Positions 1-64,000 of a stretch of DNA of 64,000 nt are shown here, one piece after another. Under the pieces are notes generated by a model. The model worked only from the letters and a program-made list of their open reading frames with translations, had not been told where the DNA came from and did not search any database. This DNA is from Pectinatus sottacetonis (GTDB taxonomy: Bacteria > Bacillota > Negativicutes > Selenomonadales > Selenomonadaceae): contig NZ_WIQK01000001.1 in assembly GCF_015732155.1 (NCBI RefSeq), forward strand, positions 1,994,001 through 2,058,000, written 5' to 3'. Position 1 is the stretch's first letter, and each line of letters opens with the position of its first letter. The position numbers and the translations under genes were made by a program.

Positions 1-2
1 TT

Positions 3-380
3 CTGGCAGGAAAAATAAAAGAAGAAAAACTGTTATTTTATGGATTACTCCAAGGGGTAATATTTGGTACTATTTTCTTATTGGGAATATTACAAAATTG
101 GAATATATATATTCTTATCATATTTTTGCTTTTAACTGAAACAGCATTACCCAATATTGCTGCTACAAGTTTTTCCCTGGCAATGAAAGGAAGAGCTGAT
201 AAAGCAGGAAGTGTATCAGCTCTTTTAGGTTTTTTTTCTATGATTTCAGGAGGACTGATAGCTCCTGTAGTGGGAGTGGGAGGGCCAAATACGGCTTTGC
301 CTACAGCAATAACGATTTTAGTTTGTGAACTAGCGGCATTAGTTATTTTTCTTAGATTTATAAAAGGACGTATGTTGTAA
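3..380 (+). CDS. MFS drug transporter, Bcr/CflA type, C-terminal part
   Basis: The reading frame is already open at the left edge, so only the last 125 or so residues are present. They form hydrophobic membrane segments. The stretch around PNIAATSFSLAMKGRADKAG followed by SVSALLGFFSMISGG matches the penultimate segments of Bcr/CflA-type drug:proton antiporters of the inner membrane, where a conserved Pro-Asn and a Gly-Ser-Ala-Ser-Ala run are usual. The substrate cannot be told from this fragment. The TTG at 81 is in frame but lies inside the protein and is not the true start. About 75 bases separate it from the next gene. Confidence 0.75.
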   Translation: MAGKIKEEKLLFYGLLQGVIFGTIFLLGILQNWNIYILIIFLLLTETALPNIAATSFSLAMKGRADKAGSVSALLGFFSMISGGLIAPVVGVGGPNTALPTAITILVCELAALVIFLRFIKGRML

Positions 381-457
381 TAACAGTAAATTTTATTAGA
401 TATATTATAATTAAAGAAATATATTTGTTAACCGTATGAAAGGCGGAAATTATAAAT

Positions 458-2134
458 ATGAATTACAATAATAAAAATAATAATGAAATACAGCAGCAGA
501 ATGATGAAAAAATGCAGGCAGCAGAAAAACTATTTCAACATTGTAATTATGAAGAAGCATTTGAACTGTTAAAACCATTGGCAGATGCGGATTATTCCAG
601 GGCTTTTTATTTGTTGGGTAAAATCTATAATGGACATCTTACTACAAAATATAATAATAAAGTATTGCAGAAAAAGTATTATAGACGTGGACATGAACTG
701 GGTGATAAACTATGTTCCTTATGGTATTATATATTGGAAAAACCTAATTATGGACAGCCTAAATTAGTTGATGAAATAAAACAGGCAGCTGAAGACGGAG
801 ATGTTTTTGCGCAATATGAATTAAGCTTTTTATATTATTCAGGACTAATGGTAGTAGTTGATCCTAAAGAAGCAGTAAAATGGTGTAAAATGGCGGCAGA
901 TAATGGCTATGCTTTGGCCCAATATGATATGGCTGGTTTTTATAACAACGGTTGGGGTGTTGTTAAAAATGCAGAAGAATCACTTGCTTGGTATAAAAAA
1001 GCTGCTGAAAATGGACATGCTGCGTCACAATGCCGTTTAGGCGATATATATTTTGAAGGAAATAACATAGTAAAACAAGATTATAAGAAAGCTGTAAAGT
1101 GGTATAATAAAGCTGTTGATAGGGGTAATGCCCTAGCTCAATGTAATTTAGGGTTTATGTATGATAATGGCTATGGCGTGGAACAGGATCAAAATAAGGC
1201 TTTGAAATACTATCGTTGCTCAGCTGAACAGGGGCATGCCCCGGCCCAGTGTAACATGGGAATAATGTACGCTGCCGGTTGTGCAGTAGAAGAAGACCTT
1301 GAAGAGGCTGTAAAGTGGTATTCATTAGCAGCAAAACAGGACTTTGTACCGGCAGAGTTTTATTTAGGCAAGATGTATGATATGGGAACAGGAATAGCGC
1401 AGGATTATAAAAAAGCAGCTAAATGGTACCATCGTGCAGCGGAAAAAAATCATATTGTAGCTCAATGTGTATTAGGAACAATGTATGATGAAGGTGTGGG
1501 TGTAGAAAAAAACTATCAGGAAGCAGCCAAATGGTATATGGAGTCTGCGCGACAAGGGTATGCTCCGGCACAATTTGAAATTGCGGCAATGTATAAAAGT
1601 GGTGAAGGAGTAGAAAAAAATTTCCAGAAAGCTTATGAATGGTTTAACCAGTCAGCTAAACAGGCTGATCCCTATGCAGCTTATAATCTTGGTATAATGT
1701 ATCAAAAGGGTGAAGGTATAGAAAAAGACTATCAAAAAGCGATAGAGTGGTATAAAAAATCTGCCGGAAAAGGAATCGGTCAGGCCGATTATCAAATTGC
1801 CTGTATGTATCTTGACGGTGAAGGTGTAGAAAAAAACTATCAAAAAGCGGCACAGTATTTTGAAGAAGCAGCTAAAAAAGGTGACATTAAAGGACAGTGT
1901 AGTCTTGGTGTCATGTATGAAAACGGATATGGCGTAGAAAAAAATTATCAGTTGGCAGAAAGCTGGTATCAAAAGGCTGCTAATAAGGGAGAAATAGCAG
2001 CACAATATAACTTAGGTATACTATATGCTTCTGATAAAATAGATAAAAATATGAAAAAAGCACAGCAATGGATGGAAAAAGCTGCATCTAACGGGGATGC
2101 TGCTGCAGAAAAATGGCTCAGAGAAAATAAATAA
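458..2134 (+). CDS. Sel1-like repeat protein
   Basis: A 558-residue soluble protein built almost wholly of about 36-residue Sel1-type (TPR-like) repeats. Typical units read A-x-Y-x-L-G-x-M-Y-x-x-G-x-G-V-x-x-D/N-Y-x-K-A-x-x-W-Y-x-x-A-A. I count roughly twelve to thirteen units from about residue 30 to the end. Such repeats form alpha-solenoids that bind other proteins. No signal peptide, membrane segment or catalytic domain is seen, so a cytoplasmic scaffold role is inferred. An AAAGGCGG ribosome site precedes the ATG. The next gene begins 21 bases after the stop, so this gene may be cotranscribed with the c-di-GMP signalling gene that follows. Confidence 0.85.
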   Translation: MNYNNKNNNEIQQQNDEKMQAAEKLFQHCNYEEAFELLKPLADADYSRAFYLLGKIYNGHLTTKYNNKVLQKKYYRRGHELGDKLCSLWYYILEKPNYGQPKLVDEIKQAAEDGDVFAQYELSFLYYSGLMVVVDPKEAVKWCKMAADNGYALAQYDMAGFYNNGWGVVKNAEESLAWYKKAAENGHAASQCRLGDIYFEGNNIVKQDYKKAVKWYNKAVDRGNALAQCNLGFMYDNGYGVEQDQNKALKYYRCSAEQGHAPAQCNMGIMYAAGCAVEEDLEEAVKWYSLAAKQDFVPAEFYLGKMYDMGTGIAQDYKKAAKWYHRAAEKNHIVAQCVLGTMYDEGVGVEKNYQEAAKWYMESARQGYAPAQFEIAAMYKSGEGVEKNFQKAYEWFNQSAKQADPYAAYNLGIMYQKGEGIEKDYQKAIEWYKKSAGKGIGQADYQIACMYLDGEGVEKNYQKAAQYFEEAAKKGDIKGQCSLGVMYENGYGVEKNYQLAESWYQKAANKGEIAAQYNLGILYASDKIDKNMKKAQQWMEKAASNGDAAAEKWLRENK

Positions 2135-2155
2135 TCAATTGATAAGGATAAAAAA

Positions 2156-3025
2156 ATGCGTGTATTGCATATTCAAACCGATAAAATTTTTGCTAAAGAA
2201 GTGCGGGATATAGTTGAAAAAAATGGGTTTTCTTATACGTGTATATGGTTTCGTGCTGATATGGATGAAATCCTTGACAAAGTCCTTGAAGATCATAAGT
2301 ATAATTTTATAATTGTGGATGAGTGTATTTCATCATTGTCCGTTGAACATTTGATTAATAAAGTAAATGCCAAAGGAGTGATTCGTCCCTCCATCGTGGT
2401 CATTTCTTCACAGCATGATTTTAATACTAAAAAGTATTATTTTCAGCTTGGGATTATGGCTTTTTTTAATAAAAAAGACTTCGACAGAAATAGATTTGAA
2501 AAATATCTCCAGACGGTAAAATATGATATTGAAATGATTAATTTTTTGAAAAATTTCCATATAGCTGTTATTGATGATAGTAAATTATCGTTAAATATCA
2601 TCAAAAATAACTTTTCCAGTTCGGGTATATTTGATGTTGATTATTATCAAGATTCAGCAAAATTTTTAAAATGCACCCAAAAATACGATCTTTTTTTGAT
2701 TGATTTACTAATGCCGATTTATGATGGAGAAACATTGACTAATTATATCAGAGAAAAAGACCATGAAGCCATAATAATCTTGATAACGGCTTACAATAAT
2801 GGACAAATAATACCTCACTGCCTGAGTATAGGTGCTGATGATTTTATGATAAAACCGTTTGATTATAATTTGTTCATGCTGAGAATACATTCGTGCATAA
2901 GTCGATATAAAATGAGAAAAGAGCTGATAATAAAAAATAGAAAACTTTTTGATTTAGCAATAAAGGATAATCTCACTGGAATATATAACAGAACATATTT
3001 TACGGATATTTATAAAAAGAAATAG
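2156..3025 (+). CDS. Tandem receiver-domain response regulator (5' part of a frameshifted diguanylate cyclase)
   Basis: The 289-residue frame encodes two receiver-like domains and the first residues of a GGDEF domain. The first receiver (about 1-125) is degenerate: it lacks the N-terminal acidic pair. The second (about 135-255) is canonical, with an acidic pair in VIDDSK, a phospho-acceptor Asp in LIDLLMP, LITA, and a Lys in IKPF. The frame ends abruptly after NLTGIYNRTYFTDIY, the usual start of a GGDEF domain. The rest of that domain continues in another frame from 3016. One missing A in the A-run at 3014-3018 explains the break. If repaired, 2156-3855 gives a single REC-REC-GGDEF-hemerythrin protein of about 566 residues. 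Confidence 0.8.
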   Translation: MRVLHIQTDKIFAKEVRDIVEKNGFSYTCIWFRADMDEILDKVLEDHKYNFIIVDECISSLSVEHLINKVNAKGVIRPSIVVISSQHDFNTKKYYFQLGIMAFFNKKDFDRNRFEKYLQTVKYDIEMINFLKNFHIAVIDDSKLSLNIIKNNFSSSGIFDVDYYQDSAKFLKCTQKYDLFLIDLLMPIYDGETLTNYIREKDHEAIIILITAYNNGQIIPHCLSIGADDFMIKPFDYNLFMLRIHSCISRYKMRKELIIKNRKLFDLAIKDNLTGIYNRTYFTDIYKKK

Positions 3026-3063
3026 AAGCGGCTCAAAAATATGATAGTAAATTTTCTCTTATA

Positions 3064-3855
3064 ATGGTAGATATTGATAATTTCAAAAATATAAATGATG
3101 AATATGGTCATCTTAAGGGAGATCATGTCCTAAAAGAAGTTGCTATTATTTTACAAAAAGCATTAACAGAAAAAGGCATATTATATCGCTGGGGTGGAGA
3201 AGAATTTATTGCTTTGCTTGATATTGATGCGACTGATGAAATAATCCATATGGCAGAAAAAATGCGGCGGACTGTTAGTATGCATAAATTTATTAATGTA
3301 AGAAAAATTACTGCCAGCTTTGGTGTAGCCAGATGGAGATATACAGATGATTATGAAAAACTGTTGAAACGACTTGATAATTCACTATATCTGGCTAAGT
3401 TTACTGGTAAAAACAAGATTGTTTATGAAGAAAATCTGAATATTGTTGAGAATGGAAAACCGATAGAGATAGAGTGGGGACCATTTTTTTCCACAAACAA
3501 TCCTGAAATAGATAAAGATCATTATAAGCTAGTGGCGTTGTCTAATGAATTGATAAAAAACAGTGTTAACGGCAGTAAAAAAGAAGTTATAAGCGGTCTG
3601 TTGGCACAAATGCTGAAAAATATTGTAATGCATTTTAAAAAAGAAGAAAAAGTAATGTATAATCTGCATTATAAAGATTTTACAAAACATCGTCAGTCTC
3701 ATCGTGATCTTATCGTTAGAATATTAAATTTATATGATGAATATCTCATCAAAAACAAAGATGTGGTAAAAGTTATAGAATATTTAATACAGGAAGTTAT
3801 CATTGAGCATATTTTGAAGAGAGATTCTGAATTTTACGATACATATTCCAGATGA
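3064..3855 (+). CDS. GGDEF diguanylate cyclase fused to bacteriohemerythrin (3' part of frameshifted gene)
   Basis: In-frame homology extends upstream to 3016 (KEIEAAQKYDSKFSLI), so the ATG at 3064 is not the native start. Residues 1-125 complete a GGDEF domain: DIDNFKNIND is the metal/substrate loop and RWGGEEF the active-site motif. No RxxD inhibitory site is seen five residues before it. Residues 135-263 form a hemerythrin domain with the expected iron ligands in DKDHYKLV, HFKKEEKVM, HRQSHRDL and EHILKRD, preceded by the usual IEWGPFFST start. The protein would make cyclic di-GMP in response to oxygen or nitric oxide bound at the diiron site. Whether this part is translated depends on the upstream frameshift. 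Confidence 0.8.
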   Translation: MVDIDNFKNINDEYGHLKGDHVLKEVAIILQKALTEKGILYRWGGEEFIALLDIDATDEIIHMAEKMRRTVSMHKFINVRKITASFGVARWRYTDDYEKLLKRLDNSLYLAKFTGKNKIVYEENLNIVENGKPIEIEWGPFFSTNNPEIDKDHYKLVALSNELIKNSVNGSKKEVISGLLAQMLKNIVMHFKKEEKVMYNLHYKDFTKHRQSHRDLIVRILNLYDEYLIKNKDVVKVIEYLIQEVIIEHILKRDSEFYDTYSR

Positions 3856-3879
3856 AGAAAATATAATAAATATAAAAAC

Positions 3880-3961
3880 AAGAGACTATTTCCCAACCCA
3901 TTTTCATTCACAATAAGTGATGTACTTTTATGAAAAAATGCCGTTCGTATGATAGTCTCTT
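3880..3961. terminator. Inverted repeat between convergent genes
   Basis: AAGAGACTAT at 3880 pairs with ATAGTCTCTT ending at 3961, with about 60 bases between the arms. It lies between the convergent cyclase and cobT genes. A terminator role is likely from position, but the large loop is unusual. Confidence 0.4.
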
Positions 3962-4003
3962 CTTTTAAGTTTTATTATTTATAGACAAATTTTTAATAAA
4001 AAT

Positions 4004-5413
4004 CTAGAACATTTTTTGTTTTTTACTGCCGGGACCGTCATTAGCCACAGATACAGCTGCCTCAGCAAATGTCTTCATATCATTAAGCATATGCAATGCT
4101 CCATCTATAAGAATAAAACCAACTTCTTTTGCAATATAAGTATCAGTTACAGGTTTCTTTAGACAGTGGCTTATTTGAAGAATATATGGCATAAGTAAAA
4201 CATTGTTTTTTATTATATCTGCCATAACAGGTTGAGGTTTCTGTAAAGCACCTGATAAATAAAGGGCAATTTCTTCAAATTTTCCCAGAGAATTTATTGG
4301 TTTAGTAAGGTTATCAATTCGTTCCTGGCAAAATTTCATTACAGTCTTATCAAGGGGAATATTTTTCAGGGAAAGGTCATCTGGAAGTTTATTGAAAACA
4401 GGCAAATTATTATGAAGTGATAAATTGAACAGATCAACAGCCAGATTGATAAATCTGGCAATTACAGAGGAACCGGCAGTTTCGCTGAGCTGCAGGTGCA
4501 GGTCTATATAAGGTGATAAATTCAAATGTTTTAAAGCAGCCTGATGTGCAGGCTCGCCGGCTAAATGCGATGGCATTATATGAGAGGCACTAGCCGGACA
4601 GATAGCTTGTGCTATCAGAGCAGCGGCAGCTGTATTAAATCCATCTAAAATAACAAGACGGTCATTAGCAGCAGCACCCAGAATAATGCCAGCCAGACAA
4701 CCAAATTCAAAACCGCCGATTTTACTGAGTACATCTATACCATTAATAGGATTGGGAGTATTAATGCTTAAAGCTTTTTTTACTACAGCCATTTTTATTT
4801 TTAATCTGTTGTCAGAGATATTAGTGCCGCGCCCAGTAGATTTTTCTGGTGGGAGCTCGCATATACAAGCGGCAATGGCAGCACTGGAAGTAGTATTGGC
4901 AATTCCCATTTCACCCAATAAAAAACAATTATAACCTTTTTGGGATAAAGTATTTGCTATATCAATACCCGTTTCCAAAGATTTTACAGCCTGTTTGTAG
5001 GACATTGCTGGACCATGTACGAAGTTATTCGTACCTAAGGCAATTTTTTTGTTTATTAAACCTGTAAGGTTTTTCATATCGGCGGCAATGCCCATATCAA
5101 CTACAAATATATCAGCAGCAGAGAAATTTGTCATAGCATTAGCTACTGCGCCCTTGCTGATCAAATAGTTCCTTGTCATATCAACAGTAGTTTTCTGCGG
5201 ATATGCACTCACATTCATTTGTGCTACTCCATGATCAGCACAGGCAATGATGGCAGCTTCTTTTAATTTTTGTGGGACAGTTTGTTTAGTTATTGCCATA
5301 TATTTTATTAAAATATCAGACAGACCGCCGATACCTTTTATTCTTCTTATTGGTATATTAGTTTTGTCAGAAACAAAGTCAATTTTTTGTATAGTTTTAT
5401 TTAATAAATTCAT
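4004..5413 (-). CDS. cobT: Nicotinate-nucleotide:dimethylbenzimidazole phosphoribosyltransferase-like protein, extended
   Basis: CobT transfers ribose-5-phosphate from nicotinate mononucleotide to a base to give the alpha-ribotide of the cobamide lower ligand. Family hallmarks are present: ACADHGVA followed by SAYPQKTT, GEMGIANTTSSAA, and DLHLQLSETAGSS holding the catalytic-type Glu. At 469 residues it is over 100 longer than usual. The N-terminal segment that normally reads LTKPxGSLGxLEE is degenerate (RRIKGIGGLSDI). A canonical version, NLTKPINSLGKFEEIA, appears near residue 375 in a C-terminal extension. The start overlaps the stop of tex by one base (TAATG), indicating translational coupling. 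The lower-ligand base used is unknown. Confidence 0.85.
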   Translation of the reverse strand: MNLLNKTIQKIDFVSDKTNIPIRRIKGIGGLSDILIKYMAITKQTVPQKLKEAAIIACADHGVAQMNVSAYPQKTTVDMTRNYLISKGAVANAMTNFSAADIFVVDMGIAADMKNLTGLINKKIALGTNNFVHGPAMSYKQAVKSLETGIDIANTLSQKGYNCFLLGEMGIANTTSSAAIAACICELPPEKSTGRGTNISDNRLKIKMAVVKKALSINTPNPINGIDVLSKIGGFEFGCLAGIILGAAANDRLVILDGFNTAAAALIAQAICPASASHIMPSHLAGEPAHQAALKHLNLSPYIDLHLQLSETAGSSVIARFINLAVDLFNLSLHNNLPVFNKLPDDLSLKNIPLDKTVMKFCQERIDNLTKPINSLGKFEEIALYLSGALQKPQPVMADIIKNNVLLMPYILQISHCLKKPVTDTYIAKEVGFILIDGALHMLNDMKTFAEAAVSVANDGPGSKKQKMF

Positions 5414-7596
5414 TAAGCATTCTTTTCCTTTGGCACTTGCTTTAGGCTTAGACCTATTCTATTTCTGGCAGCATCGACATTTATTACCATAACATCAAGA
5501 ATATCACCCACAGAGACAACATCAAGTGGATGTTTTACGCGTTTATAACTCAGTTCGGAAATATGGATAAGTCCGGCTGTTTTTATGCCAATATCGACAA
5601 ACACACCAAAATCTGTAATATTTCTGACAGTTCCGCGCATAATAGTACCAACTTTTATATCGTCAAGTTTAACAACGGCTTTTCTGGTAAGCGGAGCAGG
5701 TAAATCTTCACGCGGATCACGTCCCGGTTTGCTTAGTGCATCAATTATATCACGAATTGTGGGAACTCCGGCATCAAGTGTTTTGGCAATAGCTTCCGGG
5801 GTGGCTAATTTTAACTTTGCCTGTAAAAAGGACAGTTGTTTTTTATCTTTAAGATCATTGAGGGAAAAGCCTAATTTGTCCAGAAGCTTTTCGGCTGTTT
5901 TATAGGATTCCGGATGGACAGGTGTATTATCTAATGGCATAGTACCTTCATTTATGCGTAGGAAGCCAGCACATTGGGTAAAAGCGGATTGTCCCAGGCG
6001 TTTTACTTTTAAAAGATCTTTGCGATTTTTAAATTCACCATTTTCATCACGATAATTAACAATGTTTTTGGCAATTGACGCATTTATACCAGCAATATGT
6101 TTTAAAAGTGCAGCTGAAGCTGTATTCAGTGTAACACCTACATGGTTTACAGCTGATTCTATCACTGTATCCAGGGCAGAACTTAATTCTTTTTGGTTTA
6201 CATCATGCTGGTATTGCCCTACTCCGATAGCTTTAGGATCTATTTTTACCAATTCAGCAAGCGGGTCCTGAATACGTCTGGCAATTGAAACAGCACCTCT
6301 TATCGTAACATCATAATCAGGTAATTCTTCTACAGCCAGCTTGGAGGCAGAATAGACAGAAGCGCCAGCTTCACTAGTAATCAAATAATGGACATCAAGC
6401 TTATTGTCAGCAATGAGCTTAGCAGTAAATTCTTCTGTTTCAAAAGAAGCAGTGCCATTTCCTATGGATATAAGACTTACATTATATTTTTTTATAAGGT
6501 CAAGAACTTTTTTAGCCGATTTCGCTTTAGCTTCATCGCTCATAGTTATATAAAGAACACCATGATCCAGTATTTGACCGGTTGCATCGACAACTGCCAT
6601 TTTGCAACCTGTGCGGTATCCAGGATCTAATCCCATTACTACATGGCCGGCTAAAGGAGCCTGCAGCAGCAGCTGTTTCAAATTGGCACCAAAAATATTT
6701 ATAGCTTGTTTTTCGGCATTTTCAGTAAGTAAAGATCTTATTTCACGTTCAAGTGCAGGAAATAAAAGACGTTTGTAGCCATCAGTTAAAGCCTCAATTA
6801 TAATTTGTCTATAAATTGATGGACCATTGATAACTTTATCGCATAGCTTTTGAATATTTTTTTCGTGGTTGGCTGTAAATTTTACTTTTAACGCTTTCCT
6901 TTTTTCACCGCGGTTTATAGCCAAAATACGATGGGAAGGTAATGTGCGTATAGGTTCAGAATATTCACTGTACATGAGGAAGGCTTGCTCAGGATCATTT
7001 TCTTCCTCTCGGGATGTTTCGATGATTCCTTCATTCCACAGTGTTTTACGCAGAGCTGAACGGACAGGGGCTTTTTCTGTTTCGCTTTCAGCTATAATAT
7101 CCATAGCCCCTGCAACAGCGTCTGCAAAAGTATTGATGTCTTTTTCCTTATCAATAAACGGAGCAGCAATTTCTTCAATAGTGCTAGTAGTTTCAGCTTG
7201 ACCTAAAATAAGTGCAGCAAGAGGTTCAAGTCCTTTTTCCCTTGCAGCCATAGCCCGAGTACGTTTTTTTTGTTTGTATGGAAGATAAATGTCTTCCAGT
7301 TCCTGGAGCTTTTCTACTCCTGTTATGGCTGTTTTTAGTTCTTCTGTAAGTTTGCCTTGTTCATCTACATTTTTAAGGATTTCTTCCTGCCGTTTTACCA
7401 GATTGCGCAGATAAGTCAGGATTTCAGATAAGCTGCGCAGCTGCTCTTCTTTTAATTCACCAGTAGCTTCCTTGCGGTAACGGGAAATAAAAGGAATAGT
7501 ATTTCCTTCATCTATGAGCTTGGCAGCAGCAATAACCTGTTTTAAGGATATATGTAATTGCTTAGCAATATACGAATTTATATTTTGTTCGAGCAA
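5413..7596 (-). CDS. tex: Tex-family S1 RNA-binding transcription accessory protein
   Basis: A 727-residue protein of normal Tex length. It contains the N-terminal helical region (PFISRYRKEATGELKEEQLR), a YqgF-like RNase H fold (MGLDPGYRTGCKMAVVD), helix-hairpin-helix segments (SAALLKHIAGINASIAKNIV) and a C-terminal S1 domain (about 645-720, GTIMRGTVRNITDFGVFVDIG). Tex is a cytoplasmic nucleic-acid-binding factor that influences transcription and stress tolerance. Translation starts at TTG 7596 with GAGGGA upstream. cobT follows directly, so the two share an operon despite unrelated functions. Confidence 0.95.
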   Translation of the reverse strand: MLEQNINSYIAKQLHISLKQVIAAAKLIDEGNTIPFISRYRKEATGELKEEQLRSLSEILTYLRNLVKRQEEILKNVDEQGKLTEELKTAITGVEKLQELEDIYLPYKQKKRTRAMAAREKGLEPLAALILGQAETTSTIEEIAAPFIDKEKDINTFADAVAGAMDIIAESETEKAPVRSALRKTLWNEGIIETSREEENDPEQAFLMYSEYSEPIRTLPSHRILAINRGEKRKALKVKFTANHEKNIQKLCDKVINGPSIYRQIIIEALTDGYKRLLFPALEREIRSLLTENAEKQAINIFGANLKQLLLQAPLAGHVVMGLDPGYRTGCKMAVVDATGQILDHGVLYITMSDEAKAKSAKKVLDLIKKYNVSLISIGNGTASFETEEFTAKLIADNKLDVHYLITSEAGASVYSASKLAVEELPDYDVTIRGAVSIARRIQDPLAELVKIDPKAIGVGQYQHDVNQKELSSALDTVIESAVNHVGVTLNTASAALLKHIAGINASIAKNIVNYRDENGEFKNRKDLLKVKRLGQSAFTQCAGFLRINEGTMPLDNTPVHPESYKTAEKLLDKLGFSLNDLKDKKQLSFLQAKLKLATPEAIAKTLDAGVPTIRDIIDALSKPGRDPREDLPAPLTRKAVVKLDDIKVGTIMRGTVRNITDFGVFVDIGIKTAGLIHISELSYKRVKHPLDVVSVGDILDVMVINVDAARNRIGLSLKQVPKEKNA

Positions 7597-7769
7597 AAAA
7601 ATCCCTCATTTCATTTAATACTTCTTTGCTATTATAACATGAATAAAAAAACATATCGGTAATTATTTAGCAACACATAGTAAAATCAGTAGTATTAAAA
7701 CAATAAAATAGTGTTAATAATAGCAATAAGTATTCTATTACATTTAGGTAATTTATACAATAAATTTGA

Positions 7770-7838
7770 TTGACAAGATATTTTATCAGTGTCATAATAT
7801 ATCTGATGTTAGTTATACTAACTAACATCAGATATATT
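7770..7838 (+). promoter_or_regulatory. Sigma-A promoter with overlapping 18-bp inverted repeat operator (efflux operon)
   Basis: TTGACA at 7770-7775 and CATAAT at 7793-7798 are spaced by 17 bases. A perfect inverted repeat with 18-base arms (7796-7813 and 7821-7838, seven-base centre) overlaps the -10 box and start point, an ideal place for autorepression by the TetR encoded next. A T-run follows the repeat, so a hairpin terminator is an alternative reading. However, a transcript starting near 7805 would lack part of the left arm. Confidence 0.7.
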
Positions 7839-7928
7839 GTTTTTTAATTGTTATATTCAATTAAGGATAAATAAGGATAAAAAGTTATTGTAAGTAATTA
7901 TTAATAAATTTTTAGAAAGGATGTTGAA

Positions 7929-8528
7929 ATGTCAGAAAAAGAAATAACTACGACCCAAAAAATAATACAGGCAGCGATTTTTATGTTAAAAGAAAATAAT
8001 TTCAGCAATATAACGATGAGGGATATTGCTAATAAGGCAAATGTGAGTGAGATGACAGTTTTTCGGCATTTTTCAAATAAAAAAGGTCTTATAGAAGCCA
8101 TTATTAACACTTTATCGTTTATTCCTTCCTTGCAGAAAATATTTAACAGTAAAGTAAAGTGGGAATTAGAACCTGATTTAGAACTTATAAGTAAAACTTA
8201 CCAAGAGATTATGGAAAAAAATAAAACACTATATATTATTATTCTTAGAGAAAAAACCATTATGTCAAATGAAGATTGGGAAATTTTACCGCCATATTAC
8301 TTTAAAAAATTTATGATAAGTTATTTTTTGCAAATGGAAAATAAAGAGAAAATAAAAAAATATACAGCAGAAGAAATAGAAGCTTTGGCAGTAGCTTTTA
8401 TTTCAATGAACTTTGGTTTTTTTCATGCCAAAGTAACACTGAAAGAAGGCTATGTTGATGTTACGACAGCTAATTATATAAATACATGTGTAAAGTTATT
8501 TGCAGGAGCAATGAAAAATAATAGTTGA
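7929..8528 (+). CDS. TetR family transcriptional regulator
   Basis: A 199-residue regulator with an N-terminal TetR helix-turn-helix (ITMRDIANKANVSEMTVFRH, about residues 27-46) and a divergent C-terminal ligand domain. An AGAAAGGA ribosome site precedes the ATG. It is the first gene of a TetR-HlyD-MFS efflux operon; its last bases run into the region of the HlyD ribosome site. It most likely represses this operon through the inverted repeat at 7796-7838 and is released by an exported compound. The inducer is unknown. Confidence 0.88.
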   Translation: MSEKEITTTQKIIQAAIFMLKENNFSNITMRDIANKANVSEMTVFRHFSNKKGLIEAIINTLSFIPSLQKIFNSKVKWELEPDLELISKTYQEIMEKNKTLYIIILREKTIMSNEDWEILPPYYFKKFMISYFLQMENKEKIKKYTAEEIEALAVAFISMNFGFFHAKVTLKEGYVDVTTANYINTCVKLFAGAMKNNS

Positions 8529-8554
8529 TGCATGTACGCAGGAGGGTTAATTAT

Positions 8555-9604
8555 ATGAAGGTTACTTCAAAGATGAAAAAAGCAGCTGTTATTTTTTTAG
8601 TTGTATTTTTGGGAGCAGGTATTTATTATTTTATTCAGCGGGACAAAATATCAACTGATGATGCAGCTATTGATGGTCAGACCGTGGATATAAGTCCTAA
8701 AATATCAGGTTATATAAAGAATCTTTATGTAAAAGACAACCAGATTGTAAAAGCCGGTGAAGTTATTATGCAGATAGATCCCAAAGATTATCAGCTTCAA
8801 GTTGAGAATGCTAAAGCAGCATTAGCAGCAGCCAATGCTGCTTTAGCTGCTGCTCAGAATCAGTCAGCGGCAACTGCAATCACGGCACCGGCAAATGTAA
8901 GCGAAGCTGACCAGAAAGTGAATGCTGCGCAGGCAGCGTGGGAAAAAGCCCTGGCTGATAAAAATCGTATGGGGATGCTCATTCAAAGCGGGGCCTGCTC
9001 ACAGCAGGAATATGATCAAGCTGTGGCAGCGGAAAAGTCAACAAGAGCTTCACTCGCTCAGATGAAAGCTTCATTGGTATCGGCAAATTCTGCACCTGAC
9101 ATCATAGAAAGTTCCCAAAATAAAGTAAAGCAGCTTCAGGCTCAAGTCGCACAGGCGCAGGCAGAACTTGACCAAGCCGAAAATAATCTGCAGCATACAA
9201 AAATAGTTGCTCCGATGGCGGGACGAATAACCAAGAAAAGTGTCAATAAGGGAGCTTATGTCCAGGCGGGTACCAAAATATGTTCACTGGTGAGTTTTAA
9301 TTTATGGGTAACAGCAAACTTTAAAGAAAATGAACTGCATGGAATAAAACCAGGTGATAAAGTAAAAATAAAAGTAGACGCATTTCCAGATATGGAATTA
9401 ACTGGTAAAGTAGATAGTTTTCAGGCAGGTACCGGTTCTTATTTTTCATTATTTCCAGCAGAAAATGCTACGGGAAATTATGTTAAGATAGTGCAGAGAG
9501 TTCCTGTGAGAATAGTATTTGATAAATTGCTGCCTAAACAGGCTGATGTATTGGGACCGGGAATGTCTGTGGTTCCTACTGTGTATTTAAATGGAGCTCG
9601 GTAA
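8555..9604 (+). CDS. HlyD/EmrA-type membrane fusion protein
   Basis: A 349-residue periplasmic adaptor. It has one N-terminal membrane anchor (AAVIFLVVFLGAGIYYFI), a lipoyl/barrel-sandwich half (VDISPKISGYIKNLYVKDNQ), an Ala/Gln-rich coiled coil (about 85-205), the second lipoyl half (TKIVAPMAGRITKKSVNKG) and a beta-barrel. It links the MFS pump encoded next to an outer-membrane channel, which implies a diderm envelope. I chose ATG 8555 over an in-frame ATG at 8525 because AGGAGGG lies eight bases before it. Two bases separate it from the pump gene. Confidence 0.9.
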   Translation: MKVTSKMKKAAVIFLVVFLGAGIYYFIQRDKISTDDAAIDGQTVDISPKISGYIKNLYVKDNQIVKAGEVIMQIDPKDYQLQVENAKAALAAANAALAAAQNQSAATAITAPANVSEADQKVNAAQAAWEKALADKNRMGMLIQSGACSQQEYDQAVAAEKSTRASLAQMKASLVSANSAPDIIESSQNKVKQLQAQVAQAQAELDQAENNLQHTKIVAPMAGRITKKSVNKGAYVQAGTKICSLVSFNLWVTANFKENELHGIKPGDKVKIKVDAFPDMELTGKVDSFQAGTGSYFSLFPAENATGNYVKIVQRVPVRIVFDKLLPKQADVLGPGMSVVPTVYLNGAR

Positions 9605-9606
9605 TT

Positions 9607-11160
9607 ATGCAGAGGCAGGTAAGCCCGCTCTTAGTATCTTCTGTTGTGAGTTTAGCTGCGTTTATGGAAGTATTGGATACTACAATAGTAAATGTGGCAT
9701 TGGCCCATATAGCTGGATCACTGGGAGCAGGTACAGATGAAAGTACATGGGTATTGACATCATATTTAGTGGCAAATGGCATAGTATTACCACTATCAGG
9801 CTGGTTGTCTTCACTCATGGGACGTAAAAATTTTTTTATGACATGCATATTGGGATTTACTACAGCATCGTTTTTATGCGGGGTATCAACATCATTGCCA
9901 ATGCTAATAGTATGCAGAGCTCTTCAAGGAATTGCTGGCGGTGGTTTGCAGCCAAGCCAGCAGGCGATAATAAAGGACAGCTTTCCCCCTAATAAATTAG
10001 GTATGGCTTTTGCTATAACTGGTGCAACTACAGTGCTGGCACCTATATTGGGACCGACCTTAGGCGGTTATATAACTGATGCATTTAGTTGGCGTTGGAT
10101 ATTTTTTATGAACGTTCCAGTCGGAATGTTAGCAGTAATTTTAGTAAAATTACTTGTTTCTGATCCACCAAGCGCACAAAAAAGTAAGGTTGATTCCATT
10201 GACTATATAGGATTGGGATTAGTTGCACTGGGATTAGGAACATTGCAGGTGGTACTGGATAAGGGACAGCAGAATGATTGGTTTGACAGTAATTTTATAA
10301 TAACATTTGCAATTATATCTGCTATTAGTATTATATTTGCAATTTATTGGATATCGCAGCAGAAAAATCCTATAATAAAACTTAAATTATTCAAGATACC
10401 CAGCTTTTCTATGCCTTGTATAATGTTATTTTTTGTCGGTTTTGCTATTTACTCGAGCTCAGCATTATTGCCGATGCTGGTGCAGTCAAATTTTGGTTAT
10501 GATGCTACATTATCCGGCTTGGTACTTTCCCCGGCGGGATTGGTCATTATGTTTATTCTGCCTATAGCCGGGCGGTTAGTCAATAAGATTGAAGCTAAAT
10601 ATCTTATTGCGTTTGGAATGCTATTAAATGCCACAGGGATGTTTTATACCAGTTATGTGACACCGCAGACTGACTATAATACTTTTGTTGTTATGCGTAC
10701 CATGCAGATGATAGGAATGCCTTTTCTGTTTATACCGGCAAGTACACTGGCTTTTTCACGTATTTCCGCAGATGACAGCAGTAATGCTTCGGCGATAGTT
10801 TCATTGATGCGTAATCTTGGCGGCAGTATCGGGATATCAGTAGTCATGAGCAGGCTAGCTGATTACAAACAAATAGAGCAGGCTAATCTGGCTCGTCATC
10901 TGACGATGGATAATATGGGTTTTCGTGATGCGCTAGCACAGTACGCGCACACCATAAGAGATTTAGGGGTAACTCCTGCGCAAGCTTCTTCTGGGACGAT
11001 GGCACATATCTACCAGGAAATGATACAGCAGGCCAGCATCATTGCATTTCATGATGCATATAATTTTGTCGGTACAATATTGATAGCTTTAGCAGTTATG
11101 GCGCTATTTATGCCTAAAAATAAACAGCATGAAGCAGTGCAAAGAAAAACTGATCATTAG
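9607..11160 (+). CDS. DHA2 (EmrB/QacA) family MFS multidrug transporter
   Basis: A 517-residue, 14-segment proton antiporter of the EmrB type. Hallmarks are LDTTIVNVALAHI in segment 1, motif A-like GWLSSLMGRKNFFM, and the motif C region GPTLGGYITDAFSWRWIFFM. It works with the HlyD protein directly upstream as a tripartite exporter. The gene ends 20 bases before IS copy 1, so whatever originally lay downstream has been displaced or the operon simply ends here. Confidence 0.9.
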   Translation: MQRQVSPLLVSSVVSLAAFMEVLDTTIVNVALAHIAGSLGAGTDESTWVLTSYLVANGIVLPLSGWLSSLMGRKNFFMTCILGFTTASFLCGVSTSLPMLIVCRALQGIAGGGLQPSQQAIIKDSFPPNKLGMAFAITGATTVLAPILGPTLGGYITDAFSWRWIFFMNVPVGMLAVILVKLLVSDPPSAQKSKVDSIDYIGLGLVALGLGTLQVVLDKGQQNDWFDSNFIITFAIISAISIIFAIYWISQQKNPIIKLKLFKIPSFSMPCIMLFFVGFAIYSSSALLPMLVQSNFGYDATLSGLVLSPAGLVIMFILPIAGRLVNKIEAKYLIAFGMLLNATGMFYTSYVTPQTDYNTFVVMRTMQMIGMPFLFIPASTLAFSRISADDSSNASAIVSLMRNLGGSIGISVVMSRLADYKQIEQANLARHLTMDNMGFRDALAQYAHTIRDLGVTPAQASSGTMAHIYQEMIQQASIIAFHDAYNFVGTILIALAVMALFMPKNKQHEAVQRKTDH

Positions 11161-11230
11161 TTTGTATTTATAAATAATAGGGGCTGTGACAAAATGAGAA
11201 ATCATTTTGTCCACAGCCTCTTTTTCTAGT

Positions 11231-13106
11231 GTGCCCGGCATGGGCGCAGTCTAACGGGTGAAAGTCCCGAGTGCAGGTTAATAGTGCCAAGCACATAGCT
11301 TAAGGCAAGGGTGTCCATCGCGAGGTGGAATCTAAAGGAAGCCAGCGGCAAATCTCTGGTCTGACGAACAGAAATCACATATAAGGCAGGAGTAACCGGG
11401 TAAGGTTGCTAGACAAACCAAAGCCCAAAACTATTCGAGGCCAATCCTGTAAATGTGGCAGATGGATGGAGAGAAAGACTGCGTTCTTACCCGGGGAGGT
11501 CTCGCGGACATGCAGAAATAAAATTGAAACATGGTTGAAATAAGATTTATCGTGAGAAGTCAGCTGAGGTCATAGTACTGGAAGAAATCCAGGAAGGACC
11601 GAACAATAATAGCGTTCTTGGGCAGAGGGAGGAGAAGTCATGCAAAGAAAGCAGAAAACCAATAAAATGGACTGCCCTTGTAAGGGTATGTTGGAAACAG
11701 ATAGTAGCAAGGGAGCGCAGAGCATGACATCGCTGGGAACTGCAACAAAGAACCGTGTGAACCTGTTAGAAATAATCCTAAGTCCGGCAAATCTCAATGA
11801 AGCCTATCTCAGGGTAAAGCGAAAGAAAGGCGCAGCCGGAGTAGATGGCATGAAAGTTGACGAAATGTACGGATGGTTAAAAGAACATAAGGAAGAATTC
11901 CTTGAATCGCTAAAGAACGGGAAATATAAACCACAGCCGGTACGGCGGGTAGAAATACCTAAGCCAGACGGAGGGAAAAGAAAGCTTGGCATACCAACAG
12001 TACTGGACAGAGTAATACAACAAGCAATAATGCAGGTACTACAGCCAATTTTCGAACAGACATTCTCAGACAACAGTTATGGATTCAGACCGGGAAAGAG
12101 TGCGCACCTGGCCATAAAACAGGCGGAAGCCTATTATAAAGAAGGATACACTAAAATAGTGGACCTTGACCTTGCACAGTACTTTGACACGGTAAATCAT
12201 GACATGCTCATAAACATGCTCCGAGAAGAAATACAGGATGAGCGCGCAATAGCACTCATCCGAAAATATTTAAAGAGCGGAGTAATGGAAGGCGGAATAA
12301 TAAGCCCGACAATGGCAGGAACGCCGCAGGGAGGAAACCTGTCACCATTACTGTCTAACATCTATCTTACAAAATTTGACAAACTGCTAGAAAGCAGGGG
12401 ACATAAATTTGTAAGATACGCCGATGACTGTAACATCTATGTAAAAACGCCAAGAGCGGCAAAACGTGTAATGGAGAGCTGTATAAACTATCTTGAAGGA
12501 AAACTGAAACTAAAAGTCAACCGGAAGAAAAGTAAAATAGGCAGCCCATTGCGGGAAAAGTTTTTAGGATTTTCTCTGCACAAAGTAGTAGGGAAAATAG
12601 GAATCAGGCCACACCAAAATGTAATCCGGAAATTCAAGCAAAAGGTGAAAGAAATAACCGGCCGCAGTCGCGGCCGGTCAATAGAAAGCATCTTGCTTGA
12701 ATTAAAAAATTATACAATAGGCTGGCTTAATTACTTTTCCATAAGCGATATGCGCAGCAGAATACAAGATTTAAACCAGTGGATTAGGCGTAGATTGAGA
12801 ATGTATCTGTGGAAACAGTGGAAGAAAATTTCCGCGAGATTTAAAAATCTGAATCGATTAGGATTGTACAAAGGCAAGGCGTGGGAGTATGCCAATACAA
12901 GACTGGGGTACTGGCGCATCGCAAACAGTCCAATATTAGGCAAAACACTAACAGATAAATATCTTGAGTCGCTTGGTTATATGAATATAGCCAAGAAATA
13001 TGAGATGTTTCATTCACGTTAAATTATTGAACCGCCGTATACTGAACAGTAAGTACGGTGGTGTGAGAGGTCGGTCATTCAATTAATGAGTGACCTCCTA
13101 CTCGAT
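11231..13106 (+). ncRNA. Group II intron, copy 1
   Basis: The RNA begins GTGCCCGGCATGGGC and has a 5' region rich in conserved group II sequence. The maturase lies in domain IV. A domain V hairpin follows (about 13029-13066, CCGCCGTATACTG closing with AGTACGGTGG-like pairing), then a domain VI stem ending in CTCCTACTCGAT. It is inserted directly after the T-run of the hairpin at the IS left end, the kind of site used by terminator-targeting (class C-like) introns. The class assignment is inferred. The 3' boundary is uncertain by a base or two. Confidence 0.85.
11640..13022 (+). CDS. ltrA: Group II intron reverse transcriptase/maturase, copy 1
   Basis: A 460-residue intron-encoded protein. 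Reverse transcriptase blocks include AGVDGMKVDEM, IPKPDGGKRKLGIPTVLDRV, YGFRPGKSAH, DLAQYFDTVNHDML, TPQGGNLSPLLSNIYL and the catalytic RYADDCN. The C-terminal third is the maturase X/thumb domain. No HNH endonuclease motif follows, so insertion would need a nick or single-stranded DNA. GGAGGAG precedes the ATG. It differs from copy 2 at one residue (Arg here, Cys there, codon at 12465-12467). Confidence 0.95.
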   Translation: MQRKQKTNKMDCPCKGMLETDSSKGAQSMTSLGTATKNRVNLLEIILSPANLNEAYLRVKRKKGAAGVDGMKVDEMYGWLKEHKEEFLESLKNGKYKPQPVRRVEIPKPDGGKRKLGIPTVLDRVIQQAIMQVLQPIFEQTFSDNSYGFRPGKSAHLAIKQAEAYYKEGYTKIVDLDLAQYFDTVNHDMLINMLREEIQDERAIALIRKYLKSGVMEGGIISPTMAGTPQGGNLSPLLSNIYLTKFDKLLESRGHKFVRYADDCNIYVKTPRAAKRVMESCINYLEGKLKLKVNRKKSKIGSPLREKFLGFSLHKVVGKIGIRPHQNVIRKFKQKVKEITGRSRGRSIESILLELKNYTIGWLNYFSISDMRSRIQDLNQWIRRRLRMYLWKQWKKISARFKNLNRLGLYKGKAWEYANTRLGYWRIANSPILGKTLTDKYLESLGYMNIAKKYEMFHSR

Positions 13107-13187
13107 TACAATTTGAGGCAACAAGCAGGTAATTACTGAAAAAAGGACATAATCCCCCTTTCCCCGTAAAAACTGCTTTTCTACAGT

Positions 13188-13448
13188 TTATGCGGCTTTC
13201 TTCAAGCGTAGTTTTTTATTTAAGATTGTTTTCAACATACTGGTCGGGTTGTATCTGATGCCTCCGGTAACGTGTTCCGGAACATTTTTCAGGTACTTCT
13301 CCAAGTCGATTCCCTCCATAAATCGGTCAAAAACCAGCACGGGATCACAGATATTCAGATAATCTGAAATAAATAGTGGCAAAACTGCCTGTTTTATTTT
13401 AGAATGATTAGGGGTAATGTTTTTCATTGGTACGTAAAATTTTACCAC
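13188..13448 (-). pseudogene. IS1182-type transposase, internally deleted
   Basis: The first 76 residues and the last ten (NKKLRLKKAA) match the complete transposase at 24039-25634, but 1335 bp (exactly 445 codons) between them are missing near 13220. The remnant stays in frame as an 86-residue product, yet all catalytic residues are gone. Three of its residues differ from copy 2 (Ile/Val, Asp/Tyr, Gly/Arg), so the copies have been separate for some time. Confidence 0.9.
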
Positions 13449-13526
13449 AAAATGAGGACCACCGGCTATTTCCAGCCAGTGATCCTCATTTGTTTTTATT
13501 GGGACTTTATTTCACAGCCCCTTTTT

Positions 13527-13934
13527 TTATTCTCCAAAACTTAAAAAACCATAGTTTGTTGATGTAGTTTCTTTGTTTTTAGTGTCATAATCTGATGGAT
13601 TATAAGGATCATACGCATAAATAGATCCAGCTTTTACTTTTTCAGCATCTAATCGTGAAATTGTTGCAGCAGCATTTTGCGCTGTAACATTATCAGTAAG
13701 TTTTGTTCCAATTAGCCGGGCACGTTCACTTAATGCTATTGCATTAGTGATATTAATAGCATTATTTTTTTGTTTTTCGCTTAATAAGCCATCATCTTTT
13801 AATTCAACTAAATTAGATATTGTTTCTTGTCTGCTGTTTTCATGTTGTACAACTTGCTGATACATTTCATCCGATTGAGTGTTGGTTGTGTTAAGGGCAG
13901 CACTTAATTTTTTTTCTAAAGTGCTATCGTTCAT
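13527..13934 (-). CDS. Hypothetical protein
   Basis: A 135-residue hydrophilic protein that I do not recognise. It is rich in Asn, Thr and Ala, with a predicted helical middle (ETISNLVELKDDGLLSEKQK) and a Pro/Tyr/Asp-rich tail (YDPYNPSDYD). There is no signal peptide, Cys or membrane segment. The ribosome site before the ATG is weak. It lies about 85 bases downstream of the dehalogenase-like gene on the same strand and may be the last gene of that operon. Its stop falls six bases from IS copy 1. Confidence 0.5.
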   Translation of the reverse strand: MNDSTLEKKLSAALNTTNTQSDEMYQQVVQHENSRQETISNLVELKDDGLLSEKQKNNAINITNAIALSERARLIGTKLTDNVTAQNAAATISRLDAEKVKAGSIYAYDPYNPSDYDTKNKETTSTNYGFLSFGE

Positions 13935-14019
13935 GGCATCACGTAAAATATATTACTATTAATTTTATATTGTTTTTTAGCGTTTACACAAAACTTGAAG
14001 AACTCTCTCCTTTCCTAAA

Positions 14020-14937
14020 TTAATTTTTTGTCTTATATTTTTCCAAGAAAGTTGAAAGAGTTTCTAAAACTATTTCCGGTTGTTCTTCAGGAACAAGATG
14101 ACCACATTCCTTAATACCAAATCCGGCTACATTTTCAGCCCGTTTTTTCCAATTAGCCAAAACATTCCACAAATTACCGACTACACCATTCGCTCCCCAT
14201 AATACTAATAATGGTGTTTTTATTATTTTAGTTCTGTCAGCTATATCATATTTCATATCAATGGTAGCTGAGGCCCGATAATCTTCACTTACACCATGAA
14301 TAGTCATTGGATCAGAGAAGCATTTAATATACTCCTGTAGTACATCTTCAGAAAAATTGTTCTTGGTTTTAGGATTAATTTTCAACTGTAAATTAAATCT
14401 GATAAAAAAATCAGCGTTACCATTTAATAATTTTTCAGGGAGGCCATTATTCTGAATGTAAAAAAACCAATGCCAATACTTAGTAGCAAACTCCTGGTTC
14501 GTATCATGATACATATCATATGTAGGTAAAATATCCATTAATGTACAGCTGATCGCTTTTTCAGGGTGATCCATAATTAAACGATGACAAACACGAGCTC
14601 CTCTATCGTGACCTACTAAATGAAATTTTGTAAATCCAAGCTTTGCCATAACTTTAATTACATCATCAGCCATTACTCTTTTTGAATAATTAGAGTGGTC
14701 AGGAAGACCTTGTGGTTTTGTACTATATCCATAGCCGCGAAGATCTGTTATTATCACACTGTATTTGGAAGTAAGCTTTGGGGCTATAAAACGCCAGGTA
14801 AGATAATTTTCTGGATGCCCGTGTAAAAATACAACTGCTTCTTTACCATGTCCGCCTATTAAAGTATTAATTTTTATGTTTTCACCTACATCTATTAACT
14901 TGTTAACAAATTTGGGAAAATATTTTTCTATTAACAT
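14020..14937 (-). CDS. Alpha/beta hydrolase, fluoroacetate/haloacetate dehalogenase-like
   Basis: A 305-residue alpha/beta hydrolase with HGHPENYLTWR (oxyanion region) and GHDRGARVCHR at 109-119. The spacing matches fluoroacetate dehalogenase closely: nucleophile Asp111, carboxylate-binding Arg112 and Arg115, Asp135, halide-pocket His156, Trp157 and Tyr220 (in EDYRASATID), and base His280 (ECGH). Such enzymes hydrolyse haloacetates to glycolate. Substrate cannot be proven from sequence, and epoxide hydrolases are related. AGGAGG precedes the ATG. It is third in an operon after the LeuC/LeuD-like genes, probably under the divergent LysR regulator. Confidence 0.82.
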   Translation of the reverse strand: MLIEKYFPKFVNKLIDVGENIKINTLIGGHGKEAVVFLHGHPENYLTWRFIAPKLTSKYSVIITDLRGYGYSTKPQGLPDHSNYSKRVMADDVIKVMAKLGFTKFHLVGHDRGARVCHRLIMDHPEKAISCTLMDILPTYDMYHDTNQEFATKYWHWFFYIQNNGLPEKLLNGNADFFIRFNLQLKINPKTKNNFSEDVLQEYIKCFSDPMTIHGVSEDYRASATIDMKYDIADRTKIIKTPLLVLWGANGVVGNLWNVLANWKKRAENVAGFGIKECGHLVPEEQPEIVLETLSTFLEKYKTKN

Positions 14938-14968
14938 GTATTCCTCCTGTATGATTTATTACTTTTAT

Positions 14969-15496
14969 TTAATCAATTTCCATTGAGCAAATCGTTTCTT
15001 CCTGCATTTTCCGAATCATGGGAATAATACCGCCATTTTGTAATATATTCATCATATAATCGTTCATTGGTTCTGAATGTGCAGATTTCCCTGTTGTAAT
15101 ATTTTTAATTGTACCTGTTAGAAAATTGACACTTAATTTATCTTTTTGATGGACCATATTATGTATACCTTTACATGTAATAGCTGGAATACCTAAATTT
15201 ATTGCATTACGATAAAATATACGGGCAAAGGATTCTGCCAATATTGCCCCTACACCAATCCCTTTCAAAGTCATTACAGCATGTTCACGTGAAGAACCAC
15301 ATCCAAAATTTGTTCCACCGACAATAATATCGCCAACTGTAAATTTTTGTACAAGATCAGGTTGACTGCTGCCACTCATGGCATATTTTTTTATATCGTC
15401 CATTTCTGTAAATTCAACATATTTACCCGGATAAATTTGATCAGTATCAATATTATTACCAAACAGATACACGATACCTTTTGCTATTTTTTTCAT
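14969..15496 (-). CDS. leuD: 3-isopropylmalate dehydratase small subunit-like (aconitase swivel domain)
   Basis: The 175-residue product has the swivel-domain signature NIDTDQIYPGKY and GGTNFGCGSSREHA, typical of short archaeal/clostridial-type LeuD, homoaconitase or 2,3-dimethylmalate dehydratase small subunits. It pairs with the large subunit directly upstream to isomerise or hydrate a hydroxy-diacid. I start at ATG 15496 rather than the upstream in-frame start at 15520, because AAGGAG at 15507-15512 serves it and overlaps the large-subunit stop. No other leucine-biosynthesis gene is nearby, so a catabolic substrate is possible. Confidence 0.82.
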   Translation of the reverse strand: MKKIAKGIVYLFGNNIDTDQIYPGKYVEFTEMDDIKKYAMSGSSQPDLVQKFTVGDIIVGGTNFGCGSSREHAVMTLKGIGVGAILAESFARIFYRNAINLGIPAITCKGIHNMVHQKDKLSVNFLTGTIKNITTGKSAHSEPMNDYMMNILQNGGIIPMIRKMQEETICSMEID

Positions 15497-15510
15497 AGTC
15501 AATTTTCTCC

Positions 15511-16761
15511 TTAAAAACATTCTGCCGGATCAGTTATTTTCCCATACAGTGCAGCAGTTGCTACTGATGCTGGTGAGCCCAGATAAATACGTCCGTTTAC
15601 ATTGCCCATCCGTCCCGGAAAATTGCGATTAGTAGATGATATGCATGTTTCGCCATCTGCAATAAGGCCTTGATGAATGCCCAGGCAGGCTGCACAACCT
15701 GGTGCCGTCAGTGTCGCTCCAGCAGCTACAAGTTCTTGGATATAGCCATTTTTTAAACATTCCTGCAGTACAAAGCGTGTTGCCGGTACCAGAATCATAC
15801 GTGTACCAGTGTGAATTTTTTTGCCGCTTAATATTTTAGCCGCAATTGCAAAATCTTCCGTTCGTCCGCCTGTGCAGGAGCCAAGATAAGCTTGATCTAT
15901 GTGGATACCAGCAAATTCATTTAAATTGGCTACATTATCCACACTAAATGGTGCTGCAAGTTGTGGTCTGATTTCCGATACATCATATGTGATATCTGCT
16001 GCATATTTATAGTCCCTGTCAGTATTATAAATTTTATAATTATGATTTACATGTGCAGCAAGGTATTTCATCGTGATTTCATCAGGCTGTATATAACTTG
16101 TTTTTGCTCCCATTTCTGTTGTCATGTTGCAAAGCACCATGCGTTCAGATATATTGAACTCCTTAAGAACCGGGCCAGCAAATTCAACAGCTTTATATAC
16201 GGCGTAATCAGCTTTTAAATTGCCAATGATATGCAAAATTACATCTTTGGCATAAACTCCTTTTGCCAATTTGCCTGCGAGATTTATGCGAATTACTTCC
16301 GGTACTTTAAACCAAAGCCTGCCGGTTACAAGAACTACTGCCAAATCCGTTGCTCCGACACCTGTACCAAAAGCGCCAAAAGCTCCATGCGTATTTGTAT
16401 GTGAATCAGTGATCGTAATAACCTCGCCAGGATATGATAATCCATAATCTGCCATAAGCTGATGACATACACCCTGATTAATATCCATAAGTTTCTTTAT
16501 GCCTTGTGATTTGGCAAATTCTCTAAATTTTTTATGATTATCTGCCTGTTTTTCTGTTGCACAGGGTGCATAGTGGTCAAAGAAAATTACAATCTTTTCC
16601 GGACTAAAAACTTTTTTCCCGCCCATCTCCCAAAAAGATTTTACGGTCTGATAATAAAGATCATTGATTCCGGCAATATCAATATTACAATTGACAATTT
16701 CTCCAGCATGTACAGAGGTTTTACCAGCGTTCACTGCCAATATTTTTTCGATAGCATGCAT
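15511..16761 (-). CDS. leuC: 3-isopropylmalate dehydratase large subunit-like (aconitase family)
   Basis: A 416-residue protein of the shorter LeuC/HacA/DmdA type. ITDSHTNTHGAFGAFGTGVG is the conserved substrate/cluster region, and the 4Fe-4S ligands lie in LGSCTGGR and PGCAACLG. It would catalyse a hydro-lyase/isomerase step with the small subunit 14 bases downstream. AAAGGAAG precedes the ATG. The gene is transcribed away from a LysR regulator, with dyads in the 136-base gap. Leucine synthesis or catabolism of a dimethylmalate-like acid are both possible; the absence of leuA/leuB here favours neither strongly. Confidence 0.85.
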   Translation of the reverse strand: MHAIEKILAVNAGKTSVHAGEIVNCNIDIAGINDLYYQTVKSFWEMGGKKVFSPEKIVIFFDHYAPCATEKQADNHKKFREFAKSQGIKKLMDINQGVCHQLMADYGLSYPGEVITITDSHTNTHGAFGAFGTGVGATDLAVVLVTGRLWFKVPEVIRINLAGKLAKGVYAKDVILHIIGNLKADYAVYKAVEFAGPVLKEFNISERMVLCNMTTEMGAKTSYIQPDEITMKYLAAHVNHNYKIYNTDRDYKYAADITYDVSEIRPQLAAPFSVDNVANLNEFAGIHIDQAYLGSCTGGRTEDFAIAAKILSGKKIHTGTRMILVPATRFVLQECLKNGYIQELVAAGATLTAPGCAACLGIHQGLIADGETCISSTNRNFPGRMGNVNGRIYLGSPASVATAALYGKITDPAECF

Positions 16762-16830
16762 ATTTCAAACTTCCTTTCATATTTCTGAAATTTTCTAACT
16801 TTTTCATCTTGATTTTACAGTAGGTACGTT

Positions 16831-16877
16831 ATAAAATCAATTTTATATATTATATAAGTATATAAAATTATTTTATA
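16831..16877. promoter_or_regulatory. Two AT-rich dyads, candidate LysR binding sites
   Basis: ATAAAATcaATTTTAT at 16831-16846 and TATAAAATtATTTTATA at 16861-16877 are perfect dyads in the divergent leuC/lysR spacer. Both contain a T-N11-A-like core expected of LysR-type sites. A LysR regulator acting at both promoters would bind here. Confidence 0.55.
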
Positions 16878-16897
16878 TATAAAAGGACGGTAGTATT

Positions 16898-17875
16898 ATG
16901 CAGCAAGAAATGAATTATATTTATGAAGTTTATAAAATGGGTAGTTTTTCTAAAGCAGCAGCTAATTTGTATTTGTCACAACCGGCTTTGAGTATTTCTG
17001 TAAAAAAAGTAGAAAAGGAAATTGGCATGCCCATTTTTGATCGAAGTCAGCAACCTTTAAAATTAACTGAAGCTGGTAAAATATATATTCAGAAAATAAT
17101 TGACATAAAGTTGCTGGAAAATGATTTAGAAAATGAACTGCAGGATATTGCGAAACTGAGTGTTGGTAAATTACGTCTTGGTGGAACACAATATTTTAAT
17201 TCGTATGTCATGCCAATTGTTATAAAAAAATATATGTACTATTATCCTAAAATTGAATTATCCTTATTTGAAGATAATTCTGGTCTGCTTGATACTAAAC
17301 TAGCTGACGGTTCAGTCGATATAATGTTTCATTGTGGTTCATTTGATAAAAAGTCTTTTATGGGGACCGATATATTCGAAGATCGTCTGCTTTTGGCTGT
17401 GCCTGAGGAATTATTAACAGACAAAAAAACAGCCAATAAAGGATTAACGGCAAATCAGGTAAAAAAGGATATACTTTTTACTAAAGACTGCCCATATGTT
17501 CCTTTATCGGCTTTTGCTGATATTCCTTTTTTGATTTTAACTGAAAGCAATAATTTGCATGAACGGTCATTGGCAATTTGCACAGGTGCGGGTTTTATAC
17601 CTAAAGTACGATTTTATGTTGAACAGTTGGAAACTGCTTATCATCTTGCCTATAATGGTCTGGGCGCAACTTTTATAAGTGATCTTATGATAAAAAAAAC
17701 CCCCCGGGATAATATGCTTTATTATAAAATTATTGAACCTGAAGCTATACGCCATTTTCAAGCAGTTATAAGGAGAAAAGGTTATACTTCTTTTGCAATG
17801 CAGACTTTTATTAAATTAACTAAGTCTATATGGGTTAATAGATTATCATGCTTACATGTACAAAAAGAGCATTAG
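16898..17875 (+). CDS. LysR family transcriptional regulator
   Basis: A 325-residue regulator. The N-terminal winged helix-turn-helix (GSFSKAAANLYLSQPALSIS, about 13-32) is followed by a substrate-binding-like effector domain (KLRLGGTQYFNSYVMP onward). AAAAGGACGG precedes the ATG. It is divergent from the leuC-leuD-hydrolase operon and is the obvious candidate to control it, using a carboxylate co-inducer as is common in the family. The effector is unknown. Confidence 0.88.
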   Translation: MQQEMNYIYEVYKMGSFSKAAANLYLSQPALSISVKKVEKEIGMPIFDRSQQPLKLTEAGKIYIQKIIDIKLLENDLENELQDIAKLSVGKLRLGGTQYFNSYVMPIVIKKYMYYYPKIELSLFEDNSGLLDTKLADGSVDIMFHCGSFDKKSFMGTDIFEDRLLLAVPEELLTDKKTANKGLTANQVKKDILFTKDCPYVPLSAFADIPFLILTESNNLHERSLAICTGAGFIPKVRFYVEQLETAYHLAYNGLGATFISDLMIKKTPRDNMLYYKIIEPEAIRHFQAVIRRKGYTSFAMQTFIKLTKSIWVNRLSCLHVQKEH

Positions 17876-17901
17876 AGAGACTATTCAGGCCAATGGCATA
17901 A

Positions 17902-18456
17902 TTATTTTAATTTTCTTCCCATTTCTTCGGCTTTTTTCAATATTTCCGGCTGTTCCATGATATCGTCTTTTTCCCTCAAATTACCGGCAATAATACTGCC
18001 GACACTTTCCATACTAAAATAACTAAAGAACTTATCTAAGTATGTCGTTACATTACTGAATTCTTCTGCGGTTGCACCGCTGCTTGTCACTGTGATGTAC
18101 TTTTTCCCCGGTAGGTATCTTGCAGTAAGATCAGAAGTTAAAAATGGGCGTAAACGATCAAGAAAATTTTTTGTTATACCACTAACTTGCAGCATATATA
18201 TTGGAGTTCCCAGAATAATACAATCAGCTTTTGCTATTTCTGATAAAAGAGGTGTTAATTCATCATCAATAACGCAAAATTTAACTTTTCCAGACTGGCA
18301 GGCATCGCATGCCATACAGTCTGTGTAGTTCATGTTTGATAAATTGTAAATATTAACGTCATGATTACTTTCCTTCGCACTTTTACAAATTGCATTTACT
18401 ATTTTTGCTGTATTTCCATCTTTTCTTGGACTTCCTATAAATGCTATTATTTTCAT
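17902..18456 (-). CDS. NADPH-dependent FMN reductase/flavodoxin-fold protein
   Basis: The 184-residue product has the flavodoxin-like phosphate loop GSPRKDGNT at its start and TPIYMLQVSG typical of the NADPH:FMN oxidoreductase family (iron-sulfur flavoprotein-like). Cysteines in CMACDACQSGKVKFC resemble the Fe-S motif region of such proteins. ATG 18456 is chosen over an upstream in-frame start because AGGAGG lies just before it. A MarR gene lies upstream, and a TTAGC-NN-GGCTAA operator sits between them, so redox- or quinone-type control is likely. Confidence 0.82.
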   Translation of the reverse strand: MKIIAFIGSPRKDGNTAKIVNAICKSAKESNHDVNIYNLSNMNYTDCMACDACQSGKVKFCVIDDELTPLLSEIAKADCIILGTPIYMLQVSGITKNFLDRLRPFLTSDLTARYLPGKKYITVTSSGATAEEFSNVTTYLDKFFSYFSMESVGSIIAGNLREKDDIMEQPEILKKAEEMGRKLK

Positions 18457-18481
18457 TTTGATTCCTCCTAAATAATAATGA

Positions 18482-18494
18482 TTAGCCAGGCTAA
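18482..18494. promoter_or_regulatory. MarR operator upstream of flavin reductase
   Basis: TTAGCCAGGCTAA is a perfect palindrome in the gap between the marR stop and the reductase start. It matches the site upstream of marR (TTAGCTTGGCTAA) at all positions except the two central bases. Confidence 0.65.
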
Positions 18495-18526
18495 CTAATT
18501 TAGAAAATAAAATTGTCGTGTCAATA

Positions 18527-18970
18527 TTAATCAATTTTTATTAATAAGTGAAGCAAACGAACAACTTCAGCATCAGTTAGTTTTTCAGTAAAGTCAGCAC
18601 ATGTCTGCCAATAACCAGGCAGAACAAGTTTTAGAAGTTGGTGCCCTTTTTTAGTTATTGTTACATTAACCATTCGCTTATCTTTTGGACATATATTTCT
18701 TATAATAAGCTGATGTTTTTCCAGCCAAATTAACTGTTTGGTTACAGATGCCCGGCGAATTCCCATTATATTAGCAATTTCCGACGGTTGTAACGATTGA
18801 TTTGTACTAGTATTGAACAGTAGCAAGAGTAAAGCAAATTTGCTTTCGGTAATATAATATTTTTTTAATATATTATTGATAGATAGCAAAACGTCATCTG
18901 ATATATGTAACAACACCTCATCTAACTGTGATCTTGTACTGGGGGAAGTGGTAATAATGTGTTTTTTCAT
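18527..18970 (-). CDS. MarR family transcriptional regulator
   Basis: A 147-residue winged-helix protein with the MarR pattern LQPSEIANIMGIRRASVTKQ and DKRMVNVTITKKG at the wing. It probably represses itself and the flavin reductase downstream through two near-identical palindromes at 18482-18494 and 18990-19006. A Cys in NICPKDKR just before the wing is worth noting as a possible redox sensor, but one Cys is weak evidence. Confidence 0.88.
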   Translation of the reverse strand: MKKHIITTSPSTRSQLDEVLLHISDDVLLSINNILKKYYITESKFALLLLLFNTSTNQSLQPSEIANIMGIRRASVTKQLIWLEKHQLIIRNICPKDKRMVNVTITKKGHQLLKLVLPGYWQTCADFTEKLTDAEVVRLLHLLIKID

Positions 18971-18989
18971 AAATAAAATCCTTTACTAT

Positions 18990-19006
18990 AATTAGCTTGG
19001 CTAATT
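18990..19006. promoter_or_regulatory. MarR operator upstream of marR
   Basis: AATTAGC-TTG-GCTAATT is a perfect 17-base palindrome about 20 bases before the marR start codon, consistent with autorepression. Its core matches the site in front of the flavin reductase. Confidence 0.65.
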
Positions 19007-19131
19007 AGTATTATATAACAAGAAAGATATTGTCGAGGAAATTTATAAATAAAAAATTTTTTACTAGTATATTAAGTATTATAAATGCAAATAATGTAAA
19101 TCGAGAATGTAGTATATCGATAAAATGTCAC

Positions 19132-19335
19132 CTAAGGCCTACGTCTCGTTTCCCCACCATATAAAGCAGGAATTGCGTCCTTTATTTCGCCAAAGCAAGT
19201 CAATAATTCCCGATTGTGGTCTGGATTACAATAATAGTTCAAACCTCCACGAAATCCAGCTGCAGAAAAATTATAGCTTAATATCTCAAATTTATTGCTG
19301 TTGTAAATTACTGGACAGTCGTTGTTTCTCGGCAT
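19132..19335 (-). pseudogene. Remnant of an alpha/beta hydrolase (epoxide-hydrolase-like)
   Basis: A 67-codon leftward frame contains FRGGLNYYCNPDHNRELL followed by IPALYGGE. This corresponds to the cap/core junction of soluble epoxide hydrolases (typical form RGxLNWYRNxDRNWEL then VPALFxxGE). Nothing upstream or downstream completes the protein, so this is a decayed fragment. It is not the same gene as the intact dehalogenase-like hydrolase at 14020. Confidence 0.5.
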
Positions 19336-19358
19336 TAATGCTGCTTTTTATTGAGTAG

Positions 19359-19798
19359 TTTGATATCAGCAGCAATGTCGGCCAAGGTAATCACACATGC
19401 AAGGCAACAGATAAAAGATTGGATTTGAAAAGCTTTGGATTGCCTCTGCCATTTTATTTTGAAATACGCAGGAAACTGCTTGCAATTGGTTTTTAAGAGA
19501 GATATTGGATTATTGAAAAAGATGACGAAAAAGTCTGCTTAAAGGTTTTAATACCAGTACCTGCCTGCATGCTGTCATGTCAAAATTATCGTAAATAGAA
19601 AATAATTGCTTTTATACCATAAGATTTATCAAAATTAGTTGGTGATTTATTAAAATCCTGAATCAATGATATAATTAATGAAAATGGTAAAACAATATTA
19701 AAAAATAATACAAAACTTTTAATTAATCTATCGCATCGGCGTTTAAAAATATACAGCTTACATTAAAACTATGCTGTGTAATGATTAAACAAGAATAA
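19359..19798. other. Gene-free accessory stretch
   Basis: About 440 bases with stops in all frames. The part at 19400-19580 has somewhat higher GC and short coding-like runs such as FEIRRKLLAIGF, suggesting a decayed gene I cannot name. No promoter or repeat stands out. Confidence 0.3.
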
Positions 19799-19828
19799 TT
19801 GAAAAATTCACTTTTGGAGGGAATCTTG

Positions 19829-20413
19829 ATGGAAAATGCAATAAGCCGAAGAGACAGGAAAAAAATTCAAATATTAAATACTTTAGTTGATATTGCAATA
19901 AATTTATTTGTAAATAAAGGATTCGAAGAAACGACTATAGCTGAGATCACAAAATCGGCAGATCTTGGTACAGGTACTTTTTATAATTATTTTCATTCTA
20001 AAGAGGATATCATTCAATATGTATTGACTAAAAAGGTTAGTCAAGCTGAAAATTCGCTAGAAAAACTAAACAAGTCAACAATCTCTTCTCAAGAAAAAAT
20101 TTCACAAATTTTAGTAACATTAGGAAGGATATATGAAGATAATCGGCAATTGTTTGACTTATGTATTAATCATTTAGGCCTAAAACAACCACCGCATGGG
20201 CCTCGGTTTAAAGAAATTCTTGTTAATATTATCGATGAAGGTCAAAAAAATGGAGATTTTAAAAAAACTATTCCAATTGAAATAGTTACTGAAACGTTTA
20301 TGGGGCTGATCAAATCCACTGCGGTCAGTCGTTCGAAAATCTCTTTTATGGAAAACCTTAATTACAAACTAGAGTTATTTTTGAATGGATTAGCGGGGAA
20401 AAATAATAAATAG
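19829..20413 (+). CDS. TetR family transcriptional regulator
   Basis: A 194-residue TetR protein with the helix-turn-helix TIAEITKSADLGTGTFYNYF (about 35-54). I prefer ATG 19829, preceded by GGAGGG, to an in-frame TTG at 19799. It is convergent with the DJ-1/PfpI gene. It is a candidate to bind the twin palindromes in front of that gene; I do not see the same motif in front of its own start. Confidence 0.85.
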   Translation: MENAISRRDRKKIQILNTLVDIAINLFVNKGFEETTIAEITKSADLGTGTFYNYFHSKEDIIQYVLTKKVSQAENSLEKLNKSTISSQEKISQILVTLGRIYEDNRQLFDLCINHLGLKQPPHGPRFKEILVNIIDEGQKNGDFKKTIPIEIVTETFMGLIKSTAVSRSKISFMENLNYKLELFLNGLAGKNNK

Positions 20414-20440
20414 TAAATTTGGTTTAATTATAAATTTATA

Positions 20441-21163
20441 CTAACAATCATCTAAATTATTAACTTTGTTGCGGGTTGTTTGATAAGCTGTACGCGCTGC
20501 ATTCAGATAGGTATTAGTCATCTCTTGGTGCTTGTTTGATATTTTTTGTGCAAGCTCGGGACCAGCAAGGCTGGGACTGCCTACTTTAAACTTAGGATGT
20601 GGATCGTATTCAAAAGCTAATTCAATCGTTTTTGCTATATCATCTCCACGTAGTGTAGAAATAACTTCAATTGCTGCTTCAAAACATCCATGCGCCGGGC
20701 CTGCCGTATACAAATTACCGTCAATAACAACTTCACTGGTCAACACAGGAGTAGCACCAAATTCTTTTAATGAATCTCCTACAGAAAAATTGGAGGTAGC
20801 CCGCTTGCCTTCTAAAAGACCCGCACTTCCAAGAACCAGAACTCCATAACAAATGCCGATTATTGCATTGGCATGCTTTGCTTTCTGCTGGACAAATTTT
20901 ATAATTTCTTGATCTGCCGCACTGTCTGGAGCCATCATACCAATGATTAATACATCAACATCAGGGCATTCATTAAAGGTAGTTGTTGCTGCCATAGGCC
21001 AACCTGTATATGCATTGAAAGGTTCGAGGGTTTTCCATACGAGATATGTTTCTATATTGGGTGATAAGCTAAAAGCGGTATGTGCATTAACTACATCTGG
21101 TAAAAAAACGCCTGGACAAACAAGAGTAGCAACTTTTAATTTTTGATTGATCGGTTTTAACAT
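20441..21163 (-). CDS. DJ-1/PfpI superfamily protein (isonitrile hydratase-like)
   Basis: A 240-residue protein with the class I glutamine-amidotransferase-like fold. VDVLIIGMMAPDS and the nucleophile elbow AIIGICYGVLVLGSAGLLEG, with Cys in GICYG, are followed by KRATSNFS, as in isonitrile hydratase and related DJ-1/PfpI enzymes. A stress-response or detoxifying hydratase role is possible; the exact reaction is not determined. The promoter region carries two overlapping TetR-type operators (21178-21215), suggesting induction by a xenobiotic or reactive compound. Confidence 0.75.
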   Translation of the reverse strand: MLKPINQKLKVATLVCPGVFLPDVVNAHTAFSLSPNIETYLVWKTLEPFNAYTGWPMAATTTFNECPDVDVLIIGMMAPDSAADQEIIKFVQQKAKHANAIIGICYGVLVLGSAGLLEGKRATSNFSVGDSLKEFGATPVLTSEVVIDGNLYTAGPAHGCFEAAIEVISTLRGDDIAKTIELAFEYDPHPKFKVGSPSLAGPELAQKISNKHQEMTNTYLNAARTAYQTTRNKVNNLDDC

Positions 21164-21177
21164 TATATCATCTCCTC

Positions 21178-21215
21178 ATTTATGAACGCATTCATAAATG
21201 AATACGTTCATAAAT
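21178..21215. promoter_or_regulatory. Twin overlapping TetR-type operators
   Basis: TTATGAACGCATTCATAA (21180-21197) and its inverted near-copy (21197-21213, reverse complement TTATGAACGTATTCATT) make a 38-base near-palindrome starting 14 bases before the DJ-1/PfpI start codon. Two sites in a row are typical of cooperative TetR binding. Confidence 0.65.
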
Positions 21216-21273
21216 ATTATATGATTATATTTTTAGTCCGTCAAGATTTTTGGTATATAAATGATTTATTTTT

Positions 21274-21630
21274 TTGCAGTTCTCGCTCATAAAACATCAT
21301 AATGTAGTTTTTCTTTCTCAAAAACAGATGTTATATATTCTCTTGTTTATGATACATGTTAATAAAAAGTTTGTTTGGTTTACAACGTACAATGATTGTT
21401 TATTTATTTTCGCTCCGGACATTTTATTTTCAATATGGGGAAACATTGTTTTTAAAACCATAATACAATATGCATTTCATTCAATGGGGCTCTCCTTCAG
21501 CGTAGGCGGCGTACTTATTCCCCTGATCGGCTGGCTCGCCGATAGTTATGGACTGACAGCAACCATGGAATTACTCACCATCGTTGCAATATGTGCCGCT
21601 ATATTTTCGCTCTTTTTGCCAAAACGTTAA
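21274..21630 (+). pseudogene. C-terminal remnant of an MFS transporter
   Basis: Only the last third of this open frame looks like protein-coding sequence: SFSVGGVLIPLIGWLADSYG followed by hydrophobic residues and a basic end (FLPKR). This matches the last two membrane segments of MFS carriers such as fosmidomycin-resistance types. The region is visibly higher in GC than its surroundings. The N-terminal two thirds are absent, so this is a broken gene. Confidence 0.55.
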
Positions 21631-22030
21631 AAACAACACCTAAATCTGTTGCTGTGGAAGTTGCATCATCCAAAAGTCAGTGGAAGATAATTGTAAGAAA
21701 ACTTTAGTGAAATAAAAAAATGAAAATGAACTTCTATAGAAAAGAAAATAAAACTTCAAAATAATATATGAAAAAAATGGGGTTGTGAAATAACATACCT
21801 TATTTTGTGGTAAAATTTTATATAACTAACGAAAAATTTAACCATCGGTTATTTTAAAACAAAATAGGTTGTTTTACCAGCGAGGATATATTTGTCAGTT
21901 TATTTTGCACTAAATTTTGATATAGAACCATAGTAACTTTAATCGTGACCAGTGGTCCTTGTCGCCTCCGCATGGAGAGTGTGAATTTAAGCATCGTCAT
22001 CCAGATTATTTTTGTCTAATACGAAAAATT
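21631..22030. other. Gene-free stretch with an old IS end
   Basis: No coding frame is supported. 21779-21820 (GGGGTTGTGAAATAA, then ATTTTGTGGTAAAATTTT) resembles the transposase-side end of the two IS1182-type copies and is probably a solo relic end. 21961-21992 resembles a single degenerate CRISPR-like repeat (see findings). Confidence 0.4.
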
Positions 22031-22081
22031 GGGGCTGTGACAAAATGAGAAATCATTTTGTCCACAGCCTCTTTTTCTAGT

Positions 22082-23957
22082 GTGCCCGGCATGGGCGCAG
22101 TCTAACGGGTGAAAGTCCCGAGTGCAGGTTAATAGTGCCAAGCACATAGCTTAAGGCAAGGGTGTCCATCGCGAGGTGGAATCTAAAGGAAGCCAGCGGC
22201 AAATCTCTGGTCTGACGAACAGAAATCACATATAAGGCAGGAGTAACCGGGTAAGGTTGCTAGACAAACCAAAGCCCAAAACTATTCGAGGCCAATCCTG
22301 TAAATGTGGCAGATGGATGGAGAGAAAGACTGCGTTCTTACCCGGGGAGGTCTCGCGGACATGCAGAAATAAAATTGAAACATGGTTGAAATAAGATTTA
22401 TCGTGAGAAGTCAGCTGAGGTCATAGTACTGGAAGAAATCCAGGAAGGACCGAACAATAATAGCGTTCTTGGGCAGAGGGAGGAGAAGTCATGCAAAGAA
22501 AGCAGAAAACCAATAAAATGGACTGCCCTTGTAAGGGTATGTTGGAAACAGATAGTAGCAAGGGAGCGCAGAGCATGACATCGCTGGGAACTGCAACAAA
22601 GAACCGTGTGAACCTGTTAGAAATAATCCTAAGTCCGGCAAATCTCAATGAAGCCTATCTCAGGGTAAAGCGAAAGAAAGGCGCAGCCGGAGTAGATGGC
22701 ATGAAAGTTGACGAAATGTACGGATGGTTAAAAGAACATAAGGAAGAATTCCTTGAATCGCTAAAGAACGGGAAATATAAACCACAGCCGGTACGGCGGG
22801 TAGAAATACCTAAGCCAGACGGAGGGAAAAGAAAGCTTGGCATACCAACAGTACTGGACAGAGTAATACAACAAGCAATAATGCAGGTACTACAGCCAAT
22901 TTTCGAACAGACATTCTCAGACAACAGTTATGGATTCAGACCGGGAAAGAGTGCGCACCTGGCCATAAAACAGGCGGAAGCCTATTATAAAGAAGGATAC
23001 ACTAAAATAGTGGACCTTGACCTTGCACAGTACTTTGACACGGTAAATCATGACATGCTCATAAACATGCTCCGAGAAGAAATACAGGATGAGCGCGCAA
23101 TAGCACTCATCCGAAAATATTTAAAGAGCGGAGTAATGGAAGGCGGAATAATAAGCCCGACAATGGCAGGAACGCCGCAGGGAGGAAACCTGTCACCATT
23201 ACTGTCTAACATCTATCTTACAAAATTTGACAAACTGCTAGAAAGCAGGGGACATAAATTTGTAAGATACGCCGATGACTGTAACATCTATGTAAAAACG
23301 CCAAGAGCGGCAAAATGTGTAATGGAGAGCTGTATAAACTATCTTGAAGGAAAACTGAAACTAAAAGTCAACCGGAAGAAAAGTAAAATAGGCAGCCCAT
23401 TGCGGGAAAAGTTTTTAGGATTTTCTCTGCACAAAGTAGTAGGGAAAATAGGAATCAGGCCACACCAAAATGTAATCCGGAAATTCAAGCAAAAGGTGAA
23501 AGAAATAACCGGCCGCAGTCGCGGCCGGTCAATAGAAAGCATCTTGCTTGAATTAAAAAATTATACAATAGGCTGGCTTAATTACTTTTCCATAAGCGAT
23601 ATGCGCAGCAGAATACAAGATTTAAACCAGTGGATTAGGCGTAGATTGAGAATGTATCTGTGGAAACAGTGGAAGAAAATTTCCGCGAGATTTAAAAATC
23701 TGAATCGATTAGGATTGTACAAAGGCAAGGCGTGGGAGTATGCCAATACAAGACTGGGGTACTGGCGCATCGCAAACAGTCCAATATTAGGCAAAACACT
23801 AACAGATAAATATCTTGAGTCGCTTGGTTATATGAATATAGCCAAGAAATATGAGATGTTTCATTCACGTTAAATTATTGAACCGCCGTATACTGAACAG
23901 TAAGTACGGTGGTGTGAGAGGTCGGTCATTCAATTAATGAGTGACCTCCTACTCGAT
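22082..23957 (+). ncRNA. Group II intron, copy 2
   Basis: Apparently identical to the intron at 11231-13106, except for one visible base (T at 23316, C in copy 1). The same start (GTGCCCGG), domain V hairpin and CTCGAT end are present. It occupies the same position in the IS as in copy 1. Confidence 0.85.
22491..23873 (+). CDS. ltrA: Group II intron reverse transcriptase/maturase, copy 2
   Basis: A 460-residue reverse transcriptase with catalytic RYADD and a maturase domain, lacking a DNA endonuclease domain. It is identical to copy 1 apart from Cys in place of Arg shortly after the YADD region (RAAKCVMES). That change is a CpG-type C-to-T transition in a basic position of the palm and might weaken RNA contact, but activity cannot be judged by eye. 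Confidence 0.95.
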   Translation: MQRKQKTNKMDCPCKGMLETDSSKGAQSMTSLGTATKNRVNLLEIILSPANLNEAYLRVKRKKGAAGVDGMKVDEMYGWLKEHKEEFLESLKNGKYKPQPVRRVEIPKPDGGKRKLGIPTVLDRVIQQAIMQVLQPIFEQTFSDNSYGFRPGKSAHLAIKQAEAYYKEGYTKIVDLDLAQYFDTVNHDMLINMLREEIQDERAIALIRKYLKSGVMEGGIISPTMAGTPQGGNLSPLLSNIYLTKFDKLLESRGHKFVRYADDCNIYVKTPRAAKCVMESCINYLEGKLKLKVNRKKSKIGSPLREKFLGFSLHKVVGKIGIRPHQNVIRKFKQKVKEITGRSRGRSIESILLELKNYTIGWLNYFSISDMRSRIQDLNQWIRRRLRMYLWKQWKKISARFKNLNRLGLYKGKAWEYANTRLGYWRIANSPILGKTLTDKYLESLGYMNIAKKYEMFHSR

Positions 23958-24038
23958 TACAATTTGAGGCAACAAGCAGGTAATTACTGAAAAAAGGGCA
24001 TAATCCCCCTTTCCCCATAAAAACTGCTTTTCTACAGT

Positions 24039-25634
24039 TTATGCGGCTTTCTTCAAGCGTAGTTTTTTATTGTGGTATTTATAAAGATTGTGCCCAATGG
24101 AAACCAGGAAAATCTCTAAACGTACCTGTTCCAGGCCTTTTCGAATAATTCTTTTGTACCAGCGGTTATTTTTCATAATCCCAAAAGTACCTTCAGATTG
24201 AATCGAGCGATTCATACGAAGAAGCGCTCCTTGAATGCTTTCTAAGTTGTTCACAACTTCTTGATGCATAGAGGTTAGTTCCTGGTTAAGACGAATCATC
24301 CTGTTTTTGTCCGTCTTTTTACATTCGGCACCATAAGGACAATCTGTACAATTTTCGCACTGGTAAACTTCTTCCTGACGTCCGTATCGATTTCCTTTTA
24401 CATTTTGTCTGTATTGCAGATGAAATGCCTGTCCTGCGGGACAACGCAGAGTACCTTCTTCATCAATCTTGAAATTTACTGGGCGAAACTGATTCTCTCG
24501 ATACTTCGCATTTGTGGTTTCTTTCTTGTACATCGTGAATTTCATGTATTTTTCCATCCCGTGCTGCTCACAGTAAATATAATTGTTGTATGAACCATAG
24601 CCTGCGTCAGCTACGGGATACTTTGGATAAAATCCGTAGGTATTATGAAATTTCTCCAGTAAGGGAACAAAACAATCCATGTCTGCACGGTATTGATTTA
24701 CATCAGCTACAGCTATGTATTCATCTGCAATACCAAATTGAACATTGTAGGCTGGCAGGAGCTGGTCGTTGCCCATATAATCTGTCTTGATCCGCATGAA
24801 TGTCGCACAGTGATCTGTTTTGGAATAACTGTTCCGGTCTGGACCACAAATAGTTATTTTTTCAACATATTCTTTGAGTTTGGCTGTATATTCCTGAAGC
24901 CGTTCGTAATAGCGCTGCCGGGGTGTTTTTCGATGGCCTTTTCCATGGACAAATTTTGTTTCATCTATTTCATAGATTTTGGCATACCGATCTGTTACTT
25001 CATTCAGGTATTCAGGAACATATTCGGAATTCGTATCAATTTTGATATTAAATCCGGCAAGATCATCGTTGATTTTATCAAGTAACCCGGTGATTTTTTC
25101 AAAAAGCCTGTATCTGGACTTTTCAGTTGCTTTCTTCCATACCCAGCTGTATTTATTGGCATTTGCCTCAAATTTCGAACCATCGATATACAGATGGTTC
25201 AAATCCACATGATCTTCGGCAAAGATTTTCTTATTGATATCGCTGAACAATTCCTCAATCGATGGATTGAGCATATTTTCGATGAAATATCCGAAAGTTC
25301 GGTAAGAAGGTGTCTCATGATCCATAAGGTACATAAAGCGAAGATTGACTTTACAGCAATCTTCCAGTTCGCGCAGAGAGATATATCCATTTGTCATAAA
25401 TCCAAATAAGATTGTTTTCAACATACTGGTCGGGTTGTATCTGATGCGTCCGGTAACGTGTTCCGGAACATTTTTCAGGTACTTCTCCAAGTCGATTCCC
25501 TCCATAAATCGGTCAAAAACCAGCACGGGATCACAGATATTCAGATAATATGAAATAAATAGTGGCAAAACTGCCTGTTTTACTTTAGAATGATTAGGGG
25601 TAATGTTTTTCATTGGTACGTAAAATTTTACCAC
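24039..25634 (-). CDS. IS1182 family transposase
   Basis: A full-length 531-residue DDE transposase. The N-terminal DUF772-type region (residues about 15-110) precedes the DDE core, which begins at LYIDGSKFEANANKYSWVWK. AYNVQFGIADEYI and YPVADAGYGSYNN cover the second acidic residue. A Cys-rich insertion (CENCTDCPYGAECKKTDKNR) follows, and the C-terminal SEGTFGIMKNNRWYKRI carries the final Glu. No stops or gaps are present, so it could mobilise itself and, in trans, the deleted copy 1. Confidence 0.93.
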   Translation of the reverse strand: MVKFYVPMKNITPNHSKVKQAVLPLFISYYLNICDPVLVFDRFMEGIDLEKYLKNVPEHVTGRIRYNPTSMLKTILFGFMTNGYISLRELEDCCKVNLRFMYLMDHETPSYRTFGYFIENMLNPSIEELFSDINKKIFAEDHVDLNHLYIDGSKFEANANKYSWVWKKATEKSRYRLFEKITGLLDKINDDLAGFNIKIDTNSEYVPEYLNEVTDRYAKIYEIDETKFVHGKGHRKTPRQRYYERLQEYTAKLKEYVEKITICGPDRNSYSKTDHCATFMRIKTDYMGNDQLLPAYNVQFGIADEYIAVADVNQYRADMDCFVPLLEKFHNTYGFYPKYPVADAGYGSYNNYIYCEQHGMEKYMKFTMYKKETTNAKYRENQFRPVNFKIDEEGTLRCPAGQAFHLQYRQNVKGNRYGRQEEVYQCENCTDCPYGAECKKTDKNRMIRLNQELTSMHQEVVNNLESIQGALLRMNRSIQSEGTFGIMKNNRWYKRIIRKGLEQVRLEIFLVSIGHNLYKYHNKKLRLKKAA

Positions 25635-25772
25635 AAAATGAGGACCACCGGCTATTTCCAGCCAGTGATCCTCATTTGTTTTTATTGGGACTTTATTTCA
25701 CAGCCCCTTATAGTTTCACTTAGAAAATAAGTTTATAAATAAAACCATTTATATTAAAAGGAGTGCTTTATT

Positions 25773-25889
25773 ATGATGAAATTAAGTTATATAGGAAATG
25801 CTGCTTATAGTGCTGGAACAACCTATAGTGTGACTTGTTTTACTGAACCTCCCACGACTAAAGTCGCGGGGTTCTTGCTTCACAGATAG
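25773..25889 (+). pseudogene. 5' fragment of an unknown gene cut by an IStron/IS605 relic
   Basis: An AAAGGAG ribosome site leads into MMKLSYIGNAAYSAGTTYSV. After 24 codons the frame runs into the relic end of an IS605/IStron element at 25843 and stops. The start looks genuine, but the rest of the gene is gone or displaced. I do not recognise the family. Confidence 0.4.
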
Positions 25890-26030
25890 TTGCGCCAAAA
25901 GCACGTCTTATATTATCTCCACAGGCTATCCCCGTAGTTCCTACGGTTCTTATATATGTTATTACGCTGTTATGTTTAATATTCTTAGTCCTTCATTGCA
26001 AATGTTTATGGTGTGTATTGTCTTGTTTAT
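25843..26030 (-). mobile_element. Relic 3' end of an IS605-type element/IStron
   Basis: Nearly identical, in reverse orientation, to the 3' end of the IStron at about 61030-61197. It holds the end of a TnpB gene ([11 protein letters not shown], stop near 25962) and the right-end hairpin CCACGACTAAAGTCGCGGGG. The 5' part, including the intron core and tnpA, is missing. It truncates the small open frame that begins at 25773. Confidence 0.8.
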
Positions 26031-26122
26031 TAGCACTTTTAGTTTGGAATGTAAAAGTAAAGGAATAGCATATTTTCTGTTTATTATAATTATGCTGAAA
26101 CCCTGTACTAAATAGATAAATA

Positions 26123-26186
26123 TTATAATACAAATAAAAGACGTCATACTAAGAAATTAGTCTGGCGTCTTTTATTTGTATTATAA
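26123..26186. terminator. Long perfect inverted repeat
   Basis: 21-base arms (26123-26143 and 26166-26186) match perfectly. The 22-base loop contains a nested ACTAA-GAAA-TTAGT hairpin. The A-rich and T-rich arms fit a bidirectional terminator isolating the mannan PTS operon from the relic region upstream. Confidence 0.55.
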
Positions 26187-26259
26187 CATATATAAAATAT
26201 GACTATACTTTATATATTAAAATAAATTACTTTTTTAAAAAAAAATAAAAAAAATATAT

Positions 26260-26307
26260 AAAATGATATATCATTTTATTGACAAAAGATATATTTAATT
26301 TTATAAT
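26260..26307 (+). promoter_or_regulatory. Promoter-operator of the mannan PTS operon
   Basis: A perfect consensus promoter, TTGACA (26279-26284), 17 bases, TATAAT (26302-26307). Directly upstream of the -35 box lies the perfect palindrome AAAATGATATATCATTTT (26260-26277). The whole block recurs almost unchanged at 35981-36027 in front of the SGNH hydrolase. One of the two neighbouring GntR/UTRA proteins is the likely ligand. Confidence 0.8.
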
Positions 26308-26352
26308 ACGAGAAAGAAGGAAATAATTAAACAATATACAGGAGGACATAAT

Positions 26353-26658
26353 ATGAATATTTATTTAGTTTGTAATGCAGGAATGTCAACATCAATTTTA
26401 GTTAAGAAGATGCAGGATGAAGTTGCAAAACAAAATTTATCAGATGTGCATGTAGAAGCTTTTTCAGTAGAAATATTAGATGAAAAAGTAGCTACGGCAG
26501 ATGTAGTTTTATTAGGACCTCAGATCCGCCATATGCTTGACGATGTAAAGAAAATAGTAAATGGAAAATGCCCGGTAGAAGTAATAGATATGAGAGATTA
26601 TGGTATGATCAACGGGAAAAAGGTATTAGAAAAAGCATTAAAACTTGTAAAAAAATAA
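26353..26658 (+). CDS. PTS Lac-family (cellobiose/diacetylchitobiose type) IIB component
   Basis: A 101-residue cytoplasmic phosphocarrier. The phospho-accepting Cys8 lies in the loop VCNAGMSTS, as in lactose/cellobiose-family IIB proteins. It passes phosphate from IIA to the incoming sugar on IIC. AGGAGG precedes the ATG. First gene of the mannan operon, 18 bases ahead of IIC. Confidence 0.9.
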   Translation: MNIYLVCNAGMSTSILVKKMQDEVAKQNLSDVHVEAFSVEILDEKVATADVVLLGPQIRHMLDDVKKIVNGKCPVEVIDMRDYGMINGKKVLEKALKLVKK

Positions 26659-26676
26659 TAGGGGGAATAGGAAACA

Positions 26677-27993
26677 ATGAGCGGAACAGTAGTATCGGCT
26701 TTTGAAAAAATACTGATGCCAATAGCAGCGAAGATATCAAGTAACAAATATCTTTTGGCTATGAGAGATTCATTCTCAATGATATTACCTTTTATGATAG
26801 TAGGATCGTTTTTCGGTATCATAGAATGGGTGGTAATTGACCCTACAGGGACAATAATGGGGGCTAAAGGTTTAGGCCTTGGTGCTAAAATGACGGGCTT
26901 GACGGGAGATGCATATCTGGCATCTGCTTTTGTGGCAAAGTTAAAAAGTATCCAGGGACTATGTAATTTAGTTGTAACAATAGGCTTTGGTGTGTTTTCA
27001 TTATTATTAGTAGCCGCTTTTTCTTATCGTTTAGGTGGTATATGGGGCGGAGATAAATTTTCTACAGCATTGGCTGGTATAGCGTCATTCCTAATAGTAA
27101 CACCACAGCAAGTAGGAAAAACAGGCGGATTTAGTCTTGATTATTTTGGCAACAAAGGTGTACTATCAGCACTTATAGTAGCAACAGTAGCATCATGGGT
27201 ATTTGTAAAACTATCCAAGAATAAAAAAATTCGCATAAATATGCCAGATACAGTACCACCGGCAGTTTCTCAGTCATTTGCAGTATTAGTACCAGTATTG
27301 ATAACATTAGGTGGATTTGCAATATTTGCCGCGATTTTATCATGGTATGATGTTCCACCATTGAATGACCTTATATATAAAATAATACAGGCACCACTGA
27401 TGGGATTCTCGCAAGGTTTAGGATTCTCTTTATTATATCAGTTTATAGTATGGTTCTTCTGGTGGTTTGGTATTCATGGACATAATGTAACAGCAGCAAT
27501 TCAAAACACTGTGTATATGCCGGCTCAGTTAGCAAACCAGGCAGGAAGTGCATCATATATTTTCAGTAATGGTTTTTTTGAAGCAGGATTAATGCATGTA
27601 ATGGGATTAGTAATAGCAATCTTTCTGTTTTCCAAGAAAGACAGTTGGAGAGCCGTAGCAAAACTAGGAGCACCGGCCATGCTGTTTAATATACAGGAAC
27701 CATTAGCTTTTGGTATTCCAATAGTATTGAATCCAATACTTCTTGTACCGTATATACTGGCTCCATTGGCAAATACCGTAGTAGGCTGGCTGGCCATATC
27801 ATCAGGGCTGGTACCGATATTTAAATATGTTGTACCATGGACAATGCCAATGTTTTTCTGCGCGACAATAGGAACAGGTTCAATAGCCGGAGGAATATTG
27901 CAGTTGGTATGGCTGGCAATGGATGTATGTATTTATGCCCCGTTTGTAATTGCCTCAAACAGGATAAAAGATGCTGAAGAGGCTGAGGAATAA
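26677..27993 (+). CDS. PTS Lac-family IIC permease
   Basis: A 438-residue membrane permease of the lactose/cellobiose/lichenan family. It opens with the usual amphipathic FEKILMPIAAKISSNKYLLA and has about ten hydrophobic segments, with GIHGHNV and FNIQEPLAFGIPIVLNP as substrate-site motifs. It imports and phosphorylates a beta-linked disaccharide. Given the mannanases downstream, mannobiose or a related mannan product is the likely substrate (inference). Confidence 0.9.
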   Translation: MSGTVVSAFEKILMPIAAKISSNKYLLAMRDSFSMILPFMIVGSFFGIIEWVVIDPTGTIMGAKGLGLGAKMTGLTGDAYLASAFVAKLKSIQGLCNLVVTIGFGVFSLLLVAAFSYRLGGIWGGDKFSTALAGIASFLIVTPQQVGKTGGFSLDYFGNKGVLSALIVATVASWVFVKLSKNKKIRINMPDTVPPAVSQSFAVLVPVLITLGGFAIFAAILSWYDVPPLNDLIYKIIQAPLMGFSQGLGFSLLYQFIVWFFWWFGIHGHNVTAAIQNTVYMPAQLANQAGSASYIFSNGFFEAGLMHVMGLVIAIFLFSKKDSWRAVAKLGAPAMLFNIQEPLAFGIPIVLNPILLVPYILAPLANTVVGWLAISSGLVPIFKYVVPWTMPMFFCATIGTGSIAGGILQLVWLAMDVCIYAPFVIASNRIKDAEEAEE

Positions 27994-28210
27994 CCAGATA
28001 TATTAAATTAAAGTAAAGAAAATAATATAAAGTAATTTTCAATCTTTTATTGTTTTTGTAAAATTCAGTTATTTAATATTATATAAAATATATTAAGCTA
28101 TTAAAACGTTAACCAAAAGATGAATAGTCATATTCAGTAGGAATAAAAAGCTCCTATTTAGGAAATATGTCTTGTATTGCAAAAAAATTAATGATAGGAG
28201 AGTTTTATAA

Positions 28211-28537
28211 ATGGATGAAAAAGTAACAGAACAATCAATGCAGCTCATATTGCATGCAGGTACAGGCAGATCAATGGTAATGGAAGCCGTGAAGGATTTA
28301 TTGAAAACCGGTGATGTTGATGCAGCTCGTAAAAAAATTGAAGATGCAGGAAAAGAAATAGGCGAAGCACATAATATCCAGACAGCCTTGATGTCCGCCG
28401 AATGTGATGGTAAAGAAGTAGAAAAATCAATATTGTTAATACATGCACAAGATCATTTTATGTCAGCTTTAGTCGTACGTGATATGGGACAGTTAATGGT
28501 AAGTATGTATGAAACTATGTGTAAGAACAACAAATAA
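28211..28537 (+). CDS. PTS Lac-family IIA component
   Basis: A 108-residue three-helix phosphocarrier. It carries HAGTGRSMVMEA near the start and the conserved ILLIHAQDHFMSALVVRDM, including the His that accepts phosphate from HPr. ATAGGAGAG precedes the ATG. A 217-base gap separates it from IIC, longer than elsewhere in the operon; it shows no open frame or clear terminator. Confidence 0.9.
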   Translation: MDEKVTEQSMQLILHAGTGRSMVMEAVKDLLKTGDVDAARKKIEDAGKEIGEAHNIQTALMSAECDGKEVEKSILLIHAQDHFMSALVVRDMGQLMVSMYETMCKNNK

Positions 28538-28602
28538 GATAGTTTATTGCTTTGCAGCTTGTTGCATTTGACAGAAGAAGAGGGAAAGAAAGGATACGTG
28601 AA

Positions 28603-30000
28603 ATGAATTTGAAATATAAATTTCCGGCAAAATTTTGGTGGGGAGCAGCAACTTCAGGTCCGCAGTCAGAAGGACGTTTTTATAAGAAAAATGATAATGT
28701 TTTTGATTATTGGTATGACACAGAGCCACAGGATTTTTTTAATCGCGTAGGACCGAATGTAGCTTCTAATTTCTATAACAGTTATAAAGAAGACATCAGT
28801 ATGATGAAACAGATTGGATTGAATTCTGTTCGCACATCTATCCAGTGGACACGCCTTATCAAGGATTTTGAAACAGCAGAAGTTGATGAAGACGCAGTAT
28901 GTTTTTACAATAAGGTAATTGATGAGTTTTTAAAGCAGGGTATTTTACCAGTAATGAATCTGCATCATTTTGACTTGCCAGTAGAACTTTATAAAAAATA
29001 TGGCGGCTGGGAATCGAAAAAAGTTGTTGATATGTTTGTACTTTTTGCTAAAAAATGTTTTGAACTTTTTGGCGATAGAGTGAAACATTGGGTTACCTTT
29101 AACGAACCAATGGTTATCGTTGAAGGGGAATACCTCTATCAATTTCATTATCCTAAACTCGTTGATGGCAAAAAAGCTGTACAAGTATTATATAACCTCA
29201 ATTTAGCATCAGCTAAAGTAATAGAAGTTTTTCATAAAAGTGTGTGTGCCCAAAATGGCGGAGAAATAGGTATTGTTCTCAATCTTACACCTTCATATCC
29301 ACGTTCGCAGGAAGAAAAAGATGTTAAAGCAGCTAATTTTGTAGAAGATTTCTTCAATCGTTCCTTTTTAGATACAGCAGTAAAAGGCAAATTTACTGAA
29401 TCACTAGTTGAAACATTAAAAAAAGATAATGTTTTATGGGAATCAACTGATGAAGAATTGAAAACAATACATGACAATACAGTTGATTTTCTGGGAGTAA
29501 ATTATTATCAGCCGCGTCGTGCCAAAGCTAAAGAAGAGCCTTTTGATGAATCAAAAGGCTGGATGCCTGATAAATATTTTGATGACTATAAACTGCCGGG
29601 CTGCCGTATGAACCCTTACCGCGGATGGGAAATATATCCTCAGGCAATTTATGATATAGCTATTAACATTCGTGATAACTATAATAATATTTCATGGTAT
29701 CTTTCTGAAAATGGAATGGGAGTAGAAGGCGAAGAAAAATATATAAAAGAAGACGGCAGTATTGATGACCAATATCGTATAGACTTTTATGAAGAGCATC
29801 TTTCATGGCTTCACAAAGCTATTGAAGAAGGTTCAAACTGCTTTGGTTTTCATGCATGGACTCCTATAGATTGCTGGTCATGGTCAAATGCTTATAAGAA
29901 TAGATATGGATATATTGCAGTAGACCTTGCAACACAGATAAAGACTATAAAAAAATCCGGTTATTGGATAAAGAAGGTTGCTGCGCAAAATGGATTTTAA
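28603..30000 (+). CDS. Glycoside hydrolase family 1, 6-phospho-beta-glycosidase-like
   Basis: A 465-residue GH1 (beta/alpha)8 barrel with acid/base Glu168 (TFNEPM) and nucleophile Glu369 (LSENGMG). It would cleave the phosphorylated disaccharide delivered by the upstream PTS. In characterised 6-phospho-glycosidases a Lys two residues before a Tyr binds the phosphate (K-x-Y). Here the loop reads SWSNAYKNRYG, with Asn433 at that place and Lys432 one residue earlier. ATG 28603 is preferred to an upstream TTG (28552) because AAAGGA sits before it and homology begins there. It may act on mannose-containing phosphates. Confidence 0.88.
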   Translation: MNLKYKFPAKFWWGAATSGPQSEGRFYKKNDNVFDYWYDTEPQDFFNRVGPNVASNFYNSYKEDISMMKQIGLNSVRTSIQWTRLIKDFETAEVDEDAVCFYNKVIDEFLKQGILPVMNLHHFDLPVELYKKYGGWESKKVVDMFVLFAKKCFELFGDRVKHWVTFNEPMVIVEGEYLYQFHYPKLVDGKKAVQVLYNLNLASAKVIEVFHKSVCAQNGGEIGIVLNLTPSYPRSQEEKDVKAANFVEDFFNRSFLDTAVKGKFTESLVETLKKDNVLWESTDEELKTIHDNTVDFLGVNYYQPRRAKAKEEPFDESKGWMPDKYFDDYKLPGCRMNPYRGWEIYPQAIYDIAINIRDNYNNISWYLSENGMGVEGEEKYIKEDGSIDDQYRIDFYEEHLSWLHKAIEEGSNCFGFHAWTPIDCWSWSNAYKNRYGYIAVDLATQIKTIKKSGYWIKKVAAQNGF

Positions 30001-30028
30001 TTAATGATGAAAAAGAGGGGATCAAATC

Positions 30029-31411
30029 GTGAAGATAAAAATGTTATTGAAAACAGCTGCGATGTGCGCACTTATTAGTGCAGTATCTACAACTGCAGCT
30101 TTTGCGGCAAAAGCTGATGATTCAGCGTGGAAAGATCCTAACAGTAAAATTTATGTAGATAAAACAGCTGTACCGGATAATGCTAAAGCCAAGGCACAAA
30201 CACCGACCGTTAAAGAACTTGCAGCAAAAGCACCCAAGACAATTATTTTGACTGATCCGAATGCTACATCTGAAACAGTAGGTCTTTATGAATATCTTGC
30301 AGCATTGGGAAAAACCGATTATGTGATTTATGGACATCAAAACGATGCACATCATAAAATGTTTCTTGTTGACAGTGGAACTAATTCTGATACAAAAGAC
30401 ATTACCGGTTCTTTATCAGGAATAGTAGGAATGGATGCACTTTCCCTTACCGGTTCAGAATTAAACCTGACTAAAGAAGAAAAAGCTAAAGGAATTACTT
30501 ACGTTGATAAATTAGCTGATATAGCCATTAAAGCATCAAAACAAGGTGCTATAATAACATTATCCATGCATATGCCTAACTTTGATTTGGTAAAAAAACG
30601 TGGTATGAAAAATGGTAAATATGACTATATTGGTTATTCACCAAATGTCTTTACTGGTAATGTAGTAAAACGCATTGTACCGGGAGGCGATTTAAATGAT
30701 GTATATACAGGATATCTTGATTTGATAGCTGATTTTGCTGCGAAACTGGAAAAAGCAGGTGTTCCTGTTATATATCGTCCGCTTCACGAACATAATGGTT
30801 TTTGGTTCTATTGGGGAGCAAAACATTGTACAGCAGATGAATTTATTAACCTCTATCGGTATACAGTTAAATATTTTCGTGATGTCAAGCATGTGCATAA
30901 TTTCCTTTATGCTATTTCGCCAAATGGACCGTTCCACACTAATGCAGCATATCTTGACAGATATCCCGGTGATAGATATGTGGATATTATGGGTGTAGAT
31001 ACTTATGATGACAATCCTCCCGGGGGGACTAAAGATGATCCATGGTTCAAAGATTTTGCAGATACATTGAAAGTAGTTGGCACTGTAGCAAAGCTTCATC
31101 ATAAGATCCCGGCTTTGACAGAAGTAGGTATTCGTGATGGTGGCAGTCTGGCTGTAGCTGATAACAAGAATAAAACATGGTTCAGTCAAATTTCTAAGAT
31201 GGTTGGAAAAACGGATATGCCATATTTTATGGTATGGTCCAACTTTGAACGTGAACCACATAATTTTTTTGAACCATATATGGTAAGCAAGACCCGCGGC
31301 CATGAAATGATTAATGACTTTATAGATTATTATAATGAAAAGGATTCGATATTTGCCGATGGAATAACCAACTATCGTCAAATGCCGCAGCCAAACATTA
31401 TTAATAAATAA
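30029..31411 (+). CDS. Secreted GH26 beta-mannanase
   Basis: A 460-residue enzyme starting at GTG with GAGGGG upstream and a clear signal peptide (MLLKTAAMCALISAVSTTAA, cut near AFA-AKA). The GH26 domain covers about 70-450. YGHQNDAHHK is the N-terminal family motif, RPLHEHNGFWFYWGA holds acid/base Glu254, and ALTEVGIRDG holds nucleophile Glu365. It would cut beta-1,4-mannan outside the membrane, feeding the PTS. There is no binding module on this copy. Confidence 0.9.
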   Translation: MKIKMLLKTAAMCALISAVSTTAAFAAKADDSAWKDPNSKIYVDKTAVPDNAKAKAQTPTVKELAAKAPKTIILTDPNATSETVGLYEYLAALGKTDYVIYGHQNDAHHKMFLVDSGTNSDTKDITGSLSGIVGMDALSLTGSELNLTKEEKAKGITYVDKLADIAIKASKQGAIITLSMHMPNFDLVKKRGMKNGKYDYIGYSPNVFTGNVVKRIVPGGDLNDVYTGYLDLIADFAAKLEKAGVPVIYRPLHEHNGFWFYWGAKHCTADEFINLYRYTVKYFRDVKHVHNFLYAISPNGPFHTNAAYLDRYPGDRYVDIMGVDTYDDNPPGGTKDDPWFKDFADTLKVVGTVAKLHHKIPALTEVGIRDGGSLAVADNKNKTWFSQISKMVGKTDMPYFMVWSNFEREPHNFFEPYMVSKTRGHEMINDFIDYYNEKDSIFADGITNYRQMPQPNIINK

Positions 31412-31434
31412 ATTTCAGTTTTATCCTTATAATC

Positions 31435-31483
31435 GAGGCTGTTACAATAAATACTTTATTGAAGTATTTATTGCAGCAGTCTC
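31435..31483 (+). terminator. Terminator after the PTS-GH1-GH26 genes
   Basis: A 22-pair stem allowing G-U pairs (GAGGCTGTTACAATAAATAC against its complement, centre near 31459) followed by a T-rich run. A second, smaller dyad (ACCACCATA / TATGGTGGT, 31524-31554) lies just downstream. Confidence 0.6.
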
Positions 31484-31644
31484 ACTCCTCTTTTAAAAAA
31501 TTGTTTAAGATCAGTGGAATACGACCACCATAATATTCACTATACTATGGTGGTATGACCGCTAGTCTGTAATGAGATAATTATTATTTATAATAAAAGA
31601 ATATTAGGAATATTTAAAATAAACATATAGAAAGACTGGTGTAT

Positions 31645-32265
31645 ATGAATAAGAAAAAAATATTGAAAAAATTTGTGCCGCTGACACTTTCAGCAGCATT
31701 TTTGCTTGGCGGGATTATGGCTGTTCCTGTTTCGGCAGCTGCAAATACTACTCCTGTTACATGGGATTTTGCACAGGGAATGGGTGCATGGAAATTTAAT
31801 GGACTTTGGAATTATGATGGAAAACCTGCAGTAACTTATGATACCTCTATTGGACAGGGAGCAATAAAGGTATCAGTTGACTTTTCCCAAAAATCAAAAG
31901 AAAGCTGGAGTGAAGTCAAAATTTCAGATGGAGCTGTAAATACAGCTACGCCGTTAAAACTAGATAATTGTAATTATCTGACATATGACTTCTACTATAA
32001 TCCAGCAAAATTAGTCGTAGGATCTTTTAAAACTAAACTGTATATTAAATCGTCAAATGGACAGGAAGTAGTAAATGTATGCCCTGATATTGATACAGCT
32101 TCTGGTATAGATGTTCCGGGAACAAACTTAAAAAAAGTAAAAGTAAAAGTTCCCTTTAGCGCAGTAACAGCAGATGCCGTCGATCTTGAAATAAGTATTG
32201 TAGGAAGTTTTACAAATTATAAAGGCGATGTATATATAGATAATATTACATTAGGTCAAAAATAA
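31645..32265 (+). CDS. Secreted free-standing carbohydrate-binding module (CBM27-like)
   Basis: A 206-residue protein: signal peptide (LTLSAAFLLGGIMAVPVSAA) followed by one beta-sandwich module (TWDFAQGMGAWKFNGLWNYD onward) and nothing else. The module resembles mannan-binding CBM27 and is homologous to the N-terminal module of the next gene. No catalytic domain is present, so it may hold mannan near the cell or potentiate the enzymes. I prefer ATG 31645 to the GTG two codons upstream. One base separates it from the next gene. Confidence 0.7.
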   Translation: MNKKKILKKFVPLTLSAAFLLGGIMAVPVSAAANTTPVTWDFAQGMGAWKFNGLWNYDGKPAVTYDTSIGQGAIKVSVDFSQKSKESWSEVKISDGAVNTATPLKLDNCNYLTYDFYYNPAKLVVGSFKTKLYIKSSNGQEVVNVCPDIDTASGIDVPGTNLKKVKVKVPFSAVTADAVDLEISIVGSFTNYKGDVYIDNITLGQK

Positions 32266-32266
32266 T

Positions 32267-34948
32267 ATGAAGAAAAAATTATTGAGAAAAATCTTACCAC
32301 TGACATTATCTACAAGTTTTCTATGGAACGGATTGCCAGCTGTAAATAGTATTTTACCAACAGATTTTATGGAACCAAACATTGTTCAGGCAGCTGGTAT
32401 TTCTCCTAAAACATGGGATTTTTCACACAGTATTGGTTTATGGAATTATAGTGGAAAATGGGATTATAATGGGACACCAACTTTAGAATATGCCAAAACC
32501 GCTGGTGGATCGGCAAAACTTAGTATTGATTATTCGGAGCAGTCTGGTAAAAGCTGGAGTGAGGTAAAGCTAAAGACTAATGATATAAGCAGTAGCACCC
32601 CGTTCATATTAAATGGATATAACGTATTTTCCTATGATCTCTATTTTAATCCTCAGGCAATGACAGAAGGAACTTTTAAAACAAAGCTCTATATGAAATC
32701 AGATGCGGGTAAAGAAATAGTAAATAAATATGTAGATATTAATATGGCCGCAGCTAAATCTGTACCAGGAACTGACTTAAAAAAAATAACTGTTCATATC
32801 CCGTTTGCAATGGCAGATGCGAAAATTACTTATATGGAAATGAGTATAGTTGGCTGCAATACGAGTTATAAAGGTGATCTTTTTTTAAAAAATATTTCTT
32901 TCTCGCATGAAAAAATAAAAGACGGATATGTTAATAAAACAGCTATCGTCAGACCACAAAGTAAAGTAGAGTTTGCACAGCTGGACATTCCAGCAAAAGT
33001 CAACCTTGCTGACGGACGAGCAGATAAACGGGCAGCACAGCTATATGCTTATCTAAAAGGAATTGCTACTTCAGATAAAGTTTTATATGGTCATCAGAAT
33101 GATATGCATAAGAAAGCAGGCAGAGGACCAAGTGATTCGGATACATATGATATAGTCAATGATTATCCCGCAGTTGTTGGAATAGATGGGTTGGCATTGA
33201 CCGGCAGTGAACTTTCTCTTACTGATGCTGAGAAAGCAGCAGGCCTGACACTTATGGATAAGGCTGTTGCTATAAGTATAAAAGCTAATCAAAAGGGCGC
33301 AGTTATTACATTGTCATGTCATATGCCTAATTTTGCGGAAGTAGCCAAAAAGGGTAAAATTAATGGTAAATATGACTATTCCGGTTATTCTCCTAATGTG
33401 ACAACAGGTGATGTGGTTTCCCGAATATTGCCAGGAGGCGATCTGAATTCTGTCTATAATGGTTATCTTGATATGATAGCGCAATATGGAAGCAGACTTC
33501 AAAATGCGGATATTCCTGTATTGTTTAGGCCTTTCCATGAATGTAATGGCAGCTGGTTTTGGTGGGGAGCAGCATTTTGTTCACCCAGTCAGTATAAAAA
33601 TCTGTTTCGTTATACCGAAGAATATTTACGCGACAAAAAGGGACTGCATAACTTTTTATATGTTTATTCGCCAGGTGGACCTATTACGAGCGAAGCTGAT
33701 TATATGACACGATATCCAGGCGATGCTTTTGTGGATATTACGGCATTCGATATGTATCACAAAGACCCACTAAAAAAAGACAATTGGATGAATTCGCTGG
33801 ATGCCACTATGAATGTAGTACGACAATTTGCCAAGAATCATAATAAAGTGCCAGCTGTTTCAGAAGTGGGAATACTTGTAGGCAATAGTGCCATGGCAAA
33901 AACAGGAAATAAGCGACTAGATTGGTTTGACGAGGTGCTTAAAAATATTTCCCAAAGCGGCATGGCCTATTTTATGACATGGTCGAATTTTGACGAAACA
34001 AATTTTGATCAGCCTTATATGGTGGGTCCTAAACGCGGTCATGAAATGGTGAACCAGTTTGTTGATTTTTATAATAAACCACAGTCAATATTCGCATCCC
34101 AGATGCCGGATTATAGAACGCTAAAAATAGAAGAACAACCGGCTCAAAGTATTTATGGTTACATTACAACCCCAAACTCATATGAAAGAATTTGTAAACC
34201 CGAAATATTAAAAGCGCATATTTCAGGCAATGTAAATAAAGTTAGTTTTGTTTACAAAAAAGCTGATGGCTCGGTAATTGATACAGTTCAGGCTGTAAAA
34301 ACCACTGATGGCATTTATAATGCAGATATAACTAAAAGTGAACTCAGCAAGATAGGCAGAACAATGGGAAGTATTCAGCTGCTTGTTAATAGTAAACCTG
34401 TTGACAGCGTAAAAGTATTATTCAATATTCCTAAACCACCAATAGATATTTCATTAGTAGATAACTTTGAAAGTTATTATGGTGACAATGGATTACTGCA
34501 GGCTGCTTATTCTACAAATAGTGGACCGGGGTCAAGCGTACGTCCTGCTTTGGCAGATGCAGCGGTGCAGCATAAAAATGGTAATGCAGGTCTTGCCTTT
34601 AATTATAAAATAGCTAAAGGCAGTTATGCTGGTATTATAAAAAATATGAAGGGAGTAGATTGGTCAAATTATAATGCTGTCCAATTTTGGATAGCTCCTG
34701 ATGGAAAAGGACAGAATTTTATTATTCAGATAAATACAAATGGTGAAGATTTTGAAGTTAGTCTTTCTGCATTGACAAAAACGACAAAGCCTACGCTGGT
34801 AACAATACCATTCAGCCAGTTTAAAGGAAAACAAAATGGACAATTTGACAAAACAAATATACAACATTTTGCAATTTATTGTAATTCGTTGGGAGATAGC
34901 CCAGTTGAATCCACTATGTATTTTGACGATATAAGAGCCGTAAAATAA
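32267..34948 (+). CDS. Secreted multimodular GH26 beta-mannanase with CBMs
   Basis: An 893-residue enzyme. After a signal peptide it has a CBM27-like module (about 45-215, TWDFSHSIGLWNYSGKWDYN), a GH26 catalytic domain (about 245-625; FRPFHECNGSWFWWGA with the acid/base Glu, AVSEVGILVG with the nucleophile Glu), a short beta-rich linker domain (about 630-720) and a C-terminal CBM11-like module (about 725-893, DNFESYYGDNG to YFDDIRAVK). It would bind and cut insoluble mannan. No ribosome site is evident, so translation probably depends on coupling with the gene ending one base before. Confidence 0.88.
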   Translation: MKKKLLRKILPLTLSTSFLWNGLPAVNSILPTDFMEPNIVQAAGISPKTWDFSHSIGLWNYSGKWDYNGTPTLEYAKTAGGSAKLSIDYSEQSGKSWSEVKLKTNDISSSTPFILNGYNVFSYDLYFNPQAMTEGTFKTKLYMKSDAGKEIVNKYVDINMAAAKSVPGTDLKKITVHIPFAMADAKITYMEMSIVGCNTSYKGDLFLKNISFSHEKIKDGYVNKTAIVRPQSKVEFAQLDIPAKVNLADGRADKRAAQLYAYLKGIATSDKVLYGHQNDMHKKAGRGPSDSDTYDIVNDYPAVVGIDGLALTGSELSLTDAEKAAGLTLMDKAVAISIKANQKGAVITLSCHMPNFAEVAKKGKINGKYDYSGYSPNVTTGDVVSRILPGGDLNSVYNGYLDMIAQYGSRLQNADIPVLFRPFHECNGSWFWWGAAFCSPSQYKNLFRYTEEYLRDKKGLHNFLYVYSPGGPITSEADYMTRYPGDAFVDITAFDMYHKDPLKKDNWMNSLDATMNVVRQFAKNHNKVPAVSEVGILVGNSAMAKTGNKRLDWFDEVLKNISQSGMAYFMTWSNFDETNFDQPYMVGPKRGHEMVNQFVDFYNKPQSIFASQMPDYRTLKIEEQPAQSIYGYITTPNSYERICKPEILKAHISGNVNKVSFVYKKADGSVIDTVQAVKTTDGIYNADITKSELSKIGRTMGSIQLLVNSKPVDSVKVLFNIPKPPIDISLVDNFESYYGDNGLLQAAYSTNSGPGSSVRPALADAAVQHKNGNAGLAFNYKIAKGSYAGIIKNMKGVDWSNYNAVQFWIAPDGKGQNFIIQINTNGEDFEVSLSALTKTTKPTLVTIPFSQFKGKQNGQFDKTNIQHFAIYCNSLGDSPVESTMYFDDIRAVK

Positions 34949-34991
34949 AGCCTATTATTTATCCAATACCTTTTGGGAAATATTATGTAAT

Positions 34992-35043
34992 GTACCCAAT
35001 AAAACCATTATCATAACAATGATTTTATTGGGTACAATTTTTT
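34992..35043 (+). terminator. Rho-independent terminator after the multimodular mannanase
   Basis: GTACCCAATAAAA and TTTTATTGGGTAC form a strong stem with an inner CAT/ATG pairing, followed by ATTTTTT. Confidence 0.85.
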
Positions 35044-35130
35044 ATTAAGATAGATATGACAAATAAATAATGTTGTTATATCAATATAAATTAAGTTATA
35101 ATAATATAGTAAAGATGAGGTGAGAGCATT

Positions 35131-35844
35131 GTGGTTAAATATCAAAAAATAGCTGATGATATTCGAAAAAAGATAACAGATGGAAAATATATGCCAGGAG
35201 AACAGCTGGCACTGGAAAAAGAAATGTGTGATGATTATGGCGTAAGCAGAATCACTATTAAACGAGCTGTGGATGAATTGGTAAATTTGGGACTGGTAGT
35301 AAAAAGACGTGGTTCAGGTACATTTGTAAAATCTATTGAAGATGAAAATGATATTAAAGAATTAAGTATGGCTCGTCAATTTACCGGATTTTCTGAAACA
35401 AATCGGGGCCATAAGATTGGTACCGTTATAGTTAAATTTGAAATAGGACATCCAACAGAGGAAGTTGCTGCTAAATTGCAGATTACTACAGAAGACTTTG
35501 TATATGATATAATACGCGCCAGATCTTCTGATGATAAACCAATAGTTGTTGAATATACAAAGATGCCTATACAATTAATAGTGGGATTAAAAAAAGAACA
35601 TCTTGAATCGTCTATTTATTCTTATATTCAAGATAAACTTCATTTTAAGATTCAGTCAGCCCATCGGACAATTCGTGCTGTTATGCCTACACCGCTGGAA
35701 AAAAAGTATCTCGACATTAAAGAAGTTTTACCATTATTAGAAGTTTCACAGGTTGCTTTTTTCGATGATGGAAGACCGTTTGAATATTCTGTTTCCCGAC
35801 ACAGGGGTGATAGGATTGCTTTTAAGACAGTGAGTATAAAGTAG
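35131..35844 (+). CDS. GntR/HutC-family regulator with UTRA domain (1)
   Basis: A 237-residue regulator. The GntR winged helix (about 1-70, CDDYGVSRITIKRAVDELVN) is followed by a UTRA ligand domain (about 85-230), of the type that binds phosphorylated sugars. The start is GTG 35131 with GAGGTGAGA upstream. It is about 60 percent identical by eye to the regulator at 36885. It probably senses a mannan-derived sugar phosphate and binds the palindrome at 26260 and/or 35981. Confidence 0.9.
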   Translation: MVKYQKIADDIRKKITDGKYMPGEQLALEKEMCDDYGVSRITIKRAVDELVNLGLVVKRRGSGTFVKSIEDENDIKELSMARQFTGFSETNRGHKIGTVIVKFEIGHPTEEVAAKLQITTEDFVYDIIRARSSDDKPIVVEYTKMPIQLIVGLKKEHLESSIYSYIQDKLHFKIQSAHRTIRAVMPTPLEKKYLDIKEVLPLLEVSQVAFFDDGRPFEYSVSRHRGDRIAFKTVSIK

Positions 35845-35880
35845 TAAGTATACATTGTATTTATTAGGTCAAAAATAAGG

Positions 35881-35925
35881 AAACTACAGCATAAAGTGGC
35901 ATCACTTCGTACTGTAGTTTTTTTT
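35881..35925 (+). terminator. Rho-independent terminator after GntR (1)
   Basis: AAACTACAG pairs with CTGTAGTTT, with an inner AAGTG/CACTT stem, followed by eight T residues. Confidence 0.9.
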
Positions 35926-35980
35926 CGTAAACATTAATATGAATATAAGTAATATTAATATAAATAATATTAATATAAAT

Positions 35981-36027
35981 AAAAGACATGTCATTTTATT
36001 GACAAAAGATATATTTAATTTTATAAT
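35981..36027 (+). promoter_or_regulatory. Promoter-operator of the SGNH gene, duplicate of the mannan PTS promoter
   Basis: TTGACA (35999-36004), 17 bases, TATAAT (36022-36027), with a palindromic block AAAAGACATGTCATTTT (35981-35997) directly upstream. From the right half of the palindrome through the -10 box it is identical to 26271-26307. Confidence 0.8.
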
Positions 36028-36112
36028 ACGATAAAGAAGAATAACTGATATTTATATAATGAAATAAAAAATAAAATAATATAAATATATGGATATATTT
36101 TATTAAAATGAG

Positions 36113-36790
36113 ATGATTGTTATGCGAGAAGATATGAAATATAATCCCTGCTATTATCAATTGCGTGATTATATGGTCAATACAATGCAGAAAATAATAG
36201 CAGGAAATAAAACAGCCCAGCCGCATGGAGTAGTTTTTTTTGGCGATTCTATTACTGAATGGAATCCTATAAAAACCTATTACCCGGAAATAGTAAATAA
36301 ATATAACTGCGGTATCTGTGGAGCAACTTCCGAATCGCTTCGCTGGATATGTGATGAAGCCGTTATTAAATACAAGCCTTCCGTAGTAGTAATGCTTATG
36401 GGAACTAATGATTTATCCAATACTGATGCCAGAAGTCCACGCCAGATAGCATGCAATGTTAAAATAATTATTGAGCTAATTACAAAGAATTTACCGGGAG
36501 TAAAGCTTTTGCTAATGGAAACTCTGCCTTGTGATGAACATAGAGAAGGAAAATTTGCCGGTAAATATATGCGATCCAATGGAAACATCTGTTTATTAAA
36601 CAGAGAATATCAGGAGCTGACCAAACAATTTACTAATGTAAAAATAGTACACACTTATAAAGCCTTTTGGGATGAAAATAATAAGGGTATTTATAAAGAC
36701 TTTACAACAGATGGTCTGCATTTAACGGAAAAAGGTTATCAATGTTTGGCTGACCAATTGAAACCGGTGCTTTTAGACAGCATAAAATAA
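36113..36790 (+). CDS. SGNH/GDSL-family hydrolase (esterase)
   Basis: A 225-residue SGNH hydrolase with the four blocks: FFGDSITEW (Ser46), CGICGATSES (Gly), MGTNDLS (Asn) and DGLHLTEKG (Asp200/His203). There is no signal peptide, so it acts in the cytoplasm. Sharing the mannan PTS operator suggests it removes acetyl groups from imported acetylated manno-oligosaccharides (inference). The start could be ATG 36113 or ATG 36122; neither has a strong ribosome site. Confidence 0.85.
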   Translation: MIVMREDMKYNPCYYQLRDYMVNTMQKIIAGNKTAQPHGVVFFGDSITEWNPIKTYYPEIVNKYNCGICGATSESLRWICDEAVIKYKPSVVVMLMGTNDLSNTDARSPRQIACNVKIIIELITKNLPGVKLLLMETLPCDEHREGKFAGKYMRSNGNICLLNREYQELTKQFTNVKIVHTYKAFWDENNKGIYKDFTTDGLHLTEKGYQCLADQLKPVLLDSIK

Positions 36791-36884
36791 AATTTATCCT
36801 ACTGTTATAAAAAAAGATATTGTAAAATTACGCTATTGTTATATTGATCTTTTCAAATGACGGTTAAAACAGAGGGGAATAACA

Positions 36885-37595
36885 ATGGTTAAATACCAAC
36901 AGATTGCGAATGATCTTCGTAAAAAAATTGCTACAGGAGAATATGAACCGGGTAAACAGATATCGCTGGAAAAAGAAATGTGCGAACATTATGGAGTAAG
37001 CCGTATTACCGTTAAGCGTGCAGTAGATGAATTAGTCAATCAAGGTCTTATTGTTAAAAGACGTGGTTCAGGAACTTTTGTAAAATCAGTAGAAGATAGG
37101 GACATGAAAGCCCTGAGTATGTCCAGGCAGCTGGAAGGTTTTACCGAAAGTTATCATGGACAAAAAGTAACAGCTAAGATCATAAGATTTGCCATAGTTC
37201 ATCCTACAGAAAAAATTGCCGTGAAACTGCTGCTGAAGACAGAAGACCTTGTTTATGATATTGTCCGCGTGCGTTATGCTGCTGCTGATCCAATAGTTAT
37301 TGAGTACATGAATATGCCTGTCAAGATTATTCCTGGTATAAAAAAGAGCATTTTAAAAAAATCTATTTATAATTATATACAAAATGATTTAAAACTTAAT
37401 ATTCAGTCGGCCCATAGAAGAATTTGTGCTGTAATGCCCACAGACGATGAGAAAAAATATTTAAATATAGAAGGACTGTTGCCCTTACTGCAGATAGAGC
37501 AGGTAGCATTTTTGGATGACGGTAAACCATTTGAGTATTCTATATCTAAACATCGTGGTGATAAAATAGCATTTAAAACGGTAAGTATAGATTAA
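36885..37595 (+). CDS. GntR/HutC-family regulator with UTRA domain (2)
   Basis: A 236-residue paralogue of the regulator at 35131: same N-terminal helix-turn-helix (CEHYGVSRITVKRAVDELVN) and the same UTRA core (SAHRRICAVMPTDDEKKYL). GAGGGG precedes the ATG. Two near-identical regulators in one locus with two near-identical operators suggests duplication followed by division of effectors or of targets. Confidence 0.9.
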   Translation: MVKYQQIANDLRKKIATGEYEPGKQISLEKEMCEHYGVSRITVKRAVDELVNQGLIVKRRGSGTFVKSVEDRDMKALSMSRQLEGFTESYHGQKVTAKIIRFAIVHPTEKIAVKLLLKTEDLVYDIVRVRYAAADPIVIEYMNMPVKIIPGIKKSILKKSIYNYIQNDLKLNIQSAHRRICAVMPTDDEKKYLNIEGLLPLLQIEQVAFLDDGKPFEYSISKHRGDKIAFKTVSID

Positions 37596-37619
37596 ATTAT
37601 ATTATTTTTAGTTTCCATA

Positions 37620-37704
37620 TTGACAAACATAAGAAGATTAATTATCATAATATAGTAAAAAGATATGCAGTGATGCAGAAAAATACATCATTGCATATTT
37701 TTTT
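37620..37704 (+). promoter_or_regulatory. Promoter followed at once by a terminator hairpin, upstream of the M20 amidohydrolase
   Basis: TTGACA (37620-37625), 17 bases, TATCAT (37643-37648). About ten bases after the expected start, ATATGCAGTGATG (37663-37675) pairs with CATCATTGCATAT (37686-37698), followed by a T-run. It may end the GntR transcript, attenuate the downstream operon, or both. Confidence 0.55.
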
Positions 37705-37790
37705 ATTTTAGATATAAATAAAGCTCCAATATTATTGGAAAACTTTTGAGAGCTATTTGTATAAGAAAAATATTATGATAAGGTGATAAA

Positions 37791-39032
37791 ATGGCAGTGC
37801 AGACAAGAATGGCAGAGAATTTTGCTAAAATGCAGGAATTTTCTGCTGATGGTAAAGGTATAACCAGATTGGCTTTTTCTGATGAAGATTGGCAGGCCAG
37901 AACATTTATTATCAGTTTGCTGAAGCAGGCTGGATTGACGATACGCATTGATGATTTCGGCAACATAATTGGACGCAGGCAGGGAAAAAATCCGGCTGCC
38001 CCAGCTGTATTATGCGGATCGCATATAGACAGTGTCCCGCATGGCGGCAATTTTGATGGGGTGTTAGGTGTGTTGGGTGCTATCGAGGCCGTGAACTTAA
38101 TGAATGAAAATAATTTCAAAAATTATAATCCGATAGATATAGTCGTATTTATGTGTGAAGAATCCAGCCGATTTGGAACCGCTACATTAGGCAGTAAAGC
38201 TGCATGTGGTAAATTGACTGTTCGGGATATGAAACAGTATAAAGATACTGATAATAAATCGTTATATGATATTTTACATTCCCGTGGCATAGAACCGGAT
38301 AAAAGAAATAAAGTAATAGATTTAAAAAACTTGAAGGCATGCATAGAAATGCATATAGAGCAAGGTAAAGTATTGGAGAACATACATAAACCCATAGGGA
38401 TAGTTACCGGGATTGCTGCGCCCACAAGAATAAAGCTTGAATTGCGGGGAAAGGCAGATCATTCCGGAGCTACACCAATGACAATGCGTAATGATGCCTT
38501 ATGTGCAGCAGCTGAGATAATCCTATCAGTGGAAAATATTGCGTTAACATCGTTGCAGCCTGTAGTTGGAACCGTGGGAATAGCTAATGTTTCACCTAAT
38601 GTCATGAATGTAATTCCTGGAGAAGTAGAACTGGGAATAGATATTCGCAGTATTTATGCCCAGGTTAAGACAAACACTGTAAGCACAGTAAAGAAGGCAA
38701 TAGAAAAAATCAGCCAAAAAAGGAAAATACAGGTTTCACTTCATACACTGGCTGATGAACAGCCAGTAACGTTGGATGATTATGTAATAAACAGCATTGA
38801 AAATGTATGCCGAGAAGATAATATTGCTTATAATAAAATGCCAAGCGGTGCAGGTCATGACATGATGCATTTAGCTGAACATGCACCAACAGGCATGATA
38901 TTTATTCCATGTCGTGATGGTATAAGTCACAATGCAGCAGAATGGGCAGATATGAAAGATATATTACGGGGAACAGATGTTTTGTATAAGACCCTGTGCA
39001 GTTTATCAGCAGCGGATAGCAGCATAAATTAA
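37791..39032 (+). CDS. M20-family amidohydrolase (N-carbamoyl-L-amino acid hydrolase / allantoate amidohydrolase type)
   Basis: A 413-residue Zn-dependent hydrolase. Metal ligands are seen in CGSHIDSVPHGGNFDG (His, Asp), MCEESSRFG (Glu), EMHIEQG (His) and the terminal ISHNAAEW (His). The family releases carbamoyl or ureido groups from amino-acid derivatives. A DcuC-like carrier gene follows 103 bases later and is likely cotranscribed. The substrate is unknown: carbamoyl amino acids, ureidoglycolate and allantoate are all possible. It may cooperate with the arginine-deiminase-like cluster that begins 1.7 kb downstream on the other strand. Confidence 0.87.
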   Translation: MAVQTRMAENFAKMQEFSADGKGITRLAFSDEDWQARTFIISLLKQAGLTIRIDDFGNIIGRRQGKNPAAPAVLCGSHIDSVPHGGNFDGVLGVLGAIEAVNLMNENNFKNYNPIDIVVFMCEESSRFGTATLGSKAACGKLTVRDMKQYKDTDNKSLYDILHSRGIEPDKRNKVIDLKNLKACIEMHIEQGKVLENIHKPIGIVTGIAAPTRIKLELRGKADHSGATPMTMRNDALCAAAEIILSVENIALTSLQPVVGTVGIANVSPNVMNVIPGEVELGIDIRSIYAQVKTNTVSTVKKAIEKISQKRKIQVSLHTLADEQPVTLDDYVINSIENVCREDNIAYNKMPSGAGHDMMHLAEHAPTGMIFIPCRDGISHNAAEWADMKDILRGTDVLYKTLCSLSAADSSIN

Positions 39033-39135
39033 TTTATCTCAATGGCAGATTTATTTAGCTTCCCGTGGTTAGGATTACAACTGTTCCTATTATAGTAGCA
39101 AATTATATTGATTAATATGAAAGGAAAGTTACTCT

Positions 39136-40398
39136 ATGTCTACATTTATGGTTATTGTTGGTATTATTGTTATTATTTCGGTTATATACTTTATTCTAAA
39201 AGGATACGATGCACGTATCGTGCTTATTGGTGCAGGAATATTCATGAGCTGTATTGGCGGTGTTCCCATGGCATCACTTAATGCCTTTGCTAAAAGCATG
39301 ACAAACTCAGGGCTTATAAAAGCCGTTTGTTCTGTAATGGGGTTTGCTATGGTAATACGTTTTACAGAATGTGATAAGCACTTAATAAATGCAATGGCGT
39401 TTGTCTTGAAAAATTTTCGGCCCCTATTGATTCCCGGTGTTATAGTATGTACTTATCTGGTAAATATAGCATTACCCAGTGCTTCGGGAACAGCTGCGGC
39501 AGCTGGTGCGATATTCATTCCATTGCTGATAGCCGGGGGAGTTCATCCAGCTATGGCTGCGGCAGCAGTAAAATGTGGTACTTATGGCAGTATGCTTAAT
39601 CCGGGGCTGGCCCATAATCCCTTTGTGGCTAAAATTGCCGGAGTTAGTGTTATGGAGGTCATAGGCTACCATTATAAAGCAAATTTAGCTTCATTATTGG
39701 CAGCTACCGTAGTATTGACTGTACTAGCCTATGTGTTAAAAGAAGACAGAGGGTATATTTCTAAAAATTTGACTTTGGATGATAATTTTAAAGTAAATTT
39801 CTTTTATGCGATAATGCCAATACTGCCTATAGTAATATTGGTTCTTGGAGCAACACATGTAGTTCCTATTTTTAAAATGGGGGTACCACAGGCAATGATC
39901 ATTGGAACATTGCTGACATTGCTTGTTACACGAACAAATCCTTCTAAATTGGGAAAAGTTTTTTTTGATGGAATGGGGCAGGCATATGGTTCCATTCTTG
40001 GTATAATTATTTCTGCCGGAGTATTTGTAGCCGGATTGACATCAATTGGCCTTGTAAAATTATTTATTACTGAGATGCTTAATAATCCTGCTATTGTAAA
40101 AGTGTGTGCAGCCGTTGGACCGTTTATTCTGGCAATATTAGTAGGCTCCGGTGATGCAGCTACATTTGCTTTTAATGAGGCAATAACACCACATGCCGCT
40201 GATTTTGGAATGACACCGCTGCAAATGGGGACTGCCGCAACACTCGCTGGCACACTGGGACGTACAATGTCACCAATTGCTGGGGCAACTATTATAGTTG
40301 CTGGGATAGCCGGGGTAAATCCAATGGAAATAGCCAAAAGGAACAGTCTGCCAATGATCATTGCGCTTATTGTTGGGATGTCTATTTTGCTTTACTAA
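39136..40398 (+). CDS. DcuC-like C4-dicarboxylate/anaerobic carboxylate carrier
   Basis: A 420-residue inner-membrane carrier with about twelve hydrophobic segments. NIALPSASGTAAAAGAIFIP, CGTYGSMLNPGLAHNPFVAK and GSGDAATFAFNEA match the DcuC/YfcC-type anaerobic carrier family. It exchanges or takes up dicarboxylates or related acids. AAAGGAAAG precedes the ATG. Its pairing with the amidohydrolase suggests uptake of a ureido or carbamoyl acid, or export of the product. Confidence 0.87.
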   Translation: MSTFMVIVGIIVIISVIYFILKGYDARIVLIGAGIFMSCIGGVPMASLNAFAKSMTNSGLIKAVCSVMGFAMVIRFTECDKHLINAMAFVLKNFRPLLIPGVIVCTYLVNIALPSASGTAAAAGAIFIPLLIAGGVHPAMAAAAVKCGTYGSMLNPGLAHNPFVAKIAGVSVMEVIGYHYKANLASLLAATVVLTVLAYVLKEDRGYISKNLTLDDNFKVNFFYAIMPILPIVILVLGATHVVPIFKMGVPQAMIIGTLLTLLVTRTNPSKLGKVFFDGMGQAYGSILGIIISAGVFVAGLTSIGLVKLFITEMLNNPAIVKVCAAVGPFILAILVGSGDAATFAFNEAITPHAADFGMTPLQMGTAATLAGTLGRTMSPIAGATIIVAGIAGVNPMEIAKRNSLPMIIALIVGMSILLY

Positions 40399-40428
40399 AA
40401 GTAATTGATAAATTGATTGCATAGAATG

Positions 40429-40630
40429 TGCCCTTTGCCCGCTTATAAAAAGCAGACAAGGGGCATAATTAATATATAGCAATATATAGTTATTAATTTT
40501 ATTGGTGGATTCATTACGATATAACAATATTATAAATTTAGATTAGTCATTATGTATGGTTAATATGCTATTTCTACTAATACGGAAAAGGCATGTATTC
40601 TGTCCGCTATTTTAAGGGCAGACAAAGGAA
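40429..40630. repeat. Two degenerate copies of a dispersed palindromic element
   Basis: 40429-40465 (TGCCCTTTGCCCGC, then AAGCAGACAAGGGGCA) and 40598-40630 (TTCTGTCCGC, then AAGGGCAGACAAAGGAA) share the AGACAAAGGAA-like right flank of the element at 60105-60135 and 61403-61761. The rest of this roughly 300-base gap between convergent genes holds no open frame. Confidence 0.5.
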
Positions 40631-40704
40631 TATAATACAAAAAGCTGATATAAAATCAGGGAATTTTATATCAGCTGGAAGAATGTATATTAATATGGAA
40701 AAAA

Positions 40705-41847
40705 TTAGAAATCTACTTTTTCTCCATAATATACGCAGTGGACAAATTTTTTCATATCATCCATAGATACTTTTATTGGATTTACAGCAGTAGAACCGAG
40801 CATTGAATTTTCGGTAAGTGTAGCAAAATCCGCCTGGAAATCCTTTTCTGCCACACCGGCATCTTTAATACAGGCAGGAATACCAATTCTGCGGCCTAAT
40901 TCGCGTACTTTTTCTATTATATCGCTGCCAACTGCTTTAGATAGGTTTTTGTATTTAGCGGCCACAGCAGCGTCCTTTTTATTGTAATCCATTGAGTAAG
41001 GAAGAATAACCGCATTGCCCAGACCGTGCGCCAGATTATATAATCCACCAAAGGCATGTGATACTCCATGCACCATTCCCAGACCGGCATTAGAAAATGA
41101 CATACCGGCCATACATTGGAATGCATGTACTTTTTGGCGACTTTCCAGTGTTGCCTGTTCACAGGAAACTGGCAGCCATTCCAATATACCCTCGATAGCT
41201 TCTTTGGCCAGGGCATCAGTGAAATCATCACCATTGGTGTTTATATAGCTTTCTAATGCATGCGTCAAAGCATCCATACCAGTCTGTGCAGCTATATGTG
41301 CGGGCAGGCTCATCGTGATATTACCATCAATTATAGCAAGATCAGGACGCAGACATTCTGTTTTTATTGCTAATTTAAGATTTTTTTCTGGGTAAGTAAT
41401 GACTGATACATGAGTTACTTCACTGGCGGTTCCAGAAGTAGAGGGAATAGCAATAAAATTAGTGCGGGTTCGTTCTGTTGGCAGTGATTTATCAAATACA
41501 TTATCGAAATTAAGCTCAGGAAATTCATAAAAAAGTAATACCGCCTTTGCTGCATCCAAAGGGGAGCCGCCGCCTACAGCGATAAATGTTTCTGGCTTGA
41601 ATTCTCTTGCCTCTTCAAGTGCCACCATTACTTGATCCTTAGTAGGATTCTTACTTATGCCGGAATGGATTTTCAGTTCACAGCCTGGTTTTTCCATATA
41701 AGTTTTTATTTTATCAATAACACCGGAGCGGAACATTGATTTGCCACCGGTGATTATCATGGCTTTTTTGTAGGATACTTGTTTTAAATATTCCAGTGAA
41801 TTAGCACCGTTTATAATATTTTTGCCATGGAAACGCAGTACTTTCAT
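40705..41847 (-). CDS. Iron-containing alcohol dehydrogenase
   Basis: A 380-residue group III alcohol dehydrogenase. The NAD-binding GGGSPLDAAKAV and the iron-binding region with MDALTHALESY, GMVHGVSHAFGGLYNLAHG are present. It would reduce an aldehyde such as a semialdehyde to the alcohol. ATG 41847 overlaps the stop of the upstream gene (ATGA), indicating coupling; an in-frame start further upstream is inside that gene. It is the last gene of a nine-gene leftward operon, after an aminotransferase that would generate a semialdehyde. Confidence 0.9.
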   Translation of the reverse strand: MKVLRFHGKNIINGANSLEYLKQVSYKKAMIITGGKSMFRSGVIDKIKTYMEKPGCELKIHSGISKNPTKDQVMVALEEAREFKPETFIAVGGGSPLDAAKAVLLFYEFPELNFDNVFDKSLPTERTRTNFIAIPSTSGTASEVTHVSVITYPEKNLKLAIKTECLRPDLAIIDGNITMSLPAHIAAQTGMDALTHALESYINTNGDDFTDALAKEAIEGILEWLPVSCEQATLESRQKVHAFQCMAGMSFSNAGLGMVHGVSHAFGGLYNLAHGLGNAVILPYSMDYNKKDAAVAAKYKNLSKAVGSDIIEKVRELGRRIGIPACIKDAGVAEKDFQADFATLTENSMLGSTAVNPIKVSMDDMKKFVHCVYYGEKVDF

Positions 41848-42866
41848 ACTTTGTTTACTCCTTTCTCCTTTAAAACAACAGATTTTATTTCTGGCCAATT
41901 TACGATTCTAAAAACCTGTTCATATTCTTTTTTTAAATAATGTGCTGCATTTTCACAGGAAATACGCTGTAAATCTTCTAATGATTCTCGGGAATAAAAA
42001 GCAGCATGGGGTGTTATAATAACGTTTTTTCTATTGGTCAGTTTGCAATCACTGAGGTCGGGATCTTCCTGACTCAGGACATCAAGTCCTGCACCGCGGA
42101 TAATTCCTACGTCAAGCGCCCGGATAAGATCTTCTTCACAGACACATTCACCGCGGGCCGTATTTATGAACAATGGTCGCTTGATCATTTTTTCAAACTT
42201 ACTTCTGGAAAAGAAATGATAATTTTCCTTAGTCTGCCGCATATGATTAGTTATGATATCAGCCTGTTCGCAAGCAGTATCAGCATCTACCAGTTCTATA
42301 TGCAGCTTTTTGGCCATAGTTTCATCGGCGAACGGGTCAAAAGCCAGTATTCGCAGGCCAAAAGCAGAAGCCCGTTTAGCAACGGCCTGCCCTATTTTAC
42401 CAAGTCCGAAAATGCACAAGGTCTTTCTGTTAAGTCTTTCCAAGGATATAGAATGATACTGCCAAAGACCTTTTTTATCCACATCGTCAATATAATGTTT
42501 AATCCCGCGGCTTAAAGATAGTATTAAAGCCATTGTATGGTCAGCTACTTCATTGGTACAGTATTCGGCAATAGGAATTATAGCAATACCGCGTTTGCTT
42601 GCTTCGTCATAATCAATAAAATTATATCCCGTAGAATTAAAACTTACGCATTTTAATTTAGGGGCATGGTCCATGACATCAGCATCTATATTTATAAAAG
42701 CTGTAAGCAGGGCATCAGCATCTTTTATTATACGGTAAAATTCATTTTTATCAGTATAACTATAAGTTTCTATTTGGACATCTGGCAGGTGTCGTTTTAA
42801 TACCGCTTTTTCATAATCTAGATTTCTTGCTATGACATCAGGATAATCAGCAATTACGATTTTCAT
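41844..42866 (-). CDS. D-2-hydroxyacid dehydrogenase, NAD-dependent
   Basis: A 340-residue member of the D-isomer 2-hydroxyacid dehydrogenase family. The nucleotide fold is FGLGKIGQAVA. Catalytic residues are Arg in NTARGE, Glu in VLSQEDPD and His in TPHAAFYS. It would reduce a 2-oxo acid at the expense of NADH. AAAGGAA precedes the ATG and the gene overlaps the alcohol dehydrogenase by four bases. Two reductases in the same operon suggest fermentation of an amino compound with disposal of reducing power. Confidence 0.88.
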   Translation of the reverse strand: MKIVIADYPDVIARNLDYEKAVLKRHLPDVQIETYSYTDKNEFYRIIKDADALLTAFINIDADVMDHAPKLKCVSFNSTGYNFIDYDEASKRGIAIIPIAEYCTNEVADHTMALILSLSRGIKHYIDDVDKKGLWQYHSISLERLNRKTLCIFGLGKIGQAVAKRASAFGLRILAFDPFADETMAKKLHIELVDADTACEQADIITNHMRQTKENYHFFSRSKFEKMIKRPLFINTARGECVCEEDLIRALDVGIIRGAGLDVLSQEDPDLSDCKLTNRKNVIITPHAAFYSRESLEDLQRISCENAAHYLKKEYEQVFRIVNWPEIKSVVLKEKGVNKV

Positions 42867-42886
42867 AACGTATTCCTTTCGCGATA

Positions 42887-44170
42887 TTATTTATGCAATT
42901 CTTCAGCGAGCAACTCATCAAGTATATCTAGAGCAAAATCTATTTCTTTTTCTGTAACTATTGTCGGAGCGATAAAGCGAATTACGTTATGGTATGTTCC
43001 GCATAAAAGCAGGAGCAGACCCTTTTCCAAAGATTTTTCTTTTAATTTCGCTGCCAGTTGTGCATCAGGACTAGTATCTTCATGAATCATTTCCATCGCC
43101 AGCATAAGACCAATACCGCGTACATCGCCGATGACAGAAGGATATTTTTTTTGCAGATCCCCAAGTTTTTTCTTCATATAATTACCGGCTTTGACTGCAT
43201 TATCGAGCATGCCATCGTTGATCAGTACATCAAGAGTGGCAAGACCAGCTGCACAGGCAACCGGATTACCGCCGAAGGTGCCGCCATGTGCGCCGGCCGG
43301 CCATTTTTCCATATATTTTTTTCTACCGACTACAGCACTGAGCGGGAATCCGGAAGCAATACTTTTAGCGAGAGTAAAAATATCAGGGCGTACACCAAAA
43401 TTTTCATAGGCAAATAATTTGCCGGTACGCCCCATTCCTGTCTGTATTTCATCAAAAATAAGCATAATACCGTATTTATCACATACTTTGCGGATATATT
43501 GCACAAAATCAACCGGAGGAACGATATATCCGCCTTCACCTTGTATTGGTTCCATTATAATTGCTGCCACAGAATATGGGTCAATTAATGTTTCAAAGAG
43601 CTGTTCTAAGTGATCCATATATTCATGTGGACATTTGCCGGGTTCCTTTTTATACGGAGTACGGTATAAATTAGGATATTCCGTAAAATAAACACTAGGC
43701 AGCAGCCCTTCATAATTTTTACGATAGGCCGAGTTAGATGAAGTTAGTGAGATAGCCCCTAAAGTCCGGCCGTGGAAAGAACCACGGAAAGCAATTACAG
43801 CTGGACGCTGTGTTACATATTTGGCCAATTTTACAGCACCTTCATTGGCTTCAGCGCCACTGTTGCTGAAATAGACCATAGTATCACCGCCAGATAACTC
43901 TACGAGCCTTTCCGCTAACTTGACATAGCTTTCATAATAAACAACATTATGTCCGCCATGGATAAGAGAATCTATCTGTTCTTTTGCAGCTTTAACAACT
44001 TTGGGATGATTATGACCTATATTGCAGACAGCTACACCACTTGCAAAATCAAGGACTTTTCGTCCGTCTTCATCAGTGAGATAGCAACCTTCTCCTTTTA
44101 TTACCCCCATAGTAGTAGCTCTTTTGGCTATCGGCGGCATAACTTTCATACATCTTTCATATAAACTCAT
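42887..44170 (-). CDS. Class III aminotransferase (4-aminobutyrate / ornithine type)
   Basis: A 427-residue PLP enzyme. Hallmarks are FSNSGAEANEGAVKLAK (cofactor phosphate), FRGSFHGRTLGA, LIFDEIQTGMGRTG (Asp for the pyridine nitrogen) and TLAKSIASGFPLSAV with the Schiff-base Lys. It transfers an omega-amino group, giving a semialdehyde, and resembles GABA transaminase most. Ornithine and acetylornithine enzymes share these motifs. Its product could be reduced by the Fe-alcohol dehydrogenase in the same operon. Confidence 0.88.
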   Translation of the reverse strand: MSLYERCMKVMPPIAKRATTMGVIKGEGCYLTDEDGRKVLDFASGVAVCNIGHNHPKVVKAAKEQIDSLIHGGHNVVYYESYVKLAERLVELSGGDTMVYFSNSGAEANEGAVKLAKYVTQRPAVIAFRGSFHGRTLGAISLTSSNSAYRKNYEGLLPSVYFTEYPNLYRTPYKKEPGKCPHEYMDHLEQLFETLIDPYSVAAIIMEPIQGEGGYIVPPVDFVQYIRKVCDKYGIMLIFDEIQTGMGRTGKLFAYENFGVRPDIFTLAKSIASGFPLSAVVGRKKYMEKWPAGAHGGTFGGNPVACAAGLATLDVLINDGMLDNAVKAGNYMKKKLGDLQKKYPSVIGDVRGIGLMLAMEMIHEDTSPDAQLAAKLKEKSLEKGLLLLLCGTYHNVIRFIAPTIVTEKEIDFALDILDELLAEELHK

Positions 44171-44224
44171 ATTTAAAACCTCTTTTGTTTAAATTAGCAG
44201 GACAGGTAAAACAACTTCAGGTCA

Positions 44225-45904
44225 TTAAAACTTTAAGAAACTTTTGATAGTGTATTTAATGAAATCAGGTAATACACCAAAAGAATAAGGCATATATACA
44301 CGTTCAGTCCATTTGTGGGCATCTTTGCCAAAGCAGCCATAATTAATGGCTGGGATACCAAGCTTTTTTATCTTTTTCAATGGCACGGGATGCAGTATAC
44401 TGAATGCAGGAAAATTTTTCAACAGGGCATCAATAGAAGCATCATCATCATCAATAGTCAGATAACTGCTGTCTGATAAACTCTGGAAAAACTGTTTTAT
44501 TTCATAATGTTCACCAGATTTTTCGGCAAAACCGGCAATAGTATCGCTGAGTTTGCCAAAGAGAGCATTTTGCTGTGGATCTTCTTCATGGATAGTATTG
44601 TGTGGGCAGTATGGGGCAGCGAAAAACAGGATAACAGCCGGATCATTTATTTTAGCAATATCACAGAGCTTTTGTGCCATCTGCAGCGGTATTTCTCGTT
44701 TATCCACATCTTTTTCCCCACAAGCAGTAACAATCTCATTAAGAAGACTATCAAGATCTCCAGCATAATTTTTACCAGCCAGGGTATATAGTTCATCATA
44801 CGTGAGAACTTGCAGGTTATAGGCAAAAGGCTGATAATCAACGTGGGAAAGCTTGCAAAATGTTTTGTATTGGTTATTTAGATGATCTTGTACATTAACT
44901 AAAGCCTGCATGGCAGCTGACTTTAATTTATCAATAATTTTATTGATAGGCATATTATGAATGAAATAATTAAAATAAACAAAAGCTGAAACAGCAGTCT
45001 GGACATTATAAGAACTTTTCAGATCTTTCATTTTTAATACAGATGGAGGAAGAGTAAATTCACCCCGGTACTCATCGCAGAAATCGCAATTTAAATTAAT
45101 AATACGGATAAGTTCTGCTGCTGTCAGGGAAGCATCAAAGCCTTCAAAGCACTGGCCAACGTGAGTTTCCTTACCATGAACATAAAAGCAGGGCAGGAGT
45201 TTGCCGACAGCACCTGTATATACATAGCGGGTATGATCATTAGGATATAAAGGACAAATATAGTCATTGTTGATAGCAAACAAATAATGGAGCTGTTCTT
45301 TTTCCTGCAGCATTGTCAAAACTTCGAGGCCGTCTATAATGCCAGTATGGATGTTTTCCTCCACCGGATTGAAAGACAGCAGAATATTGCCGCCAAAATT
45401 TGCAGCCTGTTCGCAGAATAAGCGAGCCAGTACAAGAAAGACCGCATCACCGGACTTCATATCACAGGCACCACGCCCGAATAGATAATCACCGGATTCA
45501 AGATCAGTCCTGACTTCATCACTTAGATTCATTTCAGACAGCTTTTCCATAAGCTTGTCAGGTGAAAACGCATATGGTTTTAAAGAGCCATAATCATCAA
45601 CACCCACTGTATCAATATGACCATGCAGCAATATAGTATCTGCTGATTTTTCTTTTTCTCCACGTATCAGAGCAAAGACATTGCGGCGATCCAGTTTATC
45701 ATTTTTTAACTTTTGGATTATTATTTGTTCAGGATGCTTTTGGAAATAAGGAAAGTCGCGCAAATATTTTTCAATAAAACAAGCAACATTCTTTTCACCT
45801 TCACCGGCTGAATTAATACTGGGAATAGCCACCAGCTGTTTTGTTAATTCAAGAATTTCCTTAGATAGATCAGATTTTGATTGTAGATTATTCAAATTAA
45901 TCAA
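44225..45904 (-). CDS. rocB: M20 family peptidase, RocB-like
   Basis: A 559-residue Zn peptidase-like protein of the long RocB type. Metal-site motifs include HGHIDTVG, GACDMKSGDAVF and FNPVEENIH; the C-terminal part contains GCFGKDAHKWTER. RocB belongs to arginine utilisation in Bacillus but its reaction is not established. The start appears to be TTG 45904 after AAAAGGCAG, 13 bases from the upstream GntR stop. It supports arginine or a guanidino compound as the operon substrate. Confidence 0.82.
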   Translation of the reverse strand: MINLNNLQSKSDLSKEILELTKQLVAIPSINSAGEGEKNVACFIEKYLRDFPYFQKHPEQIIIQKLKNDKLDRRNVFALIRGEKEKSADTILLHGHIDTVGVDDYGSLKPYAFSPDKLMEKLSEMNLSDEVRTDLESGDYLFGRGACDMKSGDAVFLVLARLFCEQAANFGGNILLSFNPVEENIHTGIIDGLEVLTMLQEKEQLHYLFAINNDYICPLYPNDHTRYVYTGAVGKLLPCFYVHGKETHVGQCFEGFDASLTAAELIRIINLNCDFCDEYRGEFTLPPSVLKMKDLKSSYNVQTAVSAFVYFNYFIHNMPINKIIDKLKSAAMQALVNVQDHLNNQYKTFCKLSHVDYQPFAYNLQVLTYDELYTLAGKNYAGDLDSLLNEIVTACGEKDVDKREIPLQMAQKLCDIAKINDPAVILFFAAPYCPHNTIHEEDPQQNALFGKLSDTIAGFAEKSGEHYEIKQFFQSLSDSSYLTIDDDDASIDALLKNFPAFSILHPVPLKKIKKLGIPAINYGCFGKDAHKWTERVYMPYSFGVLPDFIKYTIKSFLKF

Positions 45905-45917
45905 CTGCCTTTTAAAA

Positions 45918-46571
45918 TCAATGAATCAGCATACGGCGATCGACATTGGTAAGATGATTAGACATTGCTGTGACAGCTTGGGAAAAATCACTAGCCTCTA
46001 TTGCATCAAGAACACACTTATGTTCTTTACTGGCAACCTGGCAGTATTTTGACAGAGTACCAGATAAAATTAAATAACGTTTGATGATCGTATTAACCCA
46101 TTCAACCATTTCAGCCAAAAAGCTGTTATTGGTAAATCTGGCAATATTTACATGAAAGAGAAAGTCCATTTCGATATATTCCTCAAACTCATCAGCTGCA
46201 GCAGCTTCGCATCTTTTCTTGTCGAGCTTTTTCAGTTCATTGATTTGTTTTTTTGTTATATTATTTTCCAGAAGGGATACAGCTAATTCCTCCAAACAGC
46301 GGCGTACCTGAGTGACTTGCTGTACATCATGGGCAGTTATATTGGAAACTACTATACTGTTATTTGTGTTTACTGAGGCAATGTTTTCATGTACCAGCTT
46401 AATGAGAGCAGCCTTTATAGGAGTTCTGCTTATTTCAAGCTGGTCAGCAAGTTTTTCTTCTGCTAAAATTTCACCCGGTTTAAGCTCGTTTTTTATAATA
46501 GCACCCTTTATAATTTCATATGCCTGGTCAGAAAGTTTCTTGGTCTTTTTTACCGTTGCCAATTTGGACAT
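45918..46571 (-). CDS. GntR family regulator, FadR subfamily
   Basis: A 217-residue regulator: N-terminal winged helix (ILAEEKLADQLEISRTPIKA) and an all-helical FCD effector domain with metal-binding-type residues (EMDFLFHVNIAR, EHKCVLDAI). GGGGGAAA precedes the ATG. It is internal to the operon it probably controls. FadR-type proteins bind TTGTATACAA-like palindromes; such sites flank the first genes of this operon and the divergent AEC gene. Confidence 0.88.
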   Translation of the reverse strand: MSKLATVKKTKKLSDQAYEIIKGAIIKNELKPGEILAEEKLADQLEISRTPIKAALIKLVHENIASVNTNNSIVVSNITAHDVQQVTQVRRCLEELAVSLLENNITKKQINELKKLDKKRCEAAAADEFEEYIEMDFLFHVNIARFTNNSFLAEMVEWVNTIIKRYLILSGTLSKYCQVASKEHKCVLDAIEASDFSQAVTAMSNHLTNVDRRMLIH

Positions 46572-46592
46572 TCAGATTTCCCCCGTGATTGT

Positions 46593-47429
46593 TTATTTTC
46601 TAAGTAGAGGAAAAGTCATACAATGCGGACCGCCGCCGGCTTTTACGATTTCATTTATATCCACTTCAATAACCTTTATACCGCGTTTATCAAGCTGCGT
46701 ATTCACATATTCATTGCTCTTTAATGATATGACTCGTTTATTCCCCAGAGCTTCCACATTGCATCCCAGATGAAATACTTTTTCATCTGGAACATTAATG
46801 GTTTCAATGCCTTTTTTTTTCAAAAGCTGTAAAAAATCAGCAGGCAGAGCTTTTTGGTAAACTAAAGCTAATTTTTCATCAACTAAATTGAACAGCAGAT
46901 CAAGATGTAAATAAGATTCATCGCAAGGAACAGGAACCACTTCATAGCCGTATTTAGAAATACCGGCTTTTATTTCTTCGATTCCTTTAGTATTAGTACG
47001 TGCTACCATACCAATAGCTAAAGTATTATCATCGAGAAAAGTGAAATCTCCACCCTCAAATAAGCCTTCCTTTACTTCGGCAATTAAGGGGATACCTAGC
47101 TCTTCCATTCTGTTGCGATAGGCTTCTCTCTCTAAAAAACGGATCGGTTCACGAAAATTGCCTAAAACATAACCTTCACGCAGGCAGCAGCCAAAATCAC
47201 GTGAAAAAGTAGAATTAGGACGTTTTTCATCAGCGTCAAGCAGAATTGTTTCCACACCATTATCTTCATAGGCCTTAACCATTGCCAGATGCTCTTTTTC
47301 CATTATATCACGGCTCAATTTGGTACGCGACCACTGTTTGGCAATCTCATTTATGGGAGCCGCCTGCAGATAAGTAGGACGGCTCATTAACACTTTTTTT
47401 AATACTCCACTGGAATTTTTTACAAACAT
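46593..47429 (-). CDS. Arginine deiminase-like guanidino hydrolase (DDAH/ADI superfamily)
   Basis: A 278-residue guanidino-modifying enzyme. The catalytic set is visible: Asp78 in FSRDFG, Glu125 in FEGGD, His175 in LHLDLLF and nucleophile Cys270 in GGGPHCMTFPL. It would hydrolyse a guanidino group to a ureido group plus ammonia or an amine. It is shorter than bacterial arginine deiminases (about 410) and closer to dimethylarginine dimethylaminohydrolase size. Free arginine, methylarginines, 4-guanidinobutyrate or an acylated arginine are all possible. AGGAAG precedes the ATG. Confidence 0.85.
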   Translation of the reverse strand: MFVKNSSGVLKKVLMSRPTYLQAAPINEIAKQWSRTKLSRDIMEKEHLAMVKAYEDNGVETILLDADEKRPNSTFSRDFGCCLREGYVLGNFREPIRFLEREAYRNRMEELGIPLIAEVKEGLFEGGDFTFLDDNTLAIGMVARTNTKGIEEIKAGISKYGYEVVPVPCDESYLHLDLLFNLVDEKLALVYQKALPADFLQLLKKKGIETINVPDEKVFHLGCNVEALGNKRVISLKSNEYVNTQLDKRGIKVIEVDINEIVKAGGGPHCMTFPLLRK

Positions 47430-47469
47430 ATTTATACTTCCTATCTAATTTATTGATGATACACAGGAA

Positions 47470-48303
47470 CTACTTTTGTGCATTGGAGATAGCTAACTTG
47501 CTGTATTCTTTAATCCATTTTTTGAAATTACCATTATCTTTATTTTCCTTGATAACTTCATTAATTATTTTTAACAGGTCTTCATTCCCCTTATTAATAG
47601 CGAGAGCAGTGTCTTTTTTATCATCCTTAAATACGGCATCACTGAATGCCAGAGAATCATTAGAAGTCAGGTACTGCTGGGCAACAATACTTTCAACAAC
47701 AATACCAGCTATTTTCTTATTAGTAAGTTCAAGGACAAGACTAGGAACTTTATCCAGAGCAACTAAGCGGGAATCAGGCATTTCTGCTTTAGCTAATTTT
47801 GCCTGGGTAGTATTTTTTTCGGCGCCTATGGTTTTTCCCTTAAAATCAGCTAAGGTTTTTAAGCTGCCAGCATCCTCTTTCCTAATAAGAAGTTTTTGAT
47901 GTGAAGTTAAATAAACATCAGAAAAATCAACAGTCTTTTTTCTTTCAGCTGTAGGATTGATTCCGGCAATAGCAAGATCTACCTTGCCTGCCTTCAAGGA
48001 AGATAGCAGCGCATCAAAACTCATATCTTCAATTTTTAATTTTACACCAAGTTTGTCAGCAATAGCTTTTGCTAAAGCCATATCTATACCGGTTACATGG
48101 TGATCACTGCTGGAAGTATCAACAAACTCATATGGTGGGTAGCCGGATGCAGTCCCAACAACAAGGACACCCTTTGCCTTAATAGATTTTAGCAGATCAG
48201 CCTTGGCAGACGATTGATTGCTGCTGCCACAGCCGGCAAACATCATTGCCGCAGCCATAACAGATAAAAAAACAGCGATTAATTTTTTAAAATTGAATTT
48301 CAT
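47470..48303 (-). CDS. Amino-acid ABC transporter substrate-binding lipoprotein
   Basis: A 277-residue family 3 solute-binding protein. A lipoprotein signal (FLSVMAAAMMFAGCGSSNQS, lipobox Cys in FAGC) anchors it outside the membrane. The core has VVGTASGYPPYEFVD, GIDMALAKAIADKLG and VDLAIAGINPTAERKKTVDF, typical of polar or basic amino-acid binders. ATG 48303 is preferred to an upstream start (48318) because GAGGAGG lies just before it. Confidence 0.92.
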   Translation of the reverse strand: MKFNFKKLIAVFLSVMAAAMMFAGCGSSNQSSAKADLLKSIKAKGVLVVGTASGYPPYEFVDTSSSDHHVTGIDMALAKAIADKLGVKLKIEDMSFDALLSSLKAGKVDLAIAGINPTAERKKTVDFSDVYLTSHQKLLIRKEDAGSLKTLADFKGKTIGAEKNTTQAKLAKAEMPDSRLVALDKVPSLVLELTNKKIAGIVVESIVAQQYLTSNDSLAFSDAVFKDDKKDTALAINKGNEDLLKIINEVIKENKDNGNFKKWIKEYSKLAISNAQK

Positions 48304-48358
48304 AGATATCCTCCTCAAATTAACAGAACAAATTTATTTTAATATAATTAACGTACCA

Positions 48359-49042
48359 TCAGGTACTTTTTCCCATATACTTTTCCATGTATCTTACACC
48401 GCAGGAAATAGTAAAAGTTATCACAAAGTAGATAGCGGCAACAATAAACAACGGCTGCATAGGCTGGAAACTTATGCCTTGGATAGTATTGGCTGTGTAC
48501 ATAAGGTCAGCCATTCCAATTACAGAAACCTGCGAAGAAGTTTTTATTATAGTAACAAATTCATTGCCAAGAGCAGGCAGAATATTTTTTATTGCCTGGG
48601 GTAAAACAACAAGCCGCATCGCAGAGGGACTATTGAATCCCAGAGAACGGGCAGCCTCCATCTGTCCTTTTTCTACTGACTGGATACCACTGCGGACTAT
48701 TTCACAGATATATGCGGATGTATTTATTGTAAGGGCTAATATCCCAGAAGCAACCCTGTCGATACTTACACCACCTATATACATAGAAGGAAAGTTTATT
48801 CCCAGCATTGGTAGTCCAAAAAAAGCAATTGAAATTTGGACCAAAACGGGGGTGCCGCGGATCAGTTCCACATAAGCATTGGATATCCAGCGAAAAGCGC
48901 CTACCTTGCTTATTTTCATTAGTGCCAGAATAGTTCCGATTATAAGTCCGCCAATGATAGAGAAAAAGGAAATACTCACAGTCATTTTTGTACCAGCCCA
49001 GAACATATCACTGTACTTTAAAAACACATCTAAGATTGACAT
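48359..49042 (-). CDS. Amino-acid ABC transporter permease
   Basis: A 227-residue His/Glu/Gln/Arg-type permease. It has membrane segments and the EAA loop EAARSLGFNSPSAMRLVVLP that contacts the ATPase. GTATAC palindromes lie 18-50 bases before the start, so the gene may have its own regulated promoter as well as read-through from the ATPase gene. Confidence 0.92.
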   Translation of the reverse strand: MSILDVFLKYSDMFWAGTKMTVSISFFSIIGGLIIGTILALMKISKVGAFRWISNAYVELIRGTPVLVQISIAFFGLPMLGINFPSMYIGGVSIDRVASGILALTINTSAYICEIVRSGIQSVEKGQMEAARSLGFNSPSAMRLVVLPQAIKNILPALGNEFVTIIKTSSQVSVIGMADLMYTANTIQGISFQPMQPLFIVAAIYFVITFTISCGVRYMEKYMGKST

Positions 49043-49059
49043 TACTCCACCTCACAAAT

Positions 49060-49093
49060 TTCTGTATACAGAATCCCAAATTCCGTATACAAT
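49060..49093. promoter_or_regulatory. Two GTATAC operator boxes upstream of the permease
   Basis: TTCTGTATACAGAA (49060-49073) is a perfect palindrome; a second GTATAC (49085-49090, in TTCCGTATACAAT) follows. The same core occurs at 50167 and 50273. FadR-type GntR binding is inferred. Confidence 0.65.
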
Positions 49094-49286
49094 AACTAAA
49101 TAAAAAAAAATAACAAATATATTTATTTCTGCATATACTGGTAAAATACTAATGACCCTTATCTGCCGTTAAAAAGGCGAAGAGTTAATGTAATTAAACT
49201 ATTGTACAGTTAAATACTATATAAAAATTATAAAGACAGTATAATTTTGCAGCAGTGTTCATTTCTTAAAAATTAAAGTACATAAA

Positions 49287-50075
49287 TTAAAGCACTTTTT
49301 TCAAGAAAGAACGGACTCGTTCGTGTTCACTATGATTAAAGACATGGTCGGGTGAGCCTTTTTCCACTATCCTGCCAGCATCCATAAAGACAACATCGGA
49401 AGCAACTTCACGGGTAAATCCCATTTCATGGCTGACGATAAGCATTGTCATACCTGACTTAGCCAGATCTTTCATAACCTGGAGTACTTCTCCAACCATT
49501 TCCGGGTCCAGAGCAGAAGTCGGTTCATCAAACAACATTACATTGGGATTCATAGCCAAGGCACGTGCTATTGCGATACGCTGTTTCTGTCCGCCGGATA
49601 ACTGGCTGGGATAAGCATCTTTCTTATCAGCAAGGCCAACCTTGTTCAAAAGCTCCATTCCTGTTTCCTCTGCTTCCTTTTTGGATACTTTTAGTAAATT
49701 AATAGGAGCTAATGTAATATTTTCCATAACGGTAAGATGGGGAAACAAATTAAAATGCTGAAAAACCATGCCGATTTTCTGGCGAATTTTGTCAATGCTG
49801 GTTGAACCGTTGACGATAGATTGTCCATTATAGAAAATATCACCATTGTCAATACTTTCCAGTTGGTTGATGCAGCGCAGTAAAGTGCTTTTTCCGGCAC
49901 CGGAAGGACCTATAATAGTAACGACTTCCCCTTTTTTTACCGAAAGCCCCACTTCTTTAAGAACTTTTATTTCTTTAAAAGTTTTAAAAACATTTTTTAC
50001 ATCAATAATCGGATCAGCTTCGTCATAACATGGAGCTGCTACTGCTGCTGCCTGCGTACTAAAAAGATTAAACAT
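49287..50075 (-). CDS. Amino-acid ABC transporter ATP-binding protein
   Basis: A 262-residue GlnQ/HisP-type ATPase: Walker [11 protein letters not shown]-loop [12 protein letters not shown], signature [16 protein letters not shown], Walker [15 protein letters not shown] and His switch VSHEMGF. About 25 extra residues precede the usual start ([20 protein letters not shown]), but AAGGGGCGG supports this ATG. It is the first gene of the operon. A 244-base gap containing operators separates it from the permease. Confidence 0.93.
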
Positions 50076-50104
50076 TTATATCCGCCCCTTCTTTTTTACA
50101 AATA

Positions 50105-50144
50105 AAAAATAAAAAGGCGCTCTGATAGTAAATATCAGAACGCC
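50105..50144 (-). terminator. Leader terminator/attenuator of the ABC operon
   Basis: Read leftward, GGCG-TTCTGATA pairs with TATCAGA-CGCC around a five-base loop (50116-50144), followed by a long T-rich run. It lies between the promoter at 50166-50194 and the ATPase start at 50075, so transcripts would meet it within about 50 bases. Confidence 0.7.
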
Positions 50145-50165
50145 CTTGTTCATTTTGTTGTGATA

Positions 50166-50194
50166 AGTATACTATGCAAAAATACACTTGTCAA
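50166..50194 (-). promoter_or_regulatory. Promoter of the ABC/guanidino operon with GTATAC over the -10 box
   Basis: Leftward TTGACA (50194-50189), 17 bases, TATACT (50171-50166). A GTATAC box (50167-50172) overlaps the -10 element, the expected position for a repressor. Confidence 0.75.
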
Positions 50195-50238
50195 CAATAT
50201 TTTTACTAAAAAAATATTGATTTTAAAAATAAATGTTC

Positions 50239-50287
50239 TTGACAGCATAAGGGTTTATCAGTATTCTTTATTGTATACTGGATACAA
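50239..50287 (+). promoter_or_regulatory. Promoter-operator of the AEC carrier gene
   Basis: TTGACA (50239-50244), 17 bases, TATTCT (50262-50267). The palindrome TTGTATACTGGATACAA (50271-50287) covers the expected start point. Confidence 0.75.
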
Positions 50288-50306
50288 CAAAGGAGGACTC
50301 ATATAA

Positions 50307-51230
50307 ATGCCGCATATCGTAGATCAAATGATAGTACTTACCCTGCTTACATTACTGGGATTCGTTTGTTTTAAAACGGGAATAATGAATGAAATGGCCA
50401 ACAAATACTTTTCCAAGTTAATAATCAGCATCATGTGTCCTGCCATCATAATAGATTCTGTTGTTAACATGCACCATGAAGAATCACAATCAACTGTACT
50501 GCTTGTTTTTGCTGCAGCCATAATACTGTATCTTATCCTGCCTATTTTGTCCAAAATATGCTGTAAGATATTCGGTGTAGAAACTTCGCAGGCAAAATTA
50601 TATGAAGCCATGCTGGTGTTTTCCAATGTTGGATTTATGGGGATACCCGTTGTACAGGCTGTTTATGGCAATAGTGCCATATTTTACTTATCAATATTTA
50701 TATTTGTTTATAACATGTTTGTATTTACTTATGGGACTTATCTCGTAAGTCAGGGAGCAACCGAGAGAAAATTCCTCATAAAAGATACATTTAACGCGGC
50801 AGTTATCGGTTCATTATTGGGAATAGTCCTCTATTTCCTGCACATAAAACCACCGGCAACTGTATGTACGGCCATTGGTATGATAGGACAAACAACTACA
50901 CCGCTGGCCATGATAGTTATTGGCTCAACACTGGGCTCCACCCCTATAAAAACAATATTCAATGTGCGGAAACTTTACTTTATGAGCATAGTGAAATTAT
51001 TACTGCTGCCCATAGCTGTAAGATTTATTTTTGCCCTTTTTATCCATGATCCCGTGATACTGGGAGTATGTGTTATCGTTGCCGGAATGCCTGTGGCCAG
51101 TAACCTTGTTATGCTTTGCAACCAATATGGCGGGGATAGTGCTTTATTGGCGAAAGGAAGTTTTATGACTACCGTATTATCAGTTTTTACTATACCATTG
51201 GTAGCGTGGTTTGCCATAATGCCCATGTAG
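50307..51230 (+). CDS. AEC family transporter
   Basis: A 307-residue auxin-efflux-carrier-family protein with ten hydrophobic segments in two halves. VFSNVGFMGIPVVQAVYGN is the unwound helix of the first half, and GMPVASNLVMLCNQYGGD that of the second. Characterised bacterial members carry malate, malonate or similar acids. AAAGGAGGA precedes the ATG. It is divergent from the guanidino operon with shared operator type, so it likely exports an acid product or imports a substrate of that pathway. Confidence 0.88.
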   Translation: MPHIVDQMIVLTLLTLLGFVCFKTGIMNEMANKYFSKLIISIMCPAIIIDSVVNMHHEESQSTVLLVFAAAIILYLILPILSKICCKIFGVETSQAKLYEAMLVFSNVGFMGIPVVQAVYGNSAIFYLSIFIFVYNMFVFTYGTYLVSQGATERKFLIKDTFNAAVIGSLLGIVLYFLHIKPPATVCTAIGMIGQTTTPLAMIVIGSTLGSTPIKTIFNVRKLYFMSIVKLLLLPIAVRFIFALFIHDPVILGVCVIVAGMPVASNLVMLCNQYGGDSALLAKGSFMTTVLSVFTIPLVAWFAIMPM

Positions 51231-51274
51231 CATTTTATCTATGACGGACATGTGAATTGTTATGCATTTAAAAT

Positions 51275-51740
51275 TTGTGGCGAGAATTCCCCCACTTTTA
51301 AAGTGGCAGGATGAATCGCCATGGTCTTGATATTGTAAATATAATTTTCTCATATTATGATATTATCAGTCGAAATTATTAGAGAACTTTTATAATAAGA
51401 GAATCATATTATAATTAACATTCAGATTTTATGATGCATTACCATCTCGTTTCGGTTGTAAAATATCGTTGCAAGGTAACAAAAACTAATAGGAGGTAAG
51501 AATATGAATAAGGTATATAAATTCCGCGTATAGCCTAATATTGATCAGTTTACTATGTTAGCAAAGACTTTTGGTTGCATACGTTTTATCTATAATAAAA
51601 ATGCTTAATTATAGAACTGAACATTATAAAAAAACTAAGCAAAGCCTGAAAAATACACTTACACAATATAAAACAGAATTTATTTCTCAAAAAGTTTGAT
51701 AATCTTGTTTTGCTAATGCACAGTTAATAGTACAACGATA
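51275..51740 (+). mobile_element. Decayed IS200/IS605 element (tnpA and tnpB 5' fragments)
   Basis: A possible left-end hairpin (CCCCCACTTTTAAAGTGGCAG, near 51287-51307, allowing a gap) is followed by HYHLVSVVKYRCKV near 51433, the start of a Y1 transposase. A TnpB start follows near 51504 (MNKVYKFRV, stop, then NIDQFTMLAKTFGCIRFIYN). Internal stops and missing bodies show it is dead. This accounts for most of the 500-base gap. Confidence 0.7.
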
Positions 51741-51742
51741 AT

Positions 51743-53221
51743 TTATATATATTGTTTTTCTATATTTACCTTAAAGTCATAAATTTTTTTATATTTATTA
51801 TATAAATTTTCAAAAAATGCAACTTTAGATTTATTAGGTAAATACTTTTTCATTTTTGTTGTTTCGACATTACAACCTTCAAAATAACATACTGCCCCAT
51901 ATGATACTGTCTCTGGAATATTAATGGCAATAATAGTTTTATTTAAAACATCAGCCTTTAATTGCAACCAAAATTCATTTTTTACTGCAGGCCCAATAAC
52001 TTTAATAATATTAAAATTATTATTAAGATCATCAAAACAATTATATAAATTTTTTAATTCCAAGCATAATCCTACAGAAATATCAAATAAAATTTGATTA
52101 CTTGATAGTTTATTTGTGAAACCATAATATAATCCCTTAGCGAAAACATTCTTTTCAGGAGAACCATTACCGCGTAAATGAGGAAAAAATAAATTGGCCT
52201 CATTTATAATAGGTGATCTTGCATATTCGATTTCTAATATTTTGAATGCACTAATTAAATTCTCATAATTATAATTAAATAATTTTTGAAAACTTTCGAA
52301 GCAAATTCCAGCACAAGGCAGTGATGCAAATAAAGTGTATTTTTTACTATCAATATAAATTCCATTAGAAAGTTTACTTTTGAATGAATGCTCATTGATT
52401 TTTATAGTATTACTTATAGATAGTAGAGCTTCAGTAGTTCCTGTAGAATTGAGTAATTCATTATTTTTTAGATCAACTGCAACAGACCCGGACATATGGT
52501 CATGTCCTGCTATATACACCTTACAATCAGATGAAAATTTTAAACATTTTTTCATTACATCGGAAACAATACCAACAGCAGAGTTATTAGGAATTATTTT
52601 AGGCATAATATCAGATGGAAGGGAAAATTTTTTTAGTAAAAAAGAAGACCATTGTTTATTTTTTATATCTAATAACATTGTTCTACTGGCAAGTGTATAA
52701 TCCATCGTTTTTTTCTCAGTGAGAAGATATGCAATATAATTGGGAAGATTAAGCCATTTTACATTAATATTTGAATTAACAATAAATTTATCATATAACC
52801 ATTTGATTTTAAATACGCTGTAATTACTATGAACAGGAAGGCCCGTAATGGTATATATTTCTTTAATATCAGTTTGTGATAATAAATCTAAATAATTTTC
52901 TCCTCTTTTATCATACCATGCTATCATGGGCCCGATTACATGCCCTGTTTTAGTTATTAATACGCCTGTTTCACCGACACTTGCGATAATTATTTTTTCT
53001 ATAGTGTATAAATCACAAATATTAAACAGGATAATCTGTTTTTTTATTATTTCCCATAGTTTTATATAATTAAAATCTTCATCATTATTTTTTAAAATTT
53101 TTGGAGTATTAAATTTTTTTTGAATAACAAAATTTTTGCTATTTATTGAATACAATGATATCTTTGTGTTAGTTGAACCTATATCTAATACAAAATCAAC
53201 TTTCATTTTTCCCATAAACAT
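51743..53221 (-). CDS. FGGY family carbohydrate kinase
   Basis: A 492-residue sugar kinase with DIGSTNTKISLYS (phosphate 1), GPMIAWYDKRG, YIAGHDHMSGSVAVDL (catalytic Asp region) and NSTGTTEALLS (adenosine region). Family members phosphorylate ketopentoses, hexonates, glycerol or similar. It overlaps the end of the PTS IIC gene by 26 bases if the first ATG (53221) is used; ATG 53215 or 53206 are alternatives. A free kinase in an operon with a phosphorylating PTS suggests a second phosphorylation or a second, non-PTS substrate. Confidence 0.85.
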   Translation of the reverse strand: MFMGKMKVDFVLDIGSTNTKISLYSINSKNFVIQKKFNTPKILKNNDEDFNYIKLWEIIKKQIILFNICDLYTIEKIIIASVGETGVLITKTGHVIGPMIAWYDKRGENYLDLLSQTDIKEIYTITGLPVHSNYSVFKIKWLYDKFIVNSNINVKWLNLPNYIAYLLTEKKTMDYTLASRTMLLDIKNKQWSSFLLKKFSLPSDIMPKIIPNNSAVGIVSDVMKKCLKFSSDCKVYIAGHDHMSGSVAVDLKNNELLNSTGTTEALLSISNTIKINEHSFKSKLSNGIYIDSKKYTLFASLPCAGICFESFQKLFNYNYENLISAFKILEIEYARSPIINEANLFFPHLRGNGSPEKNVFAKGLYYGFTNKLSSNQILFDISVGLCLELKNLYNCFDDLNNNFNIIKVIGPAVKNEFWLQLKADVLNKTIIAINIPETVSYGAVCYFEGCNVETTKMKKYLPNKSKVAFFENLYNKYKKIYDFKVNIEKQYI

Positions 53222-54572
53222 ATCCTTTGGTCCATTTGTAAATGAAATATATAATAACAGCGATAACAGGAATTAATGCTATTGATAAAATATTTCCTTG
53301 GAATATTTTCATAATCCAGAAACGATAGGGATTTCCTCCATCTAAGAAACTAGAAACAAGGCCACTTGAATTAGGAGGAAAATTGAATTGGACATCCTTC
53401 GCCATATGTGTTACAAATGGAGCTATATTAGTCGCTATTAGTAAATCTCCAATCATACAAGGTATACTGATGATAATTGCTCTAAAAATATTTCCTTTAG
53501 TGGCCAAAACTATCATTGAAGCAAATACAGCTAAATTAGCTAAATCTCCCAGTGGAAGAACTTGATTTGCTGGGATAAGAAATGCGAATATAACAGCAAG
53601 TGGTGTTAACAGTAATGCTGTAGAAATTATTGCAGGACTGCCTATAGCTACAGCAATATCAAGCCCAATGTATAAATCTTTGCGGTTAGGGTATTTTTTA
53701 TTGAGAAACTTCTTTATCGATTCTGATAATGGTAATAATCCTTCCATAAGAATTTTTACCATTCTAGGTAATATAAACATAACAGCACCTATGTTTATTC
53801 CTAAAATCAACGTATTTTTAAAATTATAACCGGCAAGAATTCCTACCATGATACCCAGAATAATACCAATAAGCATTGGTTCTCCAAAAACACCGAACTT
53901 TTTTTGTATGCTTTGTGGATCTATGTGTATTTTATTTATAACTGGTATTTTATCAATGATTTTATCTCCTAATAGTCCTATAGGGAAAAATACAGCAGAT
54001 GATAAGGTGGGCAGTGATATACCTTCCAAACCAAAATACTTTTCTACCAAGGGAGCTGACCAATCCGCTAATTTGAATATCACTATAGCGGTTATACCAG
54101 CAGCTAAAAGACCTAACAAAAAACTATCGGTACTATAGTATACTAATGCACCAGCCAGTGCAAAATGCCAATAATTCCACATATCAACATCTACAGTTCT
54201 TGTTAAATTAAAGGCTAATAAAGCAATATTAATAAGGATAGTTAGTGGAATAACAAAAGCAGCTATGGGGGAACCCCATGTTATTGCCGCAAGAGGGGGC
54301 CATCCAAGATCGACTATAGGTAAATTTATGCCACTGTGTGTAACCATAGATTGGGCAGCAGGTCCAATATTATTGGTTAGAATACCAAAGATAGCATATA
54401 TTCCGACAAATCCCATTCCTACAGTTAGTGATGATCTAAGTGCTATAGAAATTGGAATTCTAAAAAACATTGCAAGTATAAATAATACTAATGGCAACAT
54501 AACTGTAGGACCAAAACTCAAGATATATTTTACAGTGTCAAGTAAAAATAAACTGAAATTCATAATAAACAC
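53196..54572 (-). CDS. PTS galactitol-family IIC permease
   Basis: A 458-residue permease of the galactitol (GatC/SgcC) family with about nine to eleven hydrophobic segments. GWPPLAAITWGSPIAAFVIP and FGEPMLIGIILGIMVG match family core motifs. It imports and phosphorylates a polyol or sugar using the IIB protein encoded 9 bases upstream. The substrate is unknown: the partner kinase and aldolase are compatible with tagatose/galactitol-type or hexonate-type chemistry. Confidence 0.88.
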   Translation of the reverse strand: MFIMNFSLFLLDTVKYILSFGPTVMLPLVLFILAMFFRIPISIALRSSLTVGMGFVGIYAIFGILTNNIGPAAQSMVTHSGINLPIVDLGWPPLAAITWGSPIAAFVIPLTILINIALLAFNLTRTVDVDMWNYWHFALAGALVYYSTDSFLLGLLAAGITAIVIFKLADWSAPLVEKYFGLEGISLPTLSSAVFFPIGLLGDKIIDKIPVINKIHIDPQSIQKKFGVFGEPMLIGIILGIMVGILAGYNFKNTLILGINIGAVMFILPRMVKILMEGLLPLSESIKKFLNKKYPNRKDLYIGLDIAVAIGSPAIISTALLLTPLAVIFAFLIPANQVLPLGDLANLAVFASMIVLATKGNIFRAIIISIPCMIGDLLIATNIAPFVTHMAKDVQFNFPPNSSGLVSSFLDGGNPYRFWIMKIFQGNILSIALIPVIAVIIYFIYKWTKGYVYGKNES

Positions 54573-54581
54573 CGCCCTTTT

Positions 54582-54866
54582 CTATTCGACTAAAATATCA
54601 TAAATCTTTTTTAATGTATCTTCTTCACCAATTCCTGTTAAGAGATTTAATCCTCTGATTACTGGTATATCTAATTTATATGGAATATTAGTAGTGGAAA
54701 TAATTAGATTTATACCATTACAGTTTTTAGGTACGCTAGCTACATTTGATTGATGGTACTCAATATCTAACCCTTTTTCTTTACAATACTGGGCAACTTT
54801 TTCTGCTACTACTGTAGATGTAGCAATTCCCGTTGCACATACAAATAATACATGTTTTTTTGCCAT
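54582..54866 (-). CDS. PTS galactitol-family IIB component
   Basis: A 94-residue cytoplasmic phosphocarrier with the phospho-Cys loop FVCATGIATSTVVAEKV and the following HQSNVASV, typical of GatB. It receives phosphate from IIA and passes it to the sugar at IIC. Confidence 0.9.
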   Translation of the reverse strand: MAKKHVLFVCATGIATSTVVAEKVAQYCKEKGLDIEYHQSNVASVPKNCNGINLIISTTNIPYKLDIPVIRGLNLLTGIGEEDTLKKIYDILVE

Positions 54867-54879
54867 ATAAATTCACTCC

Positions 54880-55341
54880 TTAAAATAAATTTTCGCTAAT
54901 GCATTCAAATACGTCATTTTTTTTAGCTGTAGCAATTTTGGTTAATACTTTTTCTGAGCGGATCATATTCATAATCGCTTGCAGCATCCATAACTGCTTT
55001 TTATTTTCATTTAAAGCCAATAAAAATATTATCCTTGCGTCAATATAATCATTTTCACTTCCCATCACTTTAAATTTAATAGGTTCTTTTAAGACTCCTA
55101 CGCTAATGGAATTTTTAATAACATATTGGGGTAAAGTATGTGGCAGTGCTACACCATATGGTTTTGTAGGTAATCCTGTTGGAAATTTTTTTTCCCGTTC
55201 AATTACGCCTGTTAAATAATCACTAGTAACAAAGTTATTATTTAATAATGGATTTGCTAATATGGTAAAAAGTTCTTTTTGGGTCTGTGCTTTAATATCT
55301 ACGTTCAATAAATCTTTTATAAAAATTAAACTACCCTTCAT
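54880..55341 (-). CDS. PTS fructose/mannitol-type IIA component (GatA-like)
   Basis: A 153-residue IIA domain with EREKKFPTGLPTKPYGVALPHT, where the last His accepts phosphate from HPr. I use ATG 55341 rather than an in-frame start at 55359, which lies across the end of the aldolase gene. About 13 bases separate it from IIB. Confidence 0.88.
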   Translation of the reverse strand: MKGSLIFIKDLLNVDIKAQTQKELFTILANPLLNNNFVTSDYLTGVIEREKKFPTGLPTKPYGVALPHTLPQYVIKNSISVGVLKEPIKFKVMGSENDYIDARIIFLLALNENKKQLWMLQAIMNMIRSEKVLTKIATAKKNDVFECISENLF

Positions 55342-55355
55342 GTAACATGCCCCTG

Positions 55356-56183
55356 TCAATTTAGTGCCAATATTTTTCGTTTACATTCATCATATACGGC
55401 AGATTTTGCATTTAAAGCTACTTTTATTAAGTTATGTTCCATATGGTTCTTTTCATAGGCTTGTCCATAGACCCTTACGACTTCTCGTCTTAGATCACTG
55501 GCAATATTAATTTTGCACACACCATATTTTTTAACTTCTTTTAAAATTTCAAATGGTATTCCAGAACCTCCATGTAATACCAAAGGAACAGAACTATTAT
55601 GATAAATTTTATCTAGCAAATCAAAATCAATATGTGGTTTACTTTCTAATCCGTGTACATTACCAACGGATACAGCAAGCATATTGCATTTAGATTTTTT
55701 GATAAATTCTTTCACAAGTTTTGGATTGGTTTTATCATTTTTACCCTGAATATTATCTTCCTTGCCTGAAATGGCACCAAGTTCTGCTTCTACTGGAATA
55801 TTGTAACAAGAACAATAATCTACAGCTTCAGCTACAATAGCTACATTTTCCTCAAAAGATTTAGCAGAACCATCTATCATTATTGAAGTGAATCCGGCTT
55901 TTACTGCTGCTTCAACATCTTCCATTGTCTTACCATGGTCTAAATGCAGGGCAAGTGGTGTTTTCATATCAATAGCAATTTTTTTAATAATATCTGCAAT
56001 ATAATCATATCCAGATAGTTTAACATTAGTGGGTGCAATTTGAATATAGTTGGGAATTGAGGTATCTTCTATAGCCTTTGTTATTCCAAAAGATGTTTCT
56101 ATATTCGTTGTATTAAAAGCACAGGCAACGACTTTTTTTTCAAAAATTTTTTTTAAGAGTACAAAACCATTTACTAACGGCAT
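55356..56183 (-). CDS. Class II fructose/tagatose-bisphosphate-type aldolase
   Basis: A 275-residue Zn aldolase of the GatY/KbaY/Fba type. Metal and substrate sites appear in LALHLDHGKTMED (His and Asp), EAELGAISG, VSVGNVHGL and VLHGGSGIP, with KINIASDLRR binding the phosphate. It would split a ketose (bis)phosphate into two trioses or a triose and an aldehyde. First structural gene after the regulator. Confidence 0.9.
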   Translation of the reverse strand: MPLVNGFVLLKKIFEKKVVACAFNTTNIETSFGITKAIEDTSIPNYIQIAPTNVKLSGYDYIADIIKKIAIDMKTPLALHLDHGKTMEDVEAAVKAGFTSIMIDGSAKSFEENVAIVAEAVDYCSCYNIPVEAELGAISGKEDNIQGKNDKTNPKLVKEFIKKSKCNMLAVSVGNVHGLESKPHIDFDLLDKIYHNSSVPLVLHGGSGIPFEILKEVKKYGVCKINIASDLRREVVRVYGQAYEKNHMEHNLIKVALNAKSAVYDECKRKILALN

Positions 56184-56197
56184 AATAATTTTCTCCT

Positions 56198-58147
56198 TTA
56201 TTTTTTTAAAATATTTATTAATTCTGTATAATTAGGATTTTTTAAGAACTTATTTGTGTAATTACCATGAATAAATTTTTGGTAAATATTTTTAAATACC
56301 GGTTCCCACACGCTATATAACTTTTTAGGAATACATAATAAAAAAACTATTTGAACATATGTTTTTTTCCATTTTATAGCTTCTTCCAGAACGCTTACAG
56401 CAACTGCTGCTTCCTTCATATCATTTTCTAGTGCATGGGGTACAGCCACAAAATTACCTATTTCAGTAGAAGACATATTTTCACGAACAAAAATTGATTT
56501 TTGGATATTTTTATCTATATATCCCTTTTCTATCATGACAGATGATATTTTACTAATAACTTCGTGTGTTGATTTAGCTTTAAAATTTGCGAAGAATAAT
56601 TCTTGTTTGAAAAATTTTTCATAATCAATATGTTGTATATTTTTCCCGCCAGAAAGTTTTATTTCGATTCTTTCTAAATCATCTTTAGTCATTATCGGTT
56701 CAACTCGAATGATTTTATCCGTTTCTATATTGGGGATAGGCACTGTAGAAAAAATAAAATCAATGCTATTAATTAATTCTGGTGTAAGTTCATAGCAACT
56801 CATAACCTTTTTAATTTGTAATATTCCGCTGTAGCGCCGTTGCAGCTTGCTTTTAAGTAAAAGTGCTGTTGATAAACCAGTTCCACAAACGATAATGGCT
56901 GTTTTGCCTATTTCTTTATTAAGCTTATTACGTTCTAATGAGGCACCAAAATGAATAGCTAAAAATCCAATTTCATTTTCATTAGTTTTGACCTTTTTTT
57001 GTTCTTCAATAACTTCACTAGCAATAATTGCCATTTCAAAAGCTACTGGATAATTATTCTTTATAGGTATAAGAATCTCATTACGAATATTCATATTAAA
57101 TTTCAATCGGTTTATAGCCGCAATTAAATGAATCATTAAACCAGAAATGAGTTCCCTGTCATCAAAAAGATTGAATCCAGTATTATTTTTAATGCGCTGT
57201 AGTATATTATTAATTAAAATTCTGGATTCATCACGGCTCTTAGATGATTCAATAAATTTTTGGCTGGCAATAAAGTGTTGCGTAAGATAATATACTTCAT
57301 TATCAATATCTACGCCTAATTGTTGTTTTACGGCATAAAGTATTTCTGTTGAAGGATTGAAATAAGCAGATTGCTGGAGTTTTTGCTGTTCCTGTTTTGT
57401 ATATTCTACAGTATTTTTGTTACTAGATCGTCGCATGGTTATAACAATATGAACAAGTAAATTTTTGAAAGCAACATCTGTTAGATGGATGTTATACTTC
57501 AAAATTACTTTCATAAGAATATGTTTTACTATTTCTATCTCTTCTTGAGGGAAAATATCATTAAAAAAATCATTATTATTTAAATTAAGTAAATCATCAC
57601 GATTAAAAATATATTCTGATATACAATAACGTATTTGTGCTTCAGCACCATCTATTCTGACGCCGTTAAGTCTGTCAGTAACTAGTTTCAAGTTGAATCT
57701 TGACAAACTTTTTTTGATATCAGATAAGTATTTTTTTAGAGTTGATAGGCTTAAAAAAAGTTCATCAGCTAATTCTTCCTGATTAACAATTTTATTGTGA
57801 AGAGAATTTAGTAATATTCTAGCTATTATAAAGGAAATACGATCACTATAATCAAAAGGAACTATATTTACACCTTGATAATTTCCTGATAAATTTATAC
57901 TATATTTTTCCTTCATCTGCATATATTTGCTATTATTTGAATTGTTAAGTTTATAACCGCTTCCCGCTTCTGCTATTACACTGGCATCAAATTGCTGTAG
58001 AAATACATTTAATTCTTTTATATCCCGTCTTACTGTACTGCGACTAATGCCAAGTGAACTAGCAATACATTCACCTGTCATAGAATATTTGCTTTGGTCT
58101 AATATTTCTAGTATTTTAATAATTCTTTTATTTTGTATACGCATCAT
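56198..58147 (-). CDS. PRD-containing PTS-controlled transcriptional activator (BglG/MtlR type)
   Basis: A 649-residue regulator. The N-terminal helix-turn-helix (EILDQSKYSMTGECIASSLG, about 12-31) and a second winged region (about 95-150) precede two PRD modules (about 180-400), a IIB-like domain (AIIVCGTGLSTALLLKSKL, about 425-445) and a IIA-like domain (ENMSSTEIGNFVAVPHAL, near 570). PTS phosphorylation of PRD and IIA/IIB residues would set its activity. It is the first gene of the operon it presumably activates, 14 bases before the aldolase. Confidence 0.9.
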   Translation of the reverse strand: MMRIQNKRIIKILEILDQSKYSMTGECIASSLGISRSTVRRDIKELNVFLQQFDASVIAEAGSGYKLNNSNNSKYMQMKEKYSINLSGNYQGVNIVPFDYSDRISFIIARILLNSLHNKIVNQEELADELFLSLSTLKKYLSDIKKSLSRFNLKLVTDRLNGVRIDGAEAQIRYCISEYIFNRDDLLNLNNNDFFNDIFPQEEIEIVKHILMKVILKYNIHLTDVAFKNLLVHIVITMRRSSNKNTVEYTKQEQQKLQQSAYFNPSTEILYAVKQQLGVDIDNEVYYLTQHFIASQKFIESSKSRDESRILINNILQRIKNNTGFNLFDDRELISGLMIHLIAAINRLKFNMNIRNEILIPIKNNYPVAFEMAIIASEVIEEQKKVKTNENEIGFLAIHFGASLERNKLNKEIGKTAIIVCGTGLSTALLLKSKLQRRYSGILQIKKVMSCYELTPELINSIDFIFSTVPIPNIETDKIIRVEPIMTKDDLERIEIKLSGGKNIQHIDYEKFFKQELFFANFKAKSTHEVISKISSVMIEKGYIDKNIQKSIFVRENMSSTEIGNFVAVPHALENDMKEAAVAVSVLEEAIKWKKTYVQIVFLLCIPKKLYSVWEPVFKNIYQKFIHGNYTNKFLKNPNYTELINILKK

Positions 58148-58228
58148 CTTGCCTCTCTTGTATAATAAAATGATATTTTCCCTATGCCATTATTATATTT
58201 AATAAACACTGTTATATCTAGACATATA

Positions 58229-58248
58229 ATGAACACAGCTGTGTTCAT
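58229..58248. promoter_or_regulatory. Perfect 20-bp palindrome upstream of the PRD activator
   Basis: ATGAACACAGCTGTGTTCAT is fully self-complementary and lies about 80 bases before the activator start in the divergent spacer. It is a good operator candidate for the activator or another factor. Confidence 0.55.
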
Positions 58249-58436
58249 TTGTTTTTGCATAACAAGTGGTTGCAGCCTATAATTAAACTATAATATTGAA
58301 AACCAGTATCACTTCTGCTAACTAAATAAAAGGGTTTTTATCAAGTAAAGAAGAATATAGAAAATTGCCATTTATGATTTATATAATTAATGACAAAACT
58401 AACAATTTTATTTAGTAAAAATGAGGAGTGTAGAAT

Positions 58437-60065
58437 TTGAAAATTATAAAATATTTTATAGTATTTATTGCCGTTTTTTGCAGTGCCGCTGTTAATGGTA
58501 CTGCATTGGCTCAGTTTAACCAGACGATATTGTTTGTGCCGCATGATAACAGGCCGATATCATTTGAGCAGACTGCAAATAATATCAGAGCCTTGGGCTA
58601 TAAAGTTATTACACCACCGGCAAATCTGCTTGGCAGCCGTGATGACTTGGGACATCCCGAAGCACTTGCCCAATGGGTAATGGATAATGCCGGTAAGGCA
58701 GATTTTGCTGTCTTATCATCGGATTCACTTGTTTATGGCAGCCTCGTTGCTTCACGAAAGCACAACATAGCAGCTCTGGTGCTGCATCAAAGGGCAGAAT
58801 ATGCTTTTTACGCCTTGCATAAAAAATATCCATATCTGCCGATATATGTTTTCAGCTCAATAATGCGTACACCGCAGACGAATGCTGCATCCTCTGAAGA
58901 ACCAGCTTACTATCATATATATGGGACGATGATAGCACGGTATACGGCACTTGCTGATAAACAAGAAAAAGATGGGCTTACACATAAAGAAAAAAAAGAA
59001 TTAGTACAACTAAAAAAAGATATTCCCTCATCGGATATTAATGACTGGCTTTCCCGCCGTGCCGGAAACTTTGCCGTAAACAAATATCTTATAGATTTAG
59101 CAAAAGACAAAGCTATAACTTATCTGGCACTGGGATGTGATGACAATGCTAAATACTCCCAGACAGATAAAGAACGCCGTGAACTGGATAAATACGGCCA
59201 AAGCATAAAAGGGGTAAACTATCAGTCAGTGGCAGGCATTGACGAAATTGGTATGATACTCCTGACACGGGCGGTGAACCAGATAAAGGGCGATATTCCT
59301 TTCGTCAGTGTACACTATGCTCCCGGCAAAGGAGCCGATACAATTCCCGCTTATTCCAATGAACCAATAAAGAATTCTGTAAAAACACATATCCGTATGG
59401 CCGATGGATTGGAAATTACCAATGACAAAAGAGCTGATATGGTATTGCTGCTGGACACTGATAAAAACGGTTTGACTTATGCTGCAAATGACCTGAATAA
59501 TACCACTTTACCACGAGCAAATACAGTAGCATTTGCTGATATGGTAGGTAAATATCTTGCTCAGCATAAAAACACAGCAGTTGCCGATATTGACTTTGGC
59601 AATGGTGCAGATAATGCCCTTATGAATATAATGTGGCAGCGTGGCTATCTTGGTAAACTGGGAGCTTATGCTGGCTGGAATACGCCGACAAACAGCAGTG
59701 GGTATGCTATCAGCATGGGAATGCTTTCTTCCTATACAAACCAGGATAATATCATAAAAATGCTTGTACCAAGATATTTGGATGATTGGTTTTATCAGGC
59801 TAATATCCGTCAGGCAACGGCAAATAAGATGGATAGTTTTACCGGACAAGGAAATTATGGCGACACAAAAACACGTACAGTTCAGGCACAACAGTATGCT
59901 ACTGTATTAATGCGTCAGGCAGTAAAAAAATATGGATTGGATAAACTTCCCGGACAGAAAAATTTGGATGAATTAAATGTTAAATTCCCGTGGCATCGTT
60001 TGTTTGAAGTAGCTGTTATTACACCAGTGAGTGAAAACAATAAAAAACCATCAAATAATAACTAA
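58437..60065 (+). CDS. Secreted DUF4127 family protein
   Basis: A 542-residue protein starting at TTG with AGGAG upstream. A signal peptide (IIKYFIVFIAVFCSAAVNG, cut near ALA-QF) is followed by the DUF4127 pattern: ILFVPHDNRPISFEQT, NLLGSRDDLGHPEAL, LSSDSLVYGSLVASRKH and a C-terminal FPWHRLFEVAVITP. The function of this family is not known. The conserved Asp/Arg/His set suggests an envelope hydrolase-like role, which is inference. It is transcribed alone. Confidence 0.82.
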   Translation: MKIIKYFIVFIAVFCSAAVNGTALAQFNQTILFVPHDNRPISFEQTANNIRALGYKVITPPANLLGSRDDLGHPEALAQWVMDNAGKADFAVLSSDSLVYGSLVASRKHNIAALVLHQRAEYAFYALHKKYPYLPIYVFSSIMRTPQTNAASSEEPAYYHIYGTMIARYTALADKQEKDGLTHKEKKELVQLKKDIPSSDINDWLSRRAGNFAVNKYLIDLAKDKAITYLALGCDDNAKYSQTDKERRELDKYGQSIKGVNYQSVAGIDEIGMILLTRAVNQIKGDIPFVSVHYAPGKGADTIPAYSNEPIKNSVKTHIRMADGLEITNDKRADMVLLLDTDKNGLTYAANDLNNTTLPRANTVAFADMVGKYLAQHKNTAVADIDFGNGADNALMNIMWQRGYLGKLGAYAGWNTPTNSSGYAISMGMLSSYTNQDNIIKMLVPRYLDDWFYQANIRQATANKMDSFTGQGNYGDTKTRTVQAQQYATVLMRQAVKKYGLDKLPGQKNLDELNVKFPWHRLFEVAVITPVSENNKKPSNNN

Positions 60066-60104
60066 TATATTTATTTTTATTGATGTGAAACAAGCGTGGT
60101 TTTC

Positions 60105-60135
60105 TGTACGCCCTTCTAAGGGCGGACAAAGGAAC
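60105..60135. repeat. Palindromic element, copy near 60.1 kb
   Basis: CGCCCTTCTAAGGGCG flanked on the right by GACAAAGGAAC. Same element as in the 61.4-61.8 kb tandem repeats and, degenerate, at 40.4 and 40.6 kb. Confidence 0.65.
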
Positions 60136-60203
60136 AATACTTTTTTTCTGTCGATTAAAAAAAATTCTGGCTGTAGACTAGATTATTAAAGGAGTTTTTT
60201 ACA

Positions 60204-61365
60204 TTGTTTTTATCGCAGAACAGACAATTGGCAAATAATGCAAGAAATTTACGGTGTAATATGACAAAGGAAGAGTGTCATCTATGGTTTGATTTTTTAC
60301 GGAATTATCCAGTAAAATTTCTTCGCCAAAAAATTATTATGCACTATATTGTAGATTTTTATTGTGAAAAAGCACATTTAGTAATAGAAATTGATTAAAT
60401 GGGAGCCGCACACTCGTGACTTCAGTCTGAGTTAGGCAACCAAACTAGTCAGTATGTATAGAAATATGCATATAGAGATTGGCAAAGACCAATCCAATAC
60501 TGCCTGAAATGCTGGAAACTCCTAAAGACAGCATAGCCACAACGCTAAGATGAAACAAGCTCAAACGTGACGGCGACGAAAGTAAAAAAAATATGCTGTA
60601 TGGTGCAAGGTTAAACCCTAAACACTAAGAAAATGGACAATCAGCAGGAAAGCTCCGAACAGGAGAATCCCCAACGACTATTCCTCTTGAGGGAAGTACA
60701 GCCAAGCGGCTGGAAGTGGGCAGACCTTAACGGATAATGCCGAAGGACAAGATATAGTCTGTGCTTTATGGAAACATAAAGGAGTTCATAAGAGAACCGC
60801 ATGGGAAGCAGCGAGCCCGTGTGAACGACACCTCCCCCATACGACTAAAAAAGAACTTACGACTCTTATATATGTTACTGCAAAGAACTTGCTTTTCTAA
60901 AGCCTGCATGTTAAGTTTAAAATAATCAGGCAATAATCTTGTAAAGATAAAAAGAAAAGTGAGCAATCCCTAAAGAAAATGGGAATGTCCTAACTGTAAA
61001 GCCCAGCATGACAGAGATATAAATGCCGCCATAAACATTCGCAATGAAGGACTAAGAATATTAAACATAACAGCGTAATAACATATATAAGAACCGTAGG
61101 AACTACGGGGATAGCCTGTGGAGATAATGTAAGACGTGCTTTTGGCGCAACTATCTATGAAGCAGGAACCCCGCGACTTTAGTCGTGGGAGGTTCAGGGG
61201 AGTCAACATTATGAAGATAGTGCCATACAATATGATAATAAAAGGACAAAATGTATTGAATCTCTGGGAATAAAGGTTATTCGTTTTACCAATAATGACA
61301 TTTGGAGAAATTTTACTGGTGTAAAGAAATGTATTCAGCAGTCTGTACTATCGCGATTATGCTAA
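60204..61365 (+). CDS. DUF559 endonuclease-fold protein, split by an IStron
   Basis: Exon 1 is 60204-60395 (TTG start, AAAGGAG upstream; ends LVIEID). Exon 2 is 61198-61365 ([19 protein letters not shown] to [11 protein letters not shown]). Joined, they give a 119-residue DUF559 protein with the family sequence DFYC-x-K-x-x-L-VIEIDGSQH and later [16 protein letters not shown]559 is a PD-(D/E)xK-like/Vsr-like nuclease-fold family of unknown cellular role. Read without splicing, the frame stops two bases into the insertion, so expression depends on removal of the IStron RNA. Confidence 0.85.
60396..60840 (+). ncRNA. Group I intron catalytic core of the IStron
   Basis: Core elements are visible: GGAAACTCCTAAAG in the P/Q region, AACGACTA (R, GACTA at 60676-60680) and GACAAGATATAGTC (S, TAGTC at 60755-60759). 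R and S pair to form P7. The 5' exon ends in T, as required for the U-G pair at the splice site. The right boundary of the core is approximate. Splicing activity itself is inferred. Confidence 0.8.
60396..61197 (+). mobile_element. IStron: group I intron fused to a deleted IS605-type element
   Basis: The element follows the pentamer TTGAT (60391-60395), the known target of the clostridial IStron CdISt1, and ends in G at 61197, as group I introns do. The 5' part is a group I ribozyme. The 3' part keeps only the end of TnpB ([20 protein letters not shown], then [11 protein letters not shown] and stop near 61079) and the right-end hairpin CCCCGCGACTTTAGTCGTGG. tnpA and most of tnpB are missing, so movement would need a helper. 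The host frame is restored exactly if 60396-61197 is removed. Confidence 0.9.
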
Positions 61366-61758
61366 AGATAGAAGGCAGAATGCAACCCACCACCGCTAAA
61401 ACGGTTCCCCGCCCTTCTAAGGGCGGACAAAGGAACCATTGCTATTTATTCTTTATAAACAATAGTATTTGAAGACCTTCGTTGTAAAAAATGTATTCAG
61501 CAGTCTGTACTATCGTGATTATGCTAAAGATAGAAGGCAGAATGCAACCCACCACCGCTAAAGCGGTTCCCCGCCCTTCTAAGGGCGGACAAAGGAACCA
61601 TTGCTATTTATTCTTTATAAACAATAGTATTTGAAGACCTTCGTTGTAAAAAATGTATTCAGCAGTCTGTACTATCGCGATTATGCTAAAGATAGAAGGC
61701 AGAATGCAACCCACCACCGCTAAAGCGGTTCCCCGCCCTTCTAAGGGCGGACAAAGGA
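61321..61758 (+). repeat. 162-bp tandem repeat, about 2.6 copies
   Basis: Units begin at about 61329, 61491 and 61653. Each carries the last codons of the DUF559 gene (ATGTATTCAGCAGTCTG onward), a CCGCTAAAgCGG dyad and the element GGTTCCCCGCCCTTCTAAGG with GACAAAGGAAC. The third copy diverges after 61758. Only scattered base changes separate the copies, so the duplication is recent. Confidence 0.85.
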
Positions 61759-61973
61759 GCCGTTGCTGTATTACGATACTAACAATAGTAAAATATGTAT
61801 GGCTCCTTGCTATATAATAACGATGTTATAGCTTTTTTCTGCTTTTTTATTAATAATATTAAAATATTTATGGTCTTGTTATAATTAATTGTATATAATA
61901 ATTATATGTTTTGCCAGCATGATCAATATTGTACAAAAGATTAGTTATAAGAGAAAAAAGGGGAATTTAACCA

Positions 61974-62051
61974 ATGGATTTGGAAAAGAAATTAATGAAA
62001 AAACACATAATAAGTGTCAACGCAGTAAAATTATATCAAGGCAGGTTTTAA
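61974..62051 (+). CDS. 25-codon open frame, possible truncated glycosyltransferase start or leader
   Basis: AAAGGGG precedes ATG 61974. The product, ending IISVNAVKLYQGRF, resembles the first strand and loop of some glycosyltransferases (INAxKLxQGG). It stops 7 bases before the next gene. It could be the remnant of a longer gene or a coupling leader. Low certainty. Confidence 0.3.
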   Translation: MDLEKKLMKKHIISVNAVKLYQGRF

Positions 62052-62058
62052 TAATTAT

Positions 62059-63123
62059 ATGAAAATTTTACTTATTGGTGAGAAAGGAAGTTACACAGAT
62101 TCATTTATTTATGCAGTAAAACAGCTTAAATGTGAATTGAATATATATTCTATAAATGATTTTTTTACATCAATGTCATTTTGGCAAAGAAAAATTTATT
62201 CTTTGGGCTGGAAGGATAAACTTTTTATAAAATTTGCTAAAAAACAAGAAAAAAGCATAAAATCGTTGTACGATAAAACAAAGCCCAATATAGTTTTTTT
62301 CTTAGGCGGTTGTATTGTTTCCCAAAAAACAGTAGATTATATGCGACAAGAAAGTAAAACAGCTATTTGGCTTATTGACAGTCTAAAGGAAAAACTGTTT
62401 TACAATGCAATATATCATAAATTGGCATGGTTCAATGTGATTTTTACATATGAAAAGGATGATGTGCATTTAATTCAAGAACGGTTTAAGAAGAAAACTG
62501 TATTTATCCCTGTAGGATATGATGAGCGTTTTTATAAGAAATGCAATACAGAACATAAAGATATAGATATATCTTTTGTCGGCGGACGCAGTGATTTAAG
62601 ATTGAGTATATTGGAAAAAGCAGCAGAGTTTGCCTATAAAAATCGTTTGAAAATGTGTATTTATGGAATAACTATGGATCATGAATCCCGGCATTTTTGG
62701 AAAAAATATATTGAAAAAAGACGGTTTTTACATAAATATCCCTATTTAAGTAACTGTTTAGCAAATATCAGAAGGATTCCACCGCAAAAAACAGCTGAAG
62801 TTTATAGGAGTAGTAAAATAGTTCTCAATATAAACAGAACAGCATCCGCAGCAATAAACCCGCGTACTTTTGAAATAATGGCAACTAATTCCTTTGAATT
62901 AATGGATAGTAGGAAAGATTACTGCGGCATAGTAGAACCGGGTAGTAATATGGAAATATACAACGATGCTGAAGATATGGTAAATAAGCTGGATTATTAT
63001 TTAAGATATGAAGAAAAAAGGAACGATATTGCTGAGGCCGGATATAATACAGTAAAAGAGAAGTATTCGATGAATCATATAGTTCAGGAAATATTCATTG
63101 AAATGAATGAAAAATTAAATTAA
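62059..63123 (+). CDS. Glycosyltransferase, CgeB-like (GT4-type fold)
   Basis: A 354-residue protein resembling the CgeB/Glyco_trans_1_2 family. KILLIGEKGSYTDSF starts the N-terminal Rossmann domain, FIPVGYDERFYKK links to the C-terminal nucleotide-sugar domain, and NINRTASAAINPRTFEIMAT with the following Glu is the donor-binding region. It is cytoplasmic or membrane-associated and probably modifies a surface glycan or flagellin. The sugar transferase gene downstream supports an exopolysaccharide or O-antigen region beginning here. Confidence 0.82.
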   Translation: MKILLIGEKGSYTDSFIYAVKQLKCELNIYSINDFFTSMSFWQRKIYSLGWKDKLFIKFAKKQEKSIKSLYDKTKPNIVFFLGGCIVSQKTVDYMRQESKTAIWLIDSLKEKLFYNAIYHKLAWFNVIFTYEKDDVHLIQERFKKKTVFIPVGYDERFYKKCNTEHKDIDISFVGGRSDLRLSILEKAAEFAYKNRLKMCIYGITMDHESRHFWKKYIEKRRFLHKYPYLSNCLANIRRIPPQKTAEVYRSSKIVLNINRTASAAINPRTFEIMATNSFELMDSRKDYCGIVEPGSNMEIYNDAEDMVNKLDYYLRYEEKRNDIAEAGYNTVKEKYSMNHIVQEIFIEMNEKLN

Positions 63124-63418
63124 TGAAGAATCAATAGAAAATAATAAATGAAATTTTGCTGATCTCTTATCAATGTGATTAAATATTGTTACTGGCATAT
63201 TTATAGAGCATAAATTTTCTTTTTTGCTTAGTGTCTACTATTAAATGTGAATAAATTTATGCTTTATAATAATCAGCTTTAAAAATAAATATTTTTTTGC
63301 TTAATGCATTAAATTTTTAATACAAGTTTGTCTATTGAAGTGGCAATTTATGGGAAAGTTTGCTATCATATATACGTATATGCAATTATATTAAATAAAA
63401 ACCACGAAAGAGATAACA
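63124..63418. other. Spacer before the sugar transferase
   Basis: No coding frame. TAGAGCATAAATTT near 63205 and AAATTTATGCTTTA near 63260 form an interrupted dyad that may end the glycosyltransferase transcript. An ATATACGTATAT dyad near 63370 lies ahead of the next start. Confidence 0.4.
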
Positions 63419-64000
63419 ATGAAATCTAATGATATAAGTACAAATATTACTAAGATGGATCATATAGCGTCATACCTTATACCTTTTTTATTATTAGCGA
63501 TGGATTACCTGGCTATACTTGCAGCCCAGAAAGTTTCGATATTTCTGCGGCAGCATGTTGGCATATTTTCCGAGTATGCTGTTATGCCAAATGTTCCACC
63601 GCTATATTTTTATTTCCTTATACCGACAGTCTTTCTGGTATTTCTGCATAGTAAGGAAATTTATGTTAATCGGGCTCCATTTTGGGAAGTAATAGAAAAG
63701 GTTTTTCATGCCGTGATATGCAGCATTATGGTATGTATAACAGTGCTGTATTTTGGTCATATTGCTGGTGGTGTATCCCGTATTTACGTGGCAATACTCG
63801 GTATAATGTCATTCATCTTCCTGTGTACCTTCCGGTATATATTAAAAAAGATTCTTTTTAAGGCCAATATTTTACTGGAACCGGTTCTCATTATAGGAGC
63901 AGGTAAGACGGCAGAGCTTGTATTAAGGGAAATAGGTAATGACACAGGCTTTGGGGCAAAAGTTGTCGGCTTCCTTGATGATGCCCCTGTATCAGCAATA
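63419..64000 (+). CDS. Undecaprenyl-phosphate sugar phosphotransferase (WbaP-like), N-terminal part
   Basis: Begins at ATG 63419 and runs off the window. The 194 residues seen contain about five membrane segments (LIPFLLLAMDYLAILAAQKV, then FYFLIPTVFLVFLHS and others) and the start of a CoA-binding-like Rossmann domain (PVLIIGAGKTAELVLREIG, then GFLDD). This is the N-terminal architecture of polyprenyl-phosphate hexose-1-phosphate transferases that start surface polysaccharide synthesis. The catalytic C-terminal domain lies outside the window. Confidence 0.85.
   Translation, partial: MKSNDISTNITKMDHIASYLIPFLLLAMDYLAILAAQKVSIFLRQHVGIFSEYAVMPNVPPLYFYFLIPTVFLVFLHSKEIYVNRAPFWEVIEKVFHAVICSIMVCITVLYFGHIAGGVSRIYVAILGIMSFIFLCTFRYILKKILFKANILLEPVLIIGAGKTAELVLREIGNDTGFGAKVVGFLDDAPVSAI

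Follow-up and report, generated by a model that had tools for sequence, protein, structure and literature searches.

In a 64,000-nucleotide stretch of the Pectinatus sottacetonis genome (the window), the gene for an alpha/beta-hydrolase of the fluoroacetate dehalogenase family lies beside the genes for both subunits of an aconitase-family hydro-lyase. The pairing of this hydrolase with the same dehydratase across many anaerobes suggests that the pair feeds in an unusual four-carbon acid and is not devoted solely to fluoroacetate detoxification. The three genes are best explained as a module that supplies metabolism with a C4 hydroxy-dicarboxylate, a reading to which we assign a probability of about 0.45.

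The locus and the hydrolase active site

The hydrolase gene (positions 14020–14937, 305 amino acids), a gene for a LeuD/DmdB-type small subunit (14969–15493, 174 amino acids) and one for a LeuC-type large subunit of the isopropylmalate isomerase/homoaconitase family (15511–16761, 416 amino acids) all lie on the minus strand. The LeuD-type start is an ATG behind AAGGAG, which gives the 174-residue product, and the longest open reading frame begins at 15520. The gaps of 17 and 31 bases suggest that the three genes are co-transcribed. Across the divergent intergenic region (16762–16897) lies a LysR-family regulator on the plus strand (16898–17875), 70% identical to its counterpart in Pectinatus cerevisiiphilus. 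The initial annotation had described these reading frames and neighbors, and they are as it placed them. Because a LysR protein 44–50% identical to that of the window precedes LeuC in three relatives without the hydrolase (L140–L142), LeuC/LeuD may be the first target of the regulator. Terminator-like sites in the locus (2 observed, 2.2 in shuffled sequence) show no excess, and PADLOC gave no match for two small open reading frames.

A sequence search of the PDB placed known fluoroacetate dehalogenase entries at the top, together with 4nvr ("putative acyltransferase"), and Alr0039/NOS0089 (3qyj) is 47% identical to the hydrolase (E 1.3e-90). The predicted model has the alpha/beta-hydrolase fold with known fluoroacetate dehalogenases as its nearest structures, 3qyj being the first Foldseek match (E 2.1e-33, TM 0.87/0.91); its mean pLDDT is 85.3, with residues 152–154 and 156–166, which include His156 and Trp157, below 50, so that the fold agrees with the dehalogenases while the cap around His156 is modeled with low confidence. 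Alignment with RPA1163 (in the form of its Y219F variant, 6qks) equates D110/R111/R114/D134 with D111/R112/R115/D135 of the window and H155/W156/Y219/H280 with H156/W157/Y220/H280, giving the Asp-His-Asp triad, the two arginines and the His/Trp/Tyr halide pocket. The identification as a fluoroacetate-dehalogenase-type hydrolase, made earlier from spacing, is thus upheld, with proven dehalogenases among the closest solved relatives and all eight carboxylate-binding, halide-binding and catalytic residues aligned. These eight are kept in 29/29 sequences (the window and 28 related loci), although retrieval of the loci relied on six peptide patterns that included KYWHWFFY and thus selected in part for His/Trp; they are also kept in all 19 copies fetched without patterns (L056–L070, L171, L174–L176), several of which come from the same species as the 28-locus set. 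The Asp nucleophile rules out a Ser-type C-C hydrolase or esterase. In the hydrolase tree the window protein falls in a separate clade (support 100/100) without a characterized member, and the five characterized dehalogenase rows group together with support of only 27/16. The hydrolase of genome G310 is a 41% relative with a different pocket.

One departure from the characterized enzymes lies in the wall facing the alpha-substituent, where the window has Lys186 and five characterized enzymes have Trp (RPA Trp185, H1 Trp180). Lys186 is present in 29/29 sequences of the window and related loci, and in 14/15 and 4/4 further copies. The Delftia D4B enzyme 9c9f, which the PDB lists as a fluoroacetate dehalogenase, carries Arg at this site and His at the position of His41; a basic wall therefore does not exclude haloacetates, and the wall Trp was not treated as strictly defining. 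Changes at the Trp185 site are reported to admit bulkier alpha-fluoroacids (PMC12955510), and PDB titles record RPA1163 Lys181/Trp185 variants crystallized with 2-fluoro-3-phenylpropanoic acid. The eight conserved residues do not separate haloacetates from larger substrates, and with Lys186 in its wall the enzyme may prefer a dicarboxylate. In Cif-type hydrolases, a His/Tyr pair of the cap similar to the one in the hydrolase also opens epoxides.

Recurrent pairing with an aconitase-family hydro-lyase

The same-strand triad occurs in 21 of the 28 loci, as LeuC-LeuD-hydrolase in 8 and hydrolase-LeuC-LeuD in 13, and these two gene orders and their frequency rule out a chance neighborhood. Among the seven remaining loci, the cluster of L009 includes LeuC, and the same LeuC is encoded elsewhere in three more genomes; two MAGs (G383, G384) and Clostridium magnum (G385) are without LeuC at the subfamily identity used. 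Within the window's class, the LeuC subfamily (E<=1e-125) is found in 16/17 genomes with the hydrolase (E<=1e-60), the exception being G375, compared with 46/380 overall (hypergeometric 2e-15); by genus the figures are 8/8 and 29/102 (2e-5), related genomes not being independent in either statistic. The hydrolase is absent, at its threshold, from 30 of the 46 LeuC-subfamily genomes. On the LeuC tree, which left out five bacterial-type sequences (E. coli, L039, L041, L043, L046) and the short L166, adjacency requires at least six changes on well supported branches. LeuC, sought alone, was found in 10/298 genomes of Sulfurospirillum's class, and a plasmid search with LeuC returned 11 records, all below 44%. 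The pairing was not found in the open-license full texts searched, which points only weakly to novelty.

LeuC passes the IPMI_arch cut-off (501 vs 410 bits) and LeuD that of LEUD_arch/DmdB (172.7 vs 108.95), and the cluster cysteines of LeuC (GSCT...CxxC) align with the MJ large subunit, all of which places the pair in the LeuCD_arch/DmdAB subfamily of aconitase-type hydro-lyases. A leucine-synthesis role was rejected because the 3-isopropylmalate dehydratase equivalogs are missed (LEU2 445 vs 610.65, leud 159 vs 245.85 bits) and another LeuC-type protein is encoded at about 1.006 Mb (C1:1005586-1006797). The homoaconitase equivalogs HacA and HacB are also missed (433 vs 550 and 165 vs 230 bits), and the LeuD loop, YVEFT, has Glu where homoaconitase has Arg. 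Glu, Asp or Gln occupies this site in 60/62 subfamily rows, compared with Arg in the homoaconitase MJ1271 and Val in MJ1277; Gln is not special, as E. coli LeuD also has it, and the acidic residues suggest that the substrate carries a hydrogen-bonding substituent there instead of hydrogen. LeuC and LeuD belong to the aconitase family and not to the class I fumarase-type subunits of TtdAB, and any tartrate activity of theirs would have a separate origin.

The neighbors of LeuC elsewhere were typed by tblastn to reference proteins (E<=1e-12) within 6 kb of 45 subfamily loci, a set chosen to omit most hydrolase-adjacent copies. PrpR-type sigma-54 activators (23 loci), DASS transporters (20), LarA-type proteins (12) and TtdA/fumarase-type proteins (10) are the most frequent, followed by the hydrolase (5), OadA-like proteins (4) and HAD type II dehalogenases (2). 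In two Sulfurospirillum loci (L092, L093) both TtdA and TtdB score above the equivalog cut-offs for L(+)-tartrate dehydratase; the TtdA-like genes of L150 and L151 are fumarases. The OadA-like protein of L090 falls short of the two cut-offs for the oxaloacetate decarboxylase alpha subunit (696 vs 718, 664 vs 757). The LarA-type proteins lie near the malate-racemase and LarAH10 models, below cut-off in the four tested, and a FumC-like protein in L089 lies below that of fumC_II (633 vs 665); both gene types are as compatible with malate as with tartrate. The HAD type II dehalogenases, which are above cut-off and unrelated to the window hydrolase, adjoin LeuC in L089 and L166. The HAD partner matches L-2-haloacid dehalogenases better (1e-28) than it matches cis-epoxysuccinate hydrolase (7e-17). 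Going by dehalogenase numbering, it may lack the catalytic His of CESH[L] (8wmt), a point that is given no weight as proof.

Substrate of the three-gene module

In the proposed module, LysR would control an operon of the hydrolase and LeuC/LeuD, and the hydrolase would open or dehalogenate a C4 dicarboxylate, with haloacetates as possible side substrates. By the chemistry of the family, Asp111 would attack, in SN2 fashion, the alpha-carbon of a carboxylate bound by Arg112/Arg115, His156/Trp157/Tyr220 would hold the leaving atom, and water activated by His280/Asp135 would release a hydroxy acid, which the Fe-S hydro-lyase LeuC/LeuD would then dehydrate or hydrate. In the favored version, 2,3-epoxysuccinate would yield a tartrate, LeuC/LeuD would convert D- or meso-tartrate to oxaloacetate, and fermenting anaerobes would decarboxylate the latter. 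The module is supported by the triad and co-occurrence counts, the DASS, LarA, TtdA and OadA-like neighbors, Lys186 and the LeuD loop. Against it, the window triad contains no transporter, and the DASS, OadA-like and TtdAB neighbors lie mostly at LeuC/LeuD copies without the hydrolase. That epoxysuccinate and tartrate are themselves the substrate and product is only a tentative part of this reading. Equally doubtful is a complete anaerobic epoxysuccinate pathway, in which a hydrolase-fold epoxysuccinate hydrolase (the gene for EC 3.3.2.4) would act with an aconitase-family D-/meso-tartrate dehydratase and a type II HAD enzyme would replace the hydrolase in some genomes. EC 3.3.2.4, trans-epoxysuccinate hydrolase, which turns trans-epoxysuccinate into meso-tartrate, is to our knowledge an orphan activity with no gene, and our literature search on this enzyme found nothing.

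A genuine haloacetate or fluoroacetate dehalogenase that converts haloacetates to glycolate, for detoxification or as carbon, with LeuC/LeuD serving a separate pathway under the same regulator, is a somewhat unlikely alternative. Defluorination of both fluoroacetate and difluoroacetate is reported for NOS0089 (Alr0039) and DAR3835 (PMC11022551), and since the active site is complete and these near relatives defluorinate, the hydrolase is likely to act on haloacetates in vitro; the wall of 9c9f also suggests that a basic residue is tolerated. This reading leaves the recurring triad and co-occurrence unexplained, and the surroundings of the hydrolase speak against it. In Caballeronia S22 a fluoroacetate-resistance cluster is described with crcB, a fluoroacetyl-CoA thioesterase and an aconitate methyltransferase (PMC11812338), and pUO1 has annotated genes similar to such neighbors, but typing of the ten window proteins that surround the hydrolase revealed none of the three. 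A fluoride-linked island was rejected since the window contains neither CrcB, the only copy in the genome being about 0.96 Mb away, nor a fluoride riboswitch (Rfam), which was also absent from the 12 searched of the 28 related loci; CrcB, the one exporter type sought, was found in 3/7 other hydrolase genomes searched.

Of the fluoroacetate dehalogenase function proposed in the initial annotation, the complete active site therefore stands, whereas the Lys in place of the wall Trp185 and the surroundings do not favor the rest. Pectinatus cerevisiiphilus, of the same genus, is a brewery organism, which together with the lack of resistance neighbors and the distant CrcB does not favor gut fluoroacetate detoxification. 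Nor is the enzyme unexpected in an anaerobe, as had been suggested, given the same clade in 28 loci of Negativicutes, Clostridia, Sulfurospirillum and MAGs. For human gut bacteria, one report describes HAD-type enzymes that defluorinate fluoroacetate in vitro, mentions DeHa4 kinetics, and notes no detectable defluorination activity in a Gordonibacter culture (PMC12184663).

Conversion of 2-halosuccinate, or another 2-substituted succinate, to D-malate with inversion is distinctly less probable than the C4 hydroxy-dicarboxylate module in its general form; LeuC/LeuD would then act as a hydro-lyase on maleate/D-malate, and the LarA-type protein would racemize malate. The LarA-type neighbors, the HAD type II dehalogenases beside LeuC and the FumC-like protein agree with this, but the Sulfurospirillum L(+)-tartrate dehydratase and the OadA-like proteins fit tartrate better, and the Glu/Asp of the LeuD loop would suit a hydrogen-bonded substituent and not hydrogen. 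We know of no halosuccinates that are common natural substrates. A two-layer defense, with fluoroacetate destroyed by the hydrolase and LeuC/LeuD either serving as an aconitase insensitive to fluorocitrate or removing fluoro-aconitate products, is very improbable: the aconitate methyltransferase of the Caballeronia cluster and a genome with only one other, LeuC-sized, aconitase-family protein would fit it, but the LeuD loop lacks the homoaconitase Arg, most LeuC-subfamily genomes are without the hydrolase and the window yielded no fluoride genes.

Comparison with known systems

Genes of this hydrolase family are easily annotated as haloacetate dehalogenase or fluoroacetate dehalogenase (EC 3.8.1.3). 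If the clade serves C4-dicarboxylate catabolism, the capacity for defluorination or rumen detoxification is overstated in surveys that include such genes, and the ordinary substrate becomes testable; if its members are true dehalogenases, Phascolarctobacterium, Succiniclasticum, Sulfurospirillum and Pectinatus offer ready oxygen-independent candidates.

NOS0089/Alr0039 (3qyj), DAR3835 (8sdc), RPA1163, FA1 (1y37), DehH1 (pUO1) and 9c9f share the fold, triad, two arginines and halide pocket with the window hydrolase at 38–47% identity. The latter differs in its separate clade, its LeuC/LeuD linkage and several residues: Lys186 replaces Trp, for which 9c9f has Arg; His41, shared with 9c9f, replaces Phe/Tyr; Tyr160 replaces Leu; and Asn182 is a further difference. 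The isopropylmalate/citramalate isomerases (4nqy/4kp1 large, 3vba small subunit; LeuCD_arch/DmdAB) are the same two-subunit aconitase-type hydro-lyases, from which the window pair differs in the Glu/Asp/Gln of the LeuD loop and in catabolic-looking neighborhoods.

Klebsiella plasmids (with MFS and FAH genes), Pantoea, Moraxella and Methylobacterium also carry a hydrolase of this family near LeuC/LeuD and LysR. In contrast to the window, those clusters have bacterial-type LeuC/LeuD (about 475 and 205 amino acids) and a hydrolase with Trp156, Gln186 and His182. On plasmids, this other LeuC/LeuD type lies near the hydrolase (Trp156, Gln186) in 5 of the 14 annotated regions and not in 9, the unannotated region L037 being left out. 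The Salmonella protein 4nvr, whose gene presumably adjoins leuC2/leuD2, belongs to the same hydrolase clade as the Klebsiella-type clusters. When the Klebsiella cluster was searched against E. coli, the 20 matches listed, out of 37 records, covered about 40 bases at one end of the query. The cis-epoxysuccinate hydrolases are related to L-2-haloacid dehalogenases (PMC10869282) and provide a precedent for the proposed chemistry, ring opening with an Asp nucleophile by a dehalogenase-related enzyme (PMC10869282, PMC6429283), although CESH[L] has a HAD-type fold, unlike the alpha/beta-hydrolase of the window.

Genomic context of the triad

The three genes lie on the minus strand of the 2.69-Mb genome, where LeuC (15511-16761) comes first, followed after a 17-base gap by LeuD (14969-15493) and after a further 31-base gap by the alpha/beta-hydrolase (14020-14937). 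The LysR gene (16898-17875) is on the opposite strand (+), and the top NCBIfam model for its product is CidR, scoring 152 bits, far under the cut-off of 415. The initial annotation had described a dehalogenase-type hydrolase adjoining LeuC/LeuD-like genes and a LysR gene, an observation that is confirmed, with the genes located and the catalytic and binding residues of the dehalogenases aligned in the hydrolase (8/8). The triad is flanked by two copies (11172-13220 and 22024-24071; 99.76% identical) of a repeat of ~2,049 bases, each containing a group II intron with an RT/maturase ORF. Two small ORFs between intron and hydrolase, 13188-13448(-) and 13527-13934(-), have no match in Pfam, NCBIfam or PADLOC; the former, which may be a transposase fragment, overlaps the repeat at its end. 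An Rfam group I intron match is present at 60448-60781(+) (69 bits; gathering score 50).

Linkage of the hydrolase to LeuC and LeuD

What is new here is the conservation of the triad. Among 28 loci of relatives carrying the window-type hydrolase, 21 have the three genes on the same strand, as LeuC-LeuD-hydrolase (8) or hydrolase-LeuC-LeuD (13). Locus L009, without a same-strand triad, has LeuC and LeuD within the same cluster, visible in full in L090, and the genomes of L012, L013 and L033 carry the same LeuC at another site (65-67% identical). The LeuC subfamily was not found in the genomes of L023 and L024 (MAGs), and the best LeuC in that of L031 is only 42% identical or less. A survey of the window's class (Negativicutes, judging by the genus; 380 genomes) places the hydrolase (E <= 1e-60) in 17 genomes, counting the window genome and G310 with a 41% relative. 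The LeuC subfamily (E <= 1e-125) occurs in 46, four of which have just a 48-49% LeuC (G256, G261, G289 and G297). Both occur in 16, G375 being the sole hydrolase genome without the LeuC subfamily; LeuC without hydrolase is found in 30 of the 46. Hydrolase adjacency requires 8 changes on the LeuC tree, at least 6 of them on well supported branches, so the pair has been put together or split several times, yet retained, which points to a common pathway. In annotated plasmid regions around relatives, leuC/leuD are nearby in 5 of 14 (L038, L039, L041, L043 and L046, two of them Klebsiella copies).

The window hydrolase and its 28 relatives form a single clade (29 sequences, 100/100 support) with no characterised member in the tree. 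Record titles assign it to Negativicutes, Clostridia with Epulopiscium, Sulfurospirillum, and MAGs whose labels (Burkholderiaceae, Methylobacteriaceae, Acholeplasmataceae) need caution. The Acholeplasmataceae title of L020 (JAAYIB010000124.1) is probably a mislabelled record, since its contig coordinates coincide with those of G210, drawn from the window's class; L013, titled 'Proteobacteria', belongs to G382, drawn from Sulfurospirillum's class. A second clade (99/98 support) holds four LeuC/LeuD-linked proteobacterial proteins, the Salmonella protein 4nvr and two proteins not seen near LeuC/LeuD, and all 7 have Trp156, His182 and Gln186. Several branches of the tree are long and the joins between them unsure.

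Comparison of the hydrolase with dehalogenases

Sequence and predicted fold put the window hydrolase, as a candidate member, among the fluoroacetate dehalogenases. Identities are 47.0% to NOS0089 (Alr0039, 3qyj), 40.3% to DAR3835 (8sdc), 38.1% to RPA1163, 40.1% to FA1, 42.1% to the PDB-named fluoroacetate dehalogenase 9c9f (Delftia D4B), 44.0% to 4nvr and 40.8% to a pUO1 protein, which we take to be DehH1 and whose residues agree with those published for H1. Lys186 of the window hydrolase corresponds to Trp185 in RPA1163, which is also Trp in FA1, DehH1, NOS0089 and DAR3835, whereas 9c9f has Arg and 4nvr Gln. The aligned column is gap-free against RPA1163 and adjoins a two-residue gap against NOS0089, with slightly different HMMER placement, so that the equivalence is firm in the case of RPA1163 and probable in that of the other enzymes. 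Asn182 replaces Lys181 of RPA1163 (Cys in the other four characterised enzymes), His41 replaces Phe40 (Phe/Tyr in all five, His in 9c9f and 4nvr) and Tyr160 replaces Leu159. NOS0089 and DAR3835 are reported to act on fluoroacetate and difluoroacetate (PMC11022551), and smaller residues at the Trp185 site are reported to let in bulkier alpha-fluoroacids (PMC12955510). Judging from entry titles, variants of RPA1163 at Lys181 and Trp185 have been crystallised with 2-fluoro-3-phenylpropanoic acid (PDB); from this and the reported site effect, both sites probably face the alpha-substituent.

Hydro-lyase neighbourhoods and proposed function

Neighbours within 6 kb of LeuC were counted by tblastn, with one reference protein per type, in 45 regions (40 fetched, most known hydrolase-adjacent copies left out, and 5 further); in this set Sulfurospirillum strains are redundant, some regions stop at contig ends and L167-L170 represent a 48% branch with another loop. 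The neighbours comprise a PrpR-type sigma-54 activator (23), DASS transporter (20), LarA-type protein (12), chemoreceptor with PrpR_N (10), TtdA/fumarase-type protein (10), LysR (8), GntR (8), hydrolase (5), OadA-like protein (4), HAD (2), FumC-like protein (1) and CitMHS (1). Profile typing gives the order DASS-TtdA-TtdB-(GntR)-LeuC-LeuD in Sulfurospirillum L092 and L093, whose TtdA/TtdB exceed the L(+)-tartrate dehydratase cut-offs; the TtdA-like genes in L150 and L151 are fumarases. Anaerospora L090 contains hydrolase, LysR, sigma-54 activator, DASS, LeuC, LeuD, chemoreceptor and an OadA-like protein that is under the oxaloacetate decarboxylase alpha cut-off (696 vs 718 bits) and over that of the PRK09282 domain model (690 vs 402). 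Anaerospora L089 contains OadA-like, DASS, FumC-like (633, under the cut-off of 665), HAD, LeuC and LeuD, and the HADs of L089 and L166, at 163.9 and 151.2, exceed the 125.4 set as cut-off for haloacid dehalogenase type II. All four LarA-type proteins tested are under the LarAH10 and malate-racemase cut-offs. L031, L032 and L035, which are one cluster, have a CitMHS-type transporter ahead of the hydrolase (Pfam test on L032), and in L024 the hydrolase is followed by a transporter with these same Pfam families.

Dehalogenase-type hydrolases with an Asp nucleophile adjoin the same hydro-lyase in two mutually unrelated forms, alpha/beta in the window and its relatives and HAD in L089 and L166. 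Together with the anion importers nearby, the LarA-type and OadA-like proteins and the tartrate dehydratase, this suggests that the hydrolase supplies a 2-hydroxy-dicarboxylate. Of the C4 routes, one from epoxysuccinate through tartrate to oxaloacetate would account for the largest number of neighbours. Such a shift from dehalogenase chemistry has precedent, since cis-epoxysuccinate hydrolases are reported to be related to L-2-haloacid dehalogenases (PMC10869282, PMC6429283). Arguing against a C4 substrate, the window triad contains no transporter of its own, the tartrate-suggesting neighbours are mostly those of relatives, and leuC/leuD are absent near plasmid relatives in 9 of the 14 annotated regions; moreover, 9c9f also has a basic wall residue (Arg). 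Haloacetate activity is likely, at minimum as a side activity, and the fluoroacetate-dehalogenase interpretation of the initial annotation is supported in part; the anaerobic setting, which that annotation regarded as unexpected, is common in this clade. The sole CrcB of the window genome (C1:1050443) and the presence of a CrcB in 3 of 7 other hydrolase genomes neither prove nor exclude fluoride release. Conversion of halosuccinate to D-malate would be the next C4 option after the epoxysuccinate route.

On Klebsiella plasmid L043 (1663-7853) the order is MFS-leuC-leuD-FAH-hydrolase-LysR, with IS elements on both sides; unlike in the window triad, LeuC/LeuD are bacterial-type there and the hydrolase carries Trp156/Gln186. 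L038 shares this order, its hydrolase gene being unannotated and the match split in two pieces. Two plasmid relatives annotated as alpha/beta hydrolases have aligned Tyr/Phe/Phe in place of His/Trp/Tyr (L045, 5968-6897) and Thr at the acid Asp column (L048, 5989-6879).

Of 62 subfamily rows, 46 have Glu in the LeuD specificity loop, 11 have Asp and 3 have Gln (60 in all), and L032 and L035 have Ala. In L167-L170, from four genomes of the class, the 48% identical LeuC/LeuD branch is followed by a ~360-aa ORF and a second LeuC-like ORF, and the loop residue is Tyr. The equivalent residue is Arg in homoaconitase MJ1271, Val in MJ1277, Gln in E. coli LeuD and Asn in the genome's other LeuD, and the Glu/Asp/Gln of the subfamily would fit a hydroxyl on the substrate.
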